Shown here: positions 1 to 64,000 of the stretch, in pieces
Numbering within the stretch: position 1 is the first letter of the stretch
How the letters are laid out: each line of letters starts with the position of its first letter
NCBI GenBank assembly: GCA_021848465.1
Contig: JAJZUP010000003.1
Span: forward strand, 186,001 to 250,000
DNA length: 64,000 nt
Origin: Pseudomonadota bacterium
GTDB lineage: Bacteria; Pseudomonadota; Gammaproteobacteria; Burkholderiales; Gallionellaceae
Direction of reading: 5' to 3'
The notes under the pieces: model-generated
Seen by the model: the letters and a program-made list of their open reading frames with translations, nothing else
What the model was told of the DNA's origin: nothing
Databases searched by the model: none
Position numbers and translations under genes: made by a program

Positions 1-1
1 G

Positions 2-1324
<1,323 letters not shown>

Positions 1325-1346
1325 ACTGGAGCAACCGTTCCAGGAC

Positions 1347-1378
1347 AAAAGCCCGGTGCCGCAACACCGGGCTTTTTT
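1347..1378 (+). terminator. Rho-independent terminator after icd
   Basis: Inverted repeat with arms GCCCGGTG and CACCGGGC (loop CCGCAA), flanked by an A run on the left and six T on the right. It sits 22 bases after the icd stop codon. The A run on the other side means it could also work on the minus strand. Confidence 0.85.
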
Positions 1379-1465
1379 CATGCATCATGCCCGCCCAAAT
1401 ACCGATCTATATATCGGCAAGAGCGTTATATACCCATGCCTATATATTTCCGAACGCCAGAATGC

Positions 1466-1497
1466 GAAAGGCCTGATGCTTTCGCACCAGGCCTTTC
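1466..1497 (-). terminator. Hairpin downstream of the cold-shock gene
   Basis: Perfect 10-bp arms GAAAGGCCTG / CAGGCCTTTC around a 12-base loop, 22 bases past the csp stop codon on the minus strand. No T run follows in that direction, so it may be a weak terminator or an mRNA-end stabilising hairpin. Confidence 0.45.
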
Positions 1498-1519
1498 TAT
1501 ACAACAAAAAAACCGCTAA

Positions 1520-1723
1520 TTAGGCGGCTTGAATGTTGGAAGCTTGCTTACCCTTAGGGCCTTGCACAACTTCGAAGGAAACCTTCTGGCCTTCCTTCAG
1601 GGTCTTGAAACCGCTCATGTTGATCGCGGAGAAATGCGCGAACAAATCTTCGCTGCCATCATCAGGGGTAATGAAACCGAAACCCTTAGCGTCGTTGAAC
1701 CACTTTACTGTACCGTTTGCCAT
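1520..1723 (-). CDS. cspA: Cold-shock protein, CspA family
   Basis: A 67-residue single cold-shock domain (OB fold) that binds single-stranded RNA/DNA as an RNA chaperone. RNP1 is visible as KGFGFITP (residues 13-20) and RNP2 as DLFAHFSAI (about 26-34). The length matches the family exactly. The start ATG is preceded by AAGGAAG. It is monocistronic, with about 115 bases of leader between a predicted promoter and the start, as usual for cold-inducible csp genes. Which csp paralogue this is cannot be told from sequence alone, so the symbol is at family level. Confidence 0.95.
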
Positions 1724-1846
1724 GCTTTACTTCCTTACAAAAAACAGCGGATGGAATACCGCCAAACTGTTTGAATTCCAAGACCGCGTGGGACCGCACA
1801 TGGCAAAACCAGCACTGCAGATACTCTAATTCAAACACCCACGCGC

Positions 1847-1875
1847 TTTTTACTGTGTAAATTCCACGACGTCAA
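1847..1875 (-). promoter_or_regulatory. Predicted sigma-70 promoter of the cold-shock gene
   Basis: On the minus strand, -35 TTGACG (1875-1870), a 17-base spacer and -10 TAAAAA (1852-1847). The implied transcript has a leader of about 115 bases (1724 to about 1840), typical of CspA-family mRNAs whose leader structure controls cold-specific translation. Seen by eye only. Confidence 0.55.
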
Positions 1876-1953
1876 GCACTTAATACAAGTTTTTTTAATA
1901 CGCTTGAAAAAACCACGCTAATCGTCAAATATGGAGGTGGATAAAATGCAACA

Positions 1954-2271
1954 ATGGCTTCGATGGCAACTCAATACGAAAACGCATCTGTTACCGAGCT
2001 GGAACGTAATCAAACCAAGCCACCCAGGCAATACAAGGTGCTGCTGCTGAATGATGATTTCACGACCATGGATTTCGTAATTGAAGTGTTGAAAAAGTTT
2101 TTTGCAAAAACGCAGGAACAAGCAACGCAGATCATGCTCAAAATACATAATGAAGGCTCTGCGGTGTGCGGTGTATACAGCAAGGACATCGCCGAAACGA
2201 AAGTCATGCAGGTAATGGAATTTGCGGCGCAGCATGGGCACCCACTGCGCTGCCATATGGAGGAGAACTAA
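1954..2271 (+). CDS. clpS: ATP-dependent Clp protease adaptor ClpS
   Basis: Delivers N-degron substrates to ClpAP. The 105-residue product carries the ClpS core from about residue 27: [20 protein letters not shown], then the conserved MLKIHNEG and [12 protein letters not shown]. Start choice: the SD GGAGG (1933-1937) lies 16 bases from the in-frame ATG at 1954; another ATG at 1946 is nearer to the SD but in the wrong frame. ATG at 1963 is also possible, since ClpS N-termini are variable. The gene directly abuts clpA, its partner. Confidence 0.95.
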
Positions 2272-4530
2272 ATGATCGCCCAGGAACTCGAAGTCAGCCT
2301 TCATCTCGCTTTTGTCGAAGCCCGCCAGAAGCGTCACGAATTCATTACCGTCGAGCATTTGTTGCTGGCAATGCTGGACAACCCGTCGGCTGCGCACGTT
2401 TTGCGTGCATGCGGTGCAGATATTGAAGAGCTACGTGGCGTCCTGAATCAGCACATCGACACCCACACCCCAAAACTGCCGGGCACCGGCGAAGTCGACA
2501 CCCAGCCGACCGTGGGCTTCCAGCGTGTTATCCAGCGCGCGATCCTGCATGTGCAGTCCACTAACAAGAAAGAAGTCACCGGCGCCAACATCCTGGTCGC
2601 CCTGTTTGGTGAGAAAGAGTCTCACGCCGTTTATTTCCTGAACCAGCGCGGCATCGCCCGCCTGGACGTAGTCAACTACATCGCGCACGGCATCAACAAG
2701 GCCCCGGAACAACCCGCCCCGCAGAAAGCAACCAGCGAAGGCGAGGCCGAGCAAGAGAATGCCCAGGACGGCGCACTGAAAAACTATACAGTGGATCTGA
2801 ATGCACAGGCGCAAGCCGGCAAGATCGATCCGCTGATCGGGCGCGACCTGGAACTGGAGCGCGTCATCCAGACCCTGTGCCGTCGCCGTAAAAACAATCC
2901 GCTGCTGGTCGGCGAGGCTGGCGTGGGCAAGACCGCCATCGCGGAAGGCCTGGCCCGTCGCATCGTTGAAGGCGAAGTGCCGGAAATCCTCAAGGACGCG
3001 CACGTATATTCGCTCGACATGGGCTCGCTGCTGGCCGGCACCAAATACCGCGGCGACTTCGAACAGCGCCTGAAGGCTGTGCTGAAGGAACTGAAAGCGG
3101 CCCCCAATGCCGTGCTGTTCATCGACGAAATCCACACCCTGATCGGCGCCGGCTCGGCGTCGGGCGGCACCATGGATGCTTCCAACCTGCTGAAGCCCGC
3201 CTTATCCAGCGGTCAATTGAAATGCATCGGTGCGACCACCTACCAGGAATACCGCGGCATCTTCGAAAAGGATTCGGCGCTCTCCCGCCGCTTCCAGAAG
3301 ATCGACGTTTCCGAGCCCTCGGTTGAGCAGACCATCGAAATCCTGAAGGGACTGAAAACCAAGTTCGAGGAACACCATAGCATCAAGTTCAGCGCCGCCG
3401 CCATCACCAGCGCCGCCGAACTCTCGGCGCGTTTCATCAACGACCGCCATCTGCCCGACAAGGCGATTGACGTGCTGGATGAAGCCGGCGCCGCACAACG
3501 CATCCTGCCCAAGTCCAAGCAGAAAAAAACCATCGGCAAGCATGAAATCGAAGAGATCATTTCCAAGATCGCGCGCATCCCGGCACGCACGGTCTCACAT
3601 GACGACCGCAATGCGCTGAAAAACCTGGATCGCGACCTCAAGGCCACCGTGTTCGGCCAAGACAAAGCCATCGATGTGCTGGCGCGCGCCATCAAGATGT
3701 CGCGCAGCGGCCTCGGCAATCCGCAAAAGCCTATCGGCAGCTTCCTGTTCTCCGGACCCACCGGGGTCGGCAAGACCGAAGTCGCACGCCAGCTTGCCTA
3801 CAGCATGGGCATGCCCATCCACCGTTTCGACATGTCAGAATACATGGAGCGTCACGCCGTCAGCCGCCTGATCGGTGCGCCACCCGGTTATGTCGGCTTC
3901 GAACAAGGCGGCCTGCTCACCGAAGCCATCACCAAGCAGCCGCATTGCGTGCTGCTGCTGGACGAGATCGAGAAGGCCCATCCGGACATCTTCAACATCC
4001 TGTTGCAGGTGATGGATCACGGCACGCTCACCGACAACAACGGACGCAAGGCCGACTTCCGCAACGTAGTCATCATCATGACCACCAATGCAGGCGCAGA
4101 AGCGCTGAACAAGGTGCAGATCGGCTTTACCAAAACCGCCGCTTCCGGTGACGAAATGGCCGACATCAAGCGCCTGTTCACGCCCGAATTCCGCAACCGC
4201 CTGGATGCGATCGTTTCCTTCGCCCCGCTCTCCAAGGAGGTCATCCTGCGCGTCGTGGACAAATTCCTCATGCAACTGGAAGAGCAACTGCACGAGAAAA
4301 AGGTGGAAGCCGAGTTCACTCCCGCCCTCAAGGATTACCTCGCCGAAAATGGCTTTGACCCGCAAATGGGCGCACGCCCGATGGCACGCCTGATCCAGGA
4401 CACCATCCGTTCCGCGCTCGCCGACGAACTGTTGTTCGGCAAGCTGGCGAACGGCGGCAAGGTGACCGTGGATGTGAAGGATGGCAAGGTCGAGCTGGAG
4501 TTCGACGAAGAAGAAGTTGCCACTGCCTGA
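2272..4530 (+). CDS. clpA: ATP-dependent Clp protease ATP-binding subunit ClpA
   Basis: Hexameric AAA+ unfoldase that feeds proteins into ClpP. The 752 residues match the family length. An N-terminal double Clp repeat (about 1-145) binds ClpS. AAA-1 has Walker A GEAGVGKT (214-221) and Walker [14 protein letters not shown]-2 has Walker A GPTGVGKT (495-502), [11 protein letters not shown] and the pore segment GAPPGYVG. An IGF tripeptide near residue 620 is in the place of the ClpP-docking loop. The ATG immediately follows the clpS TAA, with AGGAG inside the clpS end, so translation is coupled. The 3' end overlaps gluQ. Confidence 0.97.
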
Positions 4531-5464
4531 TCCTGGCTATCGGGGAAGGTTCGCCCCTTCCCCCACCGGCCCGCTCCACTTCGGCTCTCTCGTCGCCGCC
4601 GTCGGGAGTTACCTCGACGCAAAACATCACAACGGCACTTGGCTGATACGCATCGAAGACCTCGACACGCCACGCTGCGTGCCGGGCGCTGCCGACCATA
4701 TCCTGCGCACGCTGGAAGCCTTTGGGCTGGTCAGCGACGAACCGGTGCTCTACCAATGCCTGCGCGCTGAAGCTTATGAGGAAGCACTGCAACGGCTTAA
4801 GAACAGCGGTATCGCCTATCCGTGCTGCTGCACGCGCAAGGAAATCGCCGATTCGGCATTGCACGGCATCGAAGGCTTGGTGTATCCCGGTACGTGTCGT
4901 GATGGCATTCCGGCTGGACGCGAAGGACGGGCTTGGCGAGTACGCACCGACCTACCCACGAAAAATAGCCTCGTCGAATTTGATGACGCACTGCAAGGCC
5001 GCATCACCCAGCAACTGGAAACCGAAATTGGCGACTTTGTAGTGAAGCGCGCCGACGGTTTATTCGCTTATCAGCTTGCGGTGGTAGTCGATGATGCGGC
5101 ACAAGGCATCACGCATGTCGTACGCGGGGCAGACCTGCTGGCTTCGACCGCACGCCAAATTTATCTGCAGAAACTGCTCGGCCTGCCCACCCCGCACTAT
5201 ATGCACCTGCCGGTTGCCGTGAATGCGGCTGGAGAAAAGCTCAGCAAACAAATCCTGGCAAGCGCGGTGGACAGCCGCCGCCCGGTTGCCGCGCTGTTGC
5301 AGGCGCTGCGCTTCCTGCGACAACAGCCCCCTGCCGCACTGGCGCAGGAAAGCCTGGATAACGTCTGGGAGTGGGCCATCCGGCACTGGCAGCCGGAGCG
5401 TTTATGCGGAGTGCTTGCGCTCCCGGCGGTGGCGGAGGAATTCGCGGATCGCCGGGATAAATGA
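4517..5464 (+). CDS. gluQ: Glutamyl-Q tRNA(Asp) synthetase
   Basis: Transfers glutamate onto queuosine at position 34 of tRNA(Asp); a truncated GluRS paralogue lacking the anticodon-binding domain. Seen: GRFAPSPTGPLHFGS (HIGH-like signature), RIEDLDTPR, Zn-site cysteines in AYPCCCTRKE and GTCRDG, and EKLSKQ (KMSKS-like). About 315 residues, close to the usual 300. Start: homologues begin just before the YRGRFAPSPTG segment, so TTG 4517 or CTG 4523, both inside the end of clpA; an ATG at 4481 would add a non-homologous extension. The 3' end overlaps the convergent dedA gene. It fits functionally with queA and tgt nearby. Confidence 0.9.
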   Translation: MPLPDPGYRGRFAPSPTGPLHFGSLVAAVGSYLDAKHHNGTWLIRIEDLDTPRCVPGAADHILRTLEAFGLVSDEPVLYQCLRAEAYEEALQRLKNSGIAYPCCCTRKEIADSALHGIEGLVYPGTCRDGIPAGREGRAWRVRTDLPTKNSLVEFDDALQGRITQQLETEIGDFVVKRADGLFAYQLAVVVDDAAQGITHVVRGADLLASTARQIYLQKLLGLPTPHYMHLPVAVNAAGEKLSKQILASAVDSRRPVAALLQALRFLRQQPPAALAQESLDNVWEWAIRHWQPERLCGVLALPAVAEEFADRRDK

Positions 5465-6037
5465 GATCACGATGATGGCAACGATCATCAAGGTCAGGTT
5501 GTTCTTGATGATCGGGATATTGCCGAAGAAAAATCCGGCCAGCGTCAGCCCGCCAATCCAGGCCATGCTACCGAGGGCACTGAACATCAGGAACTGGCGA
5601 TAGCGCATCGAACCGATGCCGGCGACAAACGGGGCAAAGGTGCGGATGATGGGCAGGAAACGCGCAAAGATGATGGTCTTGCCGCCATGCCTGGCATAAA
5701 AGGCCTGGGTCTTTTCCACGTGCTGCAGCTTGAAGAAGCGCGAATCGTGCTTGAACAGCCGGATGCCGAAACGCCGCCCGATCCAGTAGTTGGTGTTGTC
5801 GCCGCCAAACGCGGCCAGCACCAGCAGCGGAATCAGTATATGCAGCTCCAGCAAATCCATGCCGCACATTGCCCCGGTGACGAACAGCAGCGAATCGCCG
5901 GGCAGGAACGGCGCCACCACCAGGCCCGTTTCGCAAAAGATAATCACGAACAGGATGGCATACACCAGCGTGCCGTACTCGCGCACCAGCGCCAGCAAAT
6001 GGGCGTCCAGGTGCACGACGAAATCCAGCAGAATCAT
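5402..6037 (-). CDS. DedA-family membrane protein
   Basis: Integral inner-membrane protein of 211 residues in the DedA/VTT family, implicated in membrane homeostasis and lipid flipping. Family marks are the ETGLVVAPFLPGDSLLF re-entrant segment, the GRRFG loop and ARFLPIIRTFAPFVAGIG, with about five hydrophobic helices and a basic C-terminus. ATG 6037 is chosen; a TTG at 6046 overlaps the secF stop. It lies 5 bases after secF and looks like the last gene of the tgt-yajC-secDF unit. Its last 63 bases are antisense to the 3' end of gluQ. The transported substrate is unknown. Confidence 0.9.
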   Translation of the reverse strand: MILLDFVVHLDAHLLALVREYGTLVYAILFVIIFCETGLVVAPFLPGDSLLFVTGAMCGMDLLELHILIPLLVLAAFGGDNTNYWIGRRFGIRLFKHDSRFFKLQHVEKTQAFYARHGGKTIIFARFLPIIRTFAPFVAGIGSMRYRQFLMFSALGSMAWIGGLTLAGFFFGNIPIIKNNLTLMIVAIIVISFIPAIREFLRHRRERKHSA

Positions 6038-6042
6038 GCTAA

Positions 6043-6975
6043 TCAAGGCAGCACTTCTTCCGCTTCGGTTTTTTCGGGCTTGATGAAATCTTCGCGCGAC
6101 ACGCCGAACATCATCAACAGCGGGCTCGCCACCAGCACCGACGAGTAGATGCTGAACAGGATGCCGATGGTCAACGCCAGCGCGAAGTAATGCAGCGTCT
6201 CGCCGCCGAGAAACAGCATCGAAGTCACCATCATCTGGGTACAGGCGTGGGTGATGATGGTGCGCGACATCGTGCGGGTGATTGCGTTGTCGATAATCTC
6301 GTTCACCTCGGTCTTGCGCATCTTGCGGAAGTTTTCGCGGATACGGTCAAACACCACCACCGACTCGTTCACCGAATAGCCCAGCACGGCCAGCACCGCC
6401 GCCAGCACCGACAGCGAGAACTCCCACTGGAAGAACGCGAAGAAACCCAGGATGATCACCACGTCGTGCAGGTTGGCGAGGATCGCGGCCAGGCCGAACT
6501 TCCATTCGAAGCGCAGCCACAGATAGCCGACGATGCCCAAGCTGACCAGCAGCAGCGCCATCGCGCCGTTGTCCACCAAGTCCTTGCCCACTTGCGGGCC
6601 GACGAACTCGACGCGTCGCTTCTCGGCGGAAGCGTCCTGCTGTTGCAGCGCCTTCATCACCTGCTCGGGCAAATCCGCCCCCAGTTTGTTCTGTTTCAGC
6701 GGCACCTGGATCAGCACATCCTTGCTGGTGCCGAAATTCTGCACCAGCGCATCGTGCAGCCCGATGCTGCCGAGTTGATCGCGCACCTTGTTCAGGTCGG
6801 CAGGCTGGGCGTAGTGCACTTCAATCACCGTGCCGCCGGTGAAATCCACTCCGAAGTTCAGCCCCTTGGTCGCCAGGAAAAATACCGCCAGGATGAAGGT
6901 CACCAGCGAAACGCTGGTCGTGAATTTCCCGTAGCTCATGAACGGGATGTCTTTTTTGATCTTGAAAAATTCCAT
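6043..6975 (-). CDS. secF: Protein translocase subunit SecF
   Basis: Partner of SecD in the accessory SecDF-YajC complex that uses the proton motive force to complete export through SecYEG. The 310 residues match the usual length. TM1 lies near residues 15-35, followed by a short periplasmic domain (GVDFTGGTVIEV) and five further helices from about residue 135, including the conserved GYSVNESVVVFDRIRENFR segment and the TRTIITHACTQMMV stretch. It starts 12 bases after secD ends. Confidence 0.97.
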   Translation of the reverse strand: MEFFKIKKDIPFMSYGKFTTSVSLVTFILAVFFLATKGLNFGVDFTGGTVIEVHYAQPADLNKVRDQLGSIGLHDALVQNFGTSKDVLIQVPLKQNKLGADLPEQVMKALQQQDASAEKRRVEFVGPQVGKDLVDNGAMALLLVSLGIVGYLWLRFEWKFGLAAILANLHDVVIILGFFAFFQWEFSLSVLAAVLAVLGYSVNESVVVFDRIRENFRKMRKTEVNEIIDNAITRTMSRTIITHACTQMMVTSMLFLGGETLHYFALALTIGILFSIYSSVLVASPLLMMFGVSREDFIKPEKTEAEEVLP

Positions 6976-6987
6976 TACCGTTTCCCC

Positions 6988-8799
6988 TTAGCCTATCGCG
7001 ACCTTGCTCAGGCGCGCCTTGCGGCCGTAGATCAGGTTCACCAGTGCACGCGACACCAGCACCGCGCTGAAAATCGAAGTCAGGATGCCGAGGCACAGCA
7101 CCACCGCGAATCCGCGCACCGGGCCGGAGCCGAACATGAACAGCGCGATACCGGCGATCAGGTTGGTGATGTTGGAGTCCAGGATCGTGGCAAACGCATT
7201 TTCATAACCGGCATGGATCGCCGCCTGCGGCGGCACACCGTTGCGCAACTCTTCGCGGATACGCTCGTTGATCAGCACGTTCGCGTCGATCGCCATACCC
7301 AGCGTCAGCGCGATACCGGCCATACCGGGCAGCGTTAGCGTGGCCTGCAGCATCGACAGCAGCGCCACCAGCAGCAACAGGTTCACCCCCAGCGCCAGCA
7401 CCGACACCGTACCGAACATCAGGTAATAGATGACCATGAAGATCGCAATCGCGATAAAGCCGATCTTGGTGGAATCGAAGCCGCGCTTGATGTTGTCTGC
7501 ACCGAGACTGGGGCCGACCGTACGCTCCTCGACAATCTCCATCGGCGCGGCCAGCGCACCGGCGCGCAACAGCAGCGCGGTATCCTTGGCTTCTTCGGTG
7601 CTCATCTTGCCGCTGATCTGCACGCGCCCGCCGCCGATTTCCTCGCGGATCACCGGCGCCGTAATAACCTCGCCCTTGCCCTTTTCAAACAGGATGATGG
7701 CCATGCGCTTGCCGACGTTTTCGCGCGTTGCTTCCTTGAATTTGCGTGCGCCCACGGCATCCAGATTGATATGCACGGCCGGCTCATTGGTATGGCTGTC
7801 AAAGCCGGGCTGCGCATCGCTGATGCGCTCGCCGGTCAGAATCACGGTTTTCTTCACCGCCAGCACCTCGCCGTCACGGTCACGGAACAGCTCGGTGCCG
7901 AACGGCGCTGCCGATGCGGAGGTCAGTTGATGCTGGTCATCCACCATGCGCACTTCCAGCGTGGCGGTACGCCCTAAAATGTCCTTGGCTCGCGCGGTAT
8001 CCTGCACGCCCGGCAACTGTACCACGATGCGGTCCTGTCCCTGTTGCTGGATCACCGGCTCGGCGACACCCAGTTCATTCACACGGTTGCGCAAGGTCAC
8101 CAGGTTTTGCTGCACTGCGCTTTCCTGAATGCGGGTTGCCTCGGTCGGCTTGAGGCGCGCATCCAGCAGGAAGTCGCCGGCATCTTCGCGTGAAGCGAAA
8201 TCCAGCCCGGCAAAGCGCTGGCGCAATTCGGCCTCGCCTTTGCTGCGCGCTGCCGCATCGCGGAATTTCACCGTAATCGTTGCGGCATCGCGACCCACCC
8301 CGGCATACGGAATATTCGCCTCGCGCAACGTGCTGCGGAAATCGCTGGCAGCGGCCTCAAGCGACTTGTCGAGCGCGCTCTTCATGTCGATCTGCAACAG
8401 GAAGTGCACACCGCCGCGCAAGTCGAGACCAAGGTACATCGGCAAAGCATTCAGGTCGGTCAGCCACTGCGGCGAGCGCGACAGCAAGTTCAGCGCCACC
8501 ACGTAATCCTCGCCCAGTTGCGCCACCAGCACATCCTTGGCCTTCAACTGTGAATCGGTATCGGCAAACCGCGCACGCACGCTGGTTGCATCCAGCGACA
8601 AGGCTTCCGGGTTCAGGTGCTCTGCCTGCAATACCGTATCCACCTGTTTCAGCAAGGCAGCATCCGCCTTCAGGTTGGCGCGTAACGGCAGCACCTGCAC
8701 TGCAGGCGCCTCGCCATAGAAATTCGGCAGGGTGTAAACCAGGCCGGTCACGATCACAACAGCGATCAACAGGTATTTCCACAGTGGGTAACGGTTCAT
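6988..8799 (-). CDS. secD: Protein translocase subunit SecD
   Basis: Large subunit of the SecDF complex, inner membrane with a big periplasmic region. 603 residues. TM1 at about 7-27, the family segment LDLRGGVHFLLQID near residue 130, the periplasmic P1 domain, then five C-terminal helices with the signature GMAIDANVLINERIREEL. It lies between yajC and secF in the standard order. Confidence 0.97.
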   Translation of the reverse strand: MNRYPLWKYLLIAVVIVTGLVYTLPNFYGEAPAVQVLPLRANLKADAALLKQVDTVLQAEHLNPEALSLDATSVRARFADTDSQLKAKDVLVAQLGEDYVVALNLLSRSPQWLTDLNALPMYLGLDLRGGVHFLLQIDMKSALDKSLEAAASDFRSTLREANIPYAGVGRDAATITVKFRDAAARSKGEAELRQRFAGLDFASREDAGDFLLDARLKPTEATRIQESAVQQNLVTLRNRVNELGVAEPVIQQQGQDRIVVQLPGVQDTARAKDILGRTATLEVRMVDDQHQLTSASAAPFGTELFRDRDGEVLAVKKTVILTGERISDAQPGFDSHTNEPAVHINLDAVGARKFKEATRENVGKRMAIILFEKGKGEVITAPVIREEIGGGRVQISGKMSTEEAKDTALLLRAGALAAPMEIVEERTVGPSLGADNIKRGFDSTKIGFIAIAIFMVIYYLMFGTVSVLALGVNLLLLVALLSMLQATLTLPGMAGIALTLGMAIDANVLINERIREELRNGVPPQAAIHAGYENAFATILDSNITNLIAGIALFMFGSGPVRGFAVVLCLGILTSIFSAVLVSRALVNLIYGRKARLSKVAIG

Positions 8800-8826
8800 T
8801 GCAGCGCCCCGGTTAACTTGAATGAC

Positions 8827-9168
8827 TTAGATGGACTTGAGGGTACCCTTGGGCAGGATGGTCTGGACTGCGCTCTTCTGCACATTCAGCGTCATGCCTT
8901 CGGCCACTTCCAGTGCAATATAGGTATCGCCCACCTTGGTGACACGTCCCAGCACGCCGCCGGAAGTTGCCACTTCGTCGCCTTTTTGCAGTGCTTCCAA
9001 CATGTTCTTCACTTCCTTCGCACGCTTCTGCTGCGGACGCAGGATCAGGAAGTAGAACACCACGATCAAGGCAAACAGCGGCAGGAAATCCAGGATGCCG
9101 CCGCCTTGCGGGGCAGCCGCGCCTTCGGCGTAAGCGTTGCTGATAAACAGGTTGCTGACAGAAATCAT
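8827..9168 (-). CDS. yajC: Preprotein translocase subunit YajC
   Basis: A 113-residue single-span protein associated with SecDF. One TM helix (about 25-43, LPLFALIVVFYFLIL) is followed by RPQQKRAKE and a small soluble domain with VATSGGVLGRV. It is the first gene of yajC-secD-secF, 27 bases ahead of secD, and downstream of tgt as in many proteobacteria. Confidence 0.96.
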   Translation of the reverse strand: MISVSNLFISNAYAEGAAAPQGGGILDFLPLFALIVVFYFLILRPQQKRAKEVKNMLEALQKGDEVATSGGVLGRVTKVGDTYIALEVAEGMTLNVQKSAVQTILPKGTLKSI

Positions 9169-9233
9169 CCTAATTCACTCCAGAAAAAATAAACATAAAG
9201 GCACATTCTACCACGGATGACATGACCGTTTTG

Positions 9234-10987
<1,754 letters not shown>

Positions 10988-11139
10988 AGGCTGTCCAAAT
11001 GGTTGTTGTTTGCAATGAGCTTAATCGGGCTTGTAACGGGCATTCAATCCTTGCCGTCGGCAAGCCCCAGACAAACCTCCGCTCTGATGCGCCAACCAGT
11101 CACTCTCAATCCCCCTGCTCCGATAAGTCGTAACTTTTT

Positions 11140-12216
11140 TCAGGCTCGACCATTATCATCGTCAGGTTTGTGTTCAACCTCAAGCTGCTTGATCGCCCGA
11201 TCGAAATCGCTCTCGAACAGCCGATCCTGAACGATGCGGTATCTTTCGAACTCGCTTTCGGCATGCGCCTTGGCCATTTCTGCGGAAACCTTGCCGGCAT
11301 CCTGCAAAATTTCCCGGTCTGTGGCTTCGATAAATTTATTCAGCCGTGCTTCCCAATCCTGCATCGTCATCGGGATCTGCCGTAACGCCATGTCCTCGGC
11401 CACATCCAGATAAGCCGAAACCAATCGCTGCAACTGCGCCATTTCGGGTTCGGTCAGATAATTCTTGGCGACGATCACATCGAATTTTTGAATTTTCCCT
11501 CTGGGCGCATCCTTCCATGAGGACAACCCCATGTTGTCTTTCCCGGCATCGGCGCGCTGATAGATAACCTCTGCTGCCGTCTGTCCGTGGATAGCCCAAT
11601 GCAGCTTGTTCTGTACGGTAGTAAAAAAACGTTTGGTGGCCTGCGCCGTGACATCGTAGTCAATTGACGTAGCGTAAATGTCGGTAATCTTTTGGTAGAA
11701 CTTGCGCTCCGAGAGGCGGATTTCCCGAATGCGTTGCAACTGCTCTTCAAAATACCGCTTGGTGAGCACCGAGCCATCATTCTTCAGGCGCTCATCATCC
11801 ATCGCATAGCCCTTGATGGTGAACTCCTCAATGATGTTGTTCGCCCACTTGCGGAACTGCACGGCGCGTTCTGAGTTGACCTTGTAGCCGACGGAAATGA
11901 TCGCGGCAAGATTATAGTGCTTGGTGTTATAGCTTTTGCCGTCAGCGGCAGTTATTCGAAAATTTCGAATAACTGCCGCTTCTTCCAGCTCGCTGTCTGA
12001 AAAAACCTTTTTCAGGTGATAGTTGATGGTGTGGGTTTCCACGTCATAGAGCTGCCCCATCATCTTCTGGGTAAGCCAAACATTCTCATCGGCATACACT
12101 GCCTCAACTCCACTTTGTCCGCTGGCCGCGATAAAGGTCAGATATTCGGCAGCCGATGAACGGACGATGGTTACTTCATTCTTCTTGGGAGGTTGTGATT
12201 GTTTATTTTTGCTCAT
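11140..12216 (-). CDS. rhuM: RhuM family protein
   Basis: A 358-residue member of the RhuM family (virulence_RhuM), first known from a Salmonella pathogenicity island and widespread on genomic islands; biochemical function unknown. Conserved stretches are NVWLTQKMMGQLYDVETHTINYHL (a DNA-binding-like N-terminal part, about residues 44-68), AVIRNFRITAADGKSYNTKH and YNLAAIISVGYKVNSERAVQFRKWA. The C-terminus is charged and helical. Base composition looks AT-richer than the flanking sec and que genes. A partial second N-terminus lies just upstream, and the gene sits between an intact and a decayed acpH start. Island cargo, possibly a regulator; no partner gene is obvious. Confidence 0.85.
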   Translation of the reverse strand: MSKNKQSQPPKKNEVTIVRSSAAEYLTFIAASGQSGVEAVYADENVWLTQKMMGQLYDVETHTINYHLKKVFSDSELEEAAVIRNFRITAADGKSYNTKHYNLAAIISVGYKVNSERAVQFRKWANNIIEEFTIKGYAMDDERLKNDGSVLTKRYFEEQLQRIREIRLSERKFYQKITDIYATSIDYDVTAQATKRFFTTVQNKLHWAIHGQTAAEVIYQRADAGKDNMGLSSWKDAPRGKIQKFDVIVAKNYLTEPEMAQLQRLVSAYLDVAEDMALRQIPMTMQDWEARLNKFIEATDREILQDAGKVSAEMAKAHAESEFERYRIVQDRLFESDFDRAIKQLEVEHKPDDDNGRA

Positions 12217-12346
12217 TCAAGCCCCCATTTAACGGCAAATGAACATGGCTTTCGTTCTCATATCGCGCCTCGATGCTCTGCTCCACAGCCTGAGCGGTGA
12301 AAATCAGGAACTCGGCAGCGCAGTTTCGAATGATTTTTTTGTTGCC
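12203..12346 (-). pseudogene. Decayed 5' fragment of a second RhuM-like gene
   Basis: This frame (open from 12412) reads NKKIIRNCAAEFLIFTAQ and then SIEARYENES, which aligns with the rhuM N-terminus next door (VTIVRSSAAEYLTFIAAS ... GVEAVYADEN). After that it departs from the family where WLTQK should follow and stops within the first codons of rhuM. It looks like the remains of a related but not identical rhuM copy. Confidence 0.6.
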
Positions 12347-12408
12347 GTCAGTCAAGTCTCCATCCCCATGAAAATGCAACGTCAAGCTGCTCAACCAGAC
12401 CATGCCCC

Positions 12409-12491
12409 TCAACGCAAAATGCCCTTGCTCCAGCCGCCAACAATCAACGCTGGCTCGTCACCGGCGAACAGAACGTGGGGGAGAGGTTCAA
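12409..12491 (-). pseudogene. Decayed 5' fragment of acpH
   Basis: Translated on the minus strand it reads HVLFAGDEPALIVGG, then WSKGILR and a stop. Eleven residues (AGDEPALIVGG) are identical to the start of the intact acpH at 10987. Relative to acpH there is one single-base deletion near the start and loss of four codons before the tryptophan. By eye, nucleotide identity over about 58 bases is roughly three quarters. Same orientation as acpH, so the two starts form an imperfect direct repeat around rhuM. Confidence 0.7.
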
Positions 12492-12493
12492 AC

Positions 12494-12925
12494 TTACAAC
12501 GCCTCGCTCAATATCTGCTTCACAAACGACTCATTAAAACGATAAATCCGAGGTTCACTACTAAGTTTCTGAATGCAACCCTCTGCTGCCAATAAATCAG
12601 CTTGATTACATACATTAGGATGATCTGATTCATAGTAGACAAATCGATTTCGATCTGATTGAAAGCACGTCACCTGACTTGAAAGGATAACGAACTCACG
12701 CATCAGCGAATCTTCATTCTTTTTCAAATCCTGCCTCATCTCAGCAAAAAGCTTTGGCATTTGAGCCTGGAGGCGCGCGAAACGATTTCTTTCGCTTTCC
12801 CTCAGATATTTTGCTTTACGTCTATCTGTAAATAAATCAGCGAAATATGTGCCTGCGGCTCCGACTGCTGTGCCTCCGAGGAATGTCAACAAATATGAAA
12901 CATCAAACGCTGTCTGCAACCCCAT
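12494..12925 (-). CDS. Hypothetical membrane-anchored protein
   Basis: 143 residues, family not recognised. One hydrophobic segment at about 8-30 (VSYLLTFLGGTAVGAAGTYF), then a basic stretch (DRRKAKYLRESERNRFARLQ) and a charged, mostly helical soluble part with a few cysteines. The ATG follows the qmcA TAA with no gap, so it could be translated by coupling. Its sequence is clearly AT-richer than qmcA, which suggests acquired DNA whose junction falls at the qmcA stop codon. No function proposed. Confidence 0.65.
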   Translation of the reverse strand: MGLQTAFDVSYLLTFLGGTAVGAAGTYFADLFTDRRKAKYLRESERNRFARLQAQMPKLFAEMRQDLKKNEDSLMREFVILSSQVTCFQSDRNRFVYYESDHPNVCNQADLLAAEGCIQKLSSEPRIYRFNESFVKQILSEAL

Positions 12926-13831
12926 TTATTTCTGCGCCTTCACCACGCTCATTGCCGCAGCGACCAGACTGCCCATGTCGGCGAGGTTGCCGGGAAGGAT
13001 GAGGGTGTTGCCTTCCTTGGCGACGTTGCCGAAGGCTTCGACGTATTTTTCAGCGACCTTGAGGTTGACGGCGTTCATGCCGCCGGGAGCTTCGATGGCA
13101 GCGGCGACGGTGCGGATGGCTTGCGCGGTGGCGTCGGCGACGGCCTTGATGGCTTCGGCCTGGCCTTGGGCGTTGTTGATGGCAGCTTGTTTCTCGCCTT
13201 CGGATTTCGCGATGGCGGCTTGGCGCGCGCCGTTGGCGAGATTAACCTGCTCTTGCTGCTTGCCTTCGGAGGTGGCGATCACGGCGCGCTTTTCACGCTC
13301 GGCGGTGATCTGCGCCTGCATCGCGTGCAGGATTTCCTTGGGCGGGGTGAGGTCCTTGATTTCGTAGCGCAGCACTTTGACGCCCCAGCTCAGCGCGGCT
13401 TCGTCCAGCGCATCGACGACGGCGCGGTTGATGTCGTCGCGCTCTTCAAAGGTCTTGTCCAGCTCCATCTTGCCGATGACCGAGCGCAGCGTGGTCTGCG
13501 CGAGCTGGGTGATGGCAAACACATAATCGCTAGTGCCGTAGGAGGCGAGCTTGGGATCGGTGACCTGAAAATACAAAATGCCGTCCACCTGCAACTGGGT
13601 GTTGTCCTTGGTGATGCAAATCTGGCTCGGCACGTCCATCGGCACTTCTTTGAGCAGGTGGCGATAGGCAATGCGGTCGATGAACGGCACGACGATGTTC
13701 AGCCCCGGCGACAGCACGCTATGGAATTTACCCAGGCGCTCGACCACCCAGGCGCTTTGCTGCGGCACAACCTTGAGGGCCTTGGCAATGAAGATGACAA
13801 CGGCGATAAGAATCAGCAGTGCAATTTCCAT
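12926..13831 (-). CDS. qmcA: SPFH/band 7 membrane protein (stomatin-like, QmcA family)
   Basis: 301 residues. An N-terminal membrane anchor (1-18) precedes a prohibitin/band 7 domain (VPQQSAWVVERLGKFHSVLSPGLN, then RDDINRAVVDALDEAALSWGVKV). An Ala/Glu/Gln-rich coiled-coil follows (about 185-245, with the repeated ANGARQAAIAKSEGEKQAA pattern), as used for oligomerisation in membrane microdomains. It lies 19 bases downstream of an NfeD protein; the two families are usually encoded together and act as a pair in membrane organisation and quality control. Confidence 0.93.
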   Translation of the reverse strand: MEIALLILIAVVIFIAKALKVVPQQSAWVVERLGKFHSVLSPGLNIVVPFIDRIAYRHLLKEVPMDVPSQICITKDNTQLQVDGILYFQVTDPKLASYGTSDYVFAITQLAQTTLRSVIGKMELDKTFEERDDINRAVVDALDEAALSWGVKVLRYEIKDLTPPKEILHAMQAQITAEREKRAVIATSEGKQQEQVNLANGARQAAIAKSEGEKQAAINNAQGQAEAIKAVADATAQAIRTVAAAIEAPGGMNAVNLKVAEKYVEAFGNVAKEGNTLILPGNLADMGSLVAAAMSVVKAQK

Positions 13832-13850
13832 GATGGCCTCCTCGAAAAAT

Positions 13851-14270
13851 TCAGTTGGGCTTCTGCGCAGTCAGGATCAGCGTTGAGCCGCGCATGGCCT
13901 TGATGTACAGCGCGACTTCGTGCGAGGTGTCGGGCGTTTCAAGCTCGGCATTCCATTCCGCTCCGCGGTAGCGCACGCGCAGCGAGCCGTCTTCGCGCCA
14001 CAGGCTGACCTGCACCATCTGGCCGATGTCGGTGCGCACGCGGTCCGGCACGGCCGCGCGCTTTTTCTTCCAGTTGGATAGCCCGATGATGCCGAAGATG
14101 CCGGCGAGCGCGGTCAAGGTGAGTTGCTGCACCTCGTTCATACCGAGCAGCGCGGACAGGCTGCCGACGCACATCGCCAGTGACAGCACCAGCATGTAAA
14201 ACGTGCCGGTAAACATTTCCGCCACCATCAGGCCGGCGGCCACCACAAACCAGAAGACGTAGGGTTGCAT
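13851..14270 (-). CDS. NfeD family membrane protein
   Basis: 139 residues. Two or three hydrophobic helices in the first 75 residues (FWFVVAAGLMVAEMF; FYMLVLSLAMCVGSLSALLG; LTLTALAGIFGIIGLSNW) are followed by a C-terminal OB-fold domain (about 85-139) with VSLWREDGSLRVRYRGAEWNA, typical of short NfeD proteins that pair with stomatin-like partners. It is directly upstream of qmcA on the same strand, so one operon is likely. Confidence 0.9.
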   Translation of the reverse strand: MQPYVFWFVVAAGLMVAEMFTGTFYMLVLSLAMCVGSLSALLGMNEVQQLTLTALAGIFGIIGLSNWKKKRAAVPDRVRTDIGQMVQVSLWREDGSLRVRYRGAEWNAELETPDTSHEVALYIKAMRGSTLILTAQKPN

Positions 14271-14318
14271 ATCTTGTTCCTCGCGAATTTAAGCAAGGCT
14301 ATGCTATCAGAATGAGCC

Positions 14319-15347
14319 TTAGTCCGCGCTGCGGTCTATCAGCATTGCGTCGCCATAGCTGAAGAAACGGTATTCGTGCTGCACCGCGTGGCGGTATGCC
14401 GCCAGCATGCGCTGCATGCCGCCGAACGCGCACACCAGCATCAGCAGGGTGGACTTTGGCAAATGGAAATTGGTGAGCAGCACATCCACGACATTGAAGC
14501 GGTAACCGGGAGTAATGAAGATGTTGGTCTCCCCGCTCCCGGCGCGCAACGTGCCGTCGCGTGCCGCGCTTTCCAACGCACGCAGGCTGGTGGTGCCCAC
14601 CGCAATCACGCGCCCGCCATTGGCCCTGGCTTGCGCGATGGCTTCCACCGTAGCGGGCGGAATGCTGAAGCGCTCGCTGTGCATCACGTGTTCGGCAATG
14701 TTTTCCGCACGCACCGGCTTGAAGGTGCCGGCCCCGACGTGCAGCGTGACATAGGCATGCCCCACCCCGCGCTCGCGCAAGGTTTGCAGCATGGCATCAT
14801 CAAAATGCAACCCTGCTGTCGGCGCTGCCACCGCGCCCGGCTCGCGTGCAAACACGGTCTGGTAACGCTCGTCGTCTGCGGCATCTGCGGCGTGGGTAAT
14901 GTAAGGCGGTAACGGCAAGTGACCGTAACGCTCCAGGAATTCATATATGTCAGTGCTTGCTTGCAGCCGTAAATGAAAAAACTCCCCTTGCCGACCAAGT
15001 ACCTGCACGCGCCCTTCGGCCAGCCGAAACTCACTGCCGGGCTTGGGCGTTTTGCTGGCGCGCACCTGGGCCAGCATTTCCTGCCCCGGCAAAACCCGCT
15101 CAACCAGCACTTCAACCTTGCCGCCACTGTCTTTTTCCCCGAACAGGCGCGCTTTCAGCACCCGGGTGTCGTTCATGACCAGCACATCGCCTGCCCGCAG
15201 CCAGTTGGGCAGGTCGGCAAACCGGGCATCCAGCAGACCATCCGACGACACCCGCAGCAGACGGCTGCCGCCACGTTGTGCAGGAGGATGCTGGGCAATC
15301 AGCCGCTCGGGCAGGTCAAAATCAAACTCTTCGGTACGCATCGGCAA
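14319..15347 (-). CDS. queA: S-adenosylmethionine:tRNA ribosyltransferase-isomerase QueA
   Basis: Adds the epoxycyclopentane ring to preQ1 in tRNA, the step after Tgt. 342 residues. Family blocks: [18 protein letters not shown] near the N-terminus, [30 protein letters not shown] and the C-terminal [18 protein letters not shown]. Usually directly upstream of tgt; here the nfeD/qmcA and accessory genes lie between. Confidence 0.97.
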
Positions 15348-15460
15348 GCAAATTCACAAAAGTCGCACATTGTAGCTTGATGCCTCCCGTGCTTTCATGG
15401 ATAATGCGCGCCTTCCTGCGCTGGGGGCGTTATCCCGGCGTAATATCAAGCACTTCCCCT

Positions 15461-15547
15461 GCCGGGGTGATGGAACTGGTAGACGTGCCGGACTCAAAAT
15501 CCGGTGCCAGAGATGGCGTGAGGGTTCGAGTCCCTCCCCCGGCACCA
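15461..15547 (+). tRNA. tRNA-Leu (anticodon CAA)
   Basis: 87 bases including an encoded CCA. The acceptor stem GCCGGGG / CCCCGGC pairs fully, the discriminator is A, the anticodon loop is CTCAAAA with anticodon CAA, there is a long class II variable arm, and the T-loop reads GGTTCGAGTCC. It lies between divergent queA and the small exported protein gene. Confidence 0.96.
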
Positions 15548-15583
15548 AAAAATTACATTTAGTATGTCAACGCAGTGTGAAAT

Positions 15584-15628
15584 GGAAACGTTAATGTTTC
15601 CGACACTGGTAGTGTCATAAACGTTTAT
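15584..15628 (+). repeat. Three consecutive palindromes downstream of tRNA-Leu
   Basis: GGAAAC/GTTTCC (15584-15601), GACACT-GGT-AGTGTC (15602-15616) and the perfect 12-base palindrome ATAAACGTTTAT (15617-15628) follow one another without gaps, ending about 20 bases before the start of the next gene. They could be tRNA 3' processing or termination hairpins, or operator sites for the downstream gene. Confidence 0.6.
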
Positions 15629-15650
15629 CAACTACTGAATGGAGTGCTAC

Positions 15651-15875
15651 ATGAAACTGCTGTCCACCCTGATCGCTGCTGTTTTCGCTGTTGTTTCGTT
15701 CTCCGCTGCCGCTGCTGACGCTGCTCCTGCTGCTGCCCCTGCTGCCAAGGCAGAAGCTGCTGCTCCTGCTGCTGAAAAGGCAGAAGCAAAGCCAGTCAAG
15801 AAGCACAAGAAGGCACACAAGGCCAAGAAGGCTAAGAAAGCAGAAGCAGCAGCTGACGCTCCAGCAGCCAAGTAA
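15651..15875 (+). CDS. Small Ala/Lys-rich exported protein
   Basis: 74 residues. A clear signal peptide (MKLLSTLIAAVFAVVSFSAAAA, cleavage near residue 22) precedes a low-complexity mature part. An Ala/Pro/Glu stretch is followed by a strongly basic KKHKKAHKAKKAKK core and an Ala-rich tail. ATG 15651 is chosen because GGAG lies 8 bases upstream; the ATG at 15639 overlaps that SD. It has its own terminator. Composition recalls acid-shock (Asr-like) or other small basic periplasmic proteins, but no domain is recognisable and the function is unknown. Confidence 0.75.
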   Translation: MKLLSTLIAAVFAVVSFSAAAADAAPAAAPAAKAEAAAPAAEKAEAKPVKKHKKAHKAKKAKKAEAAADAPAAK

Positions 15876-15891
15876 TTCTGCTGTTGTGCAT

Positions 15892-15921
15892 AAAAAGGCA
15901 GGGGCAACCCTGCCTTTTTTG
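15892..15921 (+). terminator. Rho-independent terminator after the Ala/Lys-rich gene
   Basis: Arms AAAAGGCAGGG and CCCTGCCTTTT around a GCAA tetraloop, continuing into a T-rich run. It lies about 17 bases after the stop codon. Confidence 0.9.
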
Positions 15922-15942
15922 TTTTTCGTTTAAAATACTGCC

Positions 15943-16389
15943 ATGATCTGGAAACCTAATACCACCGTTGCCGCAGTCCTCGAACAAGATGGAAAATTCC
16001 TGCTGGTAGAAGAACATACCACCCAAGGCCTGCGTTTCAATCAGCCCGCCGGGCACTGGGAGCCGAACGAAACCTTGCCTGCCGGCGCAGTACGCGAAGC
16101 CCTGGAGGAGTCGGCCTATACCTTCGAACCGCAATTCCTGCTCGGCGTGTACCGCTGGCATTCGACCGCGTCCGATGTCACCTACCTGCGCTTTGCCTTT
16201 GGCGGAAAAATTCTGGCCCATGACCCGGAGCGCAAGCTGGACGAGGGAATCGTGCGCGCCGTGTGGATGACGCCGGACGAAATCCGCGCCACGCAGGAGC
16301 GCCACCGCAGTCCGCTGATCCTGCGCTGCGTGGAGGACTATCTGGCCGGCAAGCGTTACCCGTTGGACCTGATCACCCATTATGAGTAG
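15943..16389 (+). CDS. Nudix hydrolase, NudJ-like
   Basis: 148 residues, hydrolyses nucleoside diphosphate derivatives; NudJ of enterics acts on thiamine and nucleotide pyrophosphates. The Nudix box runs from G37 to about residue 59: GHWEPNE, seven residues, then REALEES. The glycine after the EE pair is replaced by alanine (A58), while the catalytic glutamates R51-E52 and E55-E56 are kept. It precedes mnmA, as nudJ does in enterics, which supports the assignment. Substrate not determined. Confidence 0.85.
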   Translation: MIWKPNTTVAAVLEQDGKFLLVEEHTTQGLRFNQPAGHWEPNETLPAGAVREALEESAYTFEPQFLLGVYRWHSTASDVTYLRFAFGGKILAHDPERKLDEGIVRAVWMTPDEIRATQERHRSPLILRCVEDYLAGKRYPLDLITHYE

Positions 16390-16405
16390 TCTAACCGACA
16401 CCCAG

Positions 16406-16430
16406 CCCCTTCCCCTGCAAGGGGGAGGGA
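16406..16430. repeat. Short GC-rich palindrome
   Basis: Near-perfect inverted repeat CCCTTCCCC / GGGGGAGGG around TGCAA, between the Nudix gene and mnmA. Similar purine/pyrimidine-rich palindromes occur at 28559-28577 and 47878-47901. Confidence 0.5.
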
Positions 16431-16451
16431 ATAACTCTCTAGCGCCTCGCC

Positions 16452-17531
16452 ATGTCCGTTAAACCCTGTGTCGTCGTCGGCATGTCCGGCGGCGTCGATT
16501 CTTCCGTCACCGCGCTGCTGCTCAAGGAACAGGGCTATGAGGTCATCGGCCTGTTCATGAAGAACTGGGAAGACGATGACGACAGCGAATACTGCTCTTC
16601 GCGCGAGGATTTGAACGATGCAGTCTCGGTGGCCGACACCATCGGCATCCCCATCGAGGCGGTGAACTTCGCCAAAGAGTACAAGGATCGCGTGTTCAGC
16701 TACTTCCTGCGCGAATACGAGGCGGGCCGCACGCCGAACCCGGACATCCTGTGCAACTCGGAGATCAAGTTCAAGGCCTTCCTCGACCACGCCATGCGAC
16801 TCGGCGCGGAAAAGATCGCTACCGGCCATTACGCCAAGGTGCGCGAGCAGGACGGCTTGTTCCAACTGCTGAAAGCCGACGACGCCAGCAAGGACCAGAG
16901 CTATTTCCTGCATCGCCTGAACCAGCACCAATTGTCGAAATCGATGTTCCCGTTGGGCGGTATCCCGAAGAGCAAGGTGCGCGAAATCGCGCGCCAGCAC
17001 AACCTGTCCAATGCTGCCAAGAAGGACAGCACCGGCATCTGTTTCATCGGCGAGCGCCCGTTCCGCGAATTCCTCAACCGCTACCTGCCAACCAAACCGG
17101 GCGAGATGGTGACACCGGAAGGCAAGGTGATGGGGCAACACATGGGGCTGTCGTTTTACACCTACGGCCAGCGCCAGGGGCTGGGCATCGGCGGCGGTAA
17201 AGACGGCAGCGGCGAGCCCTGGTTCGTCGCTGGCAAGGACATGGCGAACAACCGCCTGATCGTGGTGCAGGGGCACGACCACCAAGCCCTGCTCAAGCCG
17301 GAACTGGATGCGCTGGACATGCACTGGATTGCGGGCCACGCGCCCGACACTTCGCGCGGCTATGCCGCCAAGACGCGCTACCGCCAGCAGGATGCCGCCT
17401 GCCGCATCACCTTGCAGTATGACCGCACGCATTTCAATTTCGACTCGCCCCAGTGGGCGGTCACTCCCGGCCAGTCGGTCGTTCCCTACGACGGAGACGT
17501 GTGCCTTGGCGGCGGCATCATCGCCAACTGA
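16452..17531 (+). CDS. mnmA: tRNA-specific 2-thiouridylase MnmA
   Basis: Thiolates U34 of Lys, Glu and Gln tRNAs using ATP and sulfur from the IscS relay. 359 residues. The PP-loop SGGVDS is at residues 12-17. The catalytic cysteines are C101 (NPDILCN) and C197 ([10 protein letters not shown]). Family blocks FMKNWEDDD and the C-terminal [10 protein letters not shown]-like end ([14 protein letters not shown]) are present. Sulfur delivery would come from the isc operon encoded later in this window. Confidence 0.97.
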
Positions 17532-17550
17532 TTAAAGCGCAACACGGAGA

Positions 17551-18627
17551 ATGGATATGCCTGCTAACCTGCTACACGATATACCGGCTGAGTGGATGCG
17601 CATGCTGCTGGTTGTTGCCGGAACCGCCACCGTACATCTGGTGGCACATTTGATCCTGGCGCATGCCTCGCGCATTGCCGAACGCACAATCAACGTCTGG
17701 GACGATGCCCTGATCGATTCCGCGCGCCGCCCGCTGCCGGTACTGATCTGGCTGACCGGCCTCTTCATCATCCTGCACCTGATCCACCAGAAAACCGGCG
17801 AACAATTGCTCGAGTACGTCGTCCACATTCAGCATATCAGCGTCATCGGCTGTATCGCCTGGTTCCTGCTTTCCCTGATCCGCAACGTCAGCGAGAACAT
17901 GGTCACCTTGCGCACCCAGAACGGCGAATCGTTCGACCGCTCGACGCTGGACGGCATCAGTAAATTGCTGCGCCTGAGCACGCTGATCATCGCCGTGCTG
18001 GTCAGCTTGCAAACTCTCGGCTTCAGCATTTCCGGCGTCCTCGCTTTCGGCGGCGTCGGCGGCATCGCGGTGGGTTTTGCGGCAAAGGATTTGCTCGCCA
18101 ACTTCTTCGGCGGCCTGACCATCCACCTTGATCGCCCGTTCCATGTAGAGGACTTCATCCGCCTGTCCGACCCGCAAATCGAGGGCTCTGTCGAATACAT
18201 CGGCTGGCGCCACACGCGCATCCGCTCCCCGGAAAAAACTGCGGTCTATATCCCCAATGCGGTATTCACTTCCGTCGTGGTCGAAAACCTGACGCGGCGT
18301 TCACATCGCCGCCTCGAGCTGACGATCAGCCTGCGCTATCAGGATATCGACAAGGTGGACGCCGTCAGCGCCGACATCCGCGCCCTGCTGGAAACCCATC
18401 CGGATATTGACCACAACCTGGCTGTTGCCACCGGACTCGACCAGCTTGCCGAGTCCTCGCTCGACATCAAGGTGCAGGCGTTCACCACGGTTACCGAACT
18501 ACTCCCTTTCCGCCGCCTCAAACAAAGCCTGTTGCTGCAAATAGCCGGAATTGTCAGTGCACACGGCGCGGACATGCCGTTCCCGACCCGGACGCTGCAT
18601 ATCGTGCCGGACGGTGCCTCTGCATGA
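17551..18627 (+). CDS. MscS-family mechanosensitive ion channel
   Basis: 358 residues. Three to four hydrophobic helices before residue 165 (LLVVAGTATVHLVAHLIL; PVLIWLTGLFIILHLI; ISVIGCIAWFLLSLI; STLIIAVLVSLQTLG), then the pore-lining TM3 region ISGVLAFGGVGGIAVGFAAK with the MscS Gly/Ala pattern, and a cytoplasmic beta/alpha-beta domain (PFHVEDFIRL ... YIPNAVFTSVVVEN). Releases solutes on osmotic downshift. It lies 19 bases after mnmA and is probably co-transcribed. Confidence 0.92.
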   Translation: MDMPANLLHDIPAEWMRMLLVVAGTATVHLVAHLILAHASRIAERTINVWDDALIDSARRPLPVLIWLTGLFIILHLIHQKTGEQLLEYVVHIQHISVIGCIAWFLLSLIRNVSENMVTLRTQNGESFDRSTLDGISKLLRLSTLIIAVLVSLQTLGFSISGVLAFGGVGGIAVGFAAKDLLANFFGGLTIHLDRPFHVEDFIRLSDPQIEGSVEYIGWRHTRIRSPEKTAVYIPNAVFTSVVVENLTRRSHRRLELTISLRYQDIDKVDAVSADIRALLETHPDIDHNLAVATGLDQLAESSLDIKVQAFTTVTELLPFRRLKQSLLLQIAGIVSAHGADMPFPTRTLHIVPDGASA

Positions 18628-20052
<1,425 letters not shown>

Positions 20053-20065
20053 TCGCTTCAGGCAA

Positions 20066-20100
20066 ATAAAAACGGGGCTGCGTTGCAGCCCCGTTTTTAT
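20066..20100. terminator. Bidirectional terminator between purB and the convergent exported-protein gene
   Basis: ATAAAAACGGGGCTGC and its complement, with a two-base loop, giving a long GC stem with T runs on both strands. It serves purB (plus) and the 20113-20511 gene (minus). Confidence 0.92.
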
Positions 20101-20112
20101 TGGATAAGAGCT

Positions 20113-20511
20113 TTATTTTGCGGGTTGCAGCGCCGCCAGCGCCTGATCCGCATCCTTGCGCAGGGTACTATCCGGATAGGTGGTCACAAATTCGCTGAAT
20201 GCCGCCTGTGCCTGGCTGGTCTCCCCGGCTGCCGCCAGATCGGTCGCTTTCTTGAAAGCCGCCAGCTCATCGGCATCAATCTCGGTGCGGTGGGCTTCGC
20301 CCTTCCAGTAGATGTCATTCGCATCCGAAGGCGCACCGCGTACACCACCGACAGCATTCGTCACCCCGATTTTTTTCTGGGGCACAAAGCCTTCAATCTT
20401 CTTGCGCAGCATTTCCCAGAAACTCATGTTGCCGGAACCCGCATCCGCCGCATACAGCGCCGGAGCGGAAAGCATCGATACCGCAAAAAACAATAAGACG
20501 ATTTTTTTCAT
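20113..20511 (-). CDS. Small exported protein (last gene of the cyclase/NHL operon)
   Basis: 132 residues with a signal peptide (MKKIVLLFFAVSMLSAPALYA, cleavage near residue 21). The mature part has WEMLRKKIEGFVPQKKI, a GVRGAPSDANDIYWKGE stretch and a C-terminal helical pair with TPR-like spacing (AAAGETSQAQAAFSEFVTTYPDSTLRKDA). ATG 20511 is preceded by GAGGAG. It follows the large NHL/transglutaminase gene by 23 bases and ends at the shared terminator. No named family recognised; it may be a periplasmic partner of the big protein. Confidence 0.8.
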   Translation of the reverse strand: MKKIVLLFFAVSMLSAPALYAADAGSGNMSFWEMLRKKIEGFVPQKKIGVTNAVGGVRGAPSDANDIYWKGEAHRTEIDADELAAFKKATDLAAAGETSQAQAAFSEFVTTYPDSTLRKDADQALAALQPAK

Positions 20512-20534
20512 GGCATTCTCCTCGCGTAAATACA

Positions 20535-23500
20535 TCACAATGTATTGCTCAATTCCAGCCCAAGCGCCTTGTATTTCTTCTTGATACCGGGATCCAGGTT
20601 TTGTGCCTTCATATAGGCGTCCTTGGCTTCCTTGAACTGCTTAAGCGCTTTATTTGCCTTGGCCAGGTTGATCCAGATGTAGGGATCATCCGGGCTGGCA
20701 CGGGACGCTTCCAGATACGCCTTCTGCGCCTCGCTGTACTGGTCGTCAATCATGTAGAGATTGCCGCGGTTGTTCATTGCAGCCGCATTGTTCGGCTGCA
20801 ATGAAAGCACCTTGTCGAAATATTTCATAGCCTCGACGCGATCGGCCATTTTGGCCAGCGTAATGCCGATCTGCAGGTAGGCATCGGCATCGGAAGGATT
20901 CTTCTCGATACGCTGATGGTAGTAACGCGTCCTGGTCTGCGAGCTGATTTTCAGCATGGCGGTAAACTCGCCGGGGAACTGTTTTTCGACTTCATCCTTG
21001 TTCACCTCGGCCGGCTTCCACTTTGCCTCCTGCAGGCTGGCGGGCTTGTAGGTTTCCCATGCCTGTTGCACATCCAGCAGGGTCAGCCCCTTGTCTTTCC
21101 ATTTATAGTAAGCAGCCGCGCCAAGCTCCCAGGCTTTGACGAACGACTTGCCAACCGCTGTCGTTTCTACCGGTATCCACAGCTTGCCCTGGTAGATGAC
21201 GTACATGTCGTCCATGGTATAGCCATCCGCATCGGCGTCCACGCCGGTGGAGAACATCATGAACATATGGCCCGGCACTTCGATCACGCGCGTGGCGATC
21301 CCCATGCTTTCCAGCGCCGAGGTATAGAACGCCACCAGGTCGTCGCAGTCGCCGGATTTACGCTCCAGCGTTTCGCGCGGGAACTGGATGTAGTCCACGG
21401 TATCGACCTTGCCGGAGGTAACCTGATACGGATTGGCCGGGTCGGGGATATAGGTCAGGCCATACACACCCAACGCATTGAACACGATAGCTGCCAGTTG
21501 CGACTCGTCCTTCACCTCTTTGTACTGGGTCGCCACCGAGCGGACGAACGCCAGCACCGGCGTATCCTTCGGCGTAATGAACGAGGCATAGCGTCCGCCT
21601 TCGTCCCACAGCAGTTTGTGCTTTTCATATACGTTGACGGTCAGGGTCTTGCTGTACGACTCGCGCTTGCCGTTGTCGAAGTAGCTGGCCTCCAGCATGG
21701 TCTGCACCGCAGTGTCTTCGGTCACGTTAAGAATATTGTTGTTGAACACCGCCTTGAGCTTGATGTCTGCGCTCTGTCCGGGCGCCAGCTTGTCGAGCTT
21801 GCTCTCGGTGGCGAAATCCATGAACTCGTTCACCTTGAACGAGAAGGTCACGCCTTCCATCATCTTGTTGGTGTTGTTGGTCAGACGTACCATGCCCAGA
21901 CCATCATCCTGATACAGCTTGTAGGTATTGGAAAAAATGGGGCGCACCTTCAGGACTTCGATTTCCAGCGGCGCCTTGCTGAATGCCGGCGTGGTCACGT
22001 CCACCTGGTATTTTTCGCCCTCGGTACCGTCCGAGCTGTGCGCCGCCACGTAGTAGGTGTACTTCGTATTGGGAGTCAGCCCCTCACGCGTATATTCCGG
22101 GGTCAGCACTTCCCCGATTTTCGCAGCTGTGCCGTTGGCGTCCTGCTGGTAGATATAATACGAGTTGACGAACTCGGACTGGATTGGTTTCCAGCTCAGC
22201 TTGAGCTGCCATGAGGACACATCCACCTGCACACTATCCAGCTTGGGCGGGGTATAACGCCGCGAAACGGCAGACACCGCCGCGCTGGTTGCCCCCTCGT
22301 AGCCGGAGCGTGTTTCCGCAGCAATGCGGTAGAAATACTTGCCTTCCGCCTCCAGTCCGCGATCCACATACTGGTTCGCGGCCAGTGTCGCCACATGGGT
22401 ATAGCCGCTGTTTTCGTCCTTGGAGCGATATACCTGATATTGCTTGATGTACGACCTGGATATGGGCGCCCAATTCAGCGTGATGCTATGCAGGCCGTCC
22501 GTAGCCGCCAGGTTTTGCGGGGCAGCGGGCTTGTATTCGGTCTCGAACGATTGCACGCGCTTGTTGCCACGCTCGGCAACAAGGAACGAGGCATCATCGA
22601 CCAAAGCGATCGCCACGGGCTCGCTGAGCTCGCCCAGTTCGCTCCCCTTGGCCCCAAAGCTGCGCAGGAATTCACCGCCATGGGTATACACCTTTATCTG
22701 GTTGCCATCCGCAACCATCAGCTCATCCGCATTGGCTGTCAGGGCAACCGGACTGTCCAGCGAACCGGGCCGCCCCTCTTTTCCTTCACCAACTTTGCCA
22801 ACCAATGCCCCCTGGTCGGAATAGATCGCCACATAATTCGCCCCTTTGCCGAGCACAAACACATTATCCTGGTCATCCACGGCAATCGACATGGGATTGT
22901 CCAGTTTGCGCACAGCGCGCAAGAACTTGCCGTCACCATCGAAAACCTGGACGGAATCATTGCCACGATCGGCAACAAAGATTTTTCCCGATGAGGCAAT
23001 CACCAGGTCGGTAGGCTCGTCAAATTGCCCATCTCCGGACCCGGCGCTGCCGAAACTGCCCACCATTTTGCCTGCGGCGTCCAGCTTGATTACACGCCCG
23101 CCCTTGTCCAGCACCCAGGCCGCCCCATTCTTGTCGAACGCAACGCTGACCGGCACCACGTCCTTGATGCGGATCTGCCCTTCGACCTTGCCATGCTGAA
23201 CAATGACCAGGGCTTTCTGCTCCGGGTCCACACCATAAAAGCCATCCTTGCCATTCCATGCCAGCTTGCTGGCCAGTATCTGGTATTGCCCTGTGCTTTT
23301 CGCAAAAGGGCGCGATGCGGCATGAGGAACCGGCTCCAGTGCCACGCCCTGATCCGCCGCAAAATAATCGACCACGCCCTTGCGCACATCCGCTACGAGC
23401 ACCTGCTTGTCCTGCAGCGCAACCATGCCCGACCATGAACTGAACTGTCCTTCCGCATCGCCGCCCATGCCAAAGCGATACATCAGGTGATTGTTGAAAT

Positions 23501-24263
23501 CATATTTGTGGATCGACAGGTCGGAATTCTTCGCGAGATACACCCCGTCCCGCGCAATGGCAAACCCCAGTAATGCCCCTTCGTCCGGCAAGGCGCGGAC
23601 AAACACACCATCGGGGGTATACACCTTGACCAGGAAATCGTCCTTGTCCAGCACGTAAATACGCCCCGCGGCATCCAGCTTGATGTCGACCGGGGTACGC
23701 AACTTGTATACCTCAGACGATTTATTGGGGGCCGGTTTCAGCTCCAGCGCCCCGGCAAACACGCCATTCACGCCAAACATCATGATGCGCCTGGAGCCCC
23801 CATCCAGGACATACACCACACCCTCGCGCACCGCGACCCCAAGCGGCTTATCCAGCTCGGCTGCCGAACTGCCGCCGAACAGCCCGCCCTTTTTCGCGCC
23901 CAGCTTGCCCAGGAATTTGCCGGCAGTCGTAAACATCAACACCTGGTTCAAGTCGCTGTCCGCCACGTATACCACGCCAGCTTCTTCGGTCACCGCCTCC
24001 GGGCGGCGCAATGACACATCACCCTTGGCAGGGAAGGTATGCTGCAACTTCCCGTCCAGGCCGGTTACGGCAATGACCGGATCAACACCGGAAATCGCCG
24101 CGAAATACAGGTGATCGCCATATCCGGCAAGCAGTTTCTGCCCGCCCCGAATCATGGATGCTGCTTTCACAAACTGGGCCTTTGCCCCTGCCGCATCTTC
24201 TGCCGCGGCAATACCGGAGCCTAACAATCCCAGGCTGCATAGCGCCAGCGCCAGGATGCGCAT
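20535..24263 (-). CDS. Secreted NHL-repeat / fibronectin III / transglutaminase-like / TPR protein
   Basis: About 1242 residues from ATG 24263 (MRILALALCS...), which begins a clean signal peptide; upstream starts at 24287 and 24317 are possible. Numbered on the longest frame of 1261: NHL-type beta-propeller repeats at about 60-595 (recurring FVADRGNDSVQVF, VLDKGGRVIKLD units), Fn3 domains at 598-690 and 692-780, a beta-rich region at 785-900, and a transglutaminase-like domain at about 905-1075 with Cys992 (KSGDCDDLVAFY) and His1018 (EVPGHMFMMFS). The third catalytic position reads IPVETT, Glu instead of the usual Asp. TPRs occupy about 1143-1240. Probably periplasmic or surface-bound. The gene lies 69 bases after the CHASE2 cyclase and just ahead of a small exported protein, so an operon is likely. 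Function unknown. Confidence 0.85.
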   Translation of the reverse strand: MRILALALCSLGLLGSGIAAAEDAAGAKAQFVKAASMIRGGQKLLAGYGDHLYFAAISGVDPVIAVTGLDGKLQHTFPAKGDVSLRRPEAVTEEAGVVYVADSDLNQVLMFTTAGKFLGKLGAKKGGLFGGSSAAELDKPLGVAVREGVVYVLDGGSRRIMMFGVNGVFAGALELKPAPNKSSEVYKLRTPVDIKLDAAGRIYVLDKDDFLVKVYTPDGVFVRALPDEGALLGFAIARDGVYLAKNSDLSIHKYDFNNHLMYRFGMGGDAEGQFSSWSGMVALQDKQVLVADVRKGVVDYFAADQGVALEPVPHAASRPFAKSTGQYQILASKLAWNGKDGFYGVDPEQKALVIVQHGKVEGQIRIKDVVPVSVAFDKNGAAWVLDKGGRVIKLDAAGKMVGSFGSAGSGDGQFDEPTDLVIASSGKIFVADRGNDSVQVFDGDGKFLRAVRKLDNPMSIAVDDQDNVFVLGKGANYVAIYSDQGALVGKVGEGKEGRPGSLDSPVALTANADELMVADGNQIKVYTHGGEFLRSFGAKGSELGELSEPVAIALVDDASFLVAERGNKRVQSFETEYKPAAPQNLAATDGLHSITLNWAPISRSYIKQYQVYRSKDENSGYTHVATLAANQYVDRGLEAEGKYFYRIAAETRSGYEGATSAAVSAVSRRYTPPKLDSVQVDVSSWQLKLSWKPIQSEFVNSYYIYQQDANGTAAKIGEVLTPEYTREGLTPNTKYTYYVAAHSSDGTEGEKYQVDVTTPAFSKAPLEIEVLKVRPIFSNTYKLYQDDGLGMVRLTNNTNKMMEGVTFSFKVNEFMDFATESKLDKLAPGQSADIKLKAVFNNNILNVTEDTAVQTMLEASYFDNGKRESYSKTLTVNVYEKHKLLWDEGGRYASFITPKDTPVLAFVRSVATQYKEVKDESQLAAIVFNALGVYGLTYIPDPANPYQVTSGKVDTVDYIQFPRETLERKSGDCDDLVAFYTSALESMGIATRVIEVPGHMFMMFSTGVDADADGYTMDDMYVIYQGKLWIPVETTAVGKSFVKAWELGAAAYYKWKDKGLTLLDVQQAWETYKPASLQEAKWKPAEVNKDEVEKQFPGEFTAMLKISSQTRTRYYHQRIEKNPSDADAYLQIGITLAKMADRVEAMKYFDKVLSLQPNNAAAMNNRGNLYMIDDQYSEAQKAYLEASRASPDDPYIWINLAKANKALKQFKEAKDAYMKAQNLDPGIKKKYKALGLELSNTL

Positions 24264-24332
24264 CGTTTTTCCCGTCAATCCGTCCATTCTGAAATCCATT
24301 CTGCTATCAATTTGCATCAATTATAAAACCAA

Positions 24333-26372
24333 TCATTTTTCACGGCGATTGAAGACGCCGTCCCAATCGTCAGGCGGCGGTGAATTCTTGAAATGCTCGC
24401 AGCGCTCGATATATATCTTGCATGGCTTATCCTCCGGCACCTCGGCCAAAATCGCAGCAAACTGCTCTTGCGCCTGCTGCCACTGCCGCTCACGATACGT
24501 CTCCAGAGCTGCATTGAAGCGATCAACCATGGCATCATCCATCCCGATCGAAAAACCGGAGGGCTCATAGATGCGTACCGGCATCTGCTTGCCCACCACG
24601 CGAATCCGGTCCAGCTCACGATAATGGCATGAGCCTGCCGTCAAGTCATGCGTGCTGTCGCCCACCAGGAAACTGACCCCGTAAAATTTTGCGGTACTCT
24701 CCAGACGTGCAGCCTGGTTCACCGTATCTCCGATCACGGTGTATTCCATTTTCTTGCCTTCGAAGCCGATGTTGCCGGCCACCACATCGCCCGATTGCAA
24801 GCCACCGCGAATATAGAACGGTTCCTGGCCGGCCTGCGCCCACTTGACGCGCAACTCGGCCATTCTGATGTGCATGGCATGAATACAGGCCAGCGCCAGG
24901 TCGGCATGATGCTCCTGTTTCAGCGGCGCCCCCCAGAATGCCATCAGGCCATCTCCGATGAATTTATCCACCGTGCCATCGAACTGTTCGATGACCTGCA
25001 CCATCTCGCCGAAATACTCATTGAGCCGCGCAACCACTTCCTGCGGCGCACGTCCTTCGCTAAAGGATGTGAAGCCCTTGATGTCGGTGAACAGTACAGT
25101 CACTTGCCGGTTGTCGCCGCCCAGCTTGGCCGCATCCGGATCTTTCTCGAGCCGCGCCACCTGTTTGTCCGACACATAGCTGGAGAATATCTGGCGCATT
25201 TGCCGCGCGTTGCGTTCCAGCACCAGGAAACGGAAGCTCCCGCCCACCAGCAGTGCGATAAATGCGGCCAACGGCGGGAAGATCATGCTGACCCAATGGC
25301 CCTTGAGGAACAGCGCGTAACTGAACCAGACATAGCCGAGCGACACCATCAGCGTAGCAGGCAGCGCCGTATACAGATGCAAGCGCGTGGTCAGGAAATA
25401 GGCGGTCGCTCCGAGCAGCACGATAAACAGAACGTCGAGTGCGGATTCCAGCCCGGTTTGCTGCACAAAACGCCCGCTCAGGATATCGTCGGCCACCGCT
25501 GCATGCACTTCCACCCCCGGAGTATTGCCGTCAAACGGCGTAACGCGCATGTCGTAAATACCCATCGCAGTTGCGCCCACGAACAATATCTTGTCTTTCA
25601 GCAATGCCGGGTCAATGCGCCCTTTGACAATATCGGCAAAGGAATAACGCGGATAGGCGCCGGGCGGCCCGGTAAAATTGATCCACATCGAATAATCGTC
25701 ACTGACGGGTATGTGCCGATCGCCCACCGCAACCTCGTAATTCCCCGGCGTAAAATCCTTTGCGCCAAGAGCCGCCATCGCCCCGACCAGCCCCAATGAT
25801 GGCTTGAACTTGCCATGGTCGTCGATCAGCAGCAACGTGCGCCGGTTGACCCCGTCGCTCTCCGGGAAGAAATTGATATGGCCGACACCGCGCACCGCCC
25901 CCTCGATTTCCGGGATGGAGCCAATCCTCCCGGCAACCCGGAACGAGGTATCAAAATTAAAGGAGGTTGCCAGAAACACATTACCCGCGCGCCGGGCGGC
26001 GGCGGCAAACTCCCGGTCCGCTTTGCTGCTCTCCGGTTCCGGGAAAAACGCATCGAACAAAACCGCCTTTGCCCCATCTCCGGACAACCGATCCAGCAAT
26101 TGCGCATACACACTGCGCGTCCAGGGAAAGCGTCCCAGTTCGGCAATGCTTTTATCGTCGATCGCAATAATGGCAATCTGCGGGTTGGGCGCAATCGCCC
26201 CACGCAGCTTTTTGAAACGCAGGTCATAGGTGCGTGACTCAAAAGCCTCCAGGAACGGATTCTGGGTGTAATACAGCAGCGCCACCGAAAAAATCGAGAC
26301 GGCAGCCAACAGCACCGATATGACTTTCGTTCCCTGCCGGGACGACATCCGCTTCAAGACCGAGAATTCCAT
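24333..26372 (-). CDS. CHASE2-domain adenylate cyclase (class III)
   Basis: 679 residues. TM1 (about 17-35), a periplasmic CHASE2 sensor (about 38-305, with AIDDKSIAELGRFPW and LLKDKILFVGATAMGIYD), three helices (310-385), then a class III cyclase domain (420-605). Metal aspartates are D430 (LFTDIKGFTSF) and D474 (KFIGDGLMAFWG). K541 (KKMEYT) and D549 (VIGDTVNQAARLE) are the pair that selects ATP, so cAMP is the likely product. A C-terminal helical tail (615-679) has TPR-like spacing. First gene of the operon with the NHL/transglutaminase protein, so an external signal may be linked to cAMP. Confidence 0.92.
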   Translation of the reverse strand: MEFSVLKRMSSRQGTKVISVLLAAVSIFSVALLYYTQNPFLEAFESRTYDLRFKKLRGAIAPNPQIAIIAIDDKSIAELGRFPWTRSVYAQLLDRLSGDGAKAVLFDAFFPEPESSKADREFAAAARRAGNVFLATSFNFDTSFRVAGRIGSIPEIEGAVRGVGHINFFPESDGVNRRTLLLIDDHGKFKPSLGLVGAMAALGAKDFTPGNYEVAVGDRHIPVSDDYSMWINFTGPPGAYPRYSFADIVKGRIDPALLKDKILFVGATAMGIYDMRVTPFDGNTPGVEVHAAVADDILSGRFVQQTGLESALDVLFIVLLGATAYFLTTRLHLYTALPATLMVSLGYVWFSYALFLKGHWVSMIFPPLAAFIALLVGGSFRFLVLERNARQMRQIFSSYVSDKQVARLEKDPDAAKLGGDNRQVTVLFTDIKGFTSFSEGRAPQEVVARLNEYFGEMVQVIEQFDGTVDKFIGDGLMAFWGAPLKQEHHADLALACIHAMHIRMAELRVKWAQAGQEPFYIRGGLQSGDVVAGNIGFEGKKMEYTVIGDTVNQAARLESTAKFYGVSFLVGDSTHDLTAGSCHYRELDRIRVVGKQMPVRIYEPSGFSIGMDDAMVDRFNAALETYRERQWQQAQEQFAAILAEVPEDKPCKIYIERCEHFKNSPPPDDWDGVFNRREK

Positions 26373-26390
26373 GAATCAACCGCCCGTGGT

Positions 26391-26420
26391 TTGCATGCGG
26401 CCTATTTTAGCCGCTTGCAA
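26391..26420. promoter_or_regulatory. 11-bp inverted repeat in front of the cyclase gene
   Basis: Arms TTGCATGCGGC and GCCGCTTGCAA match at 10 of 11 positions around CTATTTTA. On the minus strand the loop contains TAAAAT, a possible -10 element, 19 to 48 bases before the cyclase start. It could be an operator over the promoter, or a terminator for panD without a T run. Confidence 0.5.
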
Positions 26421-26440
26421 ACAAATCCGTGCGGGGAAAA

Positions 26441-26821
26441 TCAGGCTGCCTGGACGGGGATCTGCTCGCGTTGCGCGATGATGCGGTTATGCTCGTCCAC
26501 ATAGACCAGCACGGGGTGATACTTTTGCATTTCCATTTCAGAGTAAATGGAATATGCCGCAATGATCAGGATGTCGCCTGGCCCCGCCTTGTGCGCGGCG
26601 GCACCGTTTACCGAGATGGTGCGCGAACCGCGCTGGGCGCGTATCGCATAGGTGGTAAAGCGTTCGCCGTTGCTGACGTTGTAAATGTCAATCTGCTGAT
26701 ATTCCTTGATCCCGGAAGCATCCAGCAAATCATCATCAATGGCGCACGAACCCTCGTAATGCAGTTCGGACTGCGTTACGCGCACGCGGTGCAATTTGGC
26801 TTGTAGCATGGTTCGTTGCAT
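26441..26821 (-). CDS. panD: Aspartate 1-decarboxylase
   Basis: Makes beta-alanine for pantothenate. 126 residues, expressed as a proenzyme that cleaves itself at Gly-Ser to form the pyruvoyl cofactor; the site is [12 protein letters not shown] (S25). [15 protein letters not shown] at the N-terminus and [15 protein letters not shown] are typical. It lies downstream of panC on the same strand and has its own predicted promoter. Confidence 0.96.
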
Positions 26822-26856
26822 GGTTACCTCCAGCCCTCCGGAATCGAGGGGCGCGC

Positions 26857-26885
26857 ATTATAAACGCTTGAACCTCAAAGACCAA
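26857..26885 (-). promoter_or_regulatory. Predicted sigma-70 promoter of panD
   Basis: On the minus strand, -35 TTGGTC (26885-26880), a 17-base spacer and a perfect -10 TATAAT (26862-26857), 36 bases before the panD start. The -35 lies within the end of panC. Confidence 0.6.
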
Positions 26886-27702
26886 CCTCCAGGTTATCGA
26901 TCAGCCGGGTCGCCCCAAGCCGGGCTGCCGCCAGGATTACCAGCCTGCGCTCGCCCGCCTGTGGTATTGCGAGTCCGTCCTGGGCTCGGATGGCCACATA
27001 TTCGACCTGCCAGCCTTGCGACGCAAGCGCCTCCATGGCGTTGCGCTCCAGTCCGGCCAGCTCTTTACTGCCCGCCGACAGGGCGCTCCTGACATCAGCG
27101 AGGGTTTGATACAGGAAAGCCGATTTAGTTCGCTCCTGCGGGGTCAGGTATTGATTACGTGATGAAAGTGCCAGGCCATCTTCCGCCCGCACGGTCTCGC
27201 CGCCGACAATCCGGATCGGCAAATTGAACTGCCGCACCATTTGCCGGATGATCGCCAGTTGCTGGTAGTCCTTTTTGCCGAATAGCGCCACATGCGGCTG
27301 CACCAGGTTGAACAGCTTCAGCACCACCGTCGCCATGCCGCGAAAATGGCCGGGACGGAAAGCACCACATAATTCAGCAGCCATCGGGGGCGGCTCCACG
27401 AACAGCGTCTGCGTTTCCGGATACATTTCGCCTACTGCGGGAGCAAACACCACGTCGGCATAGCCATGCAATTTTGCGCAGTCCGCCTCAAGTGTGCGCG
27501 GATACTTGTCAAAATCCTCATGCGGCCCGAACTGCAGCGGGTTCACGAAAATACTGACGACGACACAGCTACCCTCGCTGCGCGCCTGTTTGACAAGCGC
27601 GATATGCCCCTCATGCAGGTTGCCCATGGTTGGCACGAATGCAATTGTGCGCTCACCCTGAAGCCGTGCGCGCAAATCGGTGGAGGTATGTACAAGCTGC
27701 AT
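26875..27702 (-). CDS. panC: Pantothenate synthetase
   Basis: Joins pantoate and beta-alanine with ATP. 275 residues. The N-terminal [19 protein letters not shown] carries the HIGH-type site. [34 protein letters not shown] and the [10 protein letters not shown] segment of the family are present. The start overlaps the panB stop as TGATG, so translation is coupled. Confidence 0.97.
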
Positions 27703-28493
27703 CAGAAGCTGTGCTCCGGAGCGGGAAACGTACCGGCCTTGACTTCGGCAACATAGCGCGCCAAGGCCTCGGCGATGGATGCCGCACCTTGCATGAAGTC
27801 CTTCACAAAGCGCGCCTTCCTGCCGGGGTATATGTTCAGCATGTCATACACCACCAGCACCTGCCCCGAACATCCTGCGCCGGCCCCGATGCCGATTGTC
27901 GGAACATGCAATTGTGCAGTCACCTCCGCAGCAAGCTTCGCCGGAATCGCCTCCATCAACACCATACCAGCACCTGCCCGCTCCAACGCCTGTGCGTCCT
28001 GCCGCAATTTTGCCGCCGCCGCATCATCCTTGCCCTGCACCTTGTAACCGCCAAGCTGGTGCACCGACTGCGGTGTCAGGCCGATATGCGCACACACCGG
28101 TATGCCGCGTGAGGTCAGGAACTGGACTGTTTCGGCCATTTCGGCGCCCCCCTCCAGCTTGACCATATGCGCGCCGGCCGCCATCAACTGCACCGCATAG
28201 GCGAAGGTTTCGCGCGGGCTGGCTTGCGACGTGCCGAACGGCATATCAGCCATGATGAAGGCCTGTTGCGACCCGCTCGCCACACAGGCGGTATGGTATG
28301 CCATCTGCTCGATGGTAACCGCCAGCGTGCTCTCGCGGCCCTGGACCACCATGCCCAGCGAATCGCCCACCAGCAACACATCCACGCCACTACTTTCCAT
28401 CAGGGTGGCAAAACTGGCGTCGTAACACGTCAGCACAACGATTTTCTCGCCCTTGTCTCGCATAGCCTGCAATTTGCTCAGCGTTACTCTCAC
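27702..28493 (-). CDS. panB: 3-methyl-2-oxobutanoate hydroxymethyltransferase
   Basis: First step of the pantoate branch, transferring a hydroxymethyl group from methylene-THF to ketoisovalerate. 263 residues. The N-terminal [32 protein letters not shown], the ADMPFGT block and [12 protein letters not shown] are family signatures. The start is GTG at 28493; a nearby ATG (28497) is out of frame. Confidence 0.97.
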
Positions 28494-28558
28494 CCATGTT
28501 CTCCCGCGTTATGGCTTTCCAAGCATGAGGGAGCGTGAAAACCCTCCCTCACCTCAAT

Positions 28559-28577
28559 CCTCTCCCGGCAGGAGAGG
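28559..28577. repeat. Short palindromic repeat in the panB upstream gap
   Basis: Perfect arms CCTCTCC / GGAGAGG around CGGCA, in the context CCCTCACCTCAATCCTCTCC. This resembles the common proteobacterial intergenic palindrome with CCCTCTCCC...GGGAGAGGG. It is in the 106-base gap between the deoxynucleoside kinase and panB, which otherwise holds nothing recognisable. Confidence 0.6.
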
Positions 28578-28599
28578 ATGCAACCGCGAACAGCAATTT

Positions 28600-29244
28600 T
28601 CAATCCCTGCCCACGTTGAAATACTCGCGCGCACCTTTCATCTTGCCGATCTTCTCCAGCAACAACTCGAAATCCTCGGCCTGGTCAACGAAATTCAGGT
28701 TGTCGCTATTCACCACCAATAACGGCGCAGCATCAAAGTGATGAAAGAACTCCCCGTAAATGCCCGACAATTTTGCCAGATAGTCGGCGGTGATGGTGCG
28801 CTCATATTTCAGACCGCGACGCTGGATACGCTCCAGCAACACATCGGTTGATGCCTGCAGGTATATCACCAGATCCGGCTGCGGCGCCTGCAGCGCCAGG
28901 CTTTGGAAAATCGACTGGTAGAGCTTGAATTCCTCTTCATCGAGGGTCAGTTTGGCAAACAGCCGATCTTTCTCGAACAGGTAATCCGATACCGTACGTG
29001 CGTTGAACATATCCAGTTGCGCCAGGTCGCGCACCTCATTGATGCGCTGGAACAGGAAAAACAACTGGGTCGGCAACGCATAGCGCGCCTGATCCTTGTA
29101 AAACCGCTCCAGAAACGGGTTGTCCTGCGGTTTCTCCAACAGGAGCTGCGCCCCGATCTGCCCGGCCAAACGCTGAGCCAGGCTGGTTTTCCCAACCCCG
29201 ATCGGCCCCTCCACCACGACATACCGGTACTTGCTCAAAGACAT
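28600..29244 (-). CDS. Deoxynucleoside (adenosine/guanosine) kinase
   Basis: 214 residues from ATG 29244 (MSLSKYRYVVVEGPIGVGKT); an upstream frame extension lies inside folK. P-loop GPIGVGKTSLAQRL (about 11-24), DRLFAKLTLDEEE with the family's base-specificity region, QAPQPDLVIYLQAST and a lid-type LERIQRRGLKYER. It belongs to the dNK/dGK family, salvaging deoxynucleosides. The start overlaps the folK stop by 10 bases. The folK-dNK-panB-panC order is common in beta- and gammaproteobacteria. Confidence 0.92.
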   Translation of the reverse strand: MSLSKYRYVVVEGPIGVGKTSLAQRLAGQIGAQLLLEKPQDNPFLERFYKDQARYALPTQLFFLFQRINEVRDLAQLDMFNARTVSDYLFEKDRLFAKLTLDEEEFKLYQSIFQSLALQAPQPDLVIYLQASTDVLLERIQRRGLKYERTITADYLAKLSGIYGEFFHHFDAAPLLVVNSDNLNFVDQAEDFELLLEKIGKMKGAREYFNVGRD

Positions 29245-29729
29245 GGCTGCAACCGTTCCAGCCTCTGGTCGGCGCACTGCAGGAACGCCTGTTGTGCTTT
29301 GCCGATATTCGGGATCACGCAGTCCGGCATGATTTCCAGCAGTGGCTGCAATACGAAAGCGCGCCGGTGCATTTGCGGATGCGGGATGGTCAGCCCATGC
29401 TCATGATGCACCAGGTCGTCATACATCAGCACATCCAGGTCCAGCGTACGTGGCGCATTCAGGAAGGTGCGCCTGCGCCCCTGCTGCGCCTCCAGCGTCA
29501 ATAGCACGTCCAGTACGGCGCGCGGCGCCAGCGAGGTTTCCAGCAACACCACGGCATTGATGAAATCCGGCTGTTCCAGGTAGCCCACCGGCGCGCTGCG
29601 ATAGAGGGATGAACGCAAACCGACGCGCATATGCGGTTGCACATCCAGCAACTCGATTGCATGCAGCACCTGGACATGGGGCTCGTCCAGATTACTCCCC
29701 AGCCCGACCAAAACTTTATGCAATATCAT
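29235..29729 (-). CDS. folK: 2-amino-4-hydroxy-6-hydroxymethyldihydropteridine pyrophosphokinase
   Basis: Pyrophosphorylates the pterin in folate synthesis. 164 residues from ATG 29729 (MILHKVLVGLGSNLDEP); a TTG at 29741 overlapping the pcnB stop is an alternative. The family signature LDLDVLMYDDLVHHEHGLTIPHP is present in shorter form (RTLDLDVLMYDD), as is the GLGSNL N-terminus. It is coupled to pcnB upstream and the kinase downstream. Confidence 0.95.
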   Translation of the reverse strand: MILHKVLVGLGSNLDEPHVQVLHAIELLDVQPHMRVGLRSSLYRSAPVGYLEQPDFINAVVLLETSLAPRAVLDVLLTLEAQQGRRRTFLNAPRTLDLDVLMYDDLVHHEHGLTIPHPQMHRRAFVLQPLLEIMPDCVIPNIGKAQQAFLQCADQRLERLQPCL

Positions 29730-29737
29730 TCCGGCAC

Positions 29738-31081
29738 TCAATCTATCGGCAGTTCGGCCTGGGTAGCCGCATTGGATTTCTTCCTGCGCCTGCGTTTTTG
29801 CCTGGGCTCAGTCTCCGGCATCAGCATTTCGGCGCGGCGCTCGTCGCTGGCGTCCTGAAATTCCGTCCACCAGTCGCCAACTTCCTTTGCCACCTCCTGG
29901 CTTTCACAGCGCAGCAACAGGAAATCATACGCGGCGCGGAAGCGCGGCATGCCCAGCAGGCGTACGGGACGGCTTCCAGAGCGCTGCTCAAACCGCGGTT
30001 GCAGCAGCCAGATTTCCTTCATGATCGTGTCATAACGGCGCGGAATCGCAAGCTGCTCGCGCTGCCGCTCCAGCACGGCCTCCATGGCCTCATGCAACGC
30101 CGGAACGGGCTTCTCGCCGGCACGCTGACGCTTGTCCCAGTCTGCCAGCACTTCATGCCACAGCAATGCCGCGAACAGGAAGGCGGGCGAAGCCGGCTTG
30201 TCGTCCCGGATGCGCTGATCCGTATTGTGCAAGGCATTGATGATAAAACGCTCGCCCTGCGGCTGCTCAAGAATGACGTCCAGCATCGGCAGCATGCCGT
30301 GGTGCAAGCCCATTGAGCGCAATTTCTTGACGCATTCCCAGGCATGTCCGGACAACAGCAATTTCAACATCTCATCGAACATGCGCGCCTGCGGAACATT
30401 GGCCAGCAGGTTTTTCATGCGCGCAATCGGTTCCGCCGTTGCCGCATCCAGATGCATGCCCAGTTTCGCCGATAGACGCACAGCGCGCAGCATGCGCACC
30501 GGATCCTCGCGGTAACGCACCTCAGGCTCACCGATCATGCGCAGGGATTTTGCGCAGATATCCTCATAACCGTGGTGGTAATCGAAGATTTCCCCAGTTG
30601 CCGGATCATAGAACAGCGCGTTGGCGGTAAAGTCGCGCCGCGCCGCGTCCTGCTCCTGATCGCCGAATTCGTTGTCGCGCAATATGCGCCCATGCGCGTC
30701 CGTTTCCGCCTCATCGGCTTCAACCGCGCGCCGGAAGGTGGACACCTCCACCGTTTCCTCGCCGAACATCACATGCACGAGCCGGAAACGCCGCCCGATG
30801 ATGCGTGCGCGACGGAACACGCGCTTGACCTCTTCGGGCGTCGCGTCGGTAGCCACATCGAAATCTTTGGGCTGACGGCCCAGCAGCAGGTCCCGCACCG
30901 CACCGCCAACGACGAACGCCTTGAACCCGGCCGCCTGCAATCCCTCGGTCACGCGTAATGCGCCGTGGCTCACCAGGTCGCGGTTGATCTTATGCACCGC
31001 AAACGGAATAACGTTTTCTCGGTTACGCGACAAGGGCCTGGATTTTCTGCCAAACACTTTTCCGAACAATTTTTTTATCAT
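29738..31081 (-). CDS. pcnB: Poly(A) polymerase I
   Basis: Adds poly(A) tails that promote RNA decay. 447 residues. The nucleotidyltransferase core has FVVGGAVRDLLLGRQPKDFDV (about 55-75) with the metal aspartates in DFDVATDATPEEV, then RRFRLVHVMFG and the RRDFTANALFYDP block. The basic N-terminus (KKLFGKVFGRKSRPLSRNR) and the RRRRKK C-terminus fit PcnB and not the CCA-adding enzyme. First gene of the pcnB-folK-dNK-panBC run. Confidence 0.95.
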   Translation of the reverse strand: MIKKLFGKVFGRKSRPLSRNRENVIPFAVHKINRDLVSHGALRVTEGLQAAGFKAFVVGGAVRDLLLGRQPKDFDVATDATPEEVKRVFRRARIIGRRFRLVHVMFGEETVEVSTFRRAVEADEAETDAHGRILRDNEFGDQEQDAARRDFTANALFYDPATGEIFDYHHGYEDICAKSLRMIGEPEVRYREDPVRMLRAVRLSAKLGMHLDAATAEPIARMKNLLANVPQARMFDEMLKLLLSGHAWECVKKLRSMGLHHGMLPMLDVILEQPQGERFIINALHNTDQRIRDDKPASPAFLFAALLWHEVLADWDKRQRAGEKPVPALHEAMEAVLERQREQLAIPRRYDTIMKEIWLLQPRFEQRSGSRPVRLLGMPRFRAAYDFLLLRCESQEVAKEVGDWWTEFQDASDERRAEMLMPETEPRQKRRRRKKSNAATQAELPID

Positions 31082-31208
31082 CGCAAATACATTCCGGGGC
31101 TAGCGACCCGCGGCCGCCTGGAGCATGTGATTATACCCCAGCCCCCGTGCAAGCCCGGAAAACCCTGACGGGCCGGCGATTTCCCAGCCTCTCCTACTAT
31201 CAGGGCAG

Positions 31209-31256
31209 ATAGGACAAATCTTACTGGAACTACGATCAATATAGGACAAGTCCTAT
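31209..31256 (+). promoter_or_regulatory. Two 7-2-7 palindromic operator-like sites upstream of the NarL-type regulator
   Basis: A perfect inverted repeat ATAGGAC-AA-GTCCTAT (31241-31256) and an imperfect copy ATAGGAC-AA-ATCTTAC (31209-31224) start 32 bases apart, about three helical turns. The 7-2-7 geometry is that of NarL/RcsB-class dimers. TTGACG follows the second site directly and may be a -35 element. This gap (31082-31362) has no gene. Confidence 0.65.
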
Positions 31257-31362
31257 TGACGCCCCTGCAAAATCAAGATTGTCTGATGGATGTTGCATGT
31301 GCATTTTGAGACCATCCCGAAAATTATTACAAGCATGGGAGAGCCGGCAAGGCATAGGCAAG

Positions 31363-31998
31363 ATGTTACATATTTTGATAGCAGATGATCACAGCGTTGT
31401 CCGGGTCGGTTTGAAGCAGCTCTTTTCCCTGATGGGGGATATTACCGTAACCGGCGAAGCCGCAAACGGGGAGGAGGTCTTGGGCATACTTGCACATAAT
31501 CACAACTGCGACCTGCTGCTGCTCGACCTGAACATGCCCGGGATCAGCGGCATCGAGCTAATCGCCCGAATCCGCAAAGAACACCCGCCCCTGCCCATCC
31601 TGGTTTTCAGCATGCAAAACGAACCGATGATCGCCAAGCGTATTTTCCAGATCGGCGCTTCCGGCTTCATCACCAAGGGATGTTCGCAGGAAACCCTGGT
31701 TGAAGCCATCCGCAAAGTAGCCGCCGGCGGCCGCTTCATTGATCCGGCCCTCGCGGAATTGATGATCTTTGATCAGCCGCAAGTCGAAAAAGCAGCACCG
31801 CACCACAAACTCTCCGATCGTGAATTGATGATAATGAAACTCTTTGCCCAAGGACAGACCGGGAATGAAATTGCCAAAAAGCTCTCCATCAGCAAAAAAA
31901 CTGTCAGTACGCATAAAGCCAACCTGATGCACAAGATGAATTTTCACAGCATTGCCGAGCTTGTACTGTATGCGGCCGATTATGCGTTGCTGGATTGA
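31363..31998 (+). CDS. NarL/FixJ-family response regulator
   Basis: 211 residues from ATG 31363 (MLHILIADDHSVVRVGL). The receiver domain has acidic pair DD, phosphoacceptor Asp in LLLLDLNMPGISG (about residue 53), FSMQ and Lys in GFITKGCS. The LuxR-type HTH is at about 148-205 (LSDRELMIMKLFAQGQTGNEIAKKL, KTVSTHKANLMHKMNF). No kinase is adjacent. It closely resembles the two regulators at 61-62.6 kb in the MHKMNF/MQKMNF tail. Two palindromes upstream suggest autoregulation. Confidence 0.92.
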   Translation: MLHILIADDHSVVRVGLKQLFSLMGDITVTGEAANGEEVLGILAHNHNCDLLLLDLNMPGISGIELIARIRKEHPPLPILVFSMQNEPMIAKRIFQIGASGFITKGCSQETLVEAIRKVAAGGRFIDPALAELMIFDQPQVEKAAPHHKLSDRELMIMKLFAQGQTGNEIAKKLSISKKTVSTHKANLMHKMNFHSIAELVLYAADYALLD

Positions 31999-32188
31999 CC
32001 CACCGCCACGGATAGACCTGACAAGCAGGCCACGCCGGAGTCTTTCGAGTCACCAAAATTAACAAAATATTCACGAACGCATTGTGGTAAATTAATTAAC
32101 ATACAATCCATGTCAACCACCCCCGCGCCAGCGCCGTTAATGCGAACGCGTTAGTTGATTCCAACTTGACCACACACGGAGAATAGTT

Positions 32189-32722
32189 ATGAAGAAATAT
32201 GCAGTACTGTTGTTGTCGCTCGCCATCACCGCCTGCGCCTCCACCCCCAAGAACAACCCTGCGCCAGCCGCAGCCGCAGCGCCTGCGTCGACCGCATCCA
32301 CAGAGTCGGCTGAAACCGCCGCTGCCAAGGAAGCCCAAGTGAAGGCCGCCGAAATGGTTGCCCAGGAAACGGCTGCCGCTGTAAAACTGGAAAAACACAG
32401 CGTGTATTTCGACTTCGACAAATCGAATGTGAAAAAGCAATTCCAGAACGACATCCAGCAGGAAGCCGACTTCCTGAAGGCCAACAAAAATGACGTTGTG
32501 ACTTTGGAAGGGAACTGTGACGACCGCGGCAGCAGCGAGTACAACCTCGGGCTGGGCAGCGAACGCGCCAAAGCAGTGCAAAAGGATCTCGAGCTGCTGG
32601 GCGTGCCTGCCGACCAGTTAAAGGTTGTCAGCTATGGCGAAGAAAAGCCACGTCTAAACTGCGAAGCCGAGCGCTGCTGGAAAGAAAACCGCCGCGTCGA
32701 CTTCGAGCACAAGATCAACTGA
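32189..32722 (+). CDS. pal: OmpA/Pal-family lipoprotein
   Basis: 177 residues. A lipoprotein signal peptide ends in LAITAC with Cys at about residue 17, followed by an Ala-rich linker. The OmpA-like peptidoglycan-binding domain runs from about 70 to 177: VYFDFDKSNVKKQF, LEGNCDDRGSSEYNLGLGSERA, RRVDF. Anchored in the outer membrane and bound to peptidoglycan. No tol genes are nearby, so this may be a Pal-like paralogue and not the Tol-associated Pal; the symbol is tentative. It ends back to back with the convergent HAD gene. The 190-base gap before it (31999-32188) is AT-rich with no clear feature. Confidence 0.88.
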   Translation: MKKYAVLLLSLAITACASTPKNNPAPAAAAAPASTASTESAETAAAKEAQVKAAEMVAQETAAAVKLEKHSVYFDFDKSNVKKQFQNDIQQEADFLKANKNDVVTLEGNCDDRGSSEYNLGLGSERAKAVQKDLELLGVPADQLKVVSYGEEKPRLNCEAERCWKENRRVDFEHKIN

Positions 32723-33388
32723 TCAGAGTCTCAGGGAGAGAACCCGCCAACCCTGCTGCCGCGCATGCTCCAGCAGGGTTGGATCCGGGTCCACCGCCAC
32801 CGGGGTCCTGACTTTCGACAGCAACGGCAAATCATTCAGCGAATCGCTGTAAAACGTCGTATCCGCAAAACTGTCCCAGCCCCAGCCGCGTTCGGCCATC
32901 CAGGCCTCCAGCCTTGCCACTTTACCCTCACGAAAACTCGGAATTCCCGACACGTTGCCGGTAAATTCACCATTAATCTGCTCCGGATCCGTCCCGATCA
33001 GATGCGGCACACCAAACTCGCGCGCAATAGGCGTGGTCACAAAGCTGTTGGTTGCCGTAATGATCACACAAACATCTCCCGCCTCACGGTGCCTGGCAAC
33101 CAGTTCGCGCGCCGGCTGCCCCATCATCGGGCGCACCTTGCTCCTCATGAACTCCTCGTGCCACCCATCCAGCACCTTGCGCGCATGCCGAGCCAAGGGC
33201 TTTAACTGGAAATCCAGAAACTCATGAATATCCAGTGTTCCCGCCTTGTACTGCTCATAGAATGCATGGTTCCTGGCTTCGAATAACTCCCGATCCAGCA
33301 CTCCCTGCTCAATCAGGAATTGCGACCACTCAAAATCGCTATCGCCGCTTAACAGGGTATTGTCCAGGTCAAATAACGCCAGCTTCAC
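32723..33388 (-). CDS. HAD-superfamily phosphatase (subfamily IB, SerB-like)
   Basis: 221 residues. Motif I is LFDLDNTLLSGDSDF (nucleophile D7), motif II VIITATNSF, motif III with Lys in REGKVARLEAW and motif IV YSDSLNDLPLL. The start is GTG 33388 with GAGGAG upstream. Genes of this type are commonly found next to hda in betaproteobacteria; phosphoserine or histidinol-phosphate have been suggested as substrates, but this cannot be told here. It lies 34 bases after hda. Confidence 0.9.
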   Translation of the reverse strand: MKLALFDLDNTLLSGDSDFEWSQFLIEQGVLDRELFEARNHAFYEQYKAGTLDIHEFLDFQLKPLARHARKVLDGWHEEFMRSKVRPMMGQPARELVARHREAGDVCVIITATNSFVTTPIAREFGVPHLIGTDPEQINGEFTGNVSGIPSFREGKVARLEAWMAERGWGWDSFADTTFYSDSLNDLPLLSKVRTPVAVDPDPTLLEHARQQGWRVLSLRL

Positions 33389-33422
33389 TTCGCTACACTC
33401 CTCTATAAAAAACGTCCCGCCT

Positions 33423-34079
33423 TCACTCCAGACGCATCACTTCCTTCAACAGCGGCACCGTCGCAGCACGCTTCTTCATCCGCAAGCAATGTGCATCCAG
33501 CGCCTCAAGCACACCCAGCAAATAAGGCAGGTCGCGACGGCCATGCCGCAACAGGTACTGAGTTACATCGGCGGGCAGCTCGAAACCGCGCGCCAAGGCA
33601 TGTTGCAGCAAGGCCTGCGACTTCTCTTCATCATTCAGGGCATGCACCTGGTAAACCAGCCCCCAGGCCAGCCGCGTGCGCAGATCGTCGCGCAACTGCA
33701 TTTGTGCCGGGGCCGCATTGCCGGCCACCAGCAGCATCGCACCGCGCTCCTGCAAGCGGTTGTACAAGGCGAACAGGGCGACCTGCGCCTCATCCGCCAA
33801 CTCCTGCACTGCATCGACTGCCACCACTTGCGCCTCATCAGGCACCGCTCCGCAAGCATAGACCGCAGTTTGTCCATGCACTCGAGCCCGCTCTACCGCA
33901 GCTTGCAGCAAATGGCTCTTGCCTGCGCCGGTCTCTCCCCACAAGTACACGCTGCGCGCGCTCCCCTGACTCGCCACACCGTGGCGAATCGCCGTATGCA
34001 ACTCAAGATTCCGTCCAATCACGAAATTCTCCAGTGTCGGCACCCATGGCGGTGCAATATCCAATAGCAGTTGAGTCAT
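33423..34079 (-). CDS. hda: DnaA regulatory inactivator Hda
   Basis: 218 residues. With the DNA-loaded sliding clamp it stimulates ATP hydrolysis by DnaA to prevent re-initiation. The N-terminal QLLLDI is the clamp-binding motif. The AAA+ domain has Walker A GETGAGKSHLL (about 49-59) and a Walker B position VVAVDAVQEL with a weakened acidic pair, and lacks the DnaA DNA-binding domain. Divergent from purM, as usual in this class. Confidence 0.92.
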   Translation of the reverse strand: MTQLLLDIAPPWVPTLENFVIGRNLELHTAIRHGVASQGSARSVYLWGETGAGKSHLLQAAVERARVHGQTAVYACGAVPDEAQVVAVDAVQELADEAQVALFALYNRLQERGAMLLVAGNAAPAQMQLRDDLRTRLAWGLVYQVHALNDEEKSQALLQHALARGFELPADVTQYLLRHGRRDLPYLLGVLEALDAHCLRMKKRAATVPLLKEVMRLE

Positions 34080-34233
34080 AGTGATCCGAATTCATGTGCA
34101 AGAAATACCTGCTCCGCAGGCGGCACAGACGCGCAGCAAAGCGAGCTTGAGTCATTTCAGGTAAAATCCGGGCATCGAAAATCGCCGGCCCGGAACGGGC
34201 GGCACTTTACCTTCTAGAAAGCGAGAACTCAAC

Positions 34234-35277
34234 TTGAGCACCCCGTCCAATTCCCTTTCCTATCGTGATGCCGGTGTCGACATCGACGCCGGTGACCAGT
34301 TGGTCGAGAACATCAAACCCTTTGCCAAGCGCACCATGCGCCCCGAGGTTTTGTCCGGCATCGGCGGGTTCGGGGGACTGGTGGAAATCTCGAAAAAGTA
34401 CAAGGAGCCCGTGCTGGTCTCCGGCACCGACGGCGTGGGCACCAAACTCAAGCTGGCGTTTGAACTGAACCGCCACGACACCGTCGGCATCGACCTCGTT
34501 GCCATGAGCGTGAACGACATCCTCGTGCAGGGCGCCGAGCCGCTGTTTTTCCTCGACTACTTTGCCTGCGGCAAACTCGACGTACCGGCCGCCACCGAAG
34601 TCATCAAGGGGATCGCCAAGGGCTGCGAAGATTCCGGCTGCGCCCTGATCGGCGGCGAGACCGCCGAGATGCCGGGCATGTACCCGGTCGGTGAATACGA
34701 CCTCGCCGGTTTCGCGGTCGGCGTAGTGGAGAAATCCAAGATCATCACCGGCGAACATATCGTCGCGGGCGACGTGGTGCTGGGCCTGGCCTCCAATGGC
34801 GCGCACTCCAACGGCTACTCGCTGGTGCGCAAGATTCTTGAACGGAGTAAACCCGACCTCAACGCCAAATTCGACGGTGAGCGCACGCTGGCCGACTGCA
34901 TCATGGCCCCCACCCGCCTGTACGTAAAGCCGCTGCTAAGCCTGATGCAGCAAGTCACCGTAAAGGGCATGGCGCACATCACCGGCGGTGGCATCACCGA
35001 AAACGTGCCGCGCGTACTGCCCGCCAATGTCGTCGCCGACATCGACAGCAAGAGCTGGCAGATGCCCAAGCTGTTCCACTGGCTGCAACAGGGCGGCAAC
35101 GTCGCGCAACAGGAGATGTACCGCACCTTCAACTGCGGCATCGGCATGGTGGTGGTGGTCTCCGCGCAAGACGCGGATGCCGCGATCAGGCACCTGCAAT
35201 CCGTCGGCGAAACCGTCGCGCGCATCGGCACCATCCGCACGCGCAACGGCGACGAGCATCAAACGCAAGTCCGCTAA
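34234..35277 (+). CDS. purM: Phosphoribosylformylglycinamidine cyclo-ligase
   Basis: AIR synthetase, fifth step of purine synthesis. 347 residues starting at TTG 34234 ([20 protein letters not shown]). The family segments [37 protein letters not shown] and [16 protein letters not shown] are present. TAAAAT at about 34163 is a likely -10. purN follows after 3 bases. Confidence 0.97.
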
Positions 35278-35280
35278 GCA

Positions 35281-35919
35281 GTGAAGAAAATCGTCATCCT
35301 CATCTCCGGCCGCGGCAGCAATATGCAGGCGCTGCTGGAAGCCGACCTGCCCTGCACGATTGCCGCCGTCATCAGCAACCGCGCGGATGCGGCGGGACTT
35401 GATGTCGCCAAGGCACGCGGCATCGCCACGGCTGTCGTTGCGCACAAGGACTATCCGGATCGCGCCAGCTTTGATGCCGCATTGCAACGCGAGATCGACA
35501 CCTTCACCCCGGATTTTGTCGTGCTGGCAGGTTTCATGCGCATCCTCACCGACGCCTTCGTCATCCATTATCTCGGCAGGCTGGTCAACATCCACCCCTC
35601 ACTGCTGCCTGCCTACACCGGCACGCACACCCACGAGCGCGCGCTTGCAGACGGTGTGAAGATCCATGGCTGCTCGGTGCATTTCGTCACGCCGGAACTG
35701 GACGGCGGCCCGATCATTATCCAGGCCGCAGTGCCGGTCATGCGCAACGACACGGCTGCGACCCTTTCCGCCCGCGTGCTGCACGAGGAGCACCGTATTT
35801 ACCCCCAGGCGTTGCGTTGGCTCTGCCGGAAACAGGTCTGGCTGGATGAGCACGGCAAAGTCGCCAGCGACCGCCTGGAGCAACCCGGCGCGGCGCTGGT
35901 CAGCCCCGGCCTGAGTTGA
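35281..35919 (+). CDS. purN: Phosphoribosylglycinamide formyltransferase
   Basis: Transfers formyl from 10-formyl-THF to GAR. 212 residues, GTG start. ILISGRGSNMQALLE at the N-terminus, GFMRILTDAFV, the NIHPSLLPAYTGTHTHERAL active-site block (catalytic Asn and His) and VHFVTPELDGGPII are typical. Co-transcribed with purM. Confidence 0.97.
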   Translation: MKKIVILISGRGSNMQALLEADLPCTIAAVISNRADAAGLDVAKARGIATAVVAHKDYPDRASFDAALQREIDTFTPDFVVLAGFMRILTDAFVIHYLGRLVNIHPSLLPAYTGTHTHERALADGVKIHGCSVHFVTPELDGGPIIIQAAVPVMRNDTAATLSARVLHEEHRIYPQALRWLCRKQVWLDEHGKVASDRLEQPGAALVSPGLS

Positions 35920-35964
35920 GCATGCGGTCACGCTGACAGACTCCAAGGTTGCAGGCGCACTGTG

Positions 35965-37041
35965 ATGGACCGTATCGCAAAACCGACCCAGCGCATTGCT
36001 CTCGCCGTCGCCCTGTCCCTGCTGCTGCACGGGCTGGCACTCTGGCTGCCGGAAGTCAGCCTGCCGACTTTCGAAAAAGAGCTGCCGCCATTGCAGGCCA
36101 AACTGATCCCGCTGCCAAAAACCAGCGCAAAACTGCTGCACAAGCAGCGCAAGCCCCTCAAGCCCAAACCGCTTCCGCCGCCGTTGCCCGCGCTCGCCGC
36201 CAGTGCGCCAGTTCCCGCCAGCGAAGTCGTCGCGGCGAGTGAGCCGGTTGCCGCCAGTGCGGTCGCGGCGGCAAGCACTCCGATCGCAGCCAGCGCAGTC
36301 GCGGCTGCAAGCAGCCCGTTCCCCGCCAGTGCGGTCACCGCGGCCAGCGCCCCCATCGATACGACACTGGACGACATCCCGATCGAACACCCCCCCTTGC
36401 CGATGCATGCGCGCTTGCGCTTCAATGTCTACCAGGGAGCGCAGAACTTCAAAGTGGGCGAATCCGTGCATGAACTGGATATCGAGGATGGCCGCTACAC
36501 CCTCAAGGCCAGCGTGCAGACCACCGGCGTTGCCAGCATGTTCAAGAATTACCGCATGGTGCAGACCAGTTCCGGCCGCTCAAACCGGCAAATCCTGCGC
36601 CCGGAAAAATTCACCGAACAGGTCGACAACAGTGGCGTAAAAAGCACCAGCGAGGCGGATTTCGACTGGGCCAGCCACACCCTCCACTTTGCCAATGGCC
36701 GCCAGGCAAAACTCCCGGCCCAGGCCCAGGACATCCTCAGCATCCTTTACCAGTTCCCGGCCCTGCATGAACTGGAAGACAACATCGACATCAATGTCGG
36801 CACCGGCAAGAAATTCGAAACTTACCACTTCCGCGTCGTGTACGAGGAAGCCATCCAGACCCCGCTGGGAACCTTGCAGACCGTGCATTTCCGCAAACTG
36901 CACGGACCGCACGAAGAAGGGCTGGAAATCTGGTTCGGCCAGGAATACCGGCTGCTGCCGGTCAAGGTGCGCTACCTCGACCGCGACGGCAACGTCGCCG
37001 CTGAAGCCGTGATCACTGACATTCGCGTATCGGACGAATAA
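35965..37041 (+). CDS. DUF3108 domain protein with Pro/Ala-rich periplasmic linker
   Basis: 358 residues. One N-terminal helix (about 9-29, IALAVALSLLLHGLALWLP) precedes a TonB-like linker (35-135): basic/proline LKPKPLPPPLP, then a repeated Ala/Ser motif. The DUF3108 domain (about 145-358) contains YTLKASVQTTGVASMF and GTLQTVHFRKL. Probably anchored in the inner membrane and reaching into the periplasm; function unknown. GTG 35962 is an alternative start. It lies 45 bases after purN; related genes often sit beside purN in betaproteobacteria. Confidence 0.85.
   Translation: MDRIAKPTQRIALAVALSLLLHGLALWLPEVSLPTFEKELPPLQAKLIPLPKTSAKLLHKQRKPLKPKPLPPPLPALAASAPVPASEVVAASEPVAASAVAAASTPIAASAVAAASSPFPASAVTAASAPIDTTLDDIPIEHPPLPMHARLRFNVYQGAQNFKVGESVHELDIEDGRYTLKASVQTTGVASMFKNYRMVQTSSGRSNRQILRPEKFTEQVDNSGVKSTSEADFDWASHTLHFANGRQAKLPAQAQDILSILYQFPALHELEDNIDINVGTGKKFETYHFRVVYEEAIQTPLGTLQTVHFRKLHGPHEEGLEIWFGQEYRLLPVKVRYLDRDGNVAAEAVITDIRVSDE
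36200..36360 (+). repeat. Tandem Ala/Ser-rich repeats inside the DUF3108 gene
   Basis: About five imperfect units of roughly 11-12 codons encode variants of P-[IVF]-x-A-S-A-V-A-A-A-S. Such repeats can change length between strains. Confidence 0.6.
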
Positions 37042-37157
37042 GCCTGCGCGCATTCTGGTAAAATCCGCCCCCCGCCGGACTGATGCCTCCTGCGGCTCGC
37101 GTCGGCGCACCTTTCCACCTTGCCGCGCATTGCAACCGATTACAACCAGGGCCCACC

Positions 37158-38432
37158 ATGCTTCTTACCGAATACCGTCTCGACCTCGTCCTGCAAGCCC
37201 TGCGCGCCATCCTGCCGTTGAAGCAGCCCGCCGATGTCGCGCTGAGCTATTTCTTCAAGGCCGAGCGCGTCGGTTCGAACGAACGCGCGCTGGTCGCCGA
37301 GACCGTATTCGGCATCCTGCGCCACCGCCTGTTGCTTGAGCATGCCTGCACCACCCCGGTAAATACCGTCAACAAGGCCACGCCGCGCCGCATGGCGCTG
37401 GCCTACTGGGTACGCTTTGGCGGCTACAACGTGCGTGAGCTTGAACCGCTGCTGAAAGCCACCGAAGCGGACTGGCTGGGCCAGGTAAAAGGCCTGCGCA
37501 GTGAGGATTTGCCACTTGCCATCCAGGCCGAACTCCCCGACTGGATTATCGAAAAACTGCGCGCGCAGCATGACGACGCCGCGATCCGCCGCCTTGGCCA
37601 ATCAATGCAAACCGCCGCACCGCTGGACTTGCGCGTCAATTCGCTCAAGGCAAACCGCGAAGAATTGCTGTCCGGGCTGGCCGCGGAAAAAGTGCAAGCC
37701 TCCCCCACACCGTATTCACCGCTGGGCATCCGCGTATCCGGCAAGCCGGCGCTGAACAAGAGCCCGTTGTTCCTGGGCGGACGCTTCGAGGTGCAGGATG
37801 AAGGCAGCCAGCTGCTGTGCTACCTGCTCGCGCCGCGCCGCAACGAAATGGTGGTGGATTTCTGCGCGGGTGCCGGCGGCAAAACGCTGATGCTCGGTGC
37901 CATGATGAATTCGCAAGGTCGGCTGTATGCCTGGGACGTGTCGGAAAAACGCCTGGCCAACCTGAAGCCGCGTCTTGCGCGCTCGGGACTTTCCAACGTG
38001 CAGCCGCAACTGATTGCACACGAGAACGACAACAAGATCAAACGCCTGGCCGGCAAGATCGACCGCGTTCTGGTGGATGCCCCGTGCAGCGGGCTCGGAA
38101 CCCTGCGCCGCAATCCCGACCTGAAATTCCGCCAGTCCGCACAAAGCCTCGCAGAACTCACCCAGAAACAGGCCGGCATCCTGGCTGCGGCCAGCCGCCT
38201 GCTGAAACCGGGTGGCCGGCTGGTGTATGCCACCTGCAGCATCCTGCATGAAGAAAACCAGGCCATCGTGGAAAGCTTCCTGGCCCAACACCCCGGCTTC
38301 CTGCTGCGCCCGGCAAGCGAGGTCCTGACGCAGCAGGGAATCGCGCTGGAAATGGCTGACTACCTGCAATTGCTGCCGCAATTGCACGGCACGGACGCTT
38401 TCTTTGCGGCGGTAATCGAGCGCGCCAACTGA
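37158..38432 (+). CDS. rsmB: RsmB/NOP-family 16S rRNA cytosine-C5 methyltransferase
   Basis: 424 residues from ATG 37158 (MLLTEYRLDLVLQALRAIL); an upstream ATG at 37083 adds a non-homologous stretch. An N-terminal NusB-like helical domain (1-150) is followed by the SAM-binding domain with VVDFCAGAGGKTLMLGAMM and DAWDV-type motif YAWDVSEKRL. The two cysteines of the m5C mechanism lie in VDAPCSGLGTLRRNPD and YATCSI. The closest named relative is RsmB (C967), but NOP-family members are hard to tell apart. Confidence 0.88.
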   Translation: MLLTEYRLDLVLQALRAILPLKQPADVALSYFFKAERVGSNERALVAETVFGILRHRLLLEHACTTPVNTVNKATPRRMALAYWVRFGGYNVRELEPLLKATEADWLGQVKGLRSEDLPLAIQAELPDWIIEKLRAQHDDAAIRRLGQSMQTAAPLDLRVNSLKANREELLSGLAAEKVQASPTPYSPLGIRVSGKPALNKSPLFLGGRFEVQDEGSQLLCYLLAPRRNEMVVDFCAGAGGKTLMLGAMMNSQGRLYAWDVSEKRLANLKPRLARSGLSNVQPQLIAHENDNKIKRLAGKIDRVLVDAPCSGLGTLRRNPDLKFRQSAQSLAELTQKQAGILAAASRLLKPGGRLVYATCSILHEENQAIVESFLAQHPGFLLRPASEVLTQQGIALEMADYLQLLPQLHGTDAFFAAVIERAN

Positions 38433-38505
38433 GCGACGACGCGCCCGGTTCCGGCAGTTATTCCTGCTGTTATACTGCCGCCATTCCAGCTAACCGGGCA
38501 CCATC

Positions 38506-39213
38506 ATGGATTTGAACACATTCCTGCGCGCTTTCCGTCCGCACATCCTGCAAGTTCCTTTCAGCGAAAAATTGCGCAGCGGCCTGATCGCCGGCATCGC
38601 CATCCTGCTGCTAGCACTGGCGCTGCCGCTGTTCCCGTCCAATATCGCCACCTTCCTGATGCTGGGGTCGATGGCAGCGTCGGCAACCTTGCTGTTTGCG
38701 GTGCCGCACAGCCCGATGGCGCAACCCTGGAACCTGGTCGGCGGGCACCTGATCTCTGCACTGATCGGCTGGCTTTGCATCGTCTTCATCCATAGCCCGG
38801 TATTAGCGGCAGCGTGCGCCGTCGGCACTGCGATCTTCCTGATGTACTACCTGAACTGCCTGCATCCGCCCGGCGCCGCAACCGCGCTTTCACTGGTGCT
38901 CGGCAGCAGCGTGTTCCTGCAACACGGCTGGGCCTGGACCATGCTCATGGTCGGCGCCAATGCCCTCATCTTCCTGGTTCTCGGCCTGGTATTGAACAAC
39001 CTGCTGCCCGGCCGGCGTTACCCCATGCCGCAACAGCCGGCAGCCCCGCACAAACCGGTTGCCCCGGTCGCGATTTCGGAACAGGACATCGACTGGGCTG
39101 TGGAGCACATGGGCGGCATGATCGACGTCAGCACCGAAGACCTGATCCAGATCTTCGAGCTGGCCCAGCAACACGCCCTGCAACCCGGCAGCCGCACCCC
39201 GCCCGCCAAATAA
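38506..39213 (+). CDS. HPP family membrane protein
   Basis: 235 residues. The N-terminal HPP domain has four helices (about 25-165), including PFSEKLRSGLIAGIAILLL, SPMAQPWNLVGGHLISALIGW and the signature LNCLHPPGAATALSLVLG. The cytoplasmic tail (about 180-235) has no clear CBS domain. HPP proteins are linked to nitrite or other anion transport in plants and cyanobacteria; the substrate here is unknown. Confidence 0.9.
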   Translation: MDLNTFLRAFRPHILQVPFSEKLRSGLIAGIAILLLALALPLFPSNIATFLMLGSMAASATLLFAVPHSPMAQPWNLVGGHLISALIGWLCIVFIHSPVLAAACAVGTAIFLMYYLNCLHPPGAATALSLVLGSSVFLQHGWAWTMLMVGANALIFLVLGLVLNNLLPGRRYPMPQQPAAPHKPVAPVAISEQDIDWAVEHMGGMIDVSTEDLIQIFELAQQHALQPGSRTPPAK

Positions 39214-39215
39214 CC

Positions 39216-40832
39216 ATGACTCCGGCGTCGCGCACCGGCCGAGGATACGCCCGCCAGCAACAACTGATAGCAGCATTGCGCTTGCCGTCCCGCTATCCCC
39301 ACCCTGCCCGCACGGTGCGTCTGCTGGAAACCCACATTTCCTGGATCCTGCTGGCCGGCCGCTTTGCCTACAAGATCAAGAAAGCCGTCAACCTCGGTTT
39401 CCTTGACGCGCGCAAACTCTCTGCACGGCACGCGTACTGCCAGGAAGAGATGCGCCTGAACCGGCGCCTTGCCCCGCAGTTGTACCTGGACGCCGTCGCC
39501 ATCGGCGGCACACCCGCCCAGCCGCGCTTCGGCGTGCGTCCCGCCATCGAGTATGCAGTCAAGATGCGCCGCTTCAACCCTGCCCGCACGCTGGACCGGC
39601 TGGCAGACAGCAACCTGTTGCAGGTAAGCCATATCGATGCGCTGGCACATACCGTCGCCGCCTTCCACCTTGGTCTGGATGGGCTCCCCCCTGGCACCGC
39701 CGCAGAATATTCCGGCCATTTCCGCGCCGCCATGCTGCAGAATTTTGCCCAACTGGCCCCGCTGCTTGAGCCAGCCGCCGCGCCAGCCCTGCTCGACACG
39801 TTGCAGCAGACCGCACTGTCGGCATTCCAGGCACAGCATGCTTTGCTGCAACGACGCTGGCATGACGGTTATGTGCGCGAGTGCCACGGCGACTTGCACC
39901 TTGGCAACATCGTGCTGAGCGGGCAGCAACCGGTTCCTTTTGACGGCATCGATTTTTCCCCGGCGCTGCGCTGGGTCGACATCATCGACGAGGTCGCCTT
40001 CACTTTCATGGACCTGCTGTTCCACCGCCGTCCCGAGCTGGCCTACCGCTACCTCAATGCCTGGCTGGAGCATAGCGGCGACTACACAGGCTGCGTCCTG
40101 CTGCCGCTGTTTGCCTCCTATCGGGCCACGGTGCGCGCAAAAATCAACGCCATCCGCTCCGCTCAGCCCGGTTTGTCCGCACGCCAGCGCAGCCAGGCCG
40201 GGGAGGCCGCTAAGCGCTACCTGCAGCTTGCCCTTGAGTGCCTGCATGCCCGGTCGCCACGCCTGCTGATCACACACGGTTTGCCCGGCTCCGGGAAGAG
40301 CCGCTTGGCCTTGGCGGCAGCGGAACGTCTTGGCGCAATCCGCTTGCGCTCCGATGTCGAACGCAAGCGACTGTTCGGTTTATCCGCACTCGAGCGCAGC
40401 CAGCCAGCACAGGACATCTACAGCCTATCCGCCACCCGGCGCACTTACCAGCACCTGCTGGACACCGCCCGTGCACTGCTGCAAGCAGGCCACATCGTCA
40501 TTGTGGACGCGGCTTTCCTGCAACTCGGCGAGCGCGCGATGTTCCGGCATCTGGCTGCCGAAGCAAATGCTGGCTTTGCCATCGTTTCGCTGCAGCCCAC
40601 CTCCGCCATCCTGCGCGAACGTGTCCTGCACCGTGCCGCGCACGGCAACGATGCTTCGGAGGCCGGCATCGAGGTGCTGGAAAAATTGTCCCGCACGCAG
40701 GAGCCGCTGACCTCGGCAGAGTTGGCGCATACCCTGGTCGTCGCGGCGCCGCTTTTCGACACGGCACGCCCTGACATCTGGCAACAATTGCAGGAGCGGC
40801 TTGCACTGACCGCTCGCGGTCATAACTGCTAA
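39216..40832 (+). CDS. Two-domain protein: aminoglycoside-phosphotransferase-like kinase fused to a P-loop ATPase
   Basis: 538 residues from ATG 39216, two bases after the HPP stop. The N-terminal half (about 25-330) is kinase-like: LLAGRFAYKIKKAVNLGFLD, the catalytic loop CHGDLHLGNIVL and DGIDFSPALRWVDIIDE. The C-terminal half (345-515) is a zeta-toxin/gluconate-kinase-like P-loop domain with GLPGSGKSRLALAAAERLG, SDVERKRLFGL and VIVDAAFLQLGER. This fusion is a known but uncharacterised proteobacterial family; the small-molecule substrate is unknown and antibiotic resistance should not be assumed. The frame is also open upstream to 38814, antisense-free but overlapping HPP, and is not used. 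Confidence 0.87.
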   Translation: MTPASRTGRGYARQQQLIAALRLPSRYPHPARTVRLLETHISWILLAGRFAYKIKKAVNLGFLDARKLSARHAYCQEEMRLNRRLAPQLYLDAVAIGGTPAQPRFGVRPAIEYAVKMRRFNPARTLDRLADSNLLQVSHIDALAHTVAAFHLGLDGLPPGTAAEYSGHFRAAMLQNFAQLAPLLEPAAAPALLDTLQQTALSAFQAQHALLQRRWHDGYVRECHGDLHLGNIVLSGQQPVPFDGIDFSPALRWVDIIDEVAFTFMDLLFHRRPELAYRYLNAWLEHSGDYTGCVLLPLFASYRATVRAKINAIRSAQPGLSARQRSQAGEAAKRYLQLALECLHARSPRLLITHGLPGSGKSRLALAAAERLGAIRLRSDVERKRLFGLSALERSQPAQDIYSLSATRRTYQHLLDTARALLQAGHIVIVDAAFLQLGERAMFRHLAAEANAGFAIVSLQPTSAILRERVLHRAAHGNDASEAGIEVLEKLSRTQEPLTSAELAHTLVVAAPLFDTARPDIWQQLQERLALTARGHNC

Positions 40833-40860
40833 AATCTGCGCTTTGTCGCACCTTTCAGCC

Positions 40861-42087
40861 ATGCCAACGCCCGCCCCCCCTTCACGCATTGCCATCATCG
40901 GCGCCGGCCCCGCCGGGCTGATGGCAGCCGACGCGCTGACACAAGCCGGGCTGGCCGTGGACATCTACGATGCCATGCCGAGCGCGGGCCGCAAGTTCCT
41001 CATGGCCGGCAAGGGCGGCATGAACATCACCCACGCCGAGCCCCTGCCCGATTTCCTCGCGCGCTACGGCTCATCCCGCTCCCGCCTGCAACCCGTGCTT
41101 GAAGCATTCCCCCCGGATGCCTTGCGCGCATGGATACACGAACTGGGCATTGCCACCTTCGTCGGCACCTCCGGGCGCGTGTTTCCGGTGGACATGAAGG
41201 CTGCGCCGTTGCTGCGGGCATGGCTGCATCGCTTGCGCGAGCGCGGCGCGTATTTCCACATGCGCCATCGCTGGCAAGGCTGGGATGGAAACGGCGCCCT
41301 GCTTTTTTCCACGCCATCCGGCATGCAGCCTGTCCGCGCCGATGCCGTTGTACTGGCGCTTGGCGGCGCCAGCTGGCCGCAGCTTGGCGCGGACGGCAGC
41401 TGGGTGCCCCTGCTTGCGCAGCAGGGCATCCATATCGCGCCGCTGCGGCCGTCCAACTGCGGCTTCGAGGTCTCCTGGAGCAGCCACTTGCGCGAACGCC
41501 AGGCCGGCCAGCCACTGAAAGGAATCGCCGCCACCTTCAACGGCGTGCGCAAACGCGGCGAATGCGTGATCACGGAGTACGGCATTGAAGGAAGTCTGGT
41601 CTATGCGTTCTCGCCGGATTTGCGCGACGCAATCGAGCGTGACGGCAGCGCAACGCTGTTGCTCGATCTGCTGCCGGACCTGGATATGCAACGCATTCGC
41701 AACGAGGCAGCTCATCCGCGCGGTTCGCGCTCGTTATCCAGCCACCTGCAAAGCAGGCTCGGCCTGTCCGGCGCCAAGGCAATGCTGCCGCGCGAAATCC
41801 TGGACAGCGCGCAGATGGCCGATCCGTTATCGCTGGCGCAAACGCTGAAAGCTTTCCCGCTCGTTCTGCGCGCGCCTCGCCCGCTGGCCGAAGCCATCAG
41901 CAGCGCGGGAGGCGTCCTGCTGGAAATGCTGGATGAACGGCTGATGCTGCGCGCCATGCCGGGCATATTTTGCGCCGGGGAAATGCTGGACTGGGAAGCC
42001 CCTACCGGCGGCTACCTGCTCACGGCATGCTTCGCGACCGGACAGGCCGCCGGCAATGGCGTCCTGTCCTGGCTTGAACAGCACTGA
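40861..42087 (+). CDS. NAD(P)/FAD-dependent flavoprotein (HI0933/BaiN-like, TIGR03862 type)
   Basis: 408 residues from ATG 40861. Rossmann motif IAIIGAGPAGLMAADAL (about 9-25), the AGRKFLMAGKGGMNITH block that marks this family, VVLALGGASWPQLGADGSW and the C-terminal FCAGEMLDWEAPTGGYLL FAD segment. Substrate unknown. The gene follows the kinase fusion after 28 bases; TAAAAT at 40830 may give an own promoter. Confidence 0.9.
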   Translation: MPTPAPPSRIAIIGAGPAGLMAADALTQAGLAVDIYDAMPSAGRKFLMAGKGGMNITHAEPLPDFLARYGSSRSRLQPVLEAFPPDALRAWIHELGIATFVGTSGRVFPVDMKAAPLLRAWLHRLRERGAYFHMRHRWQGWDGNGALLFSTPSGMQPVRADAVVLALGGASWPQLGADGSWVPLLAQQGIHIAPLRPSNCGFEVSWSSHLRERQAGQPLKGIAATFNGVRKRGECVITEYGIEGSLVYAFSPDLRDAIERDGSATLLLDLLPDLDMQRIRNEAAHPRGSRSLSSHLQSRLGLSGAKAMLPREILDSAQMADPLSLAQTLKAFPLVLRAPRPLAEAISSAGGVLLEMLDERLMLRAMPGIFCAGEMLDWEAPTGGYLLTACFATGQAAGNGVLSWLEQH

Positions 42088-42144
42088 TGCCGCGGCCGAT
42101 ACGCTACAATGCGCGCCGTCTCCTCCCCTACGAAAGAACCTGCC

Positions 42145-42666
42145 ATGAAACAATTCAGCAAACGCATTGCCGTGATGCACTGGCTCATTGTCCTGCTCTT
42201 CATCATCGCGCTGTACCTTGGTCACCAACTGGCGGACACGCCCAACAGCGCCGACAAGCTCTCCCTGTTTCCAATCCACTTCCTGATTGGCGACCTGATC
42301 CTCTTGCTGACTTTGCTGCGCATCTATTTCCGCAAGCGGGATGGTGAACCTGCCGCAGCCAACGCCAACCCGTTGCTCAACAAACTGGCTGGCATAACCC
42401 ACGTACTGCTGAACCTGGTCGCCATTGCGGTCGCGGTTTCCGGCGCAGTTACGGCACTCAGCTCCGGCGTCATCAATGCGGTCAAGGCAGGCGACCCGGC
42501 CCTGATTCCGGATTTCGAAAAAGTCGCCGCCCACGAGTTTCATGAGCTGTTTATCGGCGTATTCGTGGCATTAGTAGTTTTCCATGTCGCTGCCGCGCTT
42601 TATCACCAATTCATCGTCAAGGATCAGTTGCTGCGGCGCATCATGATCAAGCGCTTTCCGGATTAA
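42145..42666 (+). CDS. Cytochrome b561 family protein
   Basis: 173 residues from ATG 42145. Four membrane helices with histidines placed as haem b ligands: H18 (RIAVMHWLIVLLF), H45 (FPIHFLIGD), H87 (THVLLNLVA) and the H-rich helix 4 (ELFIGVFVALVVFHVAAALYHQF). It passes electrons between quinol and other carriers in the inner membrane. Partner unknown. Followed by a strong hairpin. Confidence 0.92.
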   Translation: MKQFSKRIAVMHWLIVLLFIIALYLGHQLADTPNSADKLSLFPIHFLIGDLILLLTLLRIYFRKRDGEPAAANANPLLNKLAGITHVLLNLVAIAVAVSGAVTALSSGVINAVKAGDPALIPDFEKVAAHEFHELFIGVFVALVVFHVAAALYHQFIVKDQLLRRIMIKRFPD

Positions 42667-42669
42667 ACC

Positions 42670-42697
42670 TATGCAGGGCTGATCGTTGCCCTGCATA
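42670..42697 (+). terminator. Hairpin terminator after cytochrome b561
   Basis: Perfect 10-bp arms TATGCAGGGC / GCCCTGCATA around an 8-base loop, starting 3 bases after the stop codon and followed by CTTTCC. The T run is poor. The remaining gap to 42869 shows no other clear feature. Confidence 0.6.
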
Positions 42698-42869
42698 CTT
42701 TCCCCGCCCTCGTTTCATCAGACGTCCGCAAAAAAACTCCTTGCGCTATCCCGAGTAAATTGCTAGGTTATGGCTTGAGGAGTTTATTTACCGTTGCGCC
42801 CCCAAAAAACGCGGCCAGTAAGGCTGAAAATCACATGGCGCATTTTGATGCGGTTACAAGGGAGTGTAG

Positions 42870-45800
42870 ATGGTTCAGCCTGCGAACCGAGGAAATTCAG
42901 GTAGTCCTGCCATTGAACAATACGCGCGCTTCCCGTTACTGAAAAAACTCGCAACCTACAGCCTGCTGACCATGACGGCCATCGCGGCCCTGCTGATCGT
43001 CCTGTTTCGCAACGACCAGATTTCAGAACACGAACAGCTTGCCGCACAAGACAACCGGGAACGGGCGGCCCACCTGTTGCGCCTGCTGGACGACAAGCTG
43101 ATACGATTGATCGCCTCCAGTTCAACCCTCACCCCGCGAGAATTCCCGGACAATCCGGAAATCCTGCCGTTCCAGAATGAGCTGCAACGCCTGATCGGCC
43201 CCAACATCCTCAAGGTCAAAATCTATAATCAGGCGGGAGTCGCCATTTACTCATCGGCCAGCAAGGAGATCGGCGGCGGCAGCACACACCAGGACTGGCT
43301 GAAAAAAGCCCTGAATGGCACTGCGGTCAGCCAAACCGAAGCGCGTGAAACTTTCGCCGGCAGGCTTGGCGAGATGCACAATATTCATGTCTCGCTGTTG
43401 TACACCCCCATCCAGCATGACGACAAAGTCATCGGCGTGCTGGAAATATATGCCGATGCAACTCCGTTTTTTGCGCGCATCAATGCCAACTCGGTGCGCA
43501 TTGTGGAAATTGTTTTTGCCTGCTTCGCAATCCTGTTTGGCCTGCATTTCCTTGCCGTGTTCCGCACCGACCGCAACCTGCGCGCATGGCAGCAAGCCAT
43601 ACACAACAGCGAGCAAGCCCTCAAGGAGTCGCAGCGGATTGCGCGGCTCGGCAACTATGAACTCGATTTGTCGAGCGGGAAATTCACCGCCTCCGACGCA
43701 CTGGACGAAATACTCGGGATAGACAAGAACTACCCGCATACGCTGGATGGCTGGAGAGCCTTGCTGCATCCCGATGAGCGCCAAGCTGTACAGGACTACC
43801 TGTATCAGGACGTGCTCCCCAAACAAGGCCGGTTCGACCTTGAATACCGCATCATTCGCCACACGGACGGCCAGGAACGCTGGGTGCATGGGCTTGGAAA
43901 GATCGAAACCGATCATTTCGGCGTGCCCACCCTGATGCGCGGGACGTTACAGGATATTACCTCCAGCAAACATTCCCAGTTGCGCATCCAGAATGCCGAG
44001 GCACGCTACCGGACCCTCATGACCAACTCGGTAGATGCGCTATATGTGTGCGACCTGCACGGCAATTTCGTGGAAGTCAGCCAGCAAGCCTGCAGCCAGG
44101 TGGGCTACAGCCAGAATGAGTTGCTGCAACTGAATGTAAAAGACATCCTACCGGAGTTGGACCTGGCGAGCCGCGCCCCTGCCTGGCGCGCACTGGAACC
44201 TGGCAAACCCTACAGCATCACCGGACAGTTCCGCCGCAAGGATGGCAGCCTGTTTCCGGTCGAAGTGCATTTGGCAGCCCTGATGATCAATGATGAAAAA
44301 TTCATGATGGGACTGGCTTGCGACATCAGCGAACGCAAACAGGCGGAAGATCTGGCCAGACTCAGCCAGACCATCATCGAGCAATCGTGCGACGGCTTTT
44401 ACCGGCATGACCTGAGCGGCGTCCTGGTTGATGTCAACCAGGCGTATGCGGATATGCTGGGCTACACCCGCGATGAGTTGATAGGAAAACATATTTCCCA
44501 GATTTCGCTGCTGGCAACCACGCCCGAGTTGGTCTGGGAACGTATCCACATGATCATGCGCAAAGGCACGCTGAAATTCGAATCGCGCCATCGCGCCAAA
44601 AATGGCAGTGCCGTTGACCTTGAAATTTCCGCCATCGCCCTGCCTGCGGCCAGATGCATCTATGCATTCCTGCGCGACATCACTGAACAGCGAAAGGCCG
44701 AGGAAGCCTTGCGCATTGCCGCCGTGACATTCGAAACCCATGAAGGCATCCTGATTACCGATGCCAGATCGAACATCATCCGGGTAAACCGTGCGTTTTG
44801 CGACATTACCGGCTATAGCGCCATTGAGGTACTTGGAAAGAATCCGCGCATCATGAGTTCGGGGCTGCACGATAAGGCGTTCTATATCGAAATGTGGCAG
44901 CAACTGCTGCACGAGGGTACCTGGTCTGGCGAAATCCTGGACAAGCGCAAAAGCGGGCAGATCTATCCGAAGTGGCTCAACATCACCGCGGTCAGGAATG
45001 GGAATAACGAGGTTACCCATTACGTCGCCATATTCAGCGACATCACCGACCGCAAAAAGGCCGAAGAGCAAATTCGCCAGATGGCCTTCTACGACCCGCT
45101 CACCCGCTTGCCCAACCGGCGCCTGCTCATGGACCGGCTGCAGGTTGCGCTTTCCGTCTCGGCGCGCCGCGACGACTATGGCGCGATCCTGTTCATCGAT
45201 CTCGACCGTTTCAAAATCCTGAACGATACACTGGGCCACGAATACGGCGACCTGCTGCTGAAAGAGGTTGCCGAAAGACTGCGCGCCAGCGTACGCGAGA
45301 TGGACACAGTAGCGCGGTTTGGCGGCGACGAGTTTGTCGTTCTGCTGGAGGGCGTCAGCACCGTACGTGATGAGGCCCTGCACAAGGTTTCCACCGTCGC
45401 AGAAAAAATCCGTACTGCGCTGGCATCCACATACTGCCTGAGGGAGCACGAGCACCATTGCTCGCCCAGTATCGGCGTCAGCATGTACCACGGCAACGAT
45501 GCCACATTGGAAATATTGCTCGAGCATGCAGACATGGCGATGTACCAGGCCAAGGGCAGTGGCCGCAATGCGGTGTGTTTCTTCGACCCCGAGATGCAGC
45601 GTAACGTCGCCTTGCGTGAATCACTGGAAAGCGACCTCGGCCGCGCCATTGAATTGCAGCAATTCGTTTTGCATTACCAGATACAGGTTGACCAGCATAA
45701 CCAACCGGTTGGCGCTGAGGCATTCCTGCGCTGGATGCATCCCACGCACGGAACCCTCATGCCGGGACAATTCCTGCCTTTGGCTGAGGCCAGTTCGCTA

Positions 45801-46379
45801 ATCTTCAGTATCGGTCGCTGGGTCCTCGATACGGCCTGCAGGCAATTGTCGTCCTGGCACAGCAACCCTAAAACCAGCATGCTGATTTTGACAATCAATA
45901 TCAGCGCAAAACATTTTGAACGAGCCGACTTCGTAAGCGATGTTTCTGCTGCCCTCCTGCGCTATGCGATTACACCAGCCAGCCTGAAACTGGAACTCTC
46001 CGAAAAAATCGTGCTGGGCAATTCAGATGAGTCCCTCAAGAAAATTGAAGCCCTCAAAGCGCTGGGAGTAAAGCTGTCGATGGATAATTTTTCCACCATG
46101 TACTCATCCCTTTCCTACCTTAAGCAGTTATCGCAAGACCAACTCAAGATCCATCAGGAATTTGTGCACGGCATCTCATCAGATGGCAACGATGAACAGT
46201 TGATCCGCACCGTGGTCAGCCTGGCAAGATCAATGGATCTCAACGTCTTTGCCGAAGGCGTGGAGACCCGCGAGCAATTCAACTTCCTGAGGGCGCAGGA
46301 ATGTGACACGTACCAGGGCTACCTGATCGGCAAGCCGGTAGCAATTGATGAGTTCGACGAGTTGCTGAAAAAACTGTAA
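42870..46379 (+). CDS. Membrane PAS-GGDEF-EAL protein with degenerate EAL domain
   Basis: 1169 residues. TM helices at about 29-46 and 209-231 enclose a periplasmic sensor. Four PAS/PAC units follow (about 250-365, 375-492, 498-607, 615-730). The GGDEF domain (740-905) has intact GGDEF (818-822) and an inhibitory I-site RxxD (REMD, 809-812), so diguanylate cyclase activity is likely. The EAL domain (930-1169) keeps E950 (reading EAF), N1010, E1129 and Q1149. DDFG is changed to DNFS (1072-1075) and LKID to LKIH (H1095), removing two metal-coordinating positions, so hydrolysis of c-di-GMP is doubtful. Confidence 0.93.
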   Translation: MVQPANRGNSGSPAIEQYARFPLLKKLATYSLLTMTAIAALLIVLFRNDQISEHEQLAAQDNRERAAHLLRLLDDKLIRLIASSSTLTPREFPDNPEILPFQNELQRLIGPNILKVKIYNQAGVAIYSSASKEIGGGSTHQDWLKKALNGTAVSQTEARETFAGRLGEMHNIHVSLLYTPIQHDDKVIGVLEIYADATPFFARINANSVRIVEIVFACFAILFGLHFLAVFRTDRNLRAWQQAIHNSEQALKESQRIARLGNYELDLSSGKFTASDALDEILGIDKNYPHTLDGWRALLHPDERQAVQDYLYQDVLPKQGRFDLEYRIIRHTDGQERWVHGLGKIETDHFGVPTLMRGTLQDITSSKHSQLRIQNAEARYRTLMTNSVDALYVCDLHGNFVEVSQQACSQVGYSQNELLQLNVKDILPELDLASRAPAWRALEPGKPYSITGQFRRKDGSLFPVEVHLAALMINDEKFMMGLACDISERKQAEDLARLSQTIIEQSCDGFYRHDLSGVLVDVNQAYADMLGYTRDELIGKHISQISLLATTPELVWERIHMIMRKGTLKFESRHRAKNGSAVDLEISAIALPAARCIYAFLRDITEQRKAEEALRIAAVTFETHEGILITDARSNIIRVNRAFCDITGYSAIEVLGKNPRIMSSGLHDKAFYIEMWQQLLHEGTWSGEILDKRKSGQIYPKWLNITAVRNGNNEVTHYVAIFSDITDRKKAEEQIRQMAFYDPLTRLPNRRLLMDRLQVALSVSARRDDYGAILFIDLDRFKILNDTLGHEYGDLLLKEVAERLRASVREMDTVARFGGDEFVVLLEGVSTVRDEALHKVSTVAEKIRTALASTYCLREHEHHCSPSIGVSMYHGNDATLEILLEHADMAMYQAKGSGRNAVCFFDPEMQRNVALRESLESDLGRAIELQQFVLHYQIQVDQHNQPVGAEAFLRWMHPTHGTLMPGQFLPLAEASSLIFSIGRWVLDTACRQLSSWHSNPKTSMLILTINISAKHFERADFVSDVSAALLRYAITPASLKLELSEKIVLGNSDESLKKIEALKALGVKLSMDNFSTMYSSLSYLKQLSQDQLKIHQEFVHGISSDGNDEQLIRTVVSLARSMDLNVFAEGVETREQFNFLRAQECDTYQGYLIGKPVAIDEFDELLKKL

Positions 46380-46389
46380 GCCCACACCA

Positions 46390-46812
46390 CTACGGTTTGG
46401 GAATAATGATCGGTTTCTTGTACTGCCAATCATTGTTGTACATGGAAGCTTCGCTTTCCTTGACGATCTTGTTGCGGAAAGCGCCGTCGATGCGCAGCCA
46501 ACGCTCGCGCAATTCATCAGCCACCCCTGACTCGCGTAACGCCTCGTCGAGCAGTCCCTCTCGAATATCGAACAGCTCCGGGGTGATATACATCGTTTCA
46601 TGGACCAAGCGGATTTCCTTGCCCGGATAAGATTCCGGGCTCCCCATCTTGTCCGCCATGAAACTGGTCTGCCGGTCCTCGATCACCTGCTGGTCATGCC
46701 CGGCAAAAAATTTTCCCAGCCAAGGATGCGCGTAAACCTTGTCATAAAAGATTTTATGAACCTGCTGCAATGTCGGCCATCCGCCGACCTGTTCAAACAA
46801 TGTCGTGCTCAT
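46390..46812 (-). CDS. Globin-like protein (truncated haemoglobin superfamily)
   Basis: 140 residues from ATG 46812, preceded by GGGAGG. The pattern TLFEQVGGWPTLQQVHKIFYDKVYAHPWLGKFF fits the A-B-CE region of bacterial globins, and LVHETMYITPELFDIREGLL carries the probable proximal His. The tail is longer than in minimal truncated globins (WQYKKPIIIPKP). Oxygen or NO chemistry is likely but unproven. Divergent from the tandem globin gene across a 219-base AT-rich region. Confidence 0.8.
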   Translation of the reverse strand: MSTTLFEQVGGWPTLQQVHKIFYDKVYAHPWLGKFFAGHDQQVIEDRQTSFMADKMGSPESYPGKEIRLVHETMYITPELFDIREGLLDEALRESGVADELRERWLRIDGAFRNKIVKESEASMYNNDWQYKKPIIIPKP

Positions 46813-46913
46813 ACCACCTCCCACATAAAACCACCCACCACCTCAATAACCTGAAATTGCGCACCTGCATTGAATTTCAGTCCGCACATAAACATTTATT
46901 TCTCCTGTACCAT

Positions 46914-46950
46914 AAACAAAATATGTTTTCAATATATATGTTTTGTAAAA
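46914..46950. promoter_or_regulatory. AT-rich repeat region between the divergent globin genes
   Basis: ATATGTTTT occurs twice (46921-46929, 46936-46944), and ACAAAA / TTTTGT form an outer inverted pair, all within the only long AT-rich stretch of this gap. The position between two globin genes suggests a shared operator. The sequence does not clearly match a known NsrR, FNR or NorR site. Confidence 0.4.
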
Positions 46951-47031
46951 TCTGCTCTATCATGCGCCTCAGCCAGCGTGATAGGAATCACTCAATGGCG
47001 GCTTAATCAAACAACTCAAGGAGGAATCGGT

Positions 47032-47853
47032 ATGGTTTTATTATTTGTTTTGTCGCCCCTCGTAATTCTGGGACTCATGATCTTGTTCGGCGGCAAAGGC
47101 GAGCCTCCCAAATCTCTGTATGAAAAGCTCGGTGGCGAAGCTGCCGTCAACGCTGCCGTGGATATTTTCTACCGCAAGGTACTGAAGGATAACCGTATCA
47201 AGCACTTCTTCGACGGCGTGGACATGGCCCGTCAGGCAGCCAAGCAGAAGGCCTTCCTGACCATGGCATTCGGCGGCCCGAACAGCTACACCGGCGAAGA
47301 CATGCGCAAAGGCCATGCACACCTGGTGGCACGCGGCCTGAACGACTCCCACTTCGACGCCGTGATGGAAAACCTCGGTGCCACATTGAAAGAGCTGAAT
47401 GTTCCCGGCCACCTGATCGAGCAATGCGCTGCCATCGCTGAAAGCGTTCGCAACGACGTGCTCGGCCGCCCAGCCGGCAGCAAGGCTCCGCAGTCCCTGT
47501 ATGACAAACTGGGTGGCGAAGCTGCCGTCAACGCTGCCGTGGATATTTTCTACCGCAAGGTGTTGAAGGACGACCGCATCAAGCATTTCTTCGACGGCGT
47601 GGACATGGCCCGTCAGGCAGCCAAGCAGAAGGCCTTCCTGACCGTGGCATTCGGCGGCCCGAACAATTACAGCGGCGAAGACATGCGTAAAGGCCACGCA
47701 CACCTGGTGGCACGCGGCCTGAACGACTCCCACTTCGACGCCGTGATGGAAAACCTCGGCGCCACACTGAAGGAACTGAATGTCCCCGGCGACCTGATCG
47801 CCCAGTGCGCCGCGATTGCCGAGAGCACCCGCAAAGACGTGCTCGGCAAATAA
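47032..47853 (+). CDS. Membrane-anchored tandem group 1 truncated haemoglobin
   Basis: 273 residues from ATG 47032, with AAGGAGG upstream (the frame is open from 46870, but without an SD). An N-terminal hydrophobic anchor (MVLLFVLSPLVILGLMILFGG in shorter form, residues 1-21) is followed by two near-identical TrHb1 domains (about 25-147 and 152-273). Each has the B-helix DIFYRKVLKD with the distal Tyr, the E-helix ARQAAKQKAFLT and the F-helix KGHAHLVARGLNDSHFD with the proximal His. The DNA of the two units is offset by exactly 381 bases and more than 90% identical by eye, so the duplication is recent or homogenised. Probably binds O2 or NO at the inner membrane. Confidence 0.93.
   Translation: MVLLFVLSPLVILGLMILFGGKGEPPKSLYEKLGGEAAVNAAVDIFYRKVLKDNRIKHFFDGVDMARQAAKQKAFLTMAFGGPNSYTGEDMRKGHAHLVARGLNDSHFDAVMENLGATLKELNVPGHLIEQCAAIAESVRNDVLGRPAGSKAPQSLYDKLGGEAAVNAAVDIFYRKVLKDDRIKHFFDGVDMARQAAKQKAFLTVAFGGPNNYSGEDMRKGHAHLVARGLNDSHFDAVMENLGATLKELNVPGDLIAQCAAIAESTRKDVLGK
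47116..47853 (+). repeat. Tandem 381-base duplication inside the globin gene
   Basis: Unit 1 (about 47116-47460) and unit 2 (about 47497-47850) match base by base with a 381-base (127-codon) offset, with long identical runs through the B to G helices. Differences are mostly synonymous. Confidence 0.9.
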
Positions 47854-47877
47854 GTTTCGCAGTTCGCAGCAGCAATC

Positions 47878-47907
47878 CCTCTCCATCCCGCTCGGAGAGG
47901 GATTTTT
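47878..47907 (+). terminator. Terminator after the tandem globin
   Basis: Arms CCCTCTCC / GGAGAGGG followed by ATTTTTTT, 25 bases after the stop. It also belongs to the family of short CCTCTCC palindromes seen at 28559. Confidence 0.88.
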
Positions 47908-49308
47908 TTATCTGCACTGCTGTGCCAGAAACTCGAATATCAGTTCATCGTCGCAATGTGCGACATTGAAGCGCATCCATGGTGATGCTTCCTGATGTGG
48001 CCGGAAAATATTCCCGGGCGCAAGCATGATGCCCTGGCGCGCAGCCCGGCTTGCCAATTCGGCAGTGTCTTCGAGCCCCGGAAAACGGGCCCAGACAAAC
48101 ATCCCGCCTTGCGGCTCGCAATGCAATTCAAAACCCAGCTGTTCCAGCCTCCCGATGGTGCGTTCGCGTGCTGCCTGTAATCTGCCGCGCAGTCGTTCAA
48201 GATGCTTGCGGTAATGACCATCGGTAAGCAGCTGGTACATCAGGCGCTCGCTGACTTCCGAGGTGGTCAGTCCGGTCAGCAGTTTGACGTCGGACAGGTG
48301 AGCCACCAAATCGCGCTTGCATGTCAGATAGCCGACCCGCAGGCTGGCGGACACCGTCTTTGAAAAACTGCTGACGTAAATTACGCGGTTCAATTGATCC
48401 AGCGTCGCGAGCCGCGTGACCGGCGCAGGATGAAAGTCTCCATAAATATCATCCTCCACCAGCATCAGGTCGTATTTCTCGGCCAGTTGCAGCATGCGGT
48501 ACGCCACCGGTTGGCTGATGCTGGCTCCGGTAGGGTTATGCAAAATGGAATTGGTGAAAAACAGTTTTGGCCGATGCTGCTGGAGCAGTTGCTCCATGAT
48601 CTGCACATCGGGACCATCCGCATTCCACGGCACGCCGACGATTTTTGCCCCGAATGATTTGAGCCCGCCAAACAGGATCAGGTAACCCGGATCATCCACC
48701 AGCACGGCATCGCCGGGGCGCACAAAATAACGGGTGACCAAATCCAGCGCATGGGTAACGCCGGCCGTCAGGATGATCTGGCCGGTTTCGGCCGTGATCC
48801 CTATCCCGCCCAGTTTGCTTTGCAGCAGATCGCGCAATGGACGATAGCCATCAGGGGTGCCATAAGCGGTCAGGAACTCGCCGTCCTTCAACGCCAGGGT
48901 GCGCAGGCTCTTCTTGATCCCGGCGGACTCCATCCAGGCTGCCGGCAGCCACCACGCCCCCGGCATTGTTTTGCTGGCGCGATCCTCCAGCGAATTGCGC
49001 AGCAGCCAGACCACATCCACGGCGCTATCCAGACGCACCGAGCTGTCGCCCTCGCCAAGTAATTTAGGGCGCGATGAAACGTAAAAACCCGATCCCTGCC
49101 GCGATTGCAGGTAGCCCATCGCCACCAACCGATCGTACGCCCCCACCACGGTAAACCGGCTTACCCCATGACTCAGCGCAAACGAGCGGATCGAGGGCAT
49201 GCGCGTCCCGGCACGAATCGCGCGATCATCAATCAACTTTTTGATTGCGCGCGCGATCTGTTCGACCAGCGGCACGCTGTCATGTGCATCCAGGCTAATT
49301 ATTGTCAT
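47908..49308 (-). CDS. MocR/GntR-type regulator with PLP aminotransferase domain
   Basis: 466 residues. The N-terminal GntR winged helix (about 10-75) has IRAGTRMPSIRSFALSHGVS and VGAYDRLVAMGYLQSRQGSGFYV. A fold-type I aminotransferase domain (about 105-466) has the PLP lysine in YVSSFSKTVSASLRVGYL and LVDDPGYLILFGGLKSFGAK. MocR proteins sense PLP or amino-acid derivatives and often control an adjacent divergent gene, here the membrane-protein operon at 49421. Confidence 0.93.
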   Translation of the reverse strand: MTIISLDAHDSVPLVEQIARAIKKLIDDRAIRAGTRMPSIRSFALSHGVSRFTVVGAYDRLVAMGYLQSRQGSGFYVSSRPKLLGEGDSSVRLDSAVDVVWLLRNSLEDRASKTMPGAWWLPAAWMESAGIKKSLRTLALKDGEFLTAYGTPDGYRPLRDLLQSKLGGIGITAETGQIILTAGVTHALDLVTRYFVRPGDAVLVDDPGYLILFGGLKSFGAKIVGVPWNADGPDVQIMEQLLQQHRPKLFFTNSILHNPTGASISQPVAYRMLQLAEKYDLMLVEDDIYGDFHPAPVTRLATLDQLNRVIYVSSFSKTVSASLRVGYLTCKRDLVAHLSDVKLLTGLTTSEVSERLMYQLLTDGHYRKHLERLRGRLQAARERTIGRLEQLGFELHCEPQGGMFVWARFPGLEDTAELASRAARQGIMLAPGNIFRPHQEASPWMRFNVAHCDDELIFEFLAQQCR

Positions 49309-49321
49309 GGCATCAGAACCA

Positions 49322-49354
49322 GTACAGTATAAAAATCATTTGATCGAACTGTAC
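49322..49354. promoter_or_regulatory. Inverted repeat in the MocR/membrane-protein intergenic region
   Basis: Perfect 7-bp arms GTACAGT (49322-49328) and ACTGTAC (49348-49354), 26 bases centre to centre, in the 112-base gap between the divergent genes. A plausible binding site for the MocR regulator. Confidence 0.5.
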
Positions 49355-49420
49355 ATGTATTGTCCGGAACTTGTCATGTAATGTAAGCGCAAATTCCAAA
49401 ACAGACGGGAGGGGAGCATT

Positions 49421-49897
49421 ATGAATCAGCGCGTTGCAAGCGGAACACTCGCGGTTCTGCTCAGCATGGCAGTTAACTTTGCCGGTGATTGGCTGCTAGG
49501 TGTCAGGATTGAAGTCTTCAAGGGAATTGCCACCTTTACCTTTCCCTGGATGATCGACATATTTCTGGTGCCATTCATCGTGGGGCTGCTGGTCGCCTGG
49601 ATTTTCGGCAAACACGCGAAATGGCTGGCATGCCTGCCGCCTTTGTTTGTGCGTGGCCTCAGCTACCTGTATTTGTATCTCTACGACTCGGCGCCCGGCA
49701 AGGACTTTTTCTATGACCTTCATCTCCACTATTGGGGACTGTGCGTCATTCTCGCGGTAGAAAGCGCAAATATTGGCGGCATCCTCGGCGAGGTCGTGTT
49801 CGGTTCCTACCACCGGCGCAAAACCGATGGGTCACGCATCACCGCAGCACGAAAAAATGAAGAGCCCTCCTCACGCCAGGCAGAAGTGCGTCCATGA
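49421..49897 (+). CDS. Hypothetical integral membrane protein
   Basis: 158 residues, family not recognised. Four likely helices (about 8-27, 43-63, 70-90, 103-125: GTLAVLLSMAVNFAGDWLL; MIDIFLVPFIVGLLVAWIF; WLACLPPLFVRGLSYLYLYL; YWGLCVILAVESANIGGILG) and a basic, polar tail. SD GGAGGGGAG precedes ATG 49421. Its stop overlaps the start of the next small gene as ATGA. Divergent from the MocR regulator, which may control it. Confidence 0.8.
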   Translation: MNQRVASGTLAVLLSMAVNFAGDWLLGVRIEVFKGIATFTFPWMIDIFLVPFIVGLLVAWIFGKHAKWLACLPPLFVRGLSYLYLYLYDSAPGKDFFYDLHLHYWGLCVILAVESANIGGILGEVVFGSYHRRKTDGSRITAARKNEEPSSRQAEVRP

Positions 49898-50297
49898 ACT
49901 CGCTTCCCTTGGCCTTCAATATCGGGATGGCACTGGGGGTAGGGCTGTTTGCAACCTGTGCGCACCGAGGCTGCATCGACGAACTAGGGCGTGTTAACAC
50001 TAATTTCGCGTCTGCGACGAGGGCAACTGGGGATGTCCTCCGCGAAGCAGGACGCGCCGTAGTGCTAGCCACAACAAGCGGCTTGCGACAAAGGAGGGCG
50101 CCCCAGTCGCCCCGTCCCGAAGGGTTGCTGCGAGAAGGTCGCGTCTGCGGCGTTGCAACCCTTGCGAATGGAACAACCATTCGCTGCGGCTTGCGCCTTG
50201 CATCCACAACCTTCTCGTAGCAACGCAGGCGTGAAATTAGTGTTAACACGCCCTAATGTACAAACTTGAATCCTGGTTGCGCCGGCTGCGCAACTAG
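49894..50297 (+). pseudogene. Small membrane-peptide gene interrupted by a MITE-like element
   Basis: The reading frame starts with ATGA overlap on the previous gene and codes MNSLPLAFNIGMALGVGLF, then ATCAHRGCIDEL, at which point the repeat element begins (49987). Removing the element and one TA joins CTA to ATG TAC AAA in the same frame and continues as MYKLESWLRRLRN to a stop at 50295-50297. The restored product is 44 residues: one hydrophobic helix and a basic amphipathic end. The uninterrupted frame through the element (to 50220) is not considered a real protein. Confidence 0.65.
49987..50253. mobile_element. MITE-like non-autonomous element with 32-bp terminal inverted repeats
   Basis: Including the flanking TA, the ends (49985-50016 and 50224-50255) are inverted copies matching at 30 of 32 positions; both begin TAGGGCGTGTTAACAC. 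The element is 267 bases, flanked by TA on both sides as a target duplication. It has no transposase and carries internal hairpins, e.g. GCGAATGG / CCATTCGC at 50164-50184. TA duplication points to an IS630/Tc1-like or an IS5-group parent; the family was not determined. Confidence 0.85.
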
Positions 50298-50312
50298 GTG
50301 GCTGCCAAAAAC

Positions 50313-50816
50313 CTATTTGCGGCTTTGGGCAATCAGGACAGCCCACACCCCAAGCAGCATATACCAGACCAGCGACCACTCGGGAATGCCGAGTGTCAGG
50401 AAGCTCCAGCCTTTTTCCGCGCATTCGCCGGAACCGTGCATCAACTCCTGCAACACATCCGACATCGGAAAATTCTCCAGCATGTAGTCCAGGCCCGGGC
50501 CGCAAGCCGGCACCTGGTCCTTGGGCAAATGCTGGATCCAGATGTGGCGACCGGCAACCGCTACCCCGGACAGTGCAAACAATGCAATGAGGCTGCTGTA
50601 AATGCGTACCCCCCAGCGCTTGGGATTATGCAGCGCGGCGATCAGGAACAGGATGCCGATCACGATGAACACCACGCGCTGCAGCATGCATAGCGGACAG
50701 GGCTCCTGATGCAGGACGTATTGCAGGTACAAGGCTGCGCCAAACAGCGCCACCACCACCAGCGCGCCCAGCAGAAACAGCCAGCGCGGTGCAACCTTCT
50801 TCAGGATTTTCAGCAT
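50313..50816 (-). CDS. dsbB: Disulfide bond formation protein DsbB
   Basis: Reoxidises DsbA and passes electrons to quinone. 167 residues, four helices. The first redox pair is C-P-L-C in [13 protein letters not shown] (about 40-43); the second pair is in the loop [10 protein letters not shown] ... GSGEC. The ATG follows the iscX stop by 1 base, so it appears to be translated with the end of the isc operon, an unusual neighbour. Confidence 0.95.
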
Positions 50817-50817
50817 G

Positions 50818-51012
50818 TCATTCTGCCTCTTCTATCCAGGCAGCCTGGATCGCCTCAAGCACGCGCTCGCCGCCACGCTGGTGATCATCGTCAAAGCCGT
50901 CTAAGTCAACCACATAGTTATGCAGTTCCACGAAACGCACGGCTTTGGGATCTACATCGGGGAATTTCTCGGACAAGGCAATGGCAATCTCCTGTACATC
51001 AATCCATTTCAT
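50818..51012 (-). CDS. iscX: Fe-S cluster assembly protein IscX
   Basis: 64 residues from ATG 51012, which overlaps the fdx stop (ATGA). Small acidic protein that binds IscS and iron and tunes cluster synthesis. [20 protein letters not shown] at the N-terminus, the [10 protein letters not shown] and GFDDD blocks and the C-terminal IQAAWIEE match the family. Confidence 0.95.
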
Positions 51013-51353
51013 TTTTTGCCCCCCTCTTTTGCCATGTTTATGGTGTATTTCGGAATTTCGATCACCAGCTCGCGCGCGCCGACCACCGCCTGGCAACTCA
51101 GGCGCGAATTGGCCTCCAGCCCCCAGGCCTTGTCCAGCAAATCCTCTTCTTCCTCGCTCGCCTCGGGCAGGCTATTGAAGCCCTCGCGCACGATGACATG
51201 GCATGTCGTGCAGGCACACGATTTTTCGCATGCATGCTCGATTTCGATGTCATGCTGCAACAGGGCATCGCATATCGACGTCCCCGGCTCGGCATCGAAC
51301 AGCGCCCCCTTCGGGCACAGCTCCTCATGCGGCAATACGATGATCTGGGTCAT
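51009..51353 (-). CDS. fdx: [2Fe-2S] ferredoxin, isc type
   Basis: Supplies electrons for cluster assembly. 114 residues from ATG 51353 (MTQIIVLPHEELCPKGA). Cluster cysteines are in ACEKSCACTTCHV (C-x5-C-x2-C) and a fourth in LSCQAVVG. ATG 51353 is chosen over the frame opening at 51380. It lies between hscA and iscX as usual. Confidence 0.96.
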   Translation of the reverse strand: MTQIIVLPHEELCPKGALFDAEPGTSICDALLQHDIEIEHACEKSCACTTCHVIVREGFNSLPEASEEEEDLLDKAWGLEANSRLSCQAVVGARELVIEIPKYTINMAKEGGKK

Positions 51354-51411
51354 AAAACTGTTTCCAAAATAGACTGGCATTCACGGCCACGGCCAAACTC
51401 GGCCCCGGCTC

Positions 51412-53280
51412 TCAACGATCCAGGTCGGCAATCCGGTGCCCGGTCAGTGCCCGCGCAACATTGCGATCCATGCGCGCCTGCGCAAATTGCACGGTCGCTT
51501 CGTTCAACTGCGTTACAGCTTTCTTGATGGCCTGATGGTCGCTCCCCTGCATGGCCTCGCGTACCCTGTGCATCACGGTGGCGATACGCGCACGCTCGTC
51601 TTCGCCCAGCAAGTCCGCGCCATCCTGATCCAGCGCGCTTTGCACTGCCTCCAGCAATTGACCTGCCTCCACCTGCTGCTCGCGCAGGGCGCGCGCCAGC
51701 ATATCATCGCGGGCATACTGAGTGGAATCCTGCAGCATCTGGGTGATCTCCGCATCGCTCAGCCCATACGACGGTTTCACCACAATATGCGACTCAACCC
51801 CGCTGGTCTGCTCACGCGCGGAAACGCTCAATAAACCATCCGCATCAATCTGGTAAGTCACGCGGATGCGCGCTGCGCCAGCCACCATCGGCGGGATGCC
51901 GCGCAATTCGAAACGCGCCAGCGAGCGGCAGTCGCTGACCAGCTCGCGCTCGCCCTGCACCACATGGATGCTCATCGCGGTCTGGCCATCCTTGAAGGTG
52001 GTGAAATCCTGAGCACGCGCGGTCGGGATCGTGCTGTTGCGAGGAATGATCTTTTCGGTCAGTCCGCCCATGGTTTCAATGCCCAGACTCAACGGGCACA
52101 CGTCCAGCAGCAGCCACTCATCGCCGCCGCGATTGCCGGCCAGCACGTTGGCCTGGATCGCCGCGCCCAGCGCCACCACTTTGTCCGGGTCGAGATTGGT
52201 CAACGGCGTCTGCTTGAAAAAGTCCGCCACCGCGCGCTGCACCTGCGGCATGCGCGTGGCGCCGCCCACCATCACCACCCCCTTGACCTCATCCACGGTC
52301 AGCCCGGCATCGCGCAAAGCCCGGCGCAACGGCTGGATGGTGCGCGCCACCAGGTTCTGCGTCATCTCCTGGAAATCCTGCCGGGTCAGCACCGTGTCGA
52401 TCACCTCGCCGCTTCCGAGCACTGCGGCAATGCGGGTTTCGCTGCGATCCGTCAATTCTTCCTTGGCCGCGCGCGCGCGCGTCAGCAGCAGGCGCGTATC
52501 CTGTGCGCCCAGCGCAGACAGACCATTCTTTTCAAGCAGCCAGCAATAAATTCGGTGGTCGAAATCGTCCCCGCCTAGCGCCGAATCACCGTTGGCCGCG
52601 AGCACCTCGAACACGCCGCGCGACAAGCGCAGGATCGAAATATCAAAAGTACCGCCGCCGAGGTCGTACACCGCATAGATGCCTTCAGCCGCGTTATCGA
52701 GGCCGTAGGCAATCGCCGCCGCAGTCGGTTCGTTCAGCAGGCGCAACACATTCAGCCCGGCCAGGCGTGCCGCATCCTTGGTCGCCTGGCGCTGGGCATC
52801 GTCAAAGTAAGCGGGGACGGTAATCACCGCTCCCACCAGCTCGCCGCCCAAGGCCTGCTCGGCACGCTCCCGCAGCGACTTGAGGATTTCCGCGGAAATC
52901 TCCACCGGGCTCTTCACGCCGGCCACCGTGCGCAGCTTCAGCATGCCTGGCTCGTCCACAAAACGATAGGGCAGGCTCATCACGTCCGCCACATCCTTCA
53001 ACCCGCGCCCCATGAAACGTTTGACCGACACGATGGTATTCACCGGATCTTCGCTCTGCGCGCTTTGTGCAGCATCCCCCACCTGCACGCCGCCGTCCGC
53101 GTGATAACGCACGACTGACGGCAGCAACGCCCGCCCTTCGCTGTCGTTCAGCACGGCGCTGATGCCGTTGCGCACGGTGGCCACCAGTGAATTGGTGGTC
53201 CCCAGGTCGATGCCGATTGCCAGACGGTGCTGATGAGGCGCGGTGCTCAGCCCAGGTTCAGAAATCTGTAGAAGTGCCAT
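51412..53280 (-). CDS. hscA: Fe-S protein assembly chaperone HscA
   Basis: Specialised Hsp70 that acts with HscB on IscU to release clusters. 622 residues. ATPase domain with [14 protein letters not shown] (about 24-37), [13 protein letters not shown] and [13 protein letters not shown]; the substrate-binding domain follows from about 390. Family length, located between hscB and fdx. Confidence 0.97.
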
Positions 53281-53282
53281 AC

Positions 53283-53816
53283 CTAATGATCGAGTTCGTC
53301 GTAAGCCGACGCAACCTCTTCCGAAAGTTTTTCAAAGAATCTCAATTTGCGCACCACCCCGGCCGCAGCCGGATAGTCGTGCGCCTGATCCAGGCTCGCT
53401 TCGAGCTGCTGGAGTAAAGCCTTCGCTTCGTGCTGCACACGCGCTTCCAGCGCGTCCAGGTCATCCAGGCTGCCGGCATGGCGCGCCTCATCAATGGCCT
53501 CACGCCATTCCATCTGTTGCATCAGGAAGTCGGCCGGCATGGCGGTATTGGTTTCCTCCTGCGTATCTACATCGCGCAGTTTCAACAGGTAGCGTGCACG
53601 ATCAACCGGCTTGCGCAGAGTCTGGTAAGCCTCGTTTACGCGGGTTGCCCATTGCAACGAAAGGCGGCGCTCGCTTTCCGGCAGGTGGGCAAACTTATCA
53701 GGATGGACCTGCGACTGCAGGGTCAGGAAATTCTGCTCCAGCACGGTGCCATCCAGCTTGAAGCATTCCGGCAAACCGAACATCTGGAAAAAATTCTGCT
53801 GAAAATCGAATTGCAT
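53283..53816 (-). CDS. hscB: Co-chaperone HscB
   Basis: 177 residues. The J-domain at the N-terminus (about 1-75) has the HPDK motif in [12 protein letters not shown]. The C-terminal helical domain binds IscU. It lies 2 bases ahead of hscA and about 100 bases after iscA; that gap (53817-53917) shows nothing notable. Confidence 0.96.
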
Positions 53817-53917
53817 TATCCGGCTTTCAACTCAGCAAACGGGCGGTACTGGAACCGCGCACACGCCGCACGAAGTACCCTGGAACTCGCCCACGATGTC
53901 GACTAGTAAAGACCGCA

Positions 53918-54241
53918 TCAAACCGAGAAGCTCTCCCCGCACCCGCACTGGTTCGTCACATTGGGGTTGTTGAACTTGAACCCCTCGTTCAAGCCTTCGC
54001 GCGTATAGTCCAGCTCCATGCCGTCGATATAAGGCAGGCTCTGCGGATCGACCAGCAGCGTGATACCGCCACTCTCGAAGCGCACATCGCTGTCGGTCGC
54101 TTCATCGGCAAACTCCAGCTTGTACGCCATGCCGGAGCAGCCGCTGGTACGCACCCCAAGGCGCAGGCCGATGCCCTTGCCGCGCTTGGTCAGGAAATTC
54201 CGCACATGCTGCGCAGCGGTTTCAGTCAGGGTGATTGCCAT
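53918..54241 (-). CDS. iscA: A-type Fe-S carrier IscA
   Basis: 107 residues from ATG 54241 with AAGGAG upstream; the longer frame to 54334 lies inside iscU. Conserved cysteines in [14 protein letters not shown] and the C-terminal [10 protein letters not shown]. Accepts and delivers clusters. Confidence 0.97.
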
Positions 54242-54251
54242 GATGAACTCC

Positions 54252-54668
54252 TTATTTTGCACCGTGGCAGGCATCCGCCTCGACCACCGCGCCATGCTTG
54301 GCCTTGTAGTCGGCCACTGCCGCCTTGATCGCATCTTCGGCGAGAATCGAGCAGTGGATCTTCACCGGCGGCAAGGCCAACTCTTCGGCAATCTGGGTGT
54401 TCTTGATCGCCAGCGCCTCATCCACGGTCTTGCCTTTGACCCACTCGGTCACCAGCGAGCTTGAAGCGATCGCCGAGCCGCAACCGTAAGTCTTGAACTT
54501 GGCATCCTCAATCACGCCGTCCTTGCCCACCTTGATCTGCAACTTCATCACGTCGCCGCACGCAGGCGCGCCGACCATGCCGGTGCCGACCATGGTGTCA
54601 TCCTTGTTCAGAGAACCGACATTGCGCGGGTTCTCATAATGATCCAGTACTTTTTCGCTGTATGCCAT
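54252..54668 (-). CDS. iscU: Fe-S cluster scaffold IscU
   Basis: 138 residues. [20 protein letters not shown] at the N-terminus; cluster cysteines in [29 protein letters not shown] and [12 protein letters not shown]. The HscA-recognition motif LPPVK is intact ([10 protein letters not shown]). It starts about 95 bases after the iscS stop; that gap contains the inverted repeat described separately. Confidence 0.98.
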
Positions 54669-54686
54669 TTCTTGCTCCTTCGTCGC

Positions 54687-54752
54687 GGAGAAGGGTAAAG
54701 AGGGAAGGGGGAAGGGAAAAACCGCATTCCGCTTTTGACTTTACCCTTCTCC
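54687..54752. repeat. Inverted repeat with 14-bp perfect arms between iscS and iscU
   Basis: GGAGAAGGGTAAAG (54687-54700) and CTTTACCCTTCTCC (54739-54752) are exact complements around a purine-rich loop (AGGGAAGGGGGAAGGG...). The arms can fold into a stable hairpin in the isc mRNA. Part of the purine-rich sequence recurs at 60640. Confidence 0.85.
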
Positions 54753-54763
54753 CTTCCCCGCTG

Positions 54764-55978
54764 TTAATGTGCCGCCCATTGTATCGAGTTCAGGTCGACA
54801 CCATCCTTGTACATCTCCCACAAGGGAGACAGTTCACGCAATTTGGCGATCTTGTCATGCAGCAGCTTGACCGCGTAATCCACCTCTTCAACCGTCGTGA
54901 AGCGACCGATCGTAAAACGAATCGAACTATGCGCCAGCTCATCGTTGCGCCCGAGTGCACGCAACACGTAGGACGGCTCCAGGCTTGCCGAAGTACATGC
55001 CGAACCGCTGGATACCGCAATATCTTTCACCGCCATGATCAGCGATTCGCCTTCGACAAAGTTGAAGCTCACGTTCAGGTTGTGCGGCACGCGCTGATCC
55101 ATGTCGCCGTTCAGGTATACCTCTTCCATCTGCGAAATCCCGGCCCACAGACGGTCGCGCAGCATACGGATGCGCTCGTTCTCGGAGGCCATTTCCTCTT
55201 TCGCAATGCGGAAGGCTTCGCCCATGCCCACAATCTGGTGCGTTGCCAGCGTACCGGAGCGGAAACCGCGCTCATGCCCGCCGCCATGCATCTGCGCCTC
55301 CAGCCGCACGCGCGGTTTGCGTCGCACGTACAGCGCGCCAATGCCTTTGGGGCCATAAGTCTTGTGCGCGGAAAAACTCATCAGGTCGACCTTGAGCTGC
55401 TGCAGGTCGATCGCAACCTTGCCGGTCGCCTGTGCCGCATCCACATGAAACAGGACGCCCTTGTCGCGGCAGATCTCACCGATCGCGGCAATGTCCTGGA
55501 TCACGCCGATTTCGTTATTGACCAGCATCACCGACACCAGTGTCGTGTCCGGACGAATCGCCGCCGTCAACTCTTCCAGGTCGAGCAAGCCGCTCGGCAG
55601 GGGGGCCAGGTAGGTCGCAGCAAACCCTTCCCGCTCGAGCTCGCGCACGGTATCCAGAATGGCTTTGTGCTCGGTCTGCACCGTAATGATGTGCTTACCC
55701 TTGCTGGCATAAAAATGCGCCGCGCCTTTCAGCGCCAGATTGTTGGACTCGGTCGCCCCTGATGTCCAGACAATCTCCTTCGGATCACAATTCACCAGTG
55801 CCGCCACCTGCTCACGCGCTTTTTCCACCGCCTCTTCAGCCGCCCAGCCGAACGCATGCGAACGCGAGGCCGGGTTGCCAAACTTCTCGGTCAGGTAAGG
55901 AATCATCGCTTCGGCCACGCGCGGATCAACCGGCGTGGTCGCGGAGTAATCCAGGTAAATCGGAAGATGCAAAGTCAT
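54764..55978 (-). CDS. iscS: Cysteine desulfurase IscS
   Basis: PLP enzyme that takes sulfur from cysteine for Fe-S clusters and tRNA thiolation (including MnmA). 404 residues. [17 protein letters not shown] at the N-terminus, the PLP lysine in [14 protein letters not shown] and the active-site loop [17 protein letters not shown] with the catalytic Cys. It lies 14 bases after iscR. Confidence 0.98.
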
Positions 55979-55992
55979 GGCTCAAATAATCC

Positions 55993-56466
55993 TTAAAATG
56001 CCGCGTGAACAGCCTTGCCCGCATCACGCTTCAAAGTCACGCGTGCCGCCTCGCTTTCGCCCTTGGCCTGCCCGTCCACCAATTGCTGCAAATTGACGCC
56101 GGCGAGATATTCGTGAATCTTCTGATTCAAGCCGAACCACAAATCATGCGTCAGGCAGGGCTTGCCGTCCTGGCAATTTCCCTGCGCATTGCAGTTGGTC
56201 GTATCCAGCGGCTCGTCCACCGCCGTAATGATGTCGACAATGCAGATCTCGTTGGCCGGACGCGCCAGGCAATAACCGCCACCCGGGCCACGCACGCTGG
56301 AAACCACATTGCTCTTGCGCAGTTTCCCGAACAACTGTTCCAGATACGACAGGGAAATCTTCTGGCGCTCGCTGATACCCGCCAGCGTCACCGGCCCCTG
56401 CCCGCTCCGTATTGCCAAATCAACCATTGCCGTAACGGCAAACCGTCCTTTTGTAGTTAAACGCAT
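55993..56466 (-). CDS. iscR: Fe-S cluster regulator IscR
   Basis: 157 residues from ATG 56466, with AGGAGG upstream; the frame to 56511 lacks support. Rrf2-type winged helix (MRLTTKGRFAVTAMVDLA; LSYLEQLFGKLRKSNVV) and [2Fe-2S] cysteines in TTNCNAQGNCQDGKPCLTHD (three Cys). With cluster it represses its own operon at type 1 sites. Confidence 0.97.
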   Translation of the reverse strand: MRLTTKGRFAVTAMVDLAIRSGQGPVTLAGISERQKISLSYLEQLFGKLRKSNVVSSVRGPGGGYCLARPANEICIVDIITAVDEPLDTTNCNAQGNCQDGKPCLTHDLWFGLNQKIHEYLAGVNLQQLVDGQAKGESEAARVTLKRDAGKAVHAAF

Positions 56467-56524
56467 ATTACCTCCTGTAGCACTTCGTTCCCCAGACGCC
56501 CTCGCGCCCACTCTTGCAACAGGG

Positions 56525-56553
56525 ATAATAGAATACCCGATTTATTTAATCAA
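56525..56553 (-). promoter_or_regulatory. Predicted iscR operon promoter
   Basis: On the minus strand, -35 TTGATT (56553-56548), a 17-base spacer and -10 TATTAT (56530-56525), giving a start about 50 bases before the iscR ATG. The -35 overlaps the stop codon of cysE. Confidence 0.7.
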
Positions 56554-56557
56554 CAAT
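56533..56557 (-). promoter_or_regulatory. IscR type 1 operator-like site
   Basis: Reading the minus strand 56557 to 56533, the 25 bases fit the published E. coli type 1 consensus (ATASYYGAC...GTCRRSTAT) at about 21 of 25 positions, including the right half TCGGGTAT. It covers the -35 and spacer of the predicted iscR promoter, as expected for repression by holo-IscR. Confidence 0.7.
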
Positions 56558-57280
56558 TTTATTGAGGTAGTTCGGATCGAATTTGTCGGCAGTCGCACGC
56601 TCCTCTTCGACGCGCACGCCCATTTTCTCAAGTTGCTGCAAAATCAATTCGATACGCTGATCCACCGCCACCGTATGACCAATCAACCCATGCAATGCTT
56701 TGGACACCGGGTCGTTCTGGTCGCCACTCAAGCCGTAGGCACTGAAAGCATGGCTGGCCGCCTTGCTGCTGTCGTCCAGCACGCGCGCAGGGATGCCCAC
56801 CGCCGTCGCATTGGCAGGGACATCCTTCACCACCACCGCATTCGAACCCACCTTGGCAAAGTCGCCTATCGTGATCGGCCCTAGGATTTTTGCTCCAGCC
56901 CCGACTACCACGCCGTTGCCCAGCGTGGGATGGCGCTTGCCTTCCTTCCACGATGTGCCACCCAGCGTCACACCGTGATACAGCGTAACGTCGTCGCCGA
57001 TTTCAGCCGTTTCCCCGATCACCACCCCCATACCGTGGTCGATGAAAAACCGCCGCCCGATGCGTGCGCCAGGATGGATCTCGATGCCGGTCATCCAGCG
57101 CGCGATATGCGAAACAAAGCGCGCCAGCCATTTGAAATTCCATTTCCACAGACCGTGCGACAACCGGTGCAGCAGGCGCGCATGCACGCCGGGATAGCAG
57201 GTCAGCACCTCCAGCGTGCTGCGCGCCGCCGGATCTCGTTCGAAAACGCTCTTGATGTCTTCCCTAATCGCCTTGAACAT
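56546..57280 (-). CDS. cysE: Serine O-acetyltransferase
   Basis: First step of cysteine synthesis. 244 residues. An N-terminal helical part is followed by a left-handed beta-helix of hexapeptide repeats from about 80 ([27 protein letters not shown], with the catalytic His/Asp pair) and [19 protein letters not shown]. The C-terminal extension after about 170 is longer than in the shortest forms. The start overlaps the trmJ end by 17 bases; the end overlaps the iscR promoter. Confidence 0.96.
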
Positions 57281-58079
57281 GAGCTTTCACTTCCTGCCTG
57301 AGTTTTCCATGGTATTGCGTGGTCAGCGTGAGGATACCACGCAGGATGTTGACCTCCTCCTCCTCCAGTTGCGCGCGTGCATACAGGCGGCGCAGACGGC
57401 GCATCAGTTTAGCGTGATGCTGCCCGTGCAGGAATTCGATTTCCACCAGCGTGGCTTCCAGTTGCCGGAAAAATCCCTCCACATGCTCGGCCGGCGCAGG
57501 CTGTACCGCAGGTGCTTCGATCTCGCCCTGCCCGGCCGCCAGGCGCAATTCGTACGCGATCAGCTGGACCGCCGCAGCCAGGTTCAACGAGGAATACTCC
57601 GGGTTCACCGGGATACGCACCATCAAGTGGCAGCGCGCCAGCTCCTCATTCGTCAGCCCCGACATCTCGGTGCCGAACAGCAAGGCCACCGGCTGCTGCG
57701 CATGCTGCAGCAATTGCGGCATGGCCGCACGCGGCGGCAGCACCTGCTGCGAAATGTCGCGCACGCGCGCCGACATGCCCACCGTGTACACCACGCCGTG
57801 CAACGCCTCCTCGATGGAAGCGCACACTACAGCCTGCTCCAGGATGTCATCGGCGCCGGCCGCCATCGCGGTCGCCTGCGCATCGGGGAAGAATTTCGGG
57901 TTAACCAGGTACAGGCGAGACAACCCCATGGTCTTCATCGCACGCGCCGCCGCCCCAATGTTTCCGGGATGCGACGTGTGGCTCAGCACGACCCGAACCT
58001 GATCCAGAATGCCGTGTTGCGAAGGTTGTTGTTTATTCAAAGCGCAATACCAACTAAAATACGAACCGAATTTGCTCAT
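57264..58079 (-). CDS. trmJ: tRNA (cytidine/uridine-2'-O-)-methyltransferase TrmJ
   Basis: SPOUT methylase for position 32 of tRNAs. 271 residues from ATG 58079, or 258 from TTG 58040; homologues begin shortly before [21 protein letters not shown], so the start is uncertain. Other blocks: [33 protein letters not shown] and the knot segment [16 protein letters not shown] helical C-terminal extension (about 190-271) is usual. Divergent from suhB. The longer frame (to 58280) runs through suhB and is rejected. Confidence 0.93.
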
Positions 58080-58094
58080 TACCCAAGGTACTTT

Positions 58095-58892
58095 ATGCAT
58101 CCCATGCTCAACATCGCGGTGAAAGCCGCGCGCCGCGCCGGCAACCTGATCCACCGCGCCTCCGACAGCATCGACCACCTCACTGTCACCAAGAAGACCC
58201 ATGCCGACTATGTCAGCGAGGTCGACCGGGCGGCCGAAAAAACCATTATTGAGACCATCCTGGATGCTTACCCCAGCCATGCGATTCTAGCAGAAGAGAG
58301 CGGCACCCAAGGCGACTCGGAATTCGTCTGGATCATCGATCCGCTCGACGGCACCACGAATTTCCTGCACGGTGTACCGCAATATGCCGTCTCGATCGCG
58401 CTGCAGCAAAACGGAGTGCTGACCCAGGCCGTGGTATACGACCCGACCAAGAACGACCTGTTCACCGCCACGCGCGGCCGCGGCGCCTTCCTGAACGACA
58501 AGCGCATCCGCGTCAGCAAGCGCGACCAGCTCGCCGACAGCCTGATCGGCACCGGTTTCCCGTATTCCAAAATGGACCACCTGGACGCCTACATGAGCAT
58601 CCTGCGCGACGTGATCCAGAAAACCGCCGGGCTGCGCCGCCCCGGCGCCGCTTCGCTGGACCTGGCCTGGACCGCCGCCGGCCGCTACGACGCCTTTTTC
58701 GAAACCGGCCTGAAACCGTGGGACATCGCGGCGGGCTGCCTGCTGATCACCGAAGCCGGCGGCATGGTCGGGGATCTGCAGGGCAATGAGGGCTACCTGA
58801 AAAGCGGCCATGTATGCGCCGGCAATCCGAAAATCTTTGCGCAAATGCTGCAAGTCATCGCGCCGCACCTGACACCCGAACTCAAAGCCTGA
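58095..58892 (+). CDS. suhB: Inositol-1-monophosphatase family protein SuhB
   Basis: 265 residues from ATG 58095 (AAGGTA upstream). Metal and substrate motifs: AEESG (E69 region), [12 protein letters not shown] and [11 protein letters not shown]. In E. coli SuhB also joins rRNA antitermination complexes. Divergent from trmJ; a TAAAAT -10-like element lies at about 58055. Confidence 0.95.
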
Positions 58893-58908
58893 CCGACTGC
58901 GGGGAGAT

Positions 58909-59940
58909 ATGGACACCCTGCTCATCCTCGCGATTGTCGCGATCGTCATCGTACTGGTGTTCGAATTCACCAATGGCTTCCATGACGCGGCCAACATCAT
59001 TGCCACGGTGATCGCATCGCGTGCAATGACGCCGGTACAGGCCGTGGTCATGGTGGCCTTCTTCGAATTCCTCGGCCCGCTGCTGGGCGGCACCGCCGTG
59101 GCGGACACCATAGGCAAGTTCATTACGCTCGACGATCTCGACCATGTCACCGCCGTCACCATTGTATTGTGCGGCTTGTTCGGTGCGATCTCCTGGAACC
59201 TGCTGACCTGGTGGCGCGGCATTCCCTCCTCTTCGTCGCATGCACTGGTCGGCGGCCTGGCCGGGGTCGTCGTCGTCGCGGCCGGCAGCAACCATGTTGC
59301 CTGGGGTTTCGCGGAACTGCAGCACGGCCACCTGACCGGCGTCGCCAAAGTCATCGCGGCGCTGATCCTGTCGCCGATCATCGGTTTCGGCGTCGGATTC
59401 CTGCTGCACCGTACCGCCATGCTGCTGCTGCGCGGCGCGCATCCTGCCATCAACCGCGATCTGCGCCGCCTGCAATTCGTCACTTCGGCCGGCCTCGCCT
59501 TCTCGCACGGCGCCAACGACGCGCAGAAAAGCATGGGCATCCTCACGCTGGTCCTGCTGCTGGGCGGCTTCATCCCGAAATTCGAAGTACCGTTCTGGGT
59601 GATGCTGGCCTGCTCGCTGACCATTACGCTGGGCATCCTGTCCGGCGGCTGGCAGATCGTACGCACGCTGGGCTTTTCGATTTATAAAATCCGCCCGATC
59701 CATGCGCTGGATTCGCAAGTCACCGCAGCCAGCGTCATCTTCGGCGCCTCGGTCTTTGGCGCACCGGTTTCCACCACGCACGTGGTCGCCTCCTCGATCA
59801 TGGGCATCGGCGCGTCCGAGCGCCCCAAGGCCGTGCGCTGGAGCAAGGCCGGCGAAATCGTCACCACCTGGGTAGTCACCATCCCCGGCGCGGCGCTGAT
59901 GGCGATCAGTTGCTATCTTGTTGTCCAACTATTCATTTGA
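58909..59940 (+). CDS. PiT-family inorganic phosphate transporter
   Basis: Low-affinity phosphate (metal-phosphate) symporter of 343 residues with about ten helices. The two PiT signatures are visible: EFTNGFHDAANIIATVIASRA near residue 20 and FSHGANDAQKSMGI near 200. The conserved FGAPVSTTHVVASSIMG-type C-terminal repeat is also present. Followed by a DUF47 gene, its usual partner. Confidence 0.95.
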   Translation: MDTLLILAIVAIVIVLVFEFTNGFHDAANIIATVIASRAMTPVQAVVMVAFFEFLGPLLGGTAVADTIGKFITLDDLDHVTAVTIVLCGLFGAISWNLLTWWRGIPSSSSHALVGGLAGVVVVAAGSNHVAWGFAELQHGHLTGVAKVIAALILSPIIGFGVGFLLHRTAMLLLRGAHPAINRDLRRLQFVTSAGLAFSHGANDAQKSMGILTLVLLLGGFIPKFEVPFWVMLACSLTITLGILSGGWQIVRTLGFSIYKIRPIHALDSQVTAASVIFGASVFGAPVSTTHVVASSIMGIGASERPKAVRWSKAGEIVTTWVVTIPGAALMAISCYLVVQLFI

Positions 59941-59947
59941 GGCCCAC

Positions 59948-60592
59948 ATGAACCAGGTATCCAAATCCTCCATGCTCGCCATCATCCTCGACCGCGTTTT
60001 CCCCAAGGTTCCGGATTTCTACGCGCGCCTCACCGAACAGAACATCAAGGTGGCCGAAACCGCCAACCTGCTGGTTGAGTACATGGAGCACTGCGATCCC
60101 GCGATTGCCGTATCGCTCAAGGAGGATGTGCACAGGGCTGACCTGATCAAGGTGCGCAACCTGCACGAACTGAACGATGCATTCTCCACTCCGATCGACC
60201 GCGAGGACATCTACCGCGCCATCATGGCACTGGACGACATCGTGATGTACTGCAAGACCACCGTGCATGAAATGGATGTGCTGCATGTCGCGCCGGACGC
60301 CTTCATGCGCGACATTTCGCAAAACATCAAGGAGGGCGTAGATGCCCTCGCCAAAGGCTTTGCGTTGCTCGGCACCACGCCCGCCAATGCCGCGCAATAT
60401 GCCGATGCTGCGCGCAAGGCCGAGCGACATGCCGAAAAGCAGTACCGCATCGCGCTCTCCACGCTGTTCGAGGGAACCGACTACGTCAACATGTTCAAGC
60501 GCCGCGAAATCTACCGTCACCTGACCAACGCCGCGCACCACATGGCGCAATGCGCCAACACGCTGCACGACATCGTGGTGAAGATCAGTTGA
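59948..60592 (+). CDS. DUF47 (PhoU-like) phosphate transport accessory protein
   Basis: 214 residues from ATG 59948, 7 bases after the transporter stop. All-helical TIGR00153/DUF47 protein with PhoU-like bundles (FYARLTEQNIKVAETANLLVEYM; EDVHRADLIKVRNLHELNDAF; RREIYRHLTNAAHHMAQCANTL). Thought to gate PiT transporters. The 106-base gap after it holds a purine-rich repeat. Confidence 0.93.
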   Translation: MNQVSKSSMLAIILDRVFPKVPDFYARLTEQNIKVAETANLLVEYMEHCDPAIAVSLKEDVHRADLIKVRNLHELNDAFSTPIDREDIYRAIMALDDIVMYCKTTVHEMDVLHVAPDAFMRDISQNIKEGVDALAKGFALLGTTPANAAQYADAARKAERHAEKQYRIALSTLFEGTDYVNMFKRREIYRHLTNAAHHMAQCANTLHDIVVKIS

Positions 60593-60633
60593 GGGCGGAG
60601 GAAGAATTGCTCACGCTCCTTATCATGGTGAAG

Positions 60634-60668
60634 GGATAAGAGAGAAGGGGGAAGGGTAAAACCGTTTT
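60634..60668. repeat. Purine-rich dispersed repeat, second copy
   Basis: AGAGAGAAGGGGGAAGGG, followed by TAAAACCG, corresponds closely to AGAGGGAAGGGGGAAGGG, followed by AAAAACCG, at 54699-54724 (iscS-iscU gap). A second run of similar context in one window suggests a repeat family of this genome. Confidence 0.6.
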
Positions 60669-60698
60669 TCCCTCAACCGCCACGAGAGAACAACGCAC

Positions 60699-61139
60699 AT
60701 GACACCCGCACAACAGCTCGAACAAACGCTGCACCGCGAAATCCCGATGGCACAGGCAATGGGCATCCGCGCTGAGAGCTACGACGGCAACCGGCTATGC
60801 CTCGCGGCCCCGCTCGCCCCCAACATCAACCACAAATGCACCGCCTTCGGCGGCAGCCTGTACGCACTGGCCGTGCTGTGCGGCTGGGGCCTGCTGCACC
60901 TGAAACTGGAAGAAGCCGGGCTGCATCGCCATATCGTCATCCAGCATGCCGACATCGACTACCTGCTTCCGGTCGCCGAGGACATGCAGGCCGAATGCAG
61001 CGTTGACGAAGCCGCACTGGGCCGCTTCATGGCAACGCTACAAAAGCATGGCCGCGCACGGCTCGCACTCGAAGTCGTCATCGGCCGCAACAACCAGCCC
61101 GCGGTGAGATTCTCCGGCCGCTATGTCGTGCACAACTAG
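60699..61139 (+). CDS. Thioesterase-like hotdog protein (YiiD C-terminal domain family)
   Basis: 146 residues. Single hotdog domain: IPMAQAMGIRAESYDGNRLCL, NHKCTAFGGSLYALAVLCGWGLL (helix of the hotdog fold) and HADIDYLLPVAEDM. Related to the C-terminal domain of YiiD-type proteins. The acyl-CoA or other thioester substrate is unknown. Confidence 0.85.
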   Translation: MTPAQQLEQTLHREIPMAQAMGIRAESYDGNRLCLAAPLAPNINHKCTAFGGSLYALAVLCGWGLLHLKLEEAGLHRHIVIQHADIDYLLPVAEDMQAECSVDEAALGRFMATLQKHGRARLALEVVIGRNNQPAVRFSGRYVVHN

Positions 61140-61150
61140 CCGGGGTCTGG

Positions 61151-61807
61151 TTAGTGCCCGACCAGCCCGCTCTCGATTGCATAACAATATAAATCCGCAT
61201 GGCTGCGGAAATTCATCTTTTGCATCACCCGCGCCTTATGGGTGCTGACCGTGCGGTTGCTGATCTGCAACGCAGCCGCGATCGCATTCACGCTCATCCC
61301 CTGGCTGAATAACTGCATCACCTGCAACTCGCGCTTGGTGATGCGCTCCTTCATGACGGCTCCCCGGTCAACCTGCTTGTCGAACACCATCTTCTCCACG
61401 ATGTCGGGAGACACGAAACGCTCTCCCTGCCCGACCTTGCGGATAGCCAACGCAAGGGTTTCCCGCTCGCATCCCTTGCTCAGGTAGCCAGTCGCCCCCT
61501 GATGCAGGATTTGCTTTGCCGTATACGGATCATCGTGTATCGAAAACACCAGGGTCCGCACCCCCGCATAACGGTCAGTGATTTTGCGCACCAGCCCTTC
61601 ACTGCTGTCCGCACGTGCGTCCGGCTCGTCCTCAGCCATATCCGGGTCTAGCACCAGCACATCGAATGCATCCGCATCCAGAGCCGCGAACAGCTCTTTT
61701 ACCGATGCCGCCTCCGCTGTCGCCACATACCCTTCAACTTCCCGGCATAACTGCCTGATACCCATTCGTACAATGCACTGTGCATCTGCAACCAGCAACC
61801 TGACCAT
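61151..61807 (-). CDS. NarL-family response regulator with altered receiver
   Basis: 218 residues from ATG 61807; the ATG at 61822 overlaps the SD GAGGAAAA. The receiver has LLVADAQCIVRMGI, where the second acidic residue of the usual DD is Ala. A probable phosphoacceptor Asp is in VLVLDPDM, followed by an acidic insertion (AEDEPDARAD) instead of the PGxxG loop; Lys is in GYLSKGCE. The LuxR-type HTH (ITKRELQVMQLFSQGMSVNAIAAAL; TVSTHKARVMQKMNF) is intact. It lies 156 bases downstream of the kinase/regulator pair. Phosphorylation may be altered. Confidence 0.9.
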   Translation of the reverse strand: MVRLLVADAQCIVRMGIRQLCREVEGYVATAEAASVKELFAALDADAFDVLVLDPDMAEDEPDARADSSEGLVRKITDRYAGVRTLVFSIHDDPYTAKQILHQGATGYLSKGCERETLALAIRKVGQGERFVSPDIVEKMVFDKQVDRGAVMKERITKRELQVMQLFSQGMSVNAIAAALQISNRTVSTHKARVMQKMNFRSHADLYCYAIESGLVGH

Positions 61808-61900
61808 AGTTTTCCTCGACATTATTGGACATGGCCCATTTTGCGGAAAACCAAAATAAAAACTATCAGGAATTGCTTATTTTTTTGTACGGAAAATATG

Positions 61901-61954
61901 ACATGTAGTGATTTCCTGTCATGACATTGCAACATGTAAGGTTTTGCCTACATG
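61901..61954. promoter_or_regulatory. ACATGTA repeats between the two response-regulator genes
   Basis: ACATGTA occurs at 61901-61907 and 61932-61938 (31 bases apart). CATGTAAGG pairs with CCTACATG (61947-61954) as an inverted repeat around TTTTG. The site is upstream of the 61807 gene and just after the end of the 62593 gene on the minus strand, so it may be an operator, a terminator, or both. Confidence 0.45.
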
Positions 61955-61963
61955 AATAACCCT

Positions 61964-62593
61964 TCAGATCAACCCGGATTCCGAGGCATACAGGATCAGC
62001 TCGGCGTTGTTCCTGAAATTCATTTTCTGCATCAACCGGGTCTTGTAGGTGCTGACCGTGCGGCTGCTCAGCAGCAGCTCATCTGCGATTTCATTGACCC
62101 CCTTGCCCTGCCCGAGCAGCTTCAGTATCTGCAATTCCCGCGCGGAGAGGCGTGTCTGACGGGCGGCTCCCTGCGATTCCGGCCGCTCGAATACCAGGTA
62201 CTCGGCAACCAGCGGGTCAATGTAGCGCCCGCCCGCTAGCACCGTATGCATGGCGCCAAGCAATGTCGCGTCACTGCTGCCTTTGGTGATATATCCTTGC
62301 GCCCCGAGCTTGAGTATGCGTTTGACCACCTGCGGCTCGTTGCGCATGCTGAAAACCAGAATCGGCAGGGACGGATACAAACCATGCAGTTTTTCCAGCA
62401 ATTCCGCCCCGCTCGTGCCCGGCATGGTCAAGTCCAGCAACAGCAGGTCAAAGCTCTCGCCCTGCAAGGCTTCCAGCACCGCCTCGCCGCAATCCGCCTC
62501 GCCGGCAACGACCATATCCGGCGTCGATTCGCAGAGATGGCGCAACCCTTTGCGCACGATGGCATGATCGTCCGCCACCAATACCCTAGCCAT
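61964..62593 (-). CDS. NarL/FixJ-family response regulator
   Basis: 209 residues from ATG 62593, overlapping the kinase stop by 8 bases. Receiver: VLVADDHAIVRKGLRHL, phosphoacceptor Asp in LLLLDLTMPGTSG, FSMR and GYITKGSS. LuxR-type HTH: LSARELQILKLLGQGKGVNEIA, TVSTYKTRLMQKMNF. Forms a cognate pair with the upstream kinase. Confidence 0.95.
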   Translation of the reverse strand: MARVLVADDHAIVRKGLRHLCESTPDMVVAGEADCGEAVLEALQGESFDLLLLDLTMPGTSGAELLEKLHGLYPSLPILVFSMRNEPQVVKRILKLGAQGYITKGSSDATLLGAMHTVLAGGRYIDPLVAEYLVFERPESQGAARQTRLSARELQILKLLGQGKGVNEIADELLLSSRTVSTYKTRLMQKMNFRNNAELILYASESGLI

Positions 62594-64000
62594 GGCAGAC
62601 CTCCATCGGCAGTCGCACAACGACCTCTGTCCCCTGCTCCTTGCGGCTGTTGATATCAAGCTGCCCGCCAAGCATCAGGACGCGCTCACGAATGCCCGCC
62701 AGACCATACGAATCCGCCCCCACTGCAGCCGGGTCGAATCCCTGCCCGTTGTCACGCACCCGCACCACATAATCAGCTCCATCGCTGCGCATCGAAATAT
62801 TCACCTCGCTGGCTTGCGCGTGCCGTGCCACGTTGGTCAGCAGCTCCTGCACAATGCGGTAAATCGCGGTTGTACACAATTCATTCAACGCCAAGGTTTC
62901 CTCCGGTAACGCACAGGCGCAACGAATCCCCGTCACCGTGCTGAAGCGGCTGGCCTGCAGCTCCAGCGCCGGCACGATACCGACATCAGCCTGGACCGGC
63001 CGCAACACGGCGGCAATGTTGTGGGCCACTCCCACCGCCTGGCCGACCATCGCGTCAATCTCTTGCAAGCCCTCACAAAACGGCGAGCGGCTGGCGCGGC
63101 AGCGCCGTAGCAGGTTGGATACCTGCAGGCGCAACCCGGTCAGCACCTGGCCGAGTTCGTCATGGATTTCCCGTGCCATGCGTTTGCGCTCCTCTGCCCG
63201 CAACTCCTCACGCTGGGCAATAGTCCGGCGCAACTGCGCACGCGATGCTTCCAGCTCCAGCTCCGCCTGCTTGCGTGCAGTAATATCCAGCATGATCCCG
63301 TGCCACTCGGTAGCACCGTCCGGCAAACGCCGCGGCTGGGAGCGGATTTCCGTCCAGACATAGTTGCCATCCCGGTTGGCGATGCGTATCTCGATGCGGA
63401 ACTGCTTCAGTGTCTGCTGCGTTTCGGCCATGAGCGATAGTACGCGCGGCAGGTCATCCGGATGGTACCGGGCGCGCAACGCCATCGCATCCTTACGGAG
63501 CTCCGCCAGGCTGACCCCGAACAAATGCTCCACCCCGGGGCTGGCAAATGGAAAAGTGGTATGGCCATCCGGCTCAACATGCACCGTGAAAATGAATCCC
63601 GGAATATTTTCCGCCACCGCAGACAACCGCTCTTCAAATACCCGCCGCTCATCCATCTCCGCATGCAACTGCTGCGTACTGACGGCCAGTGCTTCGGTCT
63701 GCTCCGCAACGCGCACTTCCAGCCGCTCCTTGTACGCCTGCAGCTCGGCATTGCGCTCCCGCAGCAGGCTCTTGGTCCGTTTCAGTTCCTCCTCATTGCG
63801 CTTGCGTTCGCTGATGTCGCGCCCGATGGCCAGCACGCTTTCAATTTTTCCCTGCGCATCAAACTCCGGGATCAGGCGAATATGGCTGCATATCTCCTTG
63901 CCACCCCCGGCCCAGATCAACTCAAAGTCCGTCTCACTGCCGGTCTCCCACACGCCGGCAATTTTTTCCTCATACACTGCGGCAGTGGGCCCGCCCGGGC
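62586..64000 (-). CDS. PAS-domain sensor histidine kinase, NarX/DegS type (5' end beyond window)
   Basis: At least 470 residues; the frame is open to the right edge (reading PGGPTAAVYEEKIAGV before the first GTG at 63977). In order: the end of one PAS/PAC (SHIRLIPEFDAQGKIESVLAIG), a coiled coil (about 65-110), a second PAS/PAC (about 120-245), HisKA_3 with the phosphorylated His in RMAREIHDELGQVLTGL, and HATPase_c with NVARHAQ, VRVRDNGQGFDP and GLAGIRERVLMLGG. No membrane segment is visible in the part present. Signal unknown. Its product should phosphorylate the overlapping regulator. Confidence 0.94.
   Translation of the reverse strand, partial: PGGPTAAVYEEKIAGVWETGSETDFELIWAGGGKEICSHIRLIPEFDAQGKIESVLAIGRDISERKRNEEELKRTKSLLRERNAELQAYKERLEVRVAEQTEALAVSTQQLHAEMDERRVFEERLSAVAENIPGFIFTVHVEPDGHTTFPFASPGVEHLFGVSLAELRKDAMALRARYHPDDLPRVLSLMAETQQTLKQFRIEIRIANRDGNYVWTEIRSQPRRLPDGATEWHGIMLDITARKQAELELEASRAQLRRTIAQREELRAEERKRMAREIHDELGQVLTGLRLQVSNLLRRCRASRSPFCEGLQEIDAMVGQAVGVAHNIAAVLRPVQADVGIVPALELQASRFSTVTGIRCACALPEETLALNELCTTAIYRIVQELLTNVARHAQASEVNISMRSDGADYVVRVRDNGQGFDPAAVGADSYGLAGIRERVLMLGGQLDINSRKEQGTEVVVRLPMEVCHG

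Follow-up and report, generated by a model that had tools for sequence, protein, structure and literature searches.

A transglutaminase-like exported protein, its small partner and a CHASE2 adenylate cyclase: a candidate envelope system in Gallionellaceae

The locus described here raises the question of whether a CHASE2 adenylate cyclase, a large multidomain exported protein and a small exported protein, which are encoded side by side, belong to one system. The window analysed is a stretch of 64,000 nucleotides (assembly GCA_021848465.1, contig JAJZUP010000003.1, positions 186,001 to 250,000), and within it the three genes lie co-oriented on the minus strand between panD and purB:

24333-26372, minus strand: CHASE2-class III adenylate cyclase gene (679 amino acids; Pfam), whose orthologue is directly upstream of the large gene in all uncut Gallionellaceae loci
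20535-24320, minus strand: gene of the large exported protein, an ORF of 1261 amino acids with a TTG start; likely start 24263
20113-20511, minus strand: gene of the small exported partner (132 amino acids), likely start ATG at 20511; full ORF 20113-20538
20065-20101, minus strand: intrinsic terminator 3' of the small gene, a stem (-25.7 kcal/mol, z -7.5) with a T run behind it

The gap between the cyclase gene and the large gene is 12 bp, counted from the TTG start of the latter, and about 24 bp separate the stop of the large gene from the ATG of the small one. The terminator past the small gene was missed by a generic terminator scan and was found as a stem with its folding energy. A preliminary description of this DNA had spoken of three minus-strand genes with small gaps and one terminator, an arrangement which is borne out by the ORF map and by this stem. 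Elsewhere in the window, at 15647-15933, there are overlapping low-complexity Ala/Leu-rich ORFs on both strands; in L015 and L016 the corresponding genes have similar ORFs nearby.

The source bacterium is of the iron-oxidising type, and the named records of its family are Gallionellaceae (Gallionella, Sideroxydans and Sideroxyarcus). Among the first relatives to be compared, the order cyclase-large-small is present in 8 of 10 loci; in the named collection the full trio is found in 37 of 44 Gallionellaceae loci, that is, in all 37 which are not cut by contig ends, the other seven being on contigs that end within or just short of the large gene. The trio occupies two chromosomal sites, one in the panBCD...purB region and the other upstream of hemA-prfA-prmC. 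The preliminary description had proposed searching for the co-occurrence of homologues of the large protein with CHASE2 cyclases and the small protein, and had counted an unconserved neighbourhood against a joint system; these 37 of 37 loci, the two sites, and the persistence of the large-small pair across phyla are the opposite of such a neighbourhood. In 158 genomes of the family, the catalytic core of the large protein is present in 56 and the small protein (search threshold E below 1e-40) in 54; both are present in 54, the small protein alone in none and the core alone in two. As a genomic association, the partnership of the large and small proteins is all but certain.

The same large protein, with the small partner directly downstream, is found in Nitrospirota and Elusimicrobiota, and in the latter the partner lies within 99 bp in 15 of the 16 loci outside the model-building set (a count that omits L251-L253, which repeat earlier contigs). 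Samples of 246 Nitrospirota, 150 Elusimicrobiota and 247 Spirochaetota genomes contained the core in 14, 24 and 31 genomes respectively, and a single spirochaete genome may have as many as eight matches. The large-small pair is older than the trio. In neither Nitrospirota nor Elusimicrobiota does the cyclase adjoin it, and cAMP therefore cannot be its general output.

The signal peptide of the large protein begins at M20 of the 1261-residue ORF, which gives the length of 1242 amino acids stated in the preliminary description. Its parts are a signal peptide, two beta-propellers, two Fn3 domains, an Ig-like domain, a transglutaminase-like core and TPRs; residues below are numbered on the 1261-residue ORF:

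22527-23315, minus strand: second (NHL) beta-propeller, residues 336-598; residues 292-554 of the structure model resemble the TRIM71/Thin NHL propellers (Z about 33)
20931-21983, minus strand: conserved core, residues 780-1130, Ig-like domain plus putative transglutaminase-like fold; identity 60-79% in Gallionellaceae and 34-40% in other phyla
21345-21347, minus strand: predicted catalytic Cys992 (GDCDD), kept in 79 of 81 homologues
21267-21269, minus strand: His1018 (PGH), kept in 80 of 81
21165-21167, minus strand: Glu1052 (WIPVETT), third triad residue, kept in 80 of 81
20556-20933, minus strand: C-terminal TPR repeats, residues about 1130-1255 (Pfam TPR; helices in the model)

The earlier domain reading (a beta-propeller, two Fn3 domains, a transglutaminase-like fold and TPRs) agrees with the Pfam matches, which comprise NHL, fn3 in two stretches and TPR, together with Transglut_core, whose 20.5-22.9 bits fall short of the cut-off of 23. 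To this reading the structure model (residues 45-1244, 58 homologues, mean pLDDT 90, pTM 0.58) adds a predicted second beta-propeller and, ahead of the putative peptidase fold, a predicted Ig-like domain; it places TPR helices at the C-terminus. Structure searches with this model of 1200 residues returned mostly propellers, and a sequence search of solved structures for relatives of the core gave nothing meaningful.

The preliminary description had placed a transglutaminase-like site at Cys992 and His1018 with Glu in place of the third catalytic Asp, and these positions hold in the 1261-residue numbering. With the three residues kept so nearly throughout the 81 homologues, Cys-His-Glu is a rule of the family and not a degenerate site. 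The same triad is found in nearly all active-type cores of Nitrospirota, Elusimicrobiota and Spirochaetota, making four phyla in total. The order Cys-His-acid, judged from conservation in the alignments, is that of the transglutaminase-like superfamily, and 21 of 27 core members match Transglut_core at E up to 0.1.

Two named families were considered for the core and rejected. The first is LapG (BTLCP, Peptidase C93), for which Pfam scans gave no PF06035 match; PF06035 was also absent when searched for across the source genome, the triad is C-H-E and not C-H-D, and hhalign finds weak similarity around the active site (probability 18-28%). The LapG/LapA/LapD system nevertheless offers several parallels, in that it has a periplasmic transglutaminase-like cysteine peptidase, acidic residues flanking the Cys (D-C-D in the window core, D-C-E in DvhG), a partner with a helix and a small-residue linker motif, and coupling to a nucleotide second messenger. 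It differs in that the third residue of its triad is Asp, LapA is a giant adhesin and LapD a c-di-GMP receptor, whereas the window enzyme is large and multidomain and is paired with a small TPR protein, and a CHASE2 adenylate cyclase takes the place of the receptor. The second family is NCBIfam NF058533, “anti-phage protein ProA”, which is matched by all 27 core members (best E-value 8.4e-19). The window core aligns with residues 15-331 of the 1903 in this model and scores 48 bits, far short of the 1500 required of the whole protein, so membership is not assigned. Among named proteins ProA comes closest, through its N-terminal part, and since the core is homologous to the first 330 residues of ProA, the latter probably has the same peptidase fold. 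To our knowledge, ProA has neither a small partner nor a cyclase.

The small protein consists of a signal peptide, an amphipathic helix, a linker with a VRG motif and a TPR-like C-terminus:

20386-20421, minus strand: amphipathic helix
20335-20358, minus strand: NAVGGVRG motif (residues 52-59), within a linker modelled at low confidence (pLDDT below 50 at 49-57)
20296-20310, minus strand: YWKGE, downstream of NAVGGVRG

Among 49 partners from three phyla, V57, R58, G59 and the later Trp (YWKG) are among the near-invariant residues. The small residues preceding them vary (AVGG, TAAG, AVAA), with no fixed scissile residue; the window copy has AVGG, and many Sideroxydans copies read TTTAAGGVRG, so that TAAG occurs there literally. 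In the model of the small protein, which is of low confidence, the motif is predicted to lie between the amphipathic helix and the TPR-like helices. Pfam gives weak TPR matches, Foldseek with this model gave weak matches to YbgF/BamD-type TPRs only, and assignment to FecR (PF04773) was rejected, there being no domain match and a common VRG motif alone not conferring membership. In LapG substrates the targeting helix docks on the enzyme, whose cleft takes up a [T/A/P]AAG site (PMC13090378); the small protein, as modelled, has a similar order of a helix followed by a small-residue linker. Second copies of the small protein are present in L197-L199 and in L200 (G176:C3), the last of these amid several genes for large lipoprotein-like proteins and distant from any core gene.

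Spirochaetota present a more varied picture. The product of the gene neighbouring the core is often an exported protein whose first half is FecR-like by eye (Pfam returned no FecR match for these neighbours) and which carries a VRG motif, e.g. GPTAVAGVRGKDVS...LNWE, after which the protein either stops at once or continues into TPR repeats. These partners have the motif [A/G]V[A/G][A/G]VRG...W with a Cys-His-Glu core alongside, and with them enzyme-partner pairs span four phyla that are only distantly related. Of 133 ORFs near spirochaete cores, 3 contain the strict form of the motif (0.01 expected from shuffles), versus 0 of 125 far ORFs; this estimate of chance uses only the strict motif taken from other phyla, because a looser VRG-W pattern had been fitted to the very loci that are counted. 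A further case of the motif is L074, and many spirochaete core paralogues have no recognisable partner nearby. Beside the core in L187 (29-2581) is a surface-type protein of 850 amino acids with GLUG motifs, which bears the partner motif SPSATASVRGDIYEEDGVWLDE at its C-terminus. In L172, L173, L174, L175, L185, L186, L187, L279 and L284 an active core (C-H-E) stands in tandem with, and usually adjacent to, a second core whose triad positions read, for example, K-D-S, V-D-S or A-D-S, and the two would appear to form a conserved enzyme/pseudoenzyme pair. Genes for large lipoprotein-like proteins are often found 3' of the core (L189, L190, L191, L193, L194, L185); their products begin alike, with a lipobox-like Cys, then S/N/D, then F/Y, and are possibly clients of the system.

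The two Gallionellaceae genomes that have the core alone, G029 (loci L015/L066) and G035 (L016/L067), bear on the role of the catalytic residue. Their core-only locus is contiguous from panC to purB, the cyclase orthologue is missing along with the small gene, and in both Ser replaces Cys992, a residue missing in these two loci only. The ratio of core dN to propeller dN is 1.26 in this pair compared with 0.24-0.37 in intact pairs; because dS is saturated in the Cys-dead pair, the comparison is confined to the relative dN of the domains. The core, usually the slower of the two to evolve, is here the faster, and its usual extra constraint has been lost. G029 and G035 belong to one genus, and the loss of the Cys together with the partners is therefore probably a single event. 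These Cys-dead, partnerless genomes constitute a natural experiment which ties Cys992 to the partners.

The preliminary reading of the third gene as a CHASE2 adenylate cyclase stands, with both Pfam domains above their curated cut-offs:

25407-26285, minus strand: CHASE2 domain (PF05226, 1.1e-61, 209 bits)
24585-25109, minus strand: cyclase domain (Guanylate_cyc, PF00211, 6.4e-26, 91.5 bits)

The cyclase motifs FTDIKGFT, FIGDG and KMEYTVIGDTVN are conserved, and cAMP rather than cGMP is the predicted product; the source genome encodes eight cNMP-binding domains. In Sinorhizobium meliloti, cyclases belonging to the Clr cAMP cascade likewise combine CHASE2, a transmembrane segment and a class III cyclase domain, and differ in that the abstracts describing them report no transglutaminase-like protein alongside (PMC13001267, PMC5498481).

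The cyclase is the more variable third component of the system and the small protein the most constant partner of the large one. In Spirochaetota, CHASE2 stands beside the core in two loci. In L193 the gene of a FecR-like partner with a degenerate motif overlaps a CHASE2-LuxR gene; in L284 a pseudo-core, a FecR-like exported protein (with no clear VRG), a CHASE2-adenylate cyclase and an active core follow one another with small gaps, and this cyclase is 32% identical to that of the window over 488 amino acids. Non-CHASE2 cyclases adjoin the core in L172 and L174, an adjacency that may be due to chance because such cyclases are common in spirochaetes. FecR proteins adjoining CHASE2 sensors in L214 and L223 carry TPAAVAAVRGT, which resembles the SAVAAVRGA motif of Elusimicrobiota partners; a VRG-bearing FecR neighbour is found in 2 of 29 CHASE2 loci of the same class and is therefore not general for CHASE2. 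An operon in which FecR and CHASE2 proteins control biofilm has been published (BiofilmReg, PA4035 type: a response regulator, a LysM-FecR protein and a CHASE2 histidine kinase), and the signals detected by CHASE2 are given there as unknown (PMC5192318). It resembles the window trio in encoding an exported protein, in its case of FecR type, beside a CHASE2 sensor, and differs in having no peptidase, a kinase output and a full FecR domain with LysM. Together with the TPAAVAAVRGT neighbours, this operon associates CHASE2 with VRG/FecR-type proteins beyond the window locus.

The conserved gene order, the near-perfect interdependence of the large and small proteins and the loss of the catalytic residue along with the partners all support the earlier interpretation of one system, to which the spirochaete operon of core, FecR-like protein and CHASE2 cyclase adds a further instance. 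The reading we favour, and to which we give somewhat less than an even chance, is that the trio is one envelope signalling and processing system in which the peptidase modifies or binds its partner and the CHASE2 cyclase turns the outcome into a cAMP signal. The large protein would be a transglutaminase-like cysteine peptidase of the periplasm or outer envelope, its C-H-E site carried on a propeller/Fn3/TPR scaffold, and the small protein its dedicated partner and probable substrate, exposing the linker [A/G]V[A/G][A/G]VRG...YWKGE between its amphipathic helix and TPR-like end. An envelope or surface cue would reach the sensor domains of the large protein, upon which the core would engage the helix and linker and, by analogy with LapG, probably cut, or else transfer or otherwise modify, the small-residue/VRG stretch; cleavage at the VRG motif may thus be envisaged on the LapG model. 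The CHASE2 domain would then read the state of the partner and change the level of cAMP, which CRP-type regulators would read, the eight cNMP-binding domains of the genome being candidate readers; the role of CHASE2 as reader and the nature of the cue are both conjectural. The matrix binding plus proteolysis or cross-linking suggested earlier for the large protein is similarly putative.

It is also conceivable, although on balance unlikely, that the VRG-W segment serves as a docking peptide, not a cleavage site, and the core as a transamidase or assembly factor, which attaches the small protein or scaffolds a surface structure without proteolysis. The TPR, propeller and Fn3 scaffolds of the large protein, the variable scissile position, the L187 surface protein that ends in the motif, and the L074 core, which by eye is fused behind an apparent outer-membrane barrel, are what one would cite for assembly, but the triad is almost never lost where the partner is present, and the helix and small-residue linker are like those of known cysteine-peptidase substrates. 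Still less probable is an account in which the pair has a general role, as a module for envelope housekeeping or for surface proteins, and the cyclase is merely co-transcribed with it in Gallionellaceae, with no sensing role. Such an account is consistent with the pair having no CHASE2 gene beside it in Nitrospirota or Elusimicrobiota, as is true of the core in most spirochaete loci, but the trio is held as a unit at two sites, the cyclase and small genes are both gone from the Cys-dead genomes, and CHASE2 recurs next to the core in Spirochaetota. An anti-phage function, which the match of every core member to the N-terminal part of ProA might suggest, is highly improbable given the score far under the family cut-off; PADLOC, moreover, has no match for the large or small protein and only generic PycC matches for the cyclase, the locus is single-copy and beside metabolic genes, and a literature search for ProA gave no relevant account. 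That the genes are chance neighbours with no joint function, for which no supporting point was found, has practically no probability, the order being conserved in dozens of genomes of several phyla and the co-occurrence counts already refuting it for the large and small proteins.

No description of a peptidase-partner-cyclase system was found in the literature searched, and a search for FecR with transglutaminase gave nothing relevant. Beyond the processing system favoured for the trio, a wider generalization may be entertained with considerable reserve: that there are widespread, undescribed envelope peptidase-substrate pairs, consisting of a C-H-E core and a partner with the motif AVxGVRG...W, derived from or shared with FecR, which feed CHASE2 sensors. 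If this is true, CHASE2 domains detect a processed FecR/VRG-type periplasmic protein. The core-partner pair, whose hosts include groundwater and iron-cycling bacteria and, with many copies, Spirochaetota, would also add to the transglutaminase-like envelope peptidases a second and independent kind that has its own linear-motif partner. A conserved partner and natural catalytic-dead variants would together provide a direct route to what CHASE2, a common bacterial sensor domain, detects.

Follow-up and report, generated by a model that had tools for sequence, protein, structure and literature searches.

The closest described system is that of Legionella pneumophila, in which a GlbN/ferredoxin-reductase operon was reported to be under the control of NsrR (Gardner 2012; PMC3820574); the soluble module of a group 1 truncated haemoglobin (trHb1) and a reductase is thus already known, as far as the accessible part of that report goes. 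Chlamydomonas TrHb1-1 has been reported to be an efficient NO dioxygenase, and a Lys was proposed to be the sixth ligand of its iron (PMC4439042). Membrane location is likewise on record for Nostoc GlbN, which is a peripheral membrane protein, M. tuberculosis HbO and Vitreoscilla Hb, although these bacterial globins, according to the accessible part of the source, are associated with the membrane without the integral anchor or the tandem domains of the protein described here (PMC3820574). Emerson (2013) counted the trHbN genes of Sideroxydans ES-1 and Mariprofundus PV-1 and regarded the trHbN of ES-1 as likelier to be part of a terminal oxidase than to serve NO detoxification (PMC3770913). These organisms belong to the same host groups as the genes treated below and carry several trHbN per genome, whereas an anchor, tandem domains and NsrR control are not mentioned in the part of that account available to us (PMC3770913). 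No description of an anchored or tandem trHb1 was found in the literature at the level of titles and abstract openings, most subscription journals lying outside this scope.

The 64,000-nucleotide stretch of a Gallionellaceae genome analysed in this study (the window) carries, at 47032..47853 (+), a gene for an anchored double truncated haemoglobin of 273 amino acids, as defined by the open reading frame, its translation and Pfam PF01152. The initial annotation had proposed an open reading frame with two globin domains at this place; its coordinates were right, and PF01152 matched the protein in two stretches with 129 bits (cut-off, 21), each domain alone scoring 66 bits in the genome search. 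The protein starts with MVLLFVLSPLVILGLMILFGG, after which two group 1 truncated globins follow. A hydrophobic leader (47032..47094, +; residues 1-21), predicted from Kyte-Doolittle values, charges and low pLDDT to be an N-out/C-in anchor, precedes globin domain 1 (47110..47466, +; residues 27-145), whose best solved relatives are cyanoglobin GlbN, and a linker (47467..47490, +; residues 146-153, from the domain limits) leads to globin domain 2 (47491..47847, +; residues 154-272), which is 92% identical to domain 1 at the protein level; both domains were delimited by hmmsearch. A Shine-Dalgarno-like ribosome binding site, AAGGAGG, was recognised by eye just 5' of the ATG at 47032 (47018..47024, +), as was a likely intrinsic terminator, AATCCCTCTCC ... 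GGAGAGGGATT with a T run (47874..47909, +), whose loop exceeds the limit of the terminator scan, so that the hairpin is absent from the scan. With a ribosome binding site of its own and a terminator-like hairpin downstream, the gene is probably monocistronic.

A single-domain truncated haemoglobin gene, P0002, lies divergently at 46390..46812 (-) (PF01152, 54 bits; best solved relatives, HbN). It may share with the anchored gene both the intergenic region and the NsrR-type operator described below. A diverged trHb gene is the divergent neighbour at one other anchored locus (L061) as well. Upstream of the globin pair, 42870-46379 (+) encodes a 1169-residue PAS-GGDEF-EAL protein with several PAS domains; homologues were also seen near the anchored globin genes L034, L065 and L066, a recurrence that could be due to chance since such proteins are common. 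Elsewhere in the same genome, a further PF01152 globin (L001, C6:45669-46022) gave the genome's best family match, 129 bits, and is too distant to appear in the search with the anchored protein (P0001).

Judging from the alignment, both haem pockets are intact. In 24/24 two-domain proteins aligned, H95/H222, F46-Y47/F173-Y174, Q68/Q195, Q72/Q199 and K71/K198 were invariant, so that each half has, as judged by alignment to 2hz2, the proximal His F8, the Phe-Tyr pair at B9-B10, two distal Gln and a Lys. Among solved structures, the closest in sequence are those of cyanobacterial GlbN (130 bits), namely the Synechocystis cyanoglobin (2hz2, 1s69, 1mwb). Unlike this single soluble domain, each window globin has a Lys at the position of the distal His46 and no counterpart of His117. 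The Tyr-Gln-Lys set at 47/68/71 (spacings of 21 and 3) has the spacing of Tyr29/Gln50/Lys53 in Chlamydomonas TrHb1-1, a protein that is, unlike that of the window, single-domain and eukaryotic (PMC4439042). The AlphaFold2 model had a mean pLDDT of 84.6, with both domains mostly above 85 and leader residues 1-23 below 50; its pTM of 0.54 means that the relative placement of the two domains is not fixed by the model. When Foldseek was run with this model, the top 30 matches were all group 1 trHb with the 2-on-2 fold (TM-score on the target up to 0.93), the first being a Tetrahymena trHb followed by Chlamydomonas THB1/Cr-TrHb1-1 (6cii, 4xdi; 0.91 on the target). The initial assignment to group 1 truncated globins is therefore borne out by PF01152 in both domains, by the pockets and by the fold. 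The domain search found no output domain fused to the globins, and the protein has no FAD/NAD reductase domain such as defines a flavohaemoglobin (Hmp).

Within the gene, a direct repeat of 300 nt (92%) occurs at a spacing of 381 nt, and the two domains align without gaps at the exact 381-base offset that had been noted initially. They differ at 37/360 nucleotides and 10/120 residues; of the 37 differences, 22 fall in codons that encode the same residue in both domains and the other 15 in codons that do not (dN, 0.043; dS, about 0.38-0.39), so the earlier description of nearly identical domains with mostly silent differences was fair. The longest identical run was 62 against 37 expected (p 0.019), a weak signal of clustered differences. 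Tandem repeats are error-prone in assembly, and the host assembly is incomplete and at contig level; nevertheless, the doubling of a single globin unit by mis-assembly is extremely unlikely because the units differ at those 37 sites and the same architecture occurs in independent assemblies of other organisms (complete in L007/L062 and L034, ending at a contig edge in L061/L114), where the homology search suggested by the initial annotation detected it. As for the leader, the N-terminal 19 residues have a mean Kyte-Doolittle value of 2.88. Among 39 transmembrane (TM) leaders, Lys or Arg precedes the hydrophobic core in 0/39 and occurs within 15 residues after it in 38/39, and the net charge after the core compared with that before it is higher in 29, equal in 9 and lower in 1. 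Under the positive-inside rule, and with a Sec signal peptide needing a positive n-region, these charges favour insertion of the TM leaders in the N-out/C-in orientation, which would leave the globins in the cytoplasm. The window leader is among the 9 with equal charge (one Lys and one Glu after the core, no Lys or Arg before it; net 0 on each side), so that its predicted orientation comes mainly from its homologues. If the leader were instead a signal peptide, the globins would act in the periplasm, as the hydrophobic N-terminus and the AxA-like triplets close to the core in 9/39 leaders might suggest; the window leader itself, however, has neither a positive n-region nor an AxA, and the charge pattern of the set runs the other way. 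Export is thus very unlikely, and the leader appears to be a membrane anchor rather than a cleaved signal peptide, as had been annotated.

Relatives were sought in genome contigs, of which scan the best 80 of 396 were taken. In the host family, 49/158 genomes had any match, and 10/158 had a match with E <1e-60 that included the leader (query start no later than residue 3). Three of these 10 were two-domain genes: that of the genome studied, G009 and G148, the last ending at a contig edge. In the class sample of 369 genomes, six others gave a full two-domain match, and G477 and G372 were two-domain by domain search; in the phylum sample (398 genomes), two others were two-domain (G634 and G747). 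Of 158 distinct globin genes from the loci, a script classified 33 as single-domain TM, 7 as multi-domain TM and 22 as multi-domain with a short leader of the MF..L.KLF.GG type, four of them three-domain; a further 4 multi-domain genes fell into no class, in the case of L039 at least only because its leader escaped the pattern. L016, called single-domain TM by the script, was dropped from the TM counts since its hydrophobic stretch lies upstream of where an operon-type soluble gene probably starts. TM-trHb or TM-trHb-trHb genes were thus found in further Gallionellaceae, Zetaproteobacteria and a single Nitrospirae MAG, and two- or three-domain genes with the other, short leader in Gammaproteobacteria. 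The leaders are of different kinds: those of Gallionellaceae form a TM helix that contains Pro, Zetaproteobacteria and Nitrospirae each have a TM helix of a type of their own, and Gammaproteobacteria have a short segment of the MFxxLxKLFxGG type. An amphipathic helix, by which the gammaproteobacterial leaders might bind the membrane, was considered and rejected, as the hydrophobic moment exceeded that of composition shuffles (p<0.05) in only 8/15 distinct leaders. Five gammaproteobacterial genes (L035, L042, L048, L050 and L052) were seen to encode three globin domains each, with a recurring interdomain linker of the LAG[YF]TxEEK type.

The genome also encodes a soluble trHb paralogue (C7:830829-831191, +), 90% identical to domain 2, with a divergent Rrf2 regulator (C7:830257-830646, -) and a reductase (C7:831214-832152, +) that is 46% identical to the Mariprofundus reductase. 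The best model for the Rrf2 protein was NsrR (151 bits; equivalog cut-off, 182), followed by RirA (121), and that for the reductase was PRK05713, a 2Fe-2S/FAD/NAD ferredoxin reductase; against the reductase part of Hmp, the protein scored 66 bits. Outside the zetaproteobacterial group, a reductase gene lies directly 3' of the soluble gene in 61/67 loci, three of the six counted without one (L077, L078 and L098) having it in an overlapping frame, and a divergent Rrf2 gene was present at 33/65 soluble loci with room. In Zetaproteobacteria, the operon order is repressor, soluble trHb, TM-trHb, reductase; TM-single loci with room had a downstream reductase in 18/18 cases and Rrf2 in 19/21, and the TM-double locus of Nitrospirae (L054) had both. 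The true TM singles of the Gallionellaceae type are unlinked (with room, reductase in 0/8 and Rrf2 in 0/10), and so are the gammaproteobacterial multi-domain genes (0/18 and 0/21). The soluble paralogue has the layout of the Legionella operon, namely a trHb1, NsrR-type control and a reductase of the FNR superfamily, whereas the window gene is unlinked, encodes two domains and has a membrane leader (PMC3820574). Neither a reductase gene adjoining 47032-47853 nor an oxidase gene near it was found at this locus, so the neighbourhood gives no link to an oxidase.

The promoter of the anchored gene carries a predicted site of the same kind as that of the operon. A palindromic matrix, which reads TAAnATGtATtcngaATaCATnTTA, was fitted to 31 Rrf2/soluble trHb intergenic regions. 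From 56 candidate promoters, 53 were cut, L112 and L170 being dropped because the start was not recognised and L165 because it was too far; the 31 training promoters were those outside the group treated as Zetaproteobacterial or distant, and included no unlinked anchored gene. An earlier palindrome, derived from fixed 250-nt upstream pieces, was discarded as it resembled Rrf2 coding sequence, and the regions were trimmed to their intergenic part. When the whole window was scanned with the matrix, the top site, AAATATGTTTTCAATATATATGTTT at 46919..46943 (no strand assigned), scored 14.8 bits and the next 4.1. This predicted NsrR-type operator, which matches the consensus with 2 mismatches, lies 88 nt before the start codon, within the intergenic region common to the divergent trHb gene; it is weak compared with the training sites (19-32 bits). 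An NsrR-type site was found before 14/14 unlinked TM-trHb genes of the Gallionellaceae type (dinucleotide shuffle p 0.002-0.038) and before 20/22 gammaproteobacterial multi-domain genes (p at most 0.015; the exceptions were L035 and L041), p-values that are not independent since the genes are related. Set apart from this test were L177-L179, zetaproteobacterial genes inside operons whose upstream sequence is coding (-17.5 to -7.5). Upstream regions of 146 unrelated neighbours, used as a control, had a median of -8.3 bits, five reaching 14.8 and one of them 24.2, and column-permuted matrices gave medians of at most 6.1 or 7.1 versus 16.3 and 14.8 observed. Genome-wide, the consensus at up to 2 mismatches occurred at three places, and a reversed control pattern at one. 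The three places were the promoter of the soluble operon, that of 47032-47853, and C4:305606, a site of no more than 6.8 bits located within or next to a gene that was recognised by eye as coaE-like. The published NsrR target of Salmonella hmp, AAGATGCATTTGATATACATCAT (PMC10783083), is close to TAAnATGtATtcngaATaCATnTTA and scored 22.5 of a possible 31.6 with the inner 23 columns of the fitted matrix. An FNR/CRP-type site was also considered and rejected: TTGATNNNNATCAA at 2 mismatches had 28 matches in the window, including GTGATAGGAATCAC at 46978, against 20.75 expected by chance.

Based on these results, the product of 47032-47853 is probably an NsrR-regulated, membrane-tethered trHb1 NO dioxygenase with two haems, fed by a shared reductase. 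The promoter site of the NO-response type, as in the known operon, points to NO scavenging at the membrane by a protein whose kind has been little described and recurs in other iron and sulfur bacteria. In the mechanism we propose, the NsrR-like Rrf2 repressor encoded beside the soluble paralogue would bind and repress both globin loci; NO crossing the membrane would inactivate the Fe-S repressor, which would be released so that both loci are expressed. With its leader in the N-out/C-in orientation, the protein would hold both globins in the cytoplasm just beneath the inner membrane, where hydrophobic NO would enter and where oxidases and Fe-S enzymes would be exposed. The oxygenated haem pair would then turn NO and O2 into nitrate at the membrane, protecting the respiratory chain, and the electron donor that returns the ferric haem to the ferrous state would be the 2Fe-2S/FAD/NAD reductase encoded in the soluble operon. 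Against this reading stand the weak operator, the absence of an adjoining reductase and the NsrR model score below its cut-off. The source of the NO may be neighbouring organisms, or nitrite and Fe(II), which can make NO abiotically; an internal source is not evident, since neither NirS, in a genome that is 85.79% complete, nor a full-length NorB among its COX1-family matches was recognised. In the same genome, Hmp matches cover the reductase part only, and no Hmp globin part was found. The COX1-family matches number three, one being cbb3-like (by eye) and two being short frames of 166-168 residues (L202, 1438-1938; L203, 1420-1926) that match only the C-terminal COX1/CcoN part. One of these short frames adjoins a small membrane c-type cytochrome.

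Microaerophilic iron oxidizers are known from the host family and from Zetaproteobacteria, and in a microaerophile the protein could instead be a tethered high-affinity store or shuttle of O2 feeding a cbb3 oxidase. Two haems per protein would raise the capacity, the genome has the cbb3-like subunit, and O2 storage by globins has been discussed (PMC3770913). However, the operator and the operon are of the NO-defence type, no oxidase gene is adjacent, and the polar distal pocket (Tyr/Gln/Gln/Lys) is like that of NO-dioxygenating trHb1, which makes such a role unlikely. The initial annotation had named O2 delivery and NO removal as the two candidate functions, and what is seen of the regulation and the operon favours the second; for the anchored/soluble trHb1 family studied, the same evidence, drawn from sequence, argues against a terminal-oxidase role. 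A different role of the haems at the membrane under nitrosative or redox stress, such as sensing of NO or peroxide, nitrite reduction or peroxidase activity, would be compatible with NsrR-type control, which suits any nitrosative-stress protein, and trHb1 proteins can have several activities. Since the globins are without a fused output domain and the conserved reductase linkage of the family fits catalytic turnover, we consider a function of this kind a rather improbable alternative to NO dioxygenation.

The history of the domains was examined through silent divergence, a domain tree serving as background only (few columns; 97/190 inner branches with low support). The two window domains lie nearer to each other (dS 0.38) than to the anchored globins of L007 and L061 (1.2-1.7) or to the soluble paralogue of the same genome (1.5-2.5), which indicates either conversion or that the domain was duplicated after those splits. 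The recent duplication and the continuing conversion proposed initially fit this closeness alike, but a silent divergence of about 0.4 is not that of a very recent event. In a related pair of genomes, sequence comparison gives good support for exchange between anchored and soluble loci that are unlinked. L034 and L079 are orthologous anchored loci with the same leader type and the same peptidase neighbour (dS 1.19), and their globin domains differ by dS 0.93-1.0. The L034 domains, however, are separated by only 0.28-0.33 from L074, the soluble globin encoded in their genome; the L079 domain is 0.46 from its soluble counterpart (L105), and the two soluble genes are 0.80 apart. Since anchored and soluble copies within a genome are closer than orthologues between genomes, gene conversion is indicated. 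Such likeness within a genome is not universal (L065/L077, dS 2.5; L066/L100, dS 4.4).

For the family as a whole, we see an even chance that membrane-attached multi-haem trHb1 proteins are a recurrent class of NsrR-regulated NO dioxygenases, in which one kind of globin came to carry unlike leaders and different domain numbers (one, two or three) in chemolithotrophs while gene conversion has kept the anchored and the soluble copies similar. In iron oxidizers, these proteins would then act at the membrane as a shield against NO, in a habitat where nitrite and Fe(II) can yield NO abiotically. If this is true, NO defence would have been relocated to the membrane through different anchors and domain multiplication, and the natural tandem series of one, two and three trHb1 domains would lend itself to the study of haem cooperativity and gene conversion. 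It would also give a testable function to the trHbN genes of iron oxidizers, which have so far been discussed, in the accessible part of the source, as O2 stores or parts of oxidases (PMC3770913).
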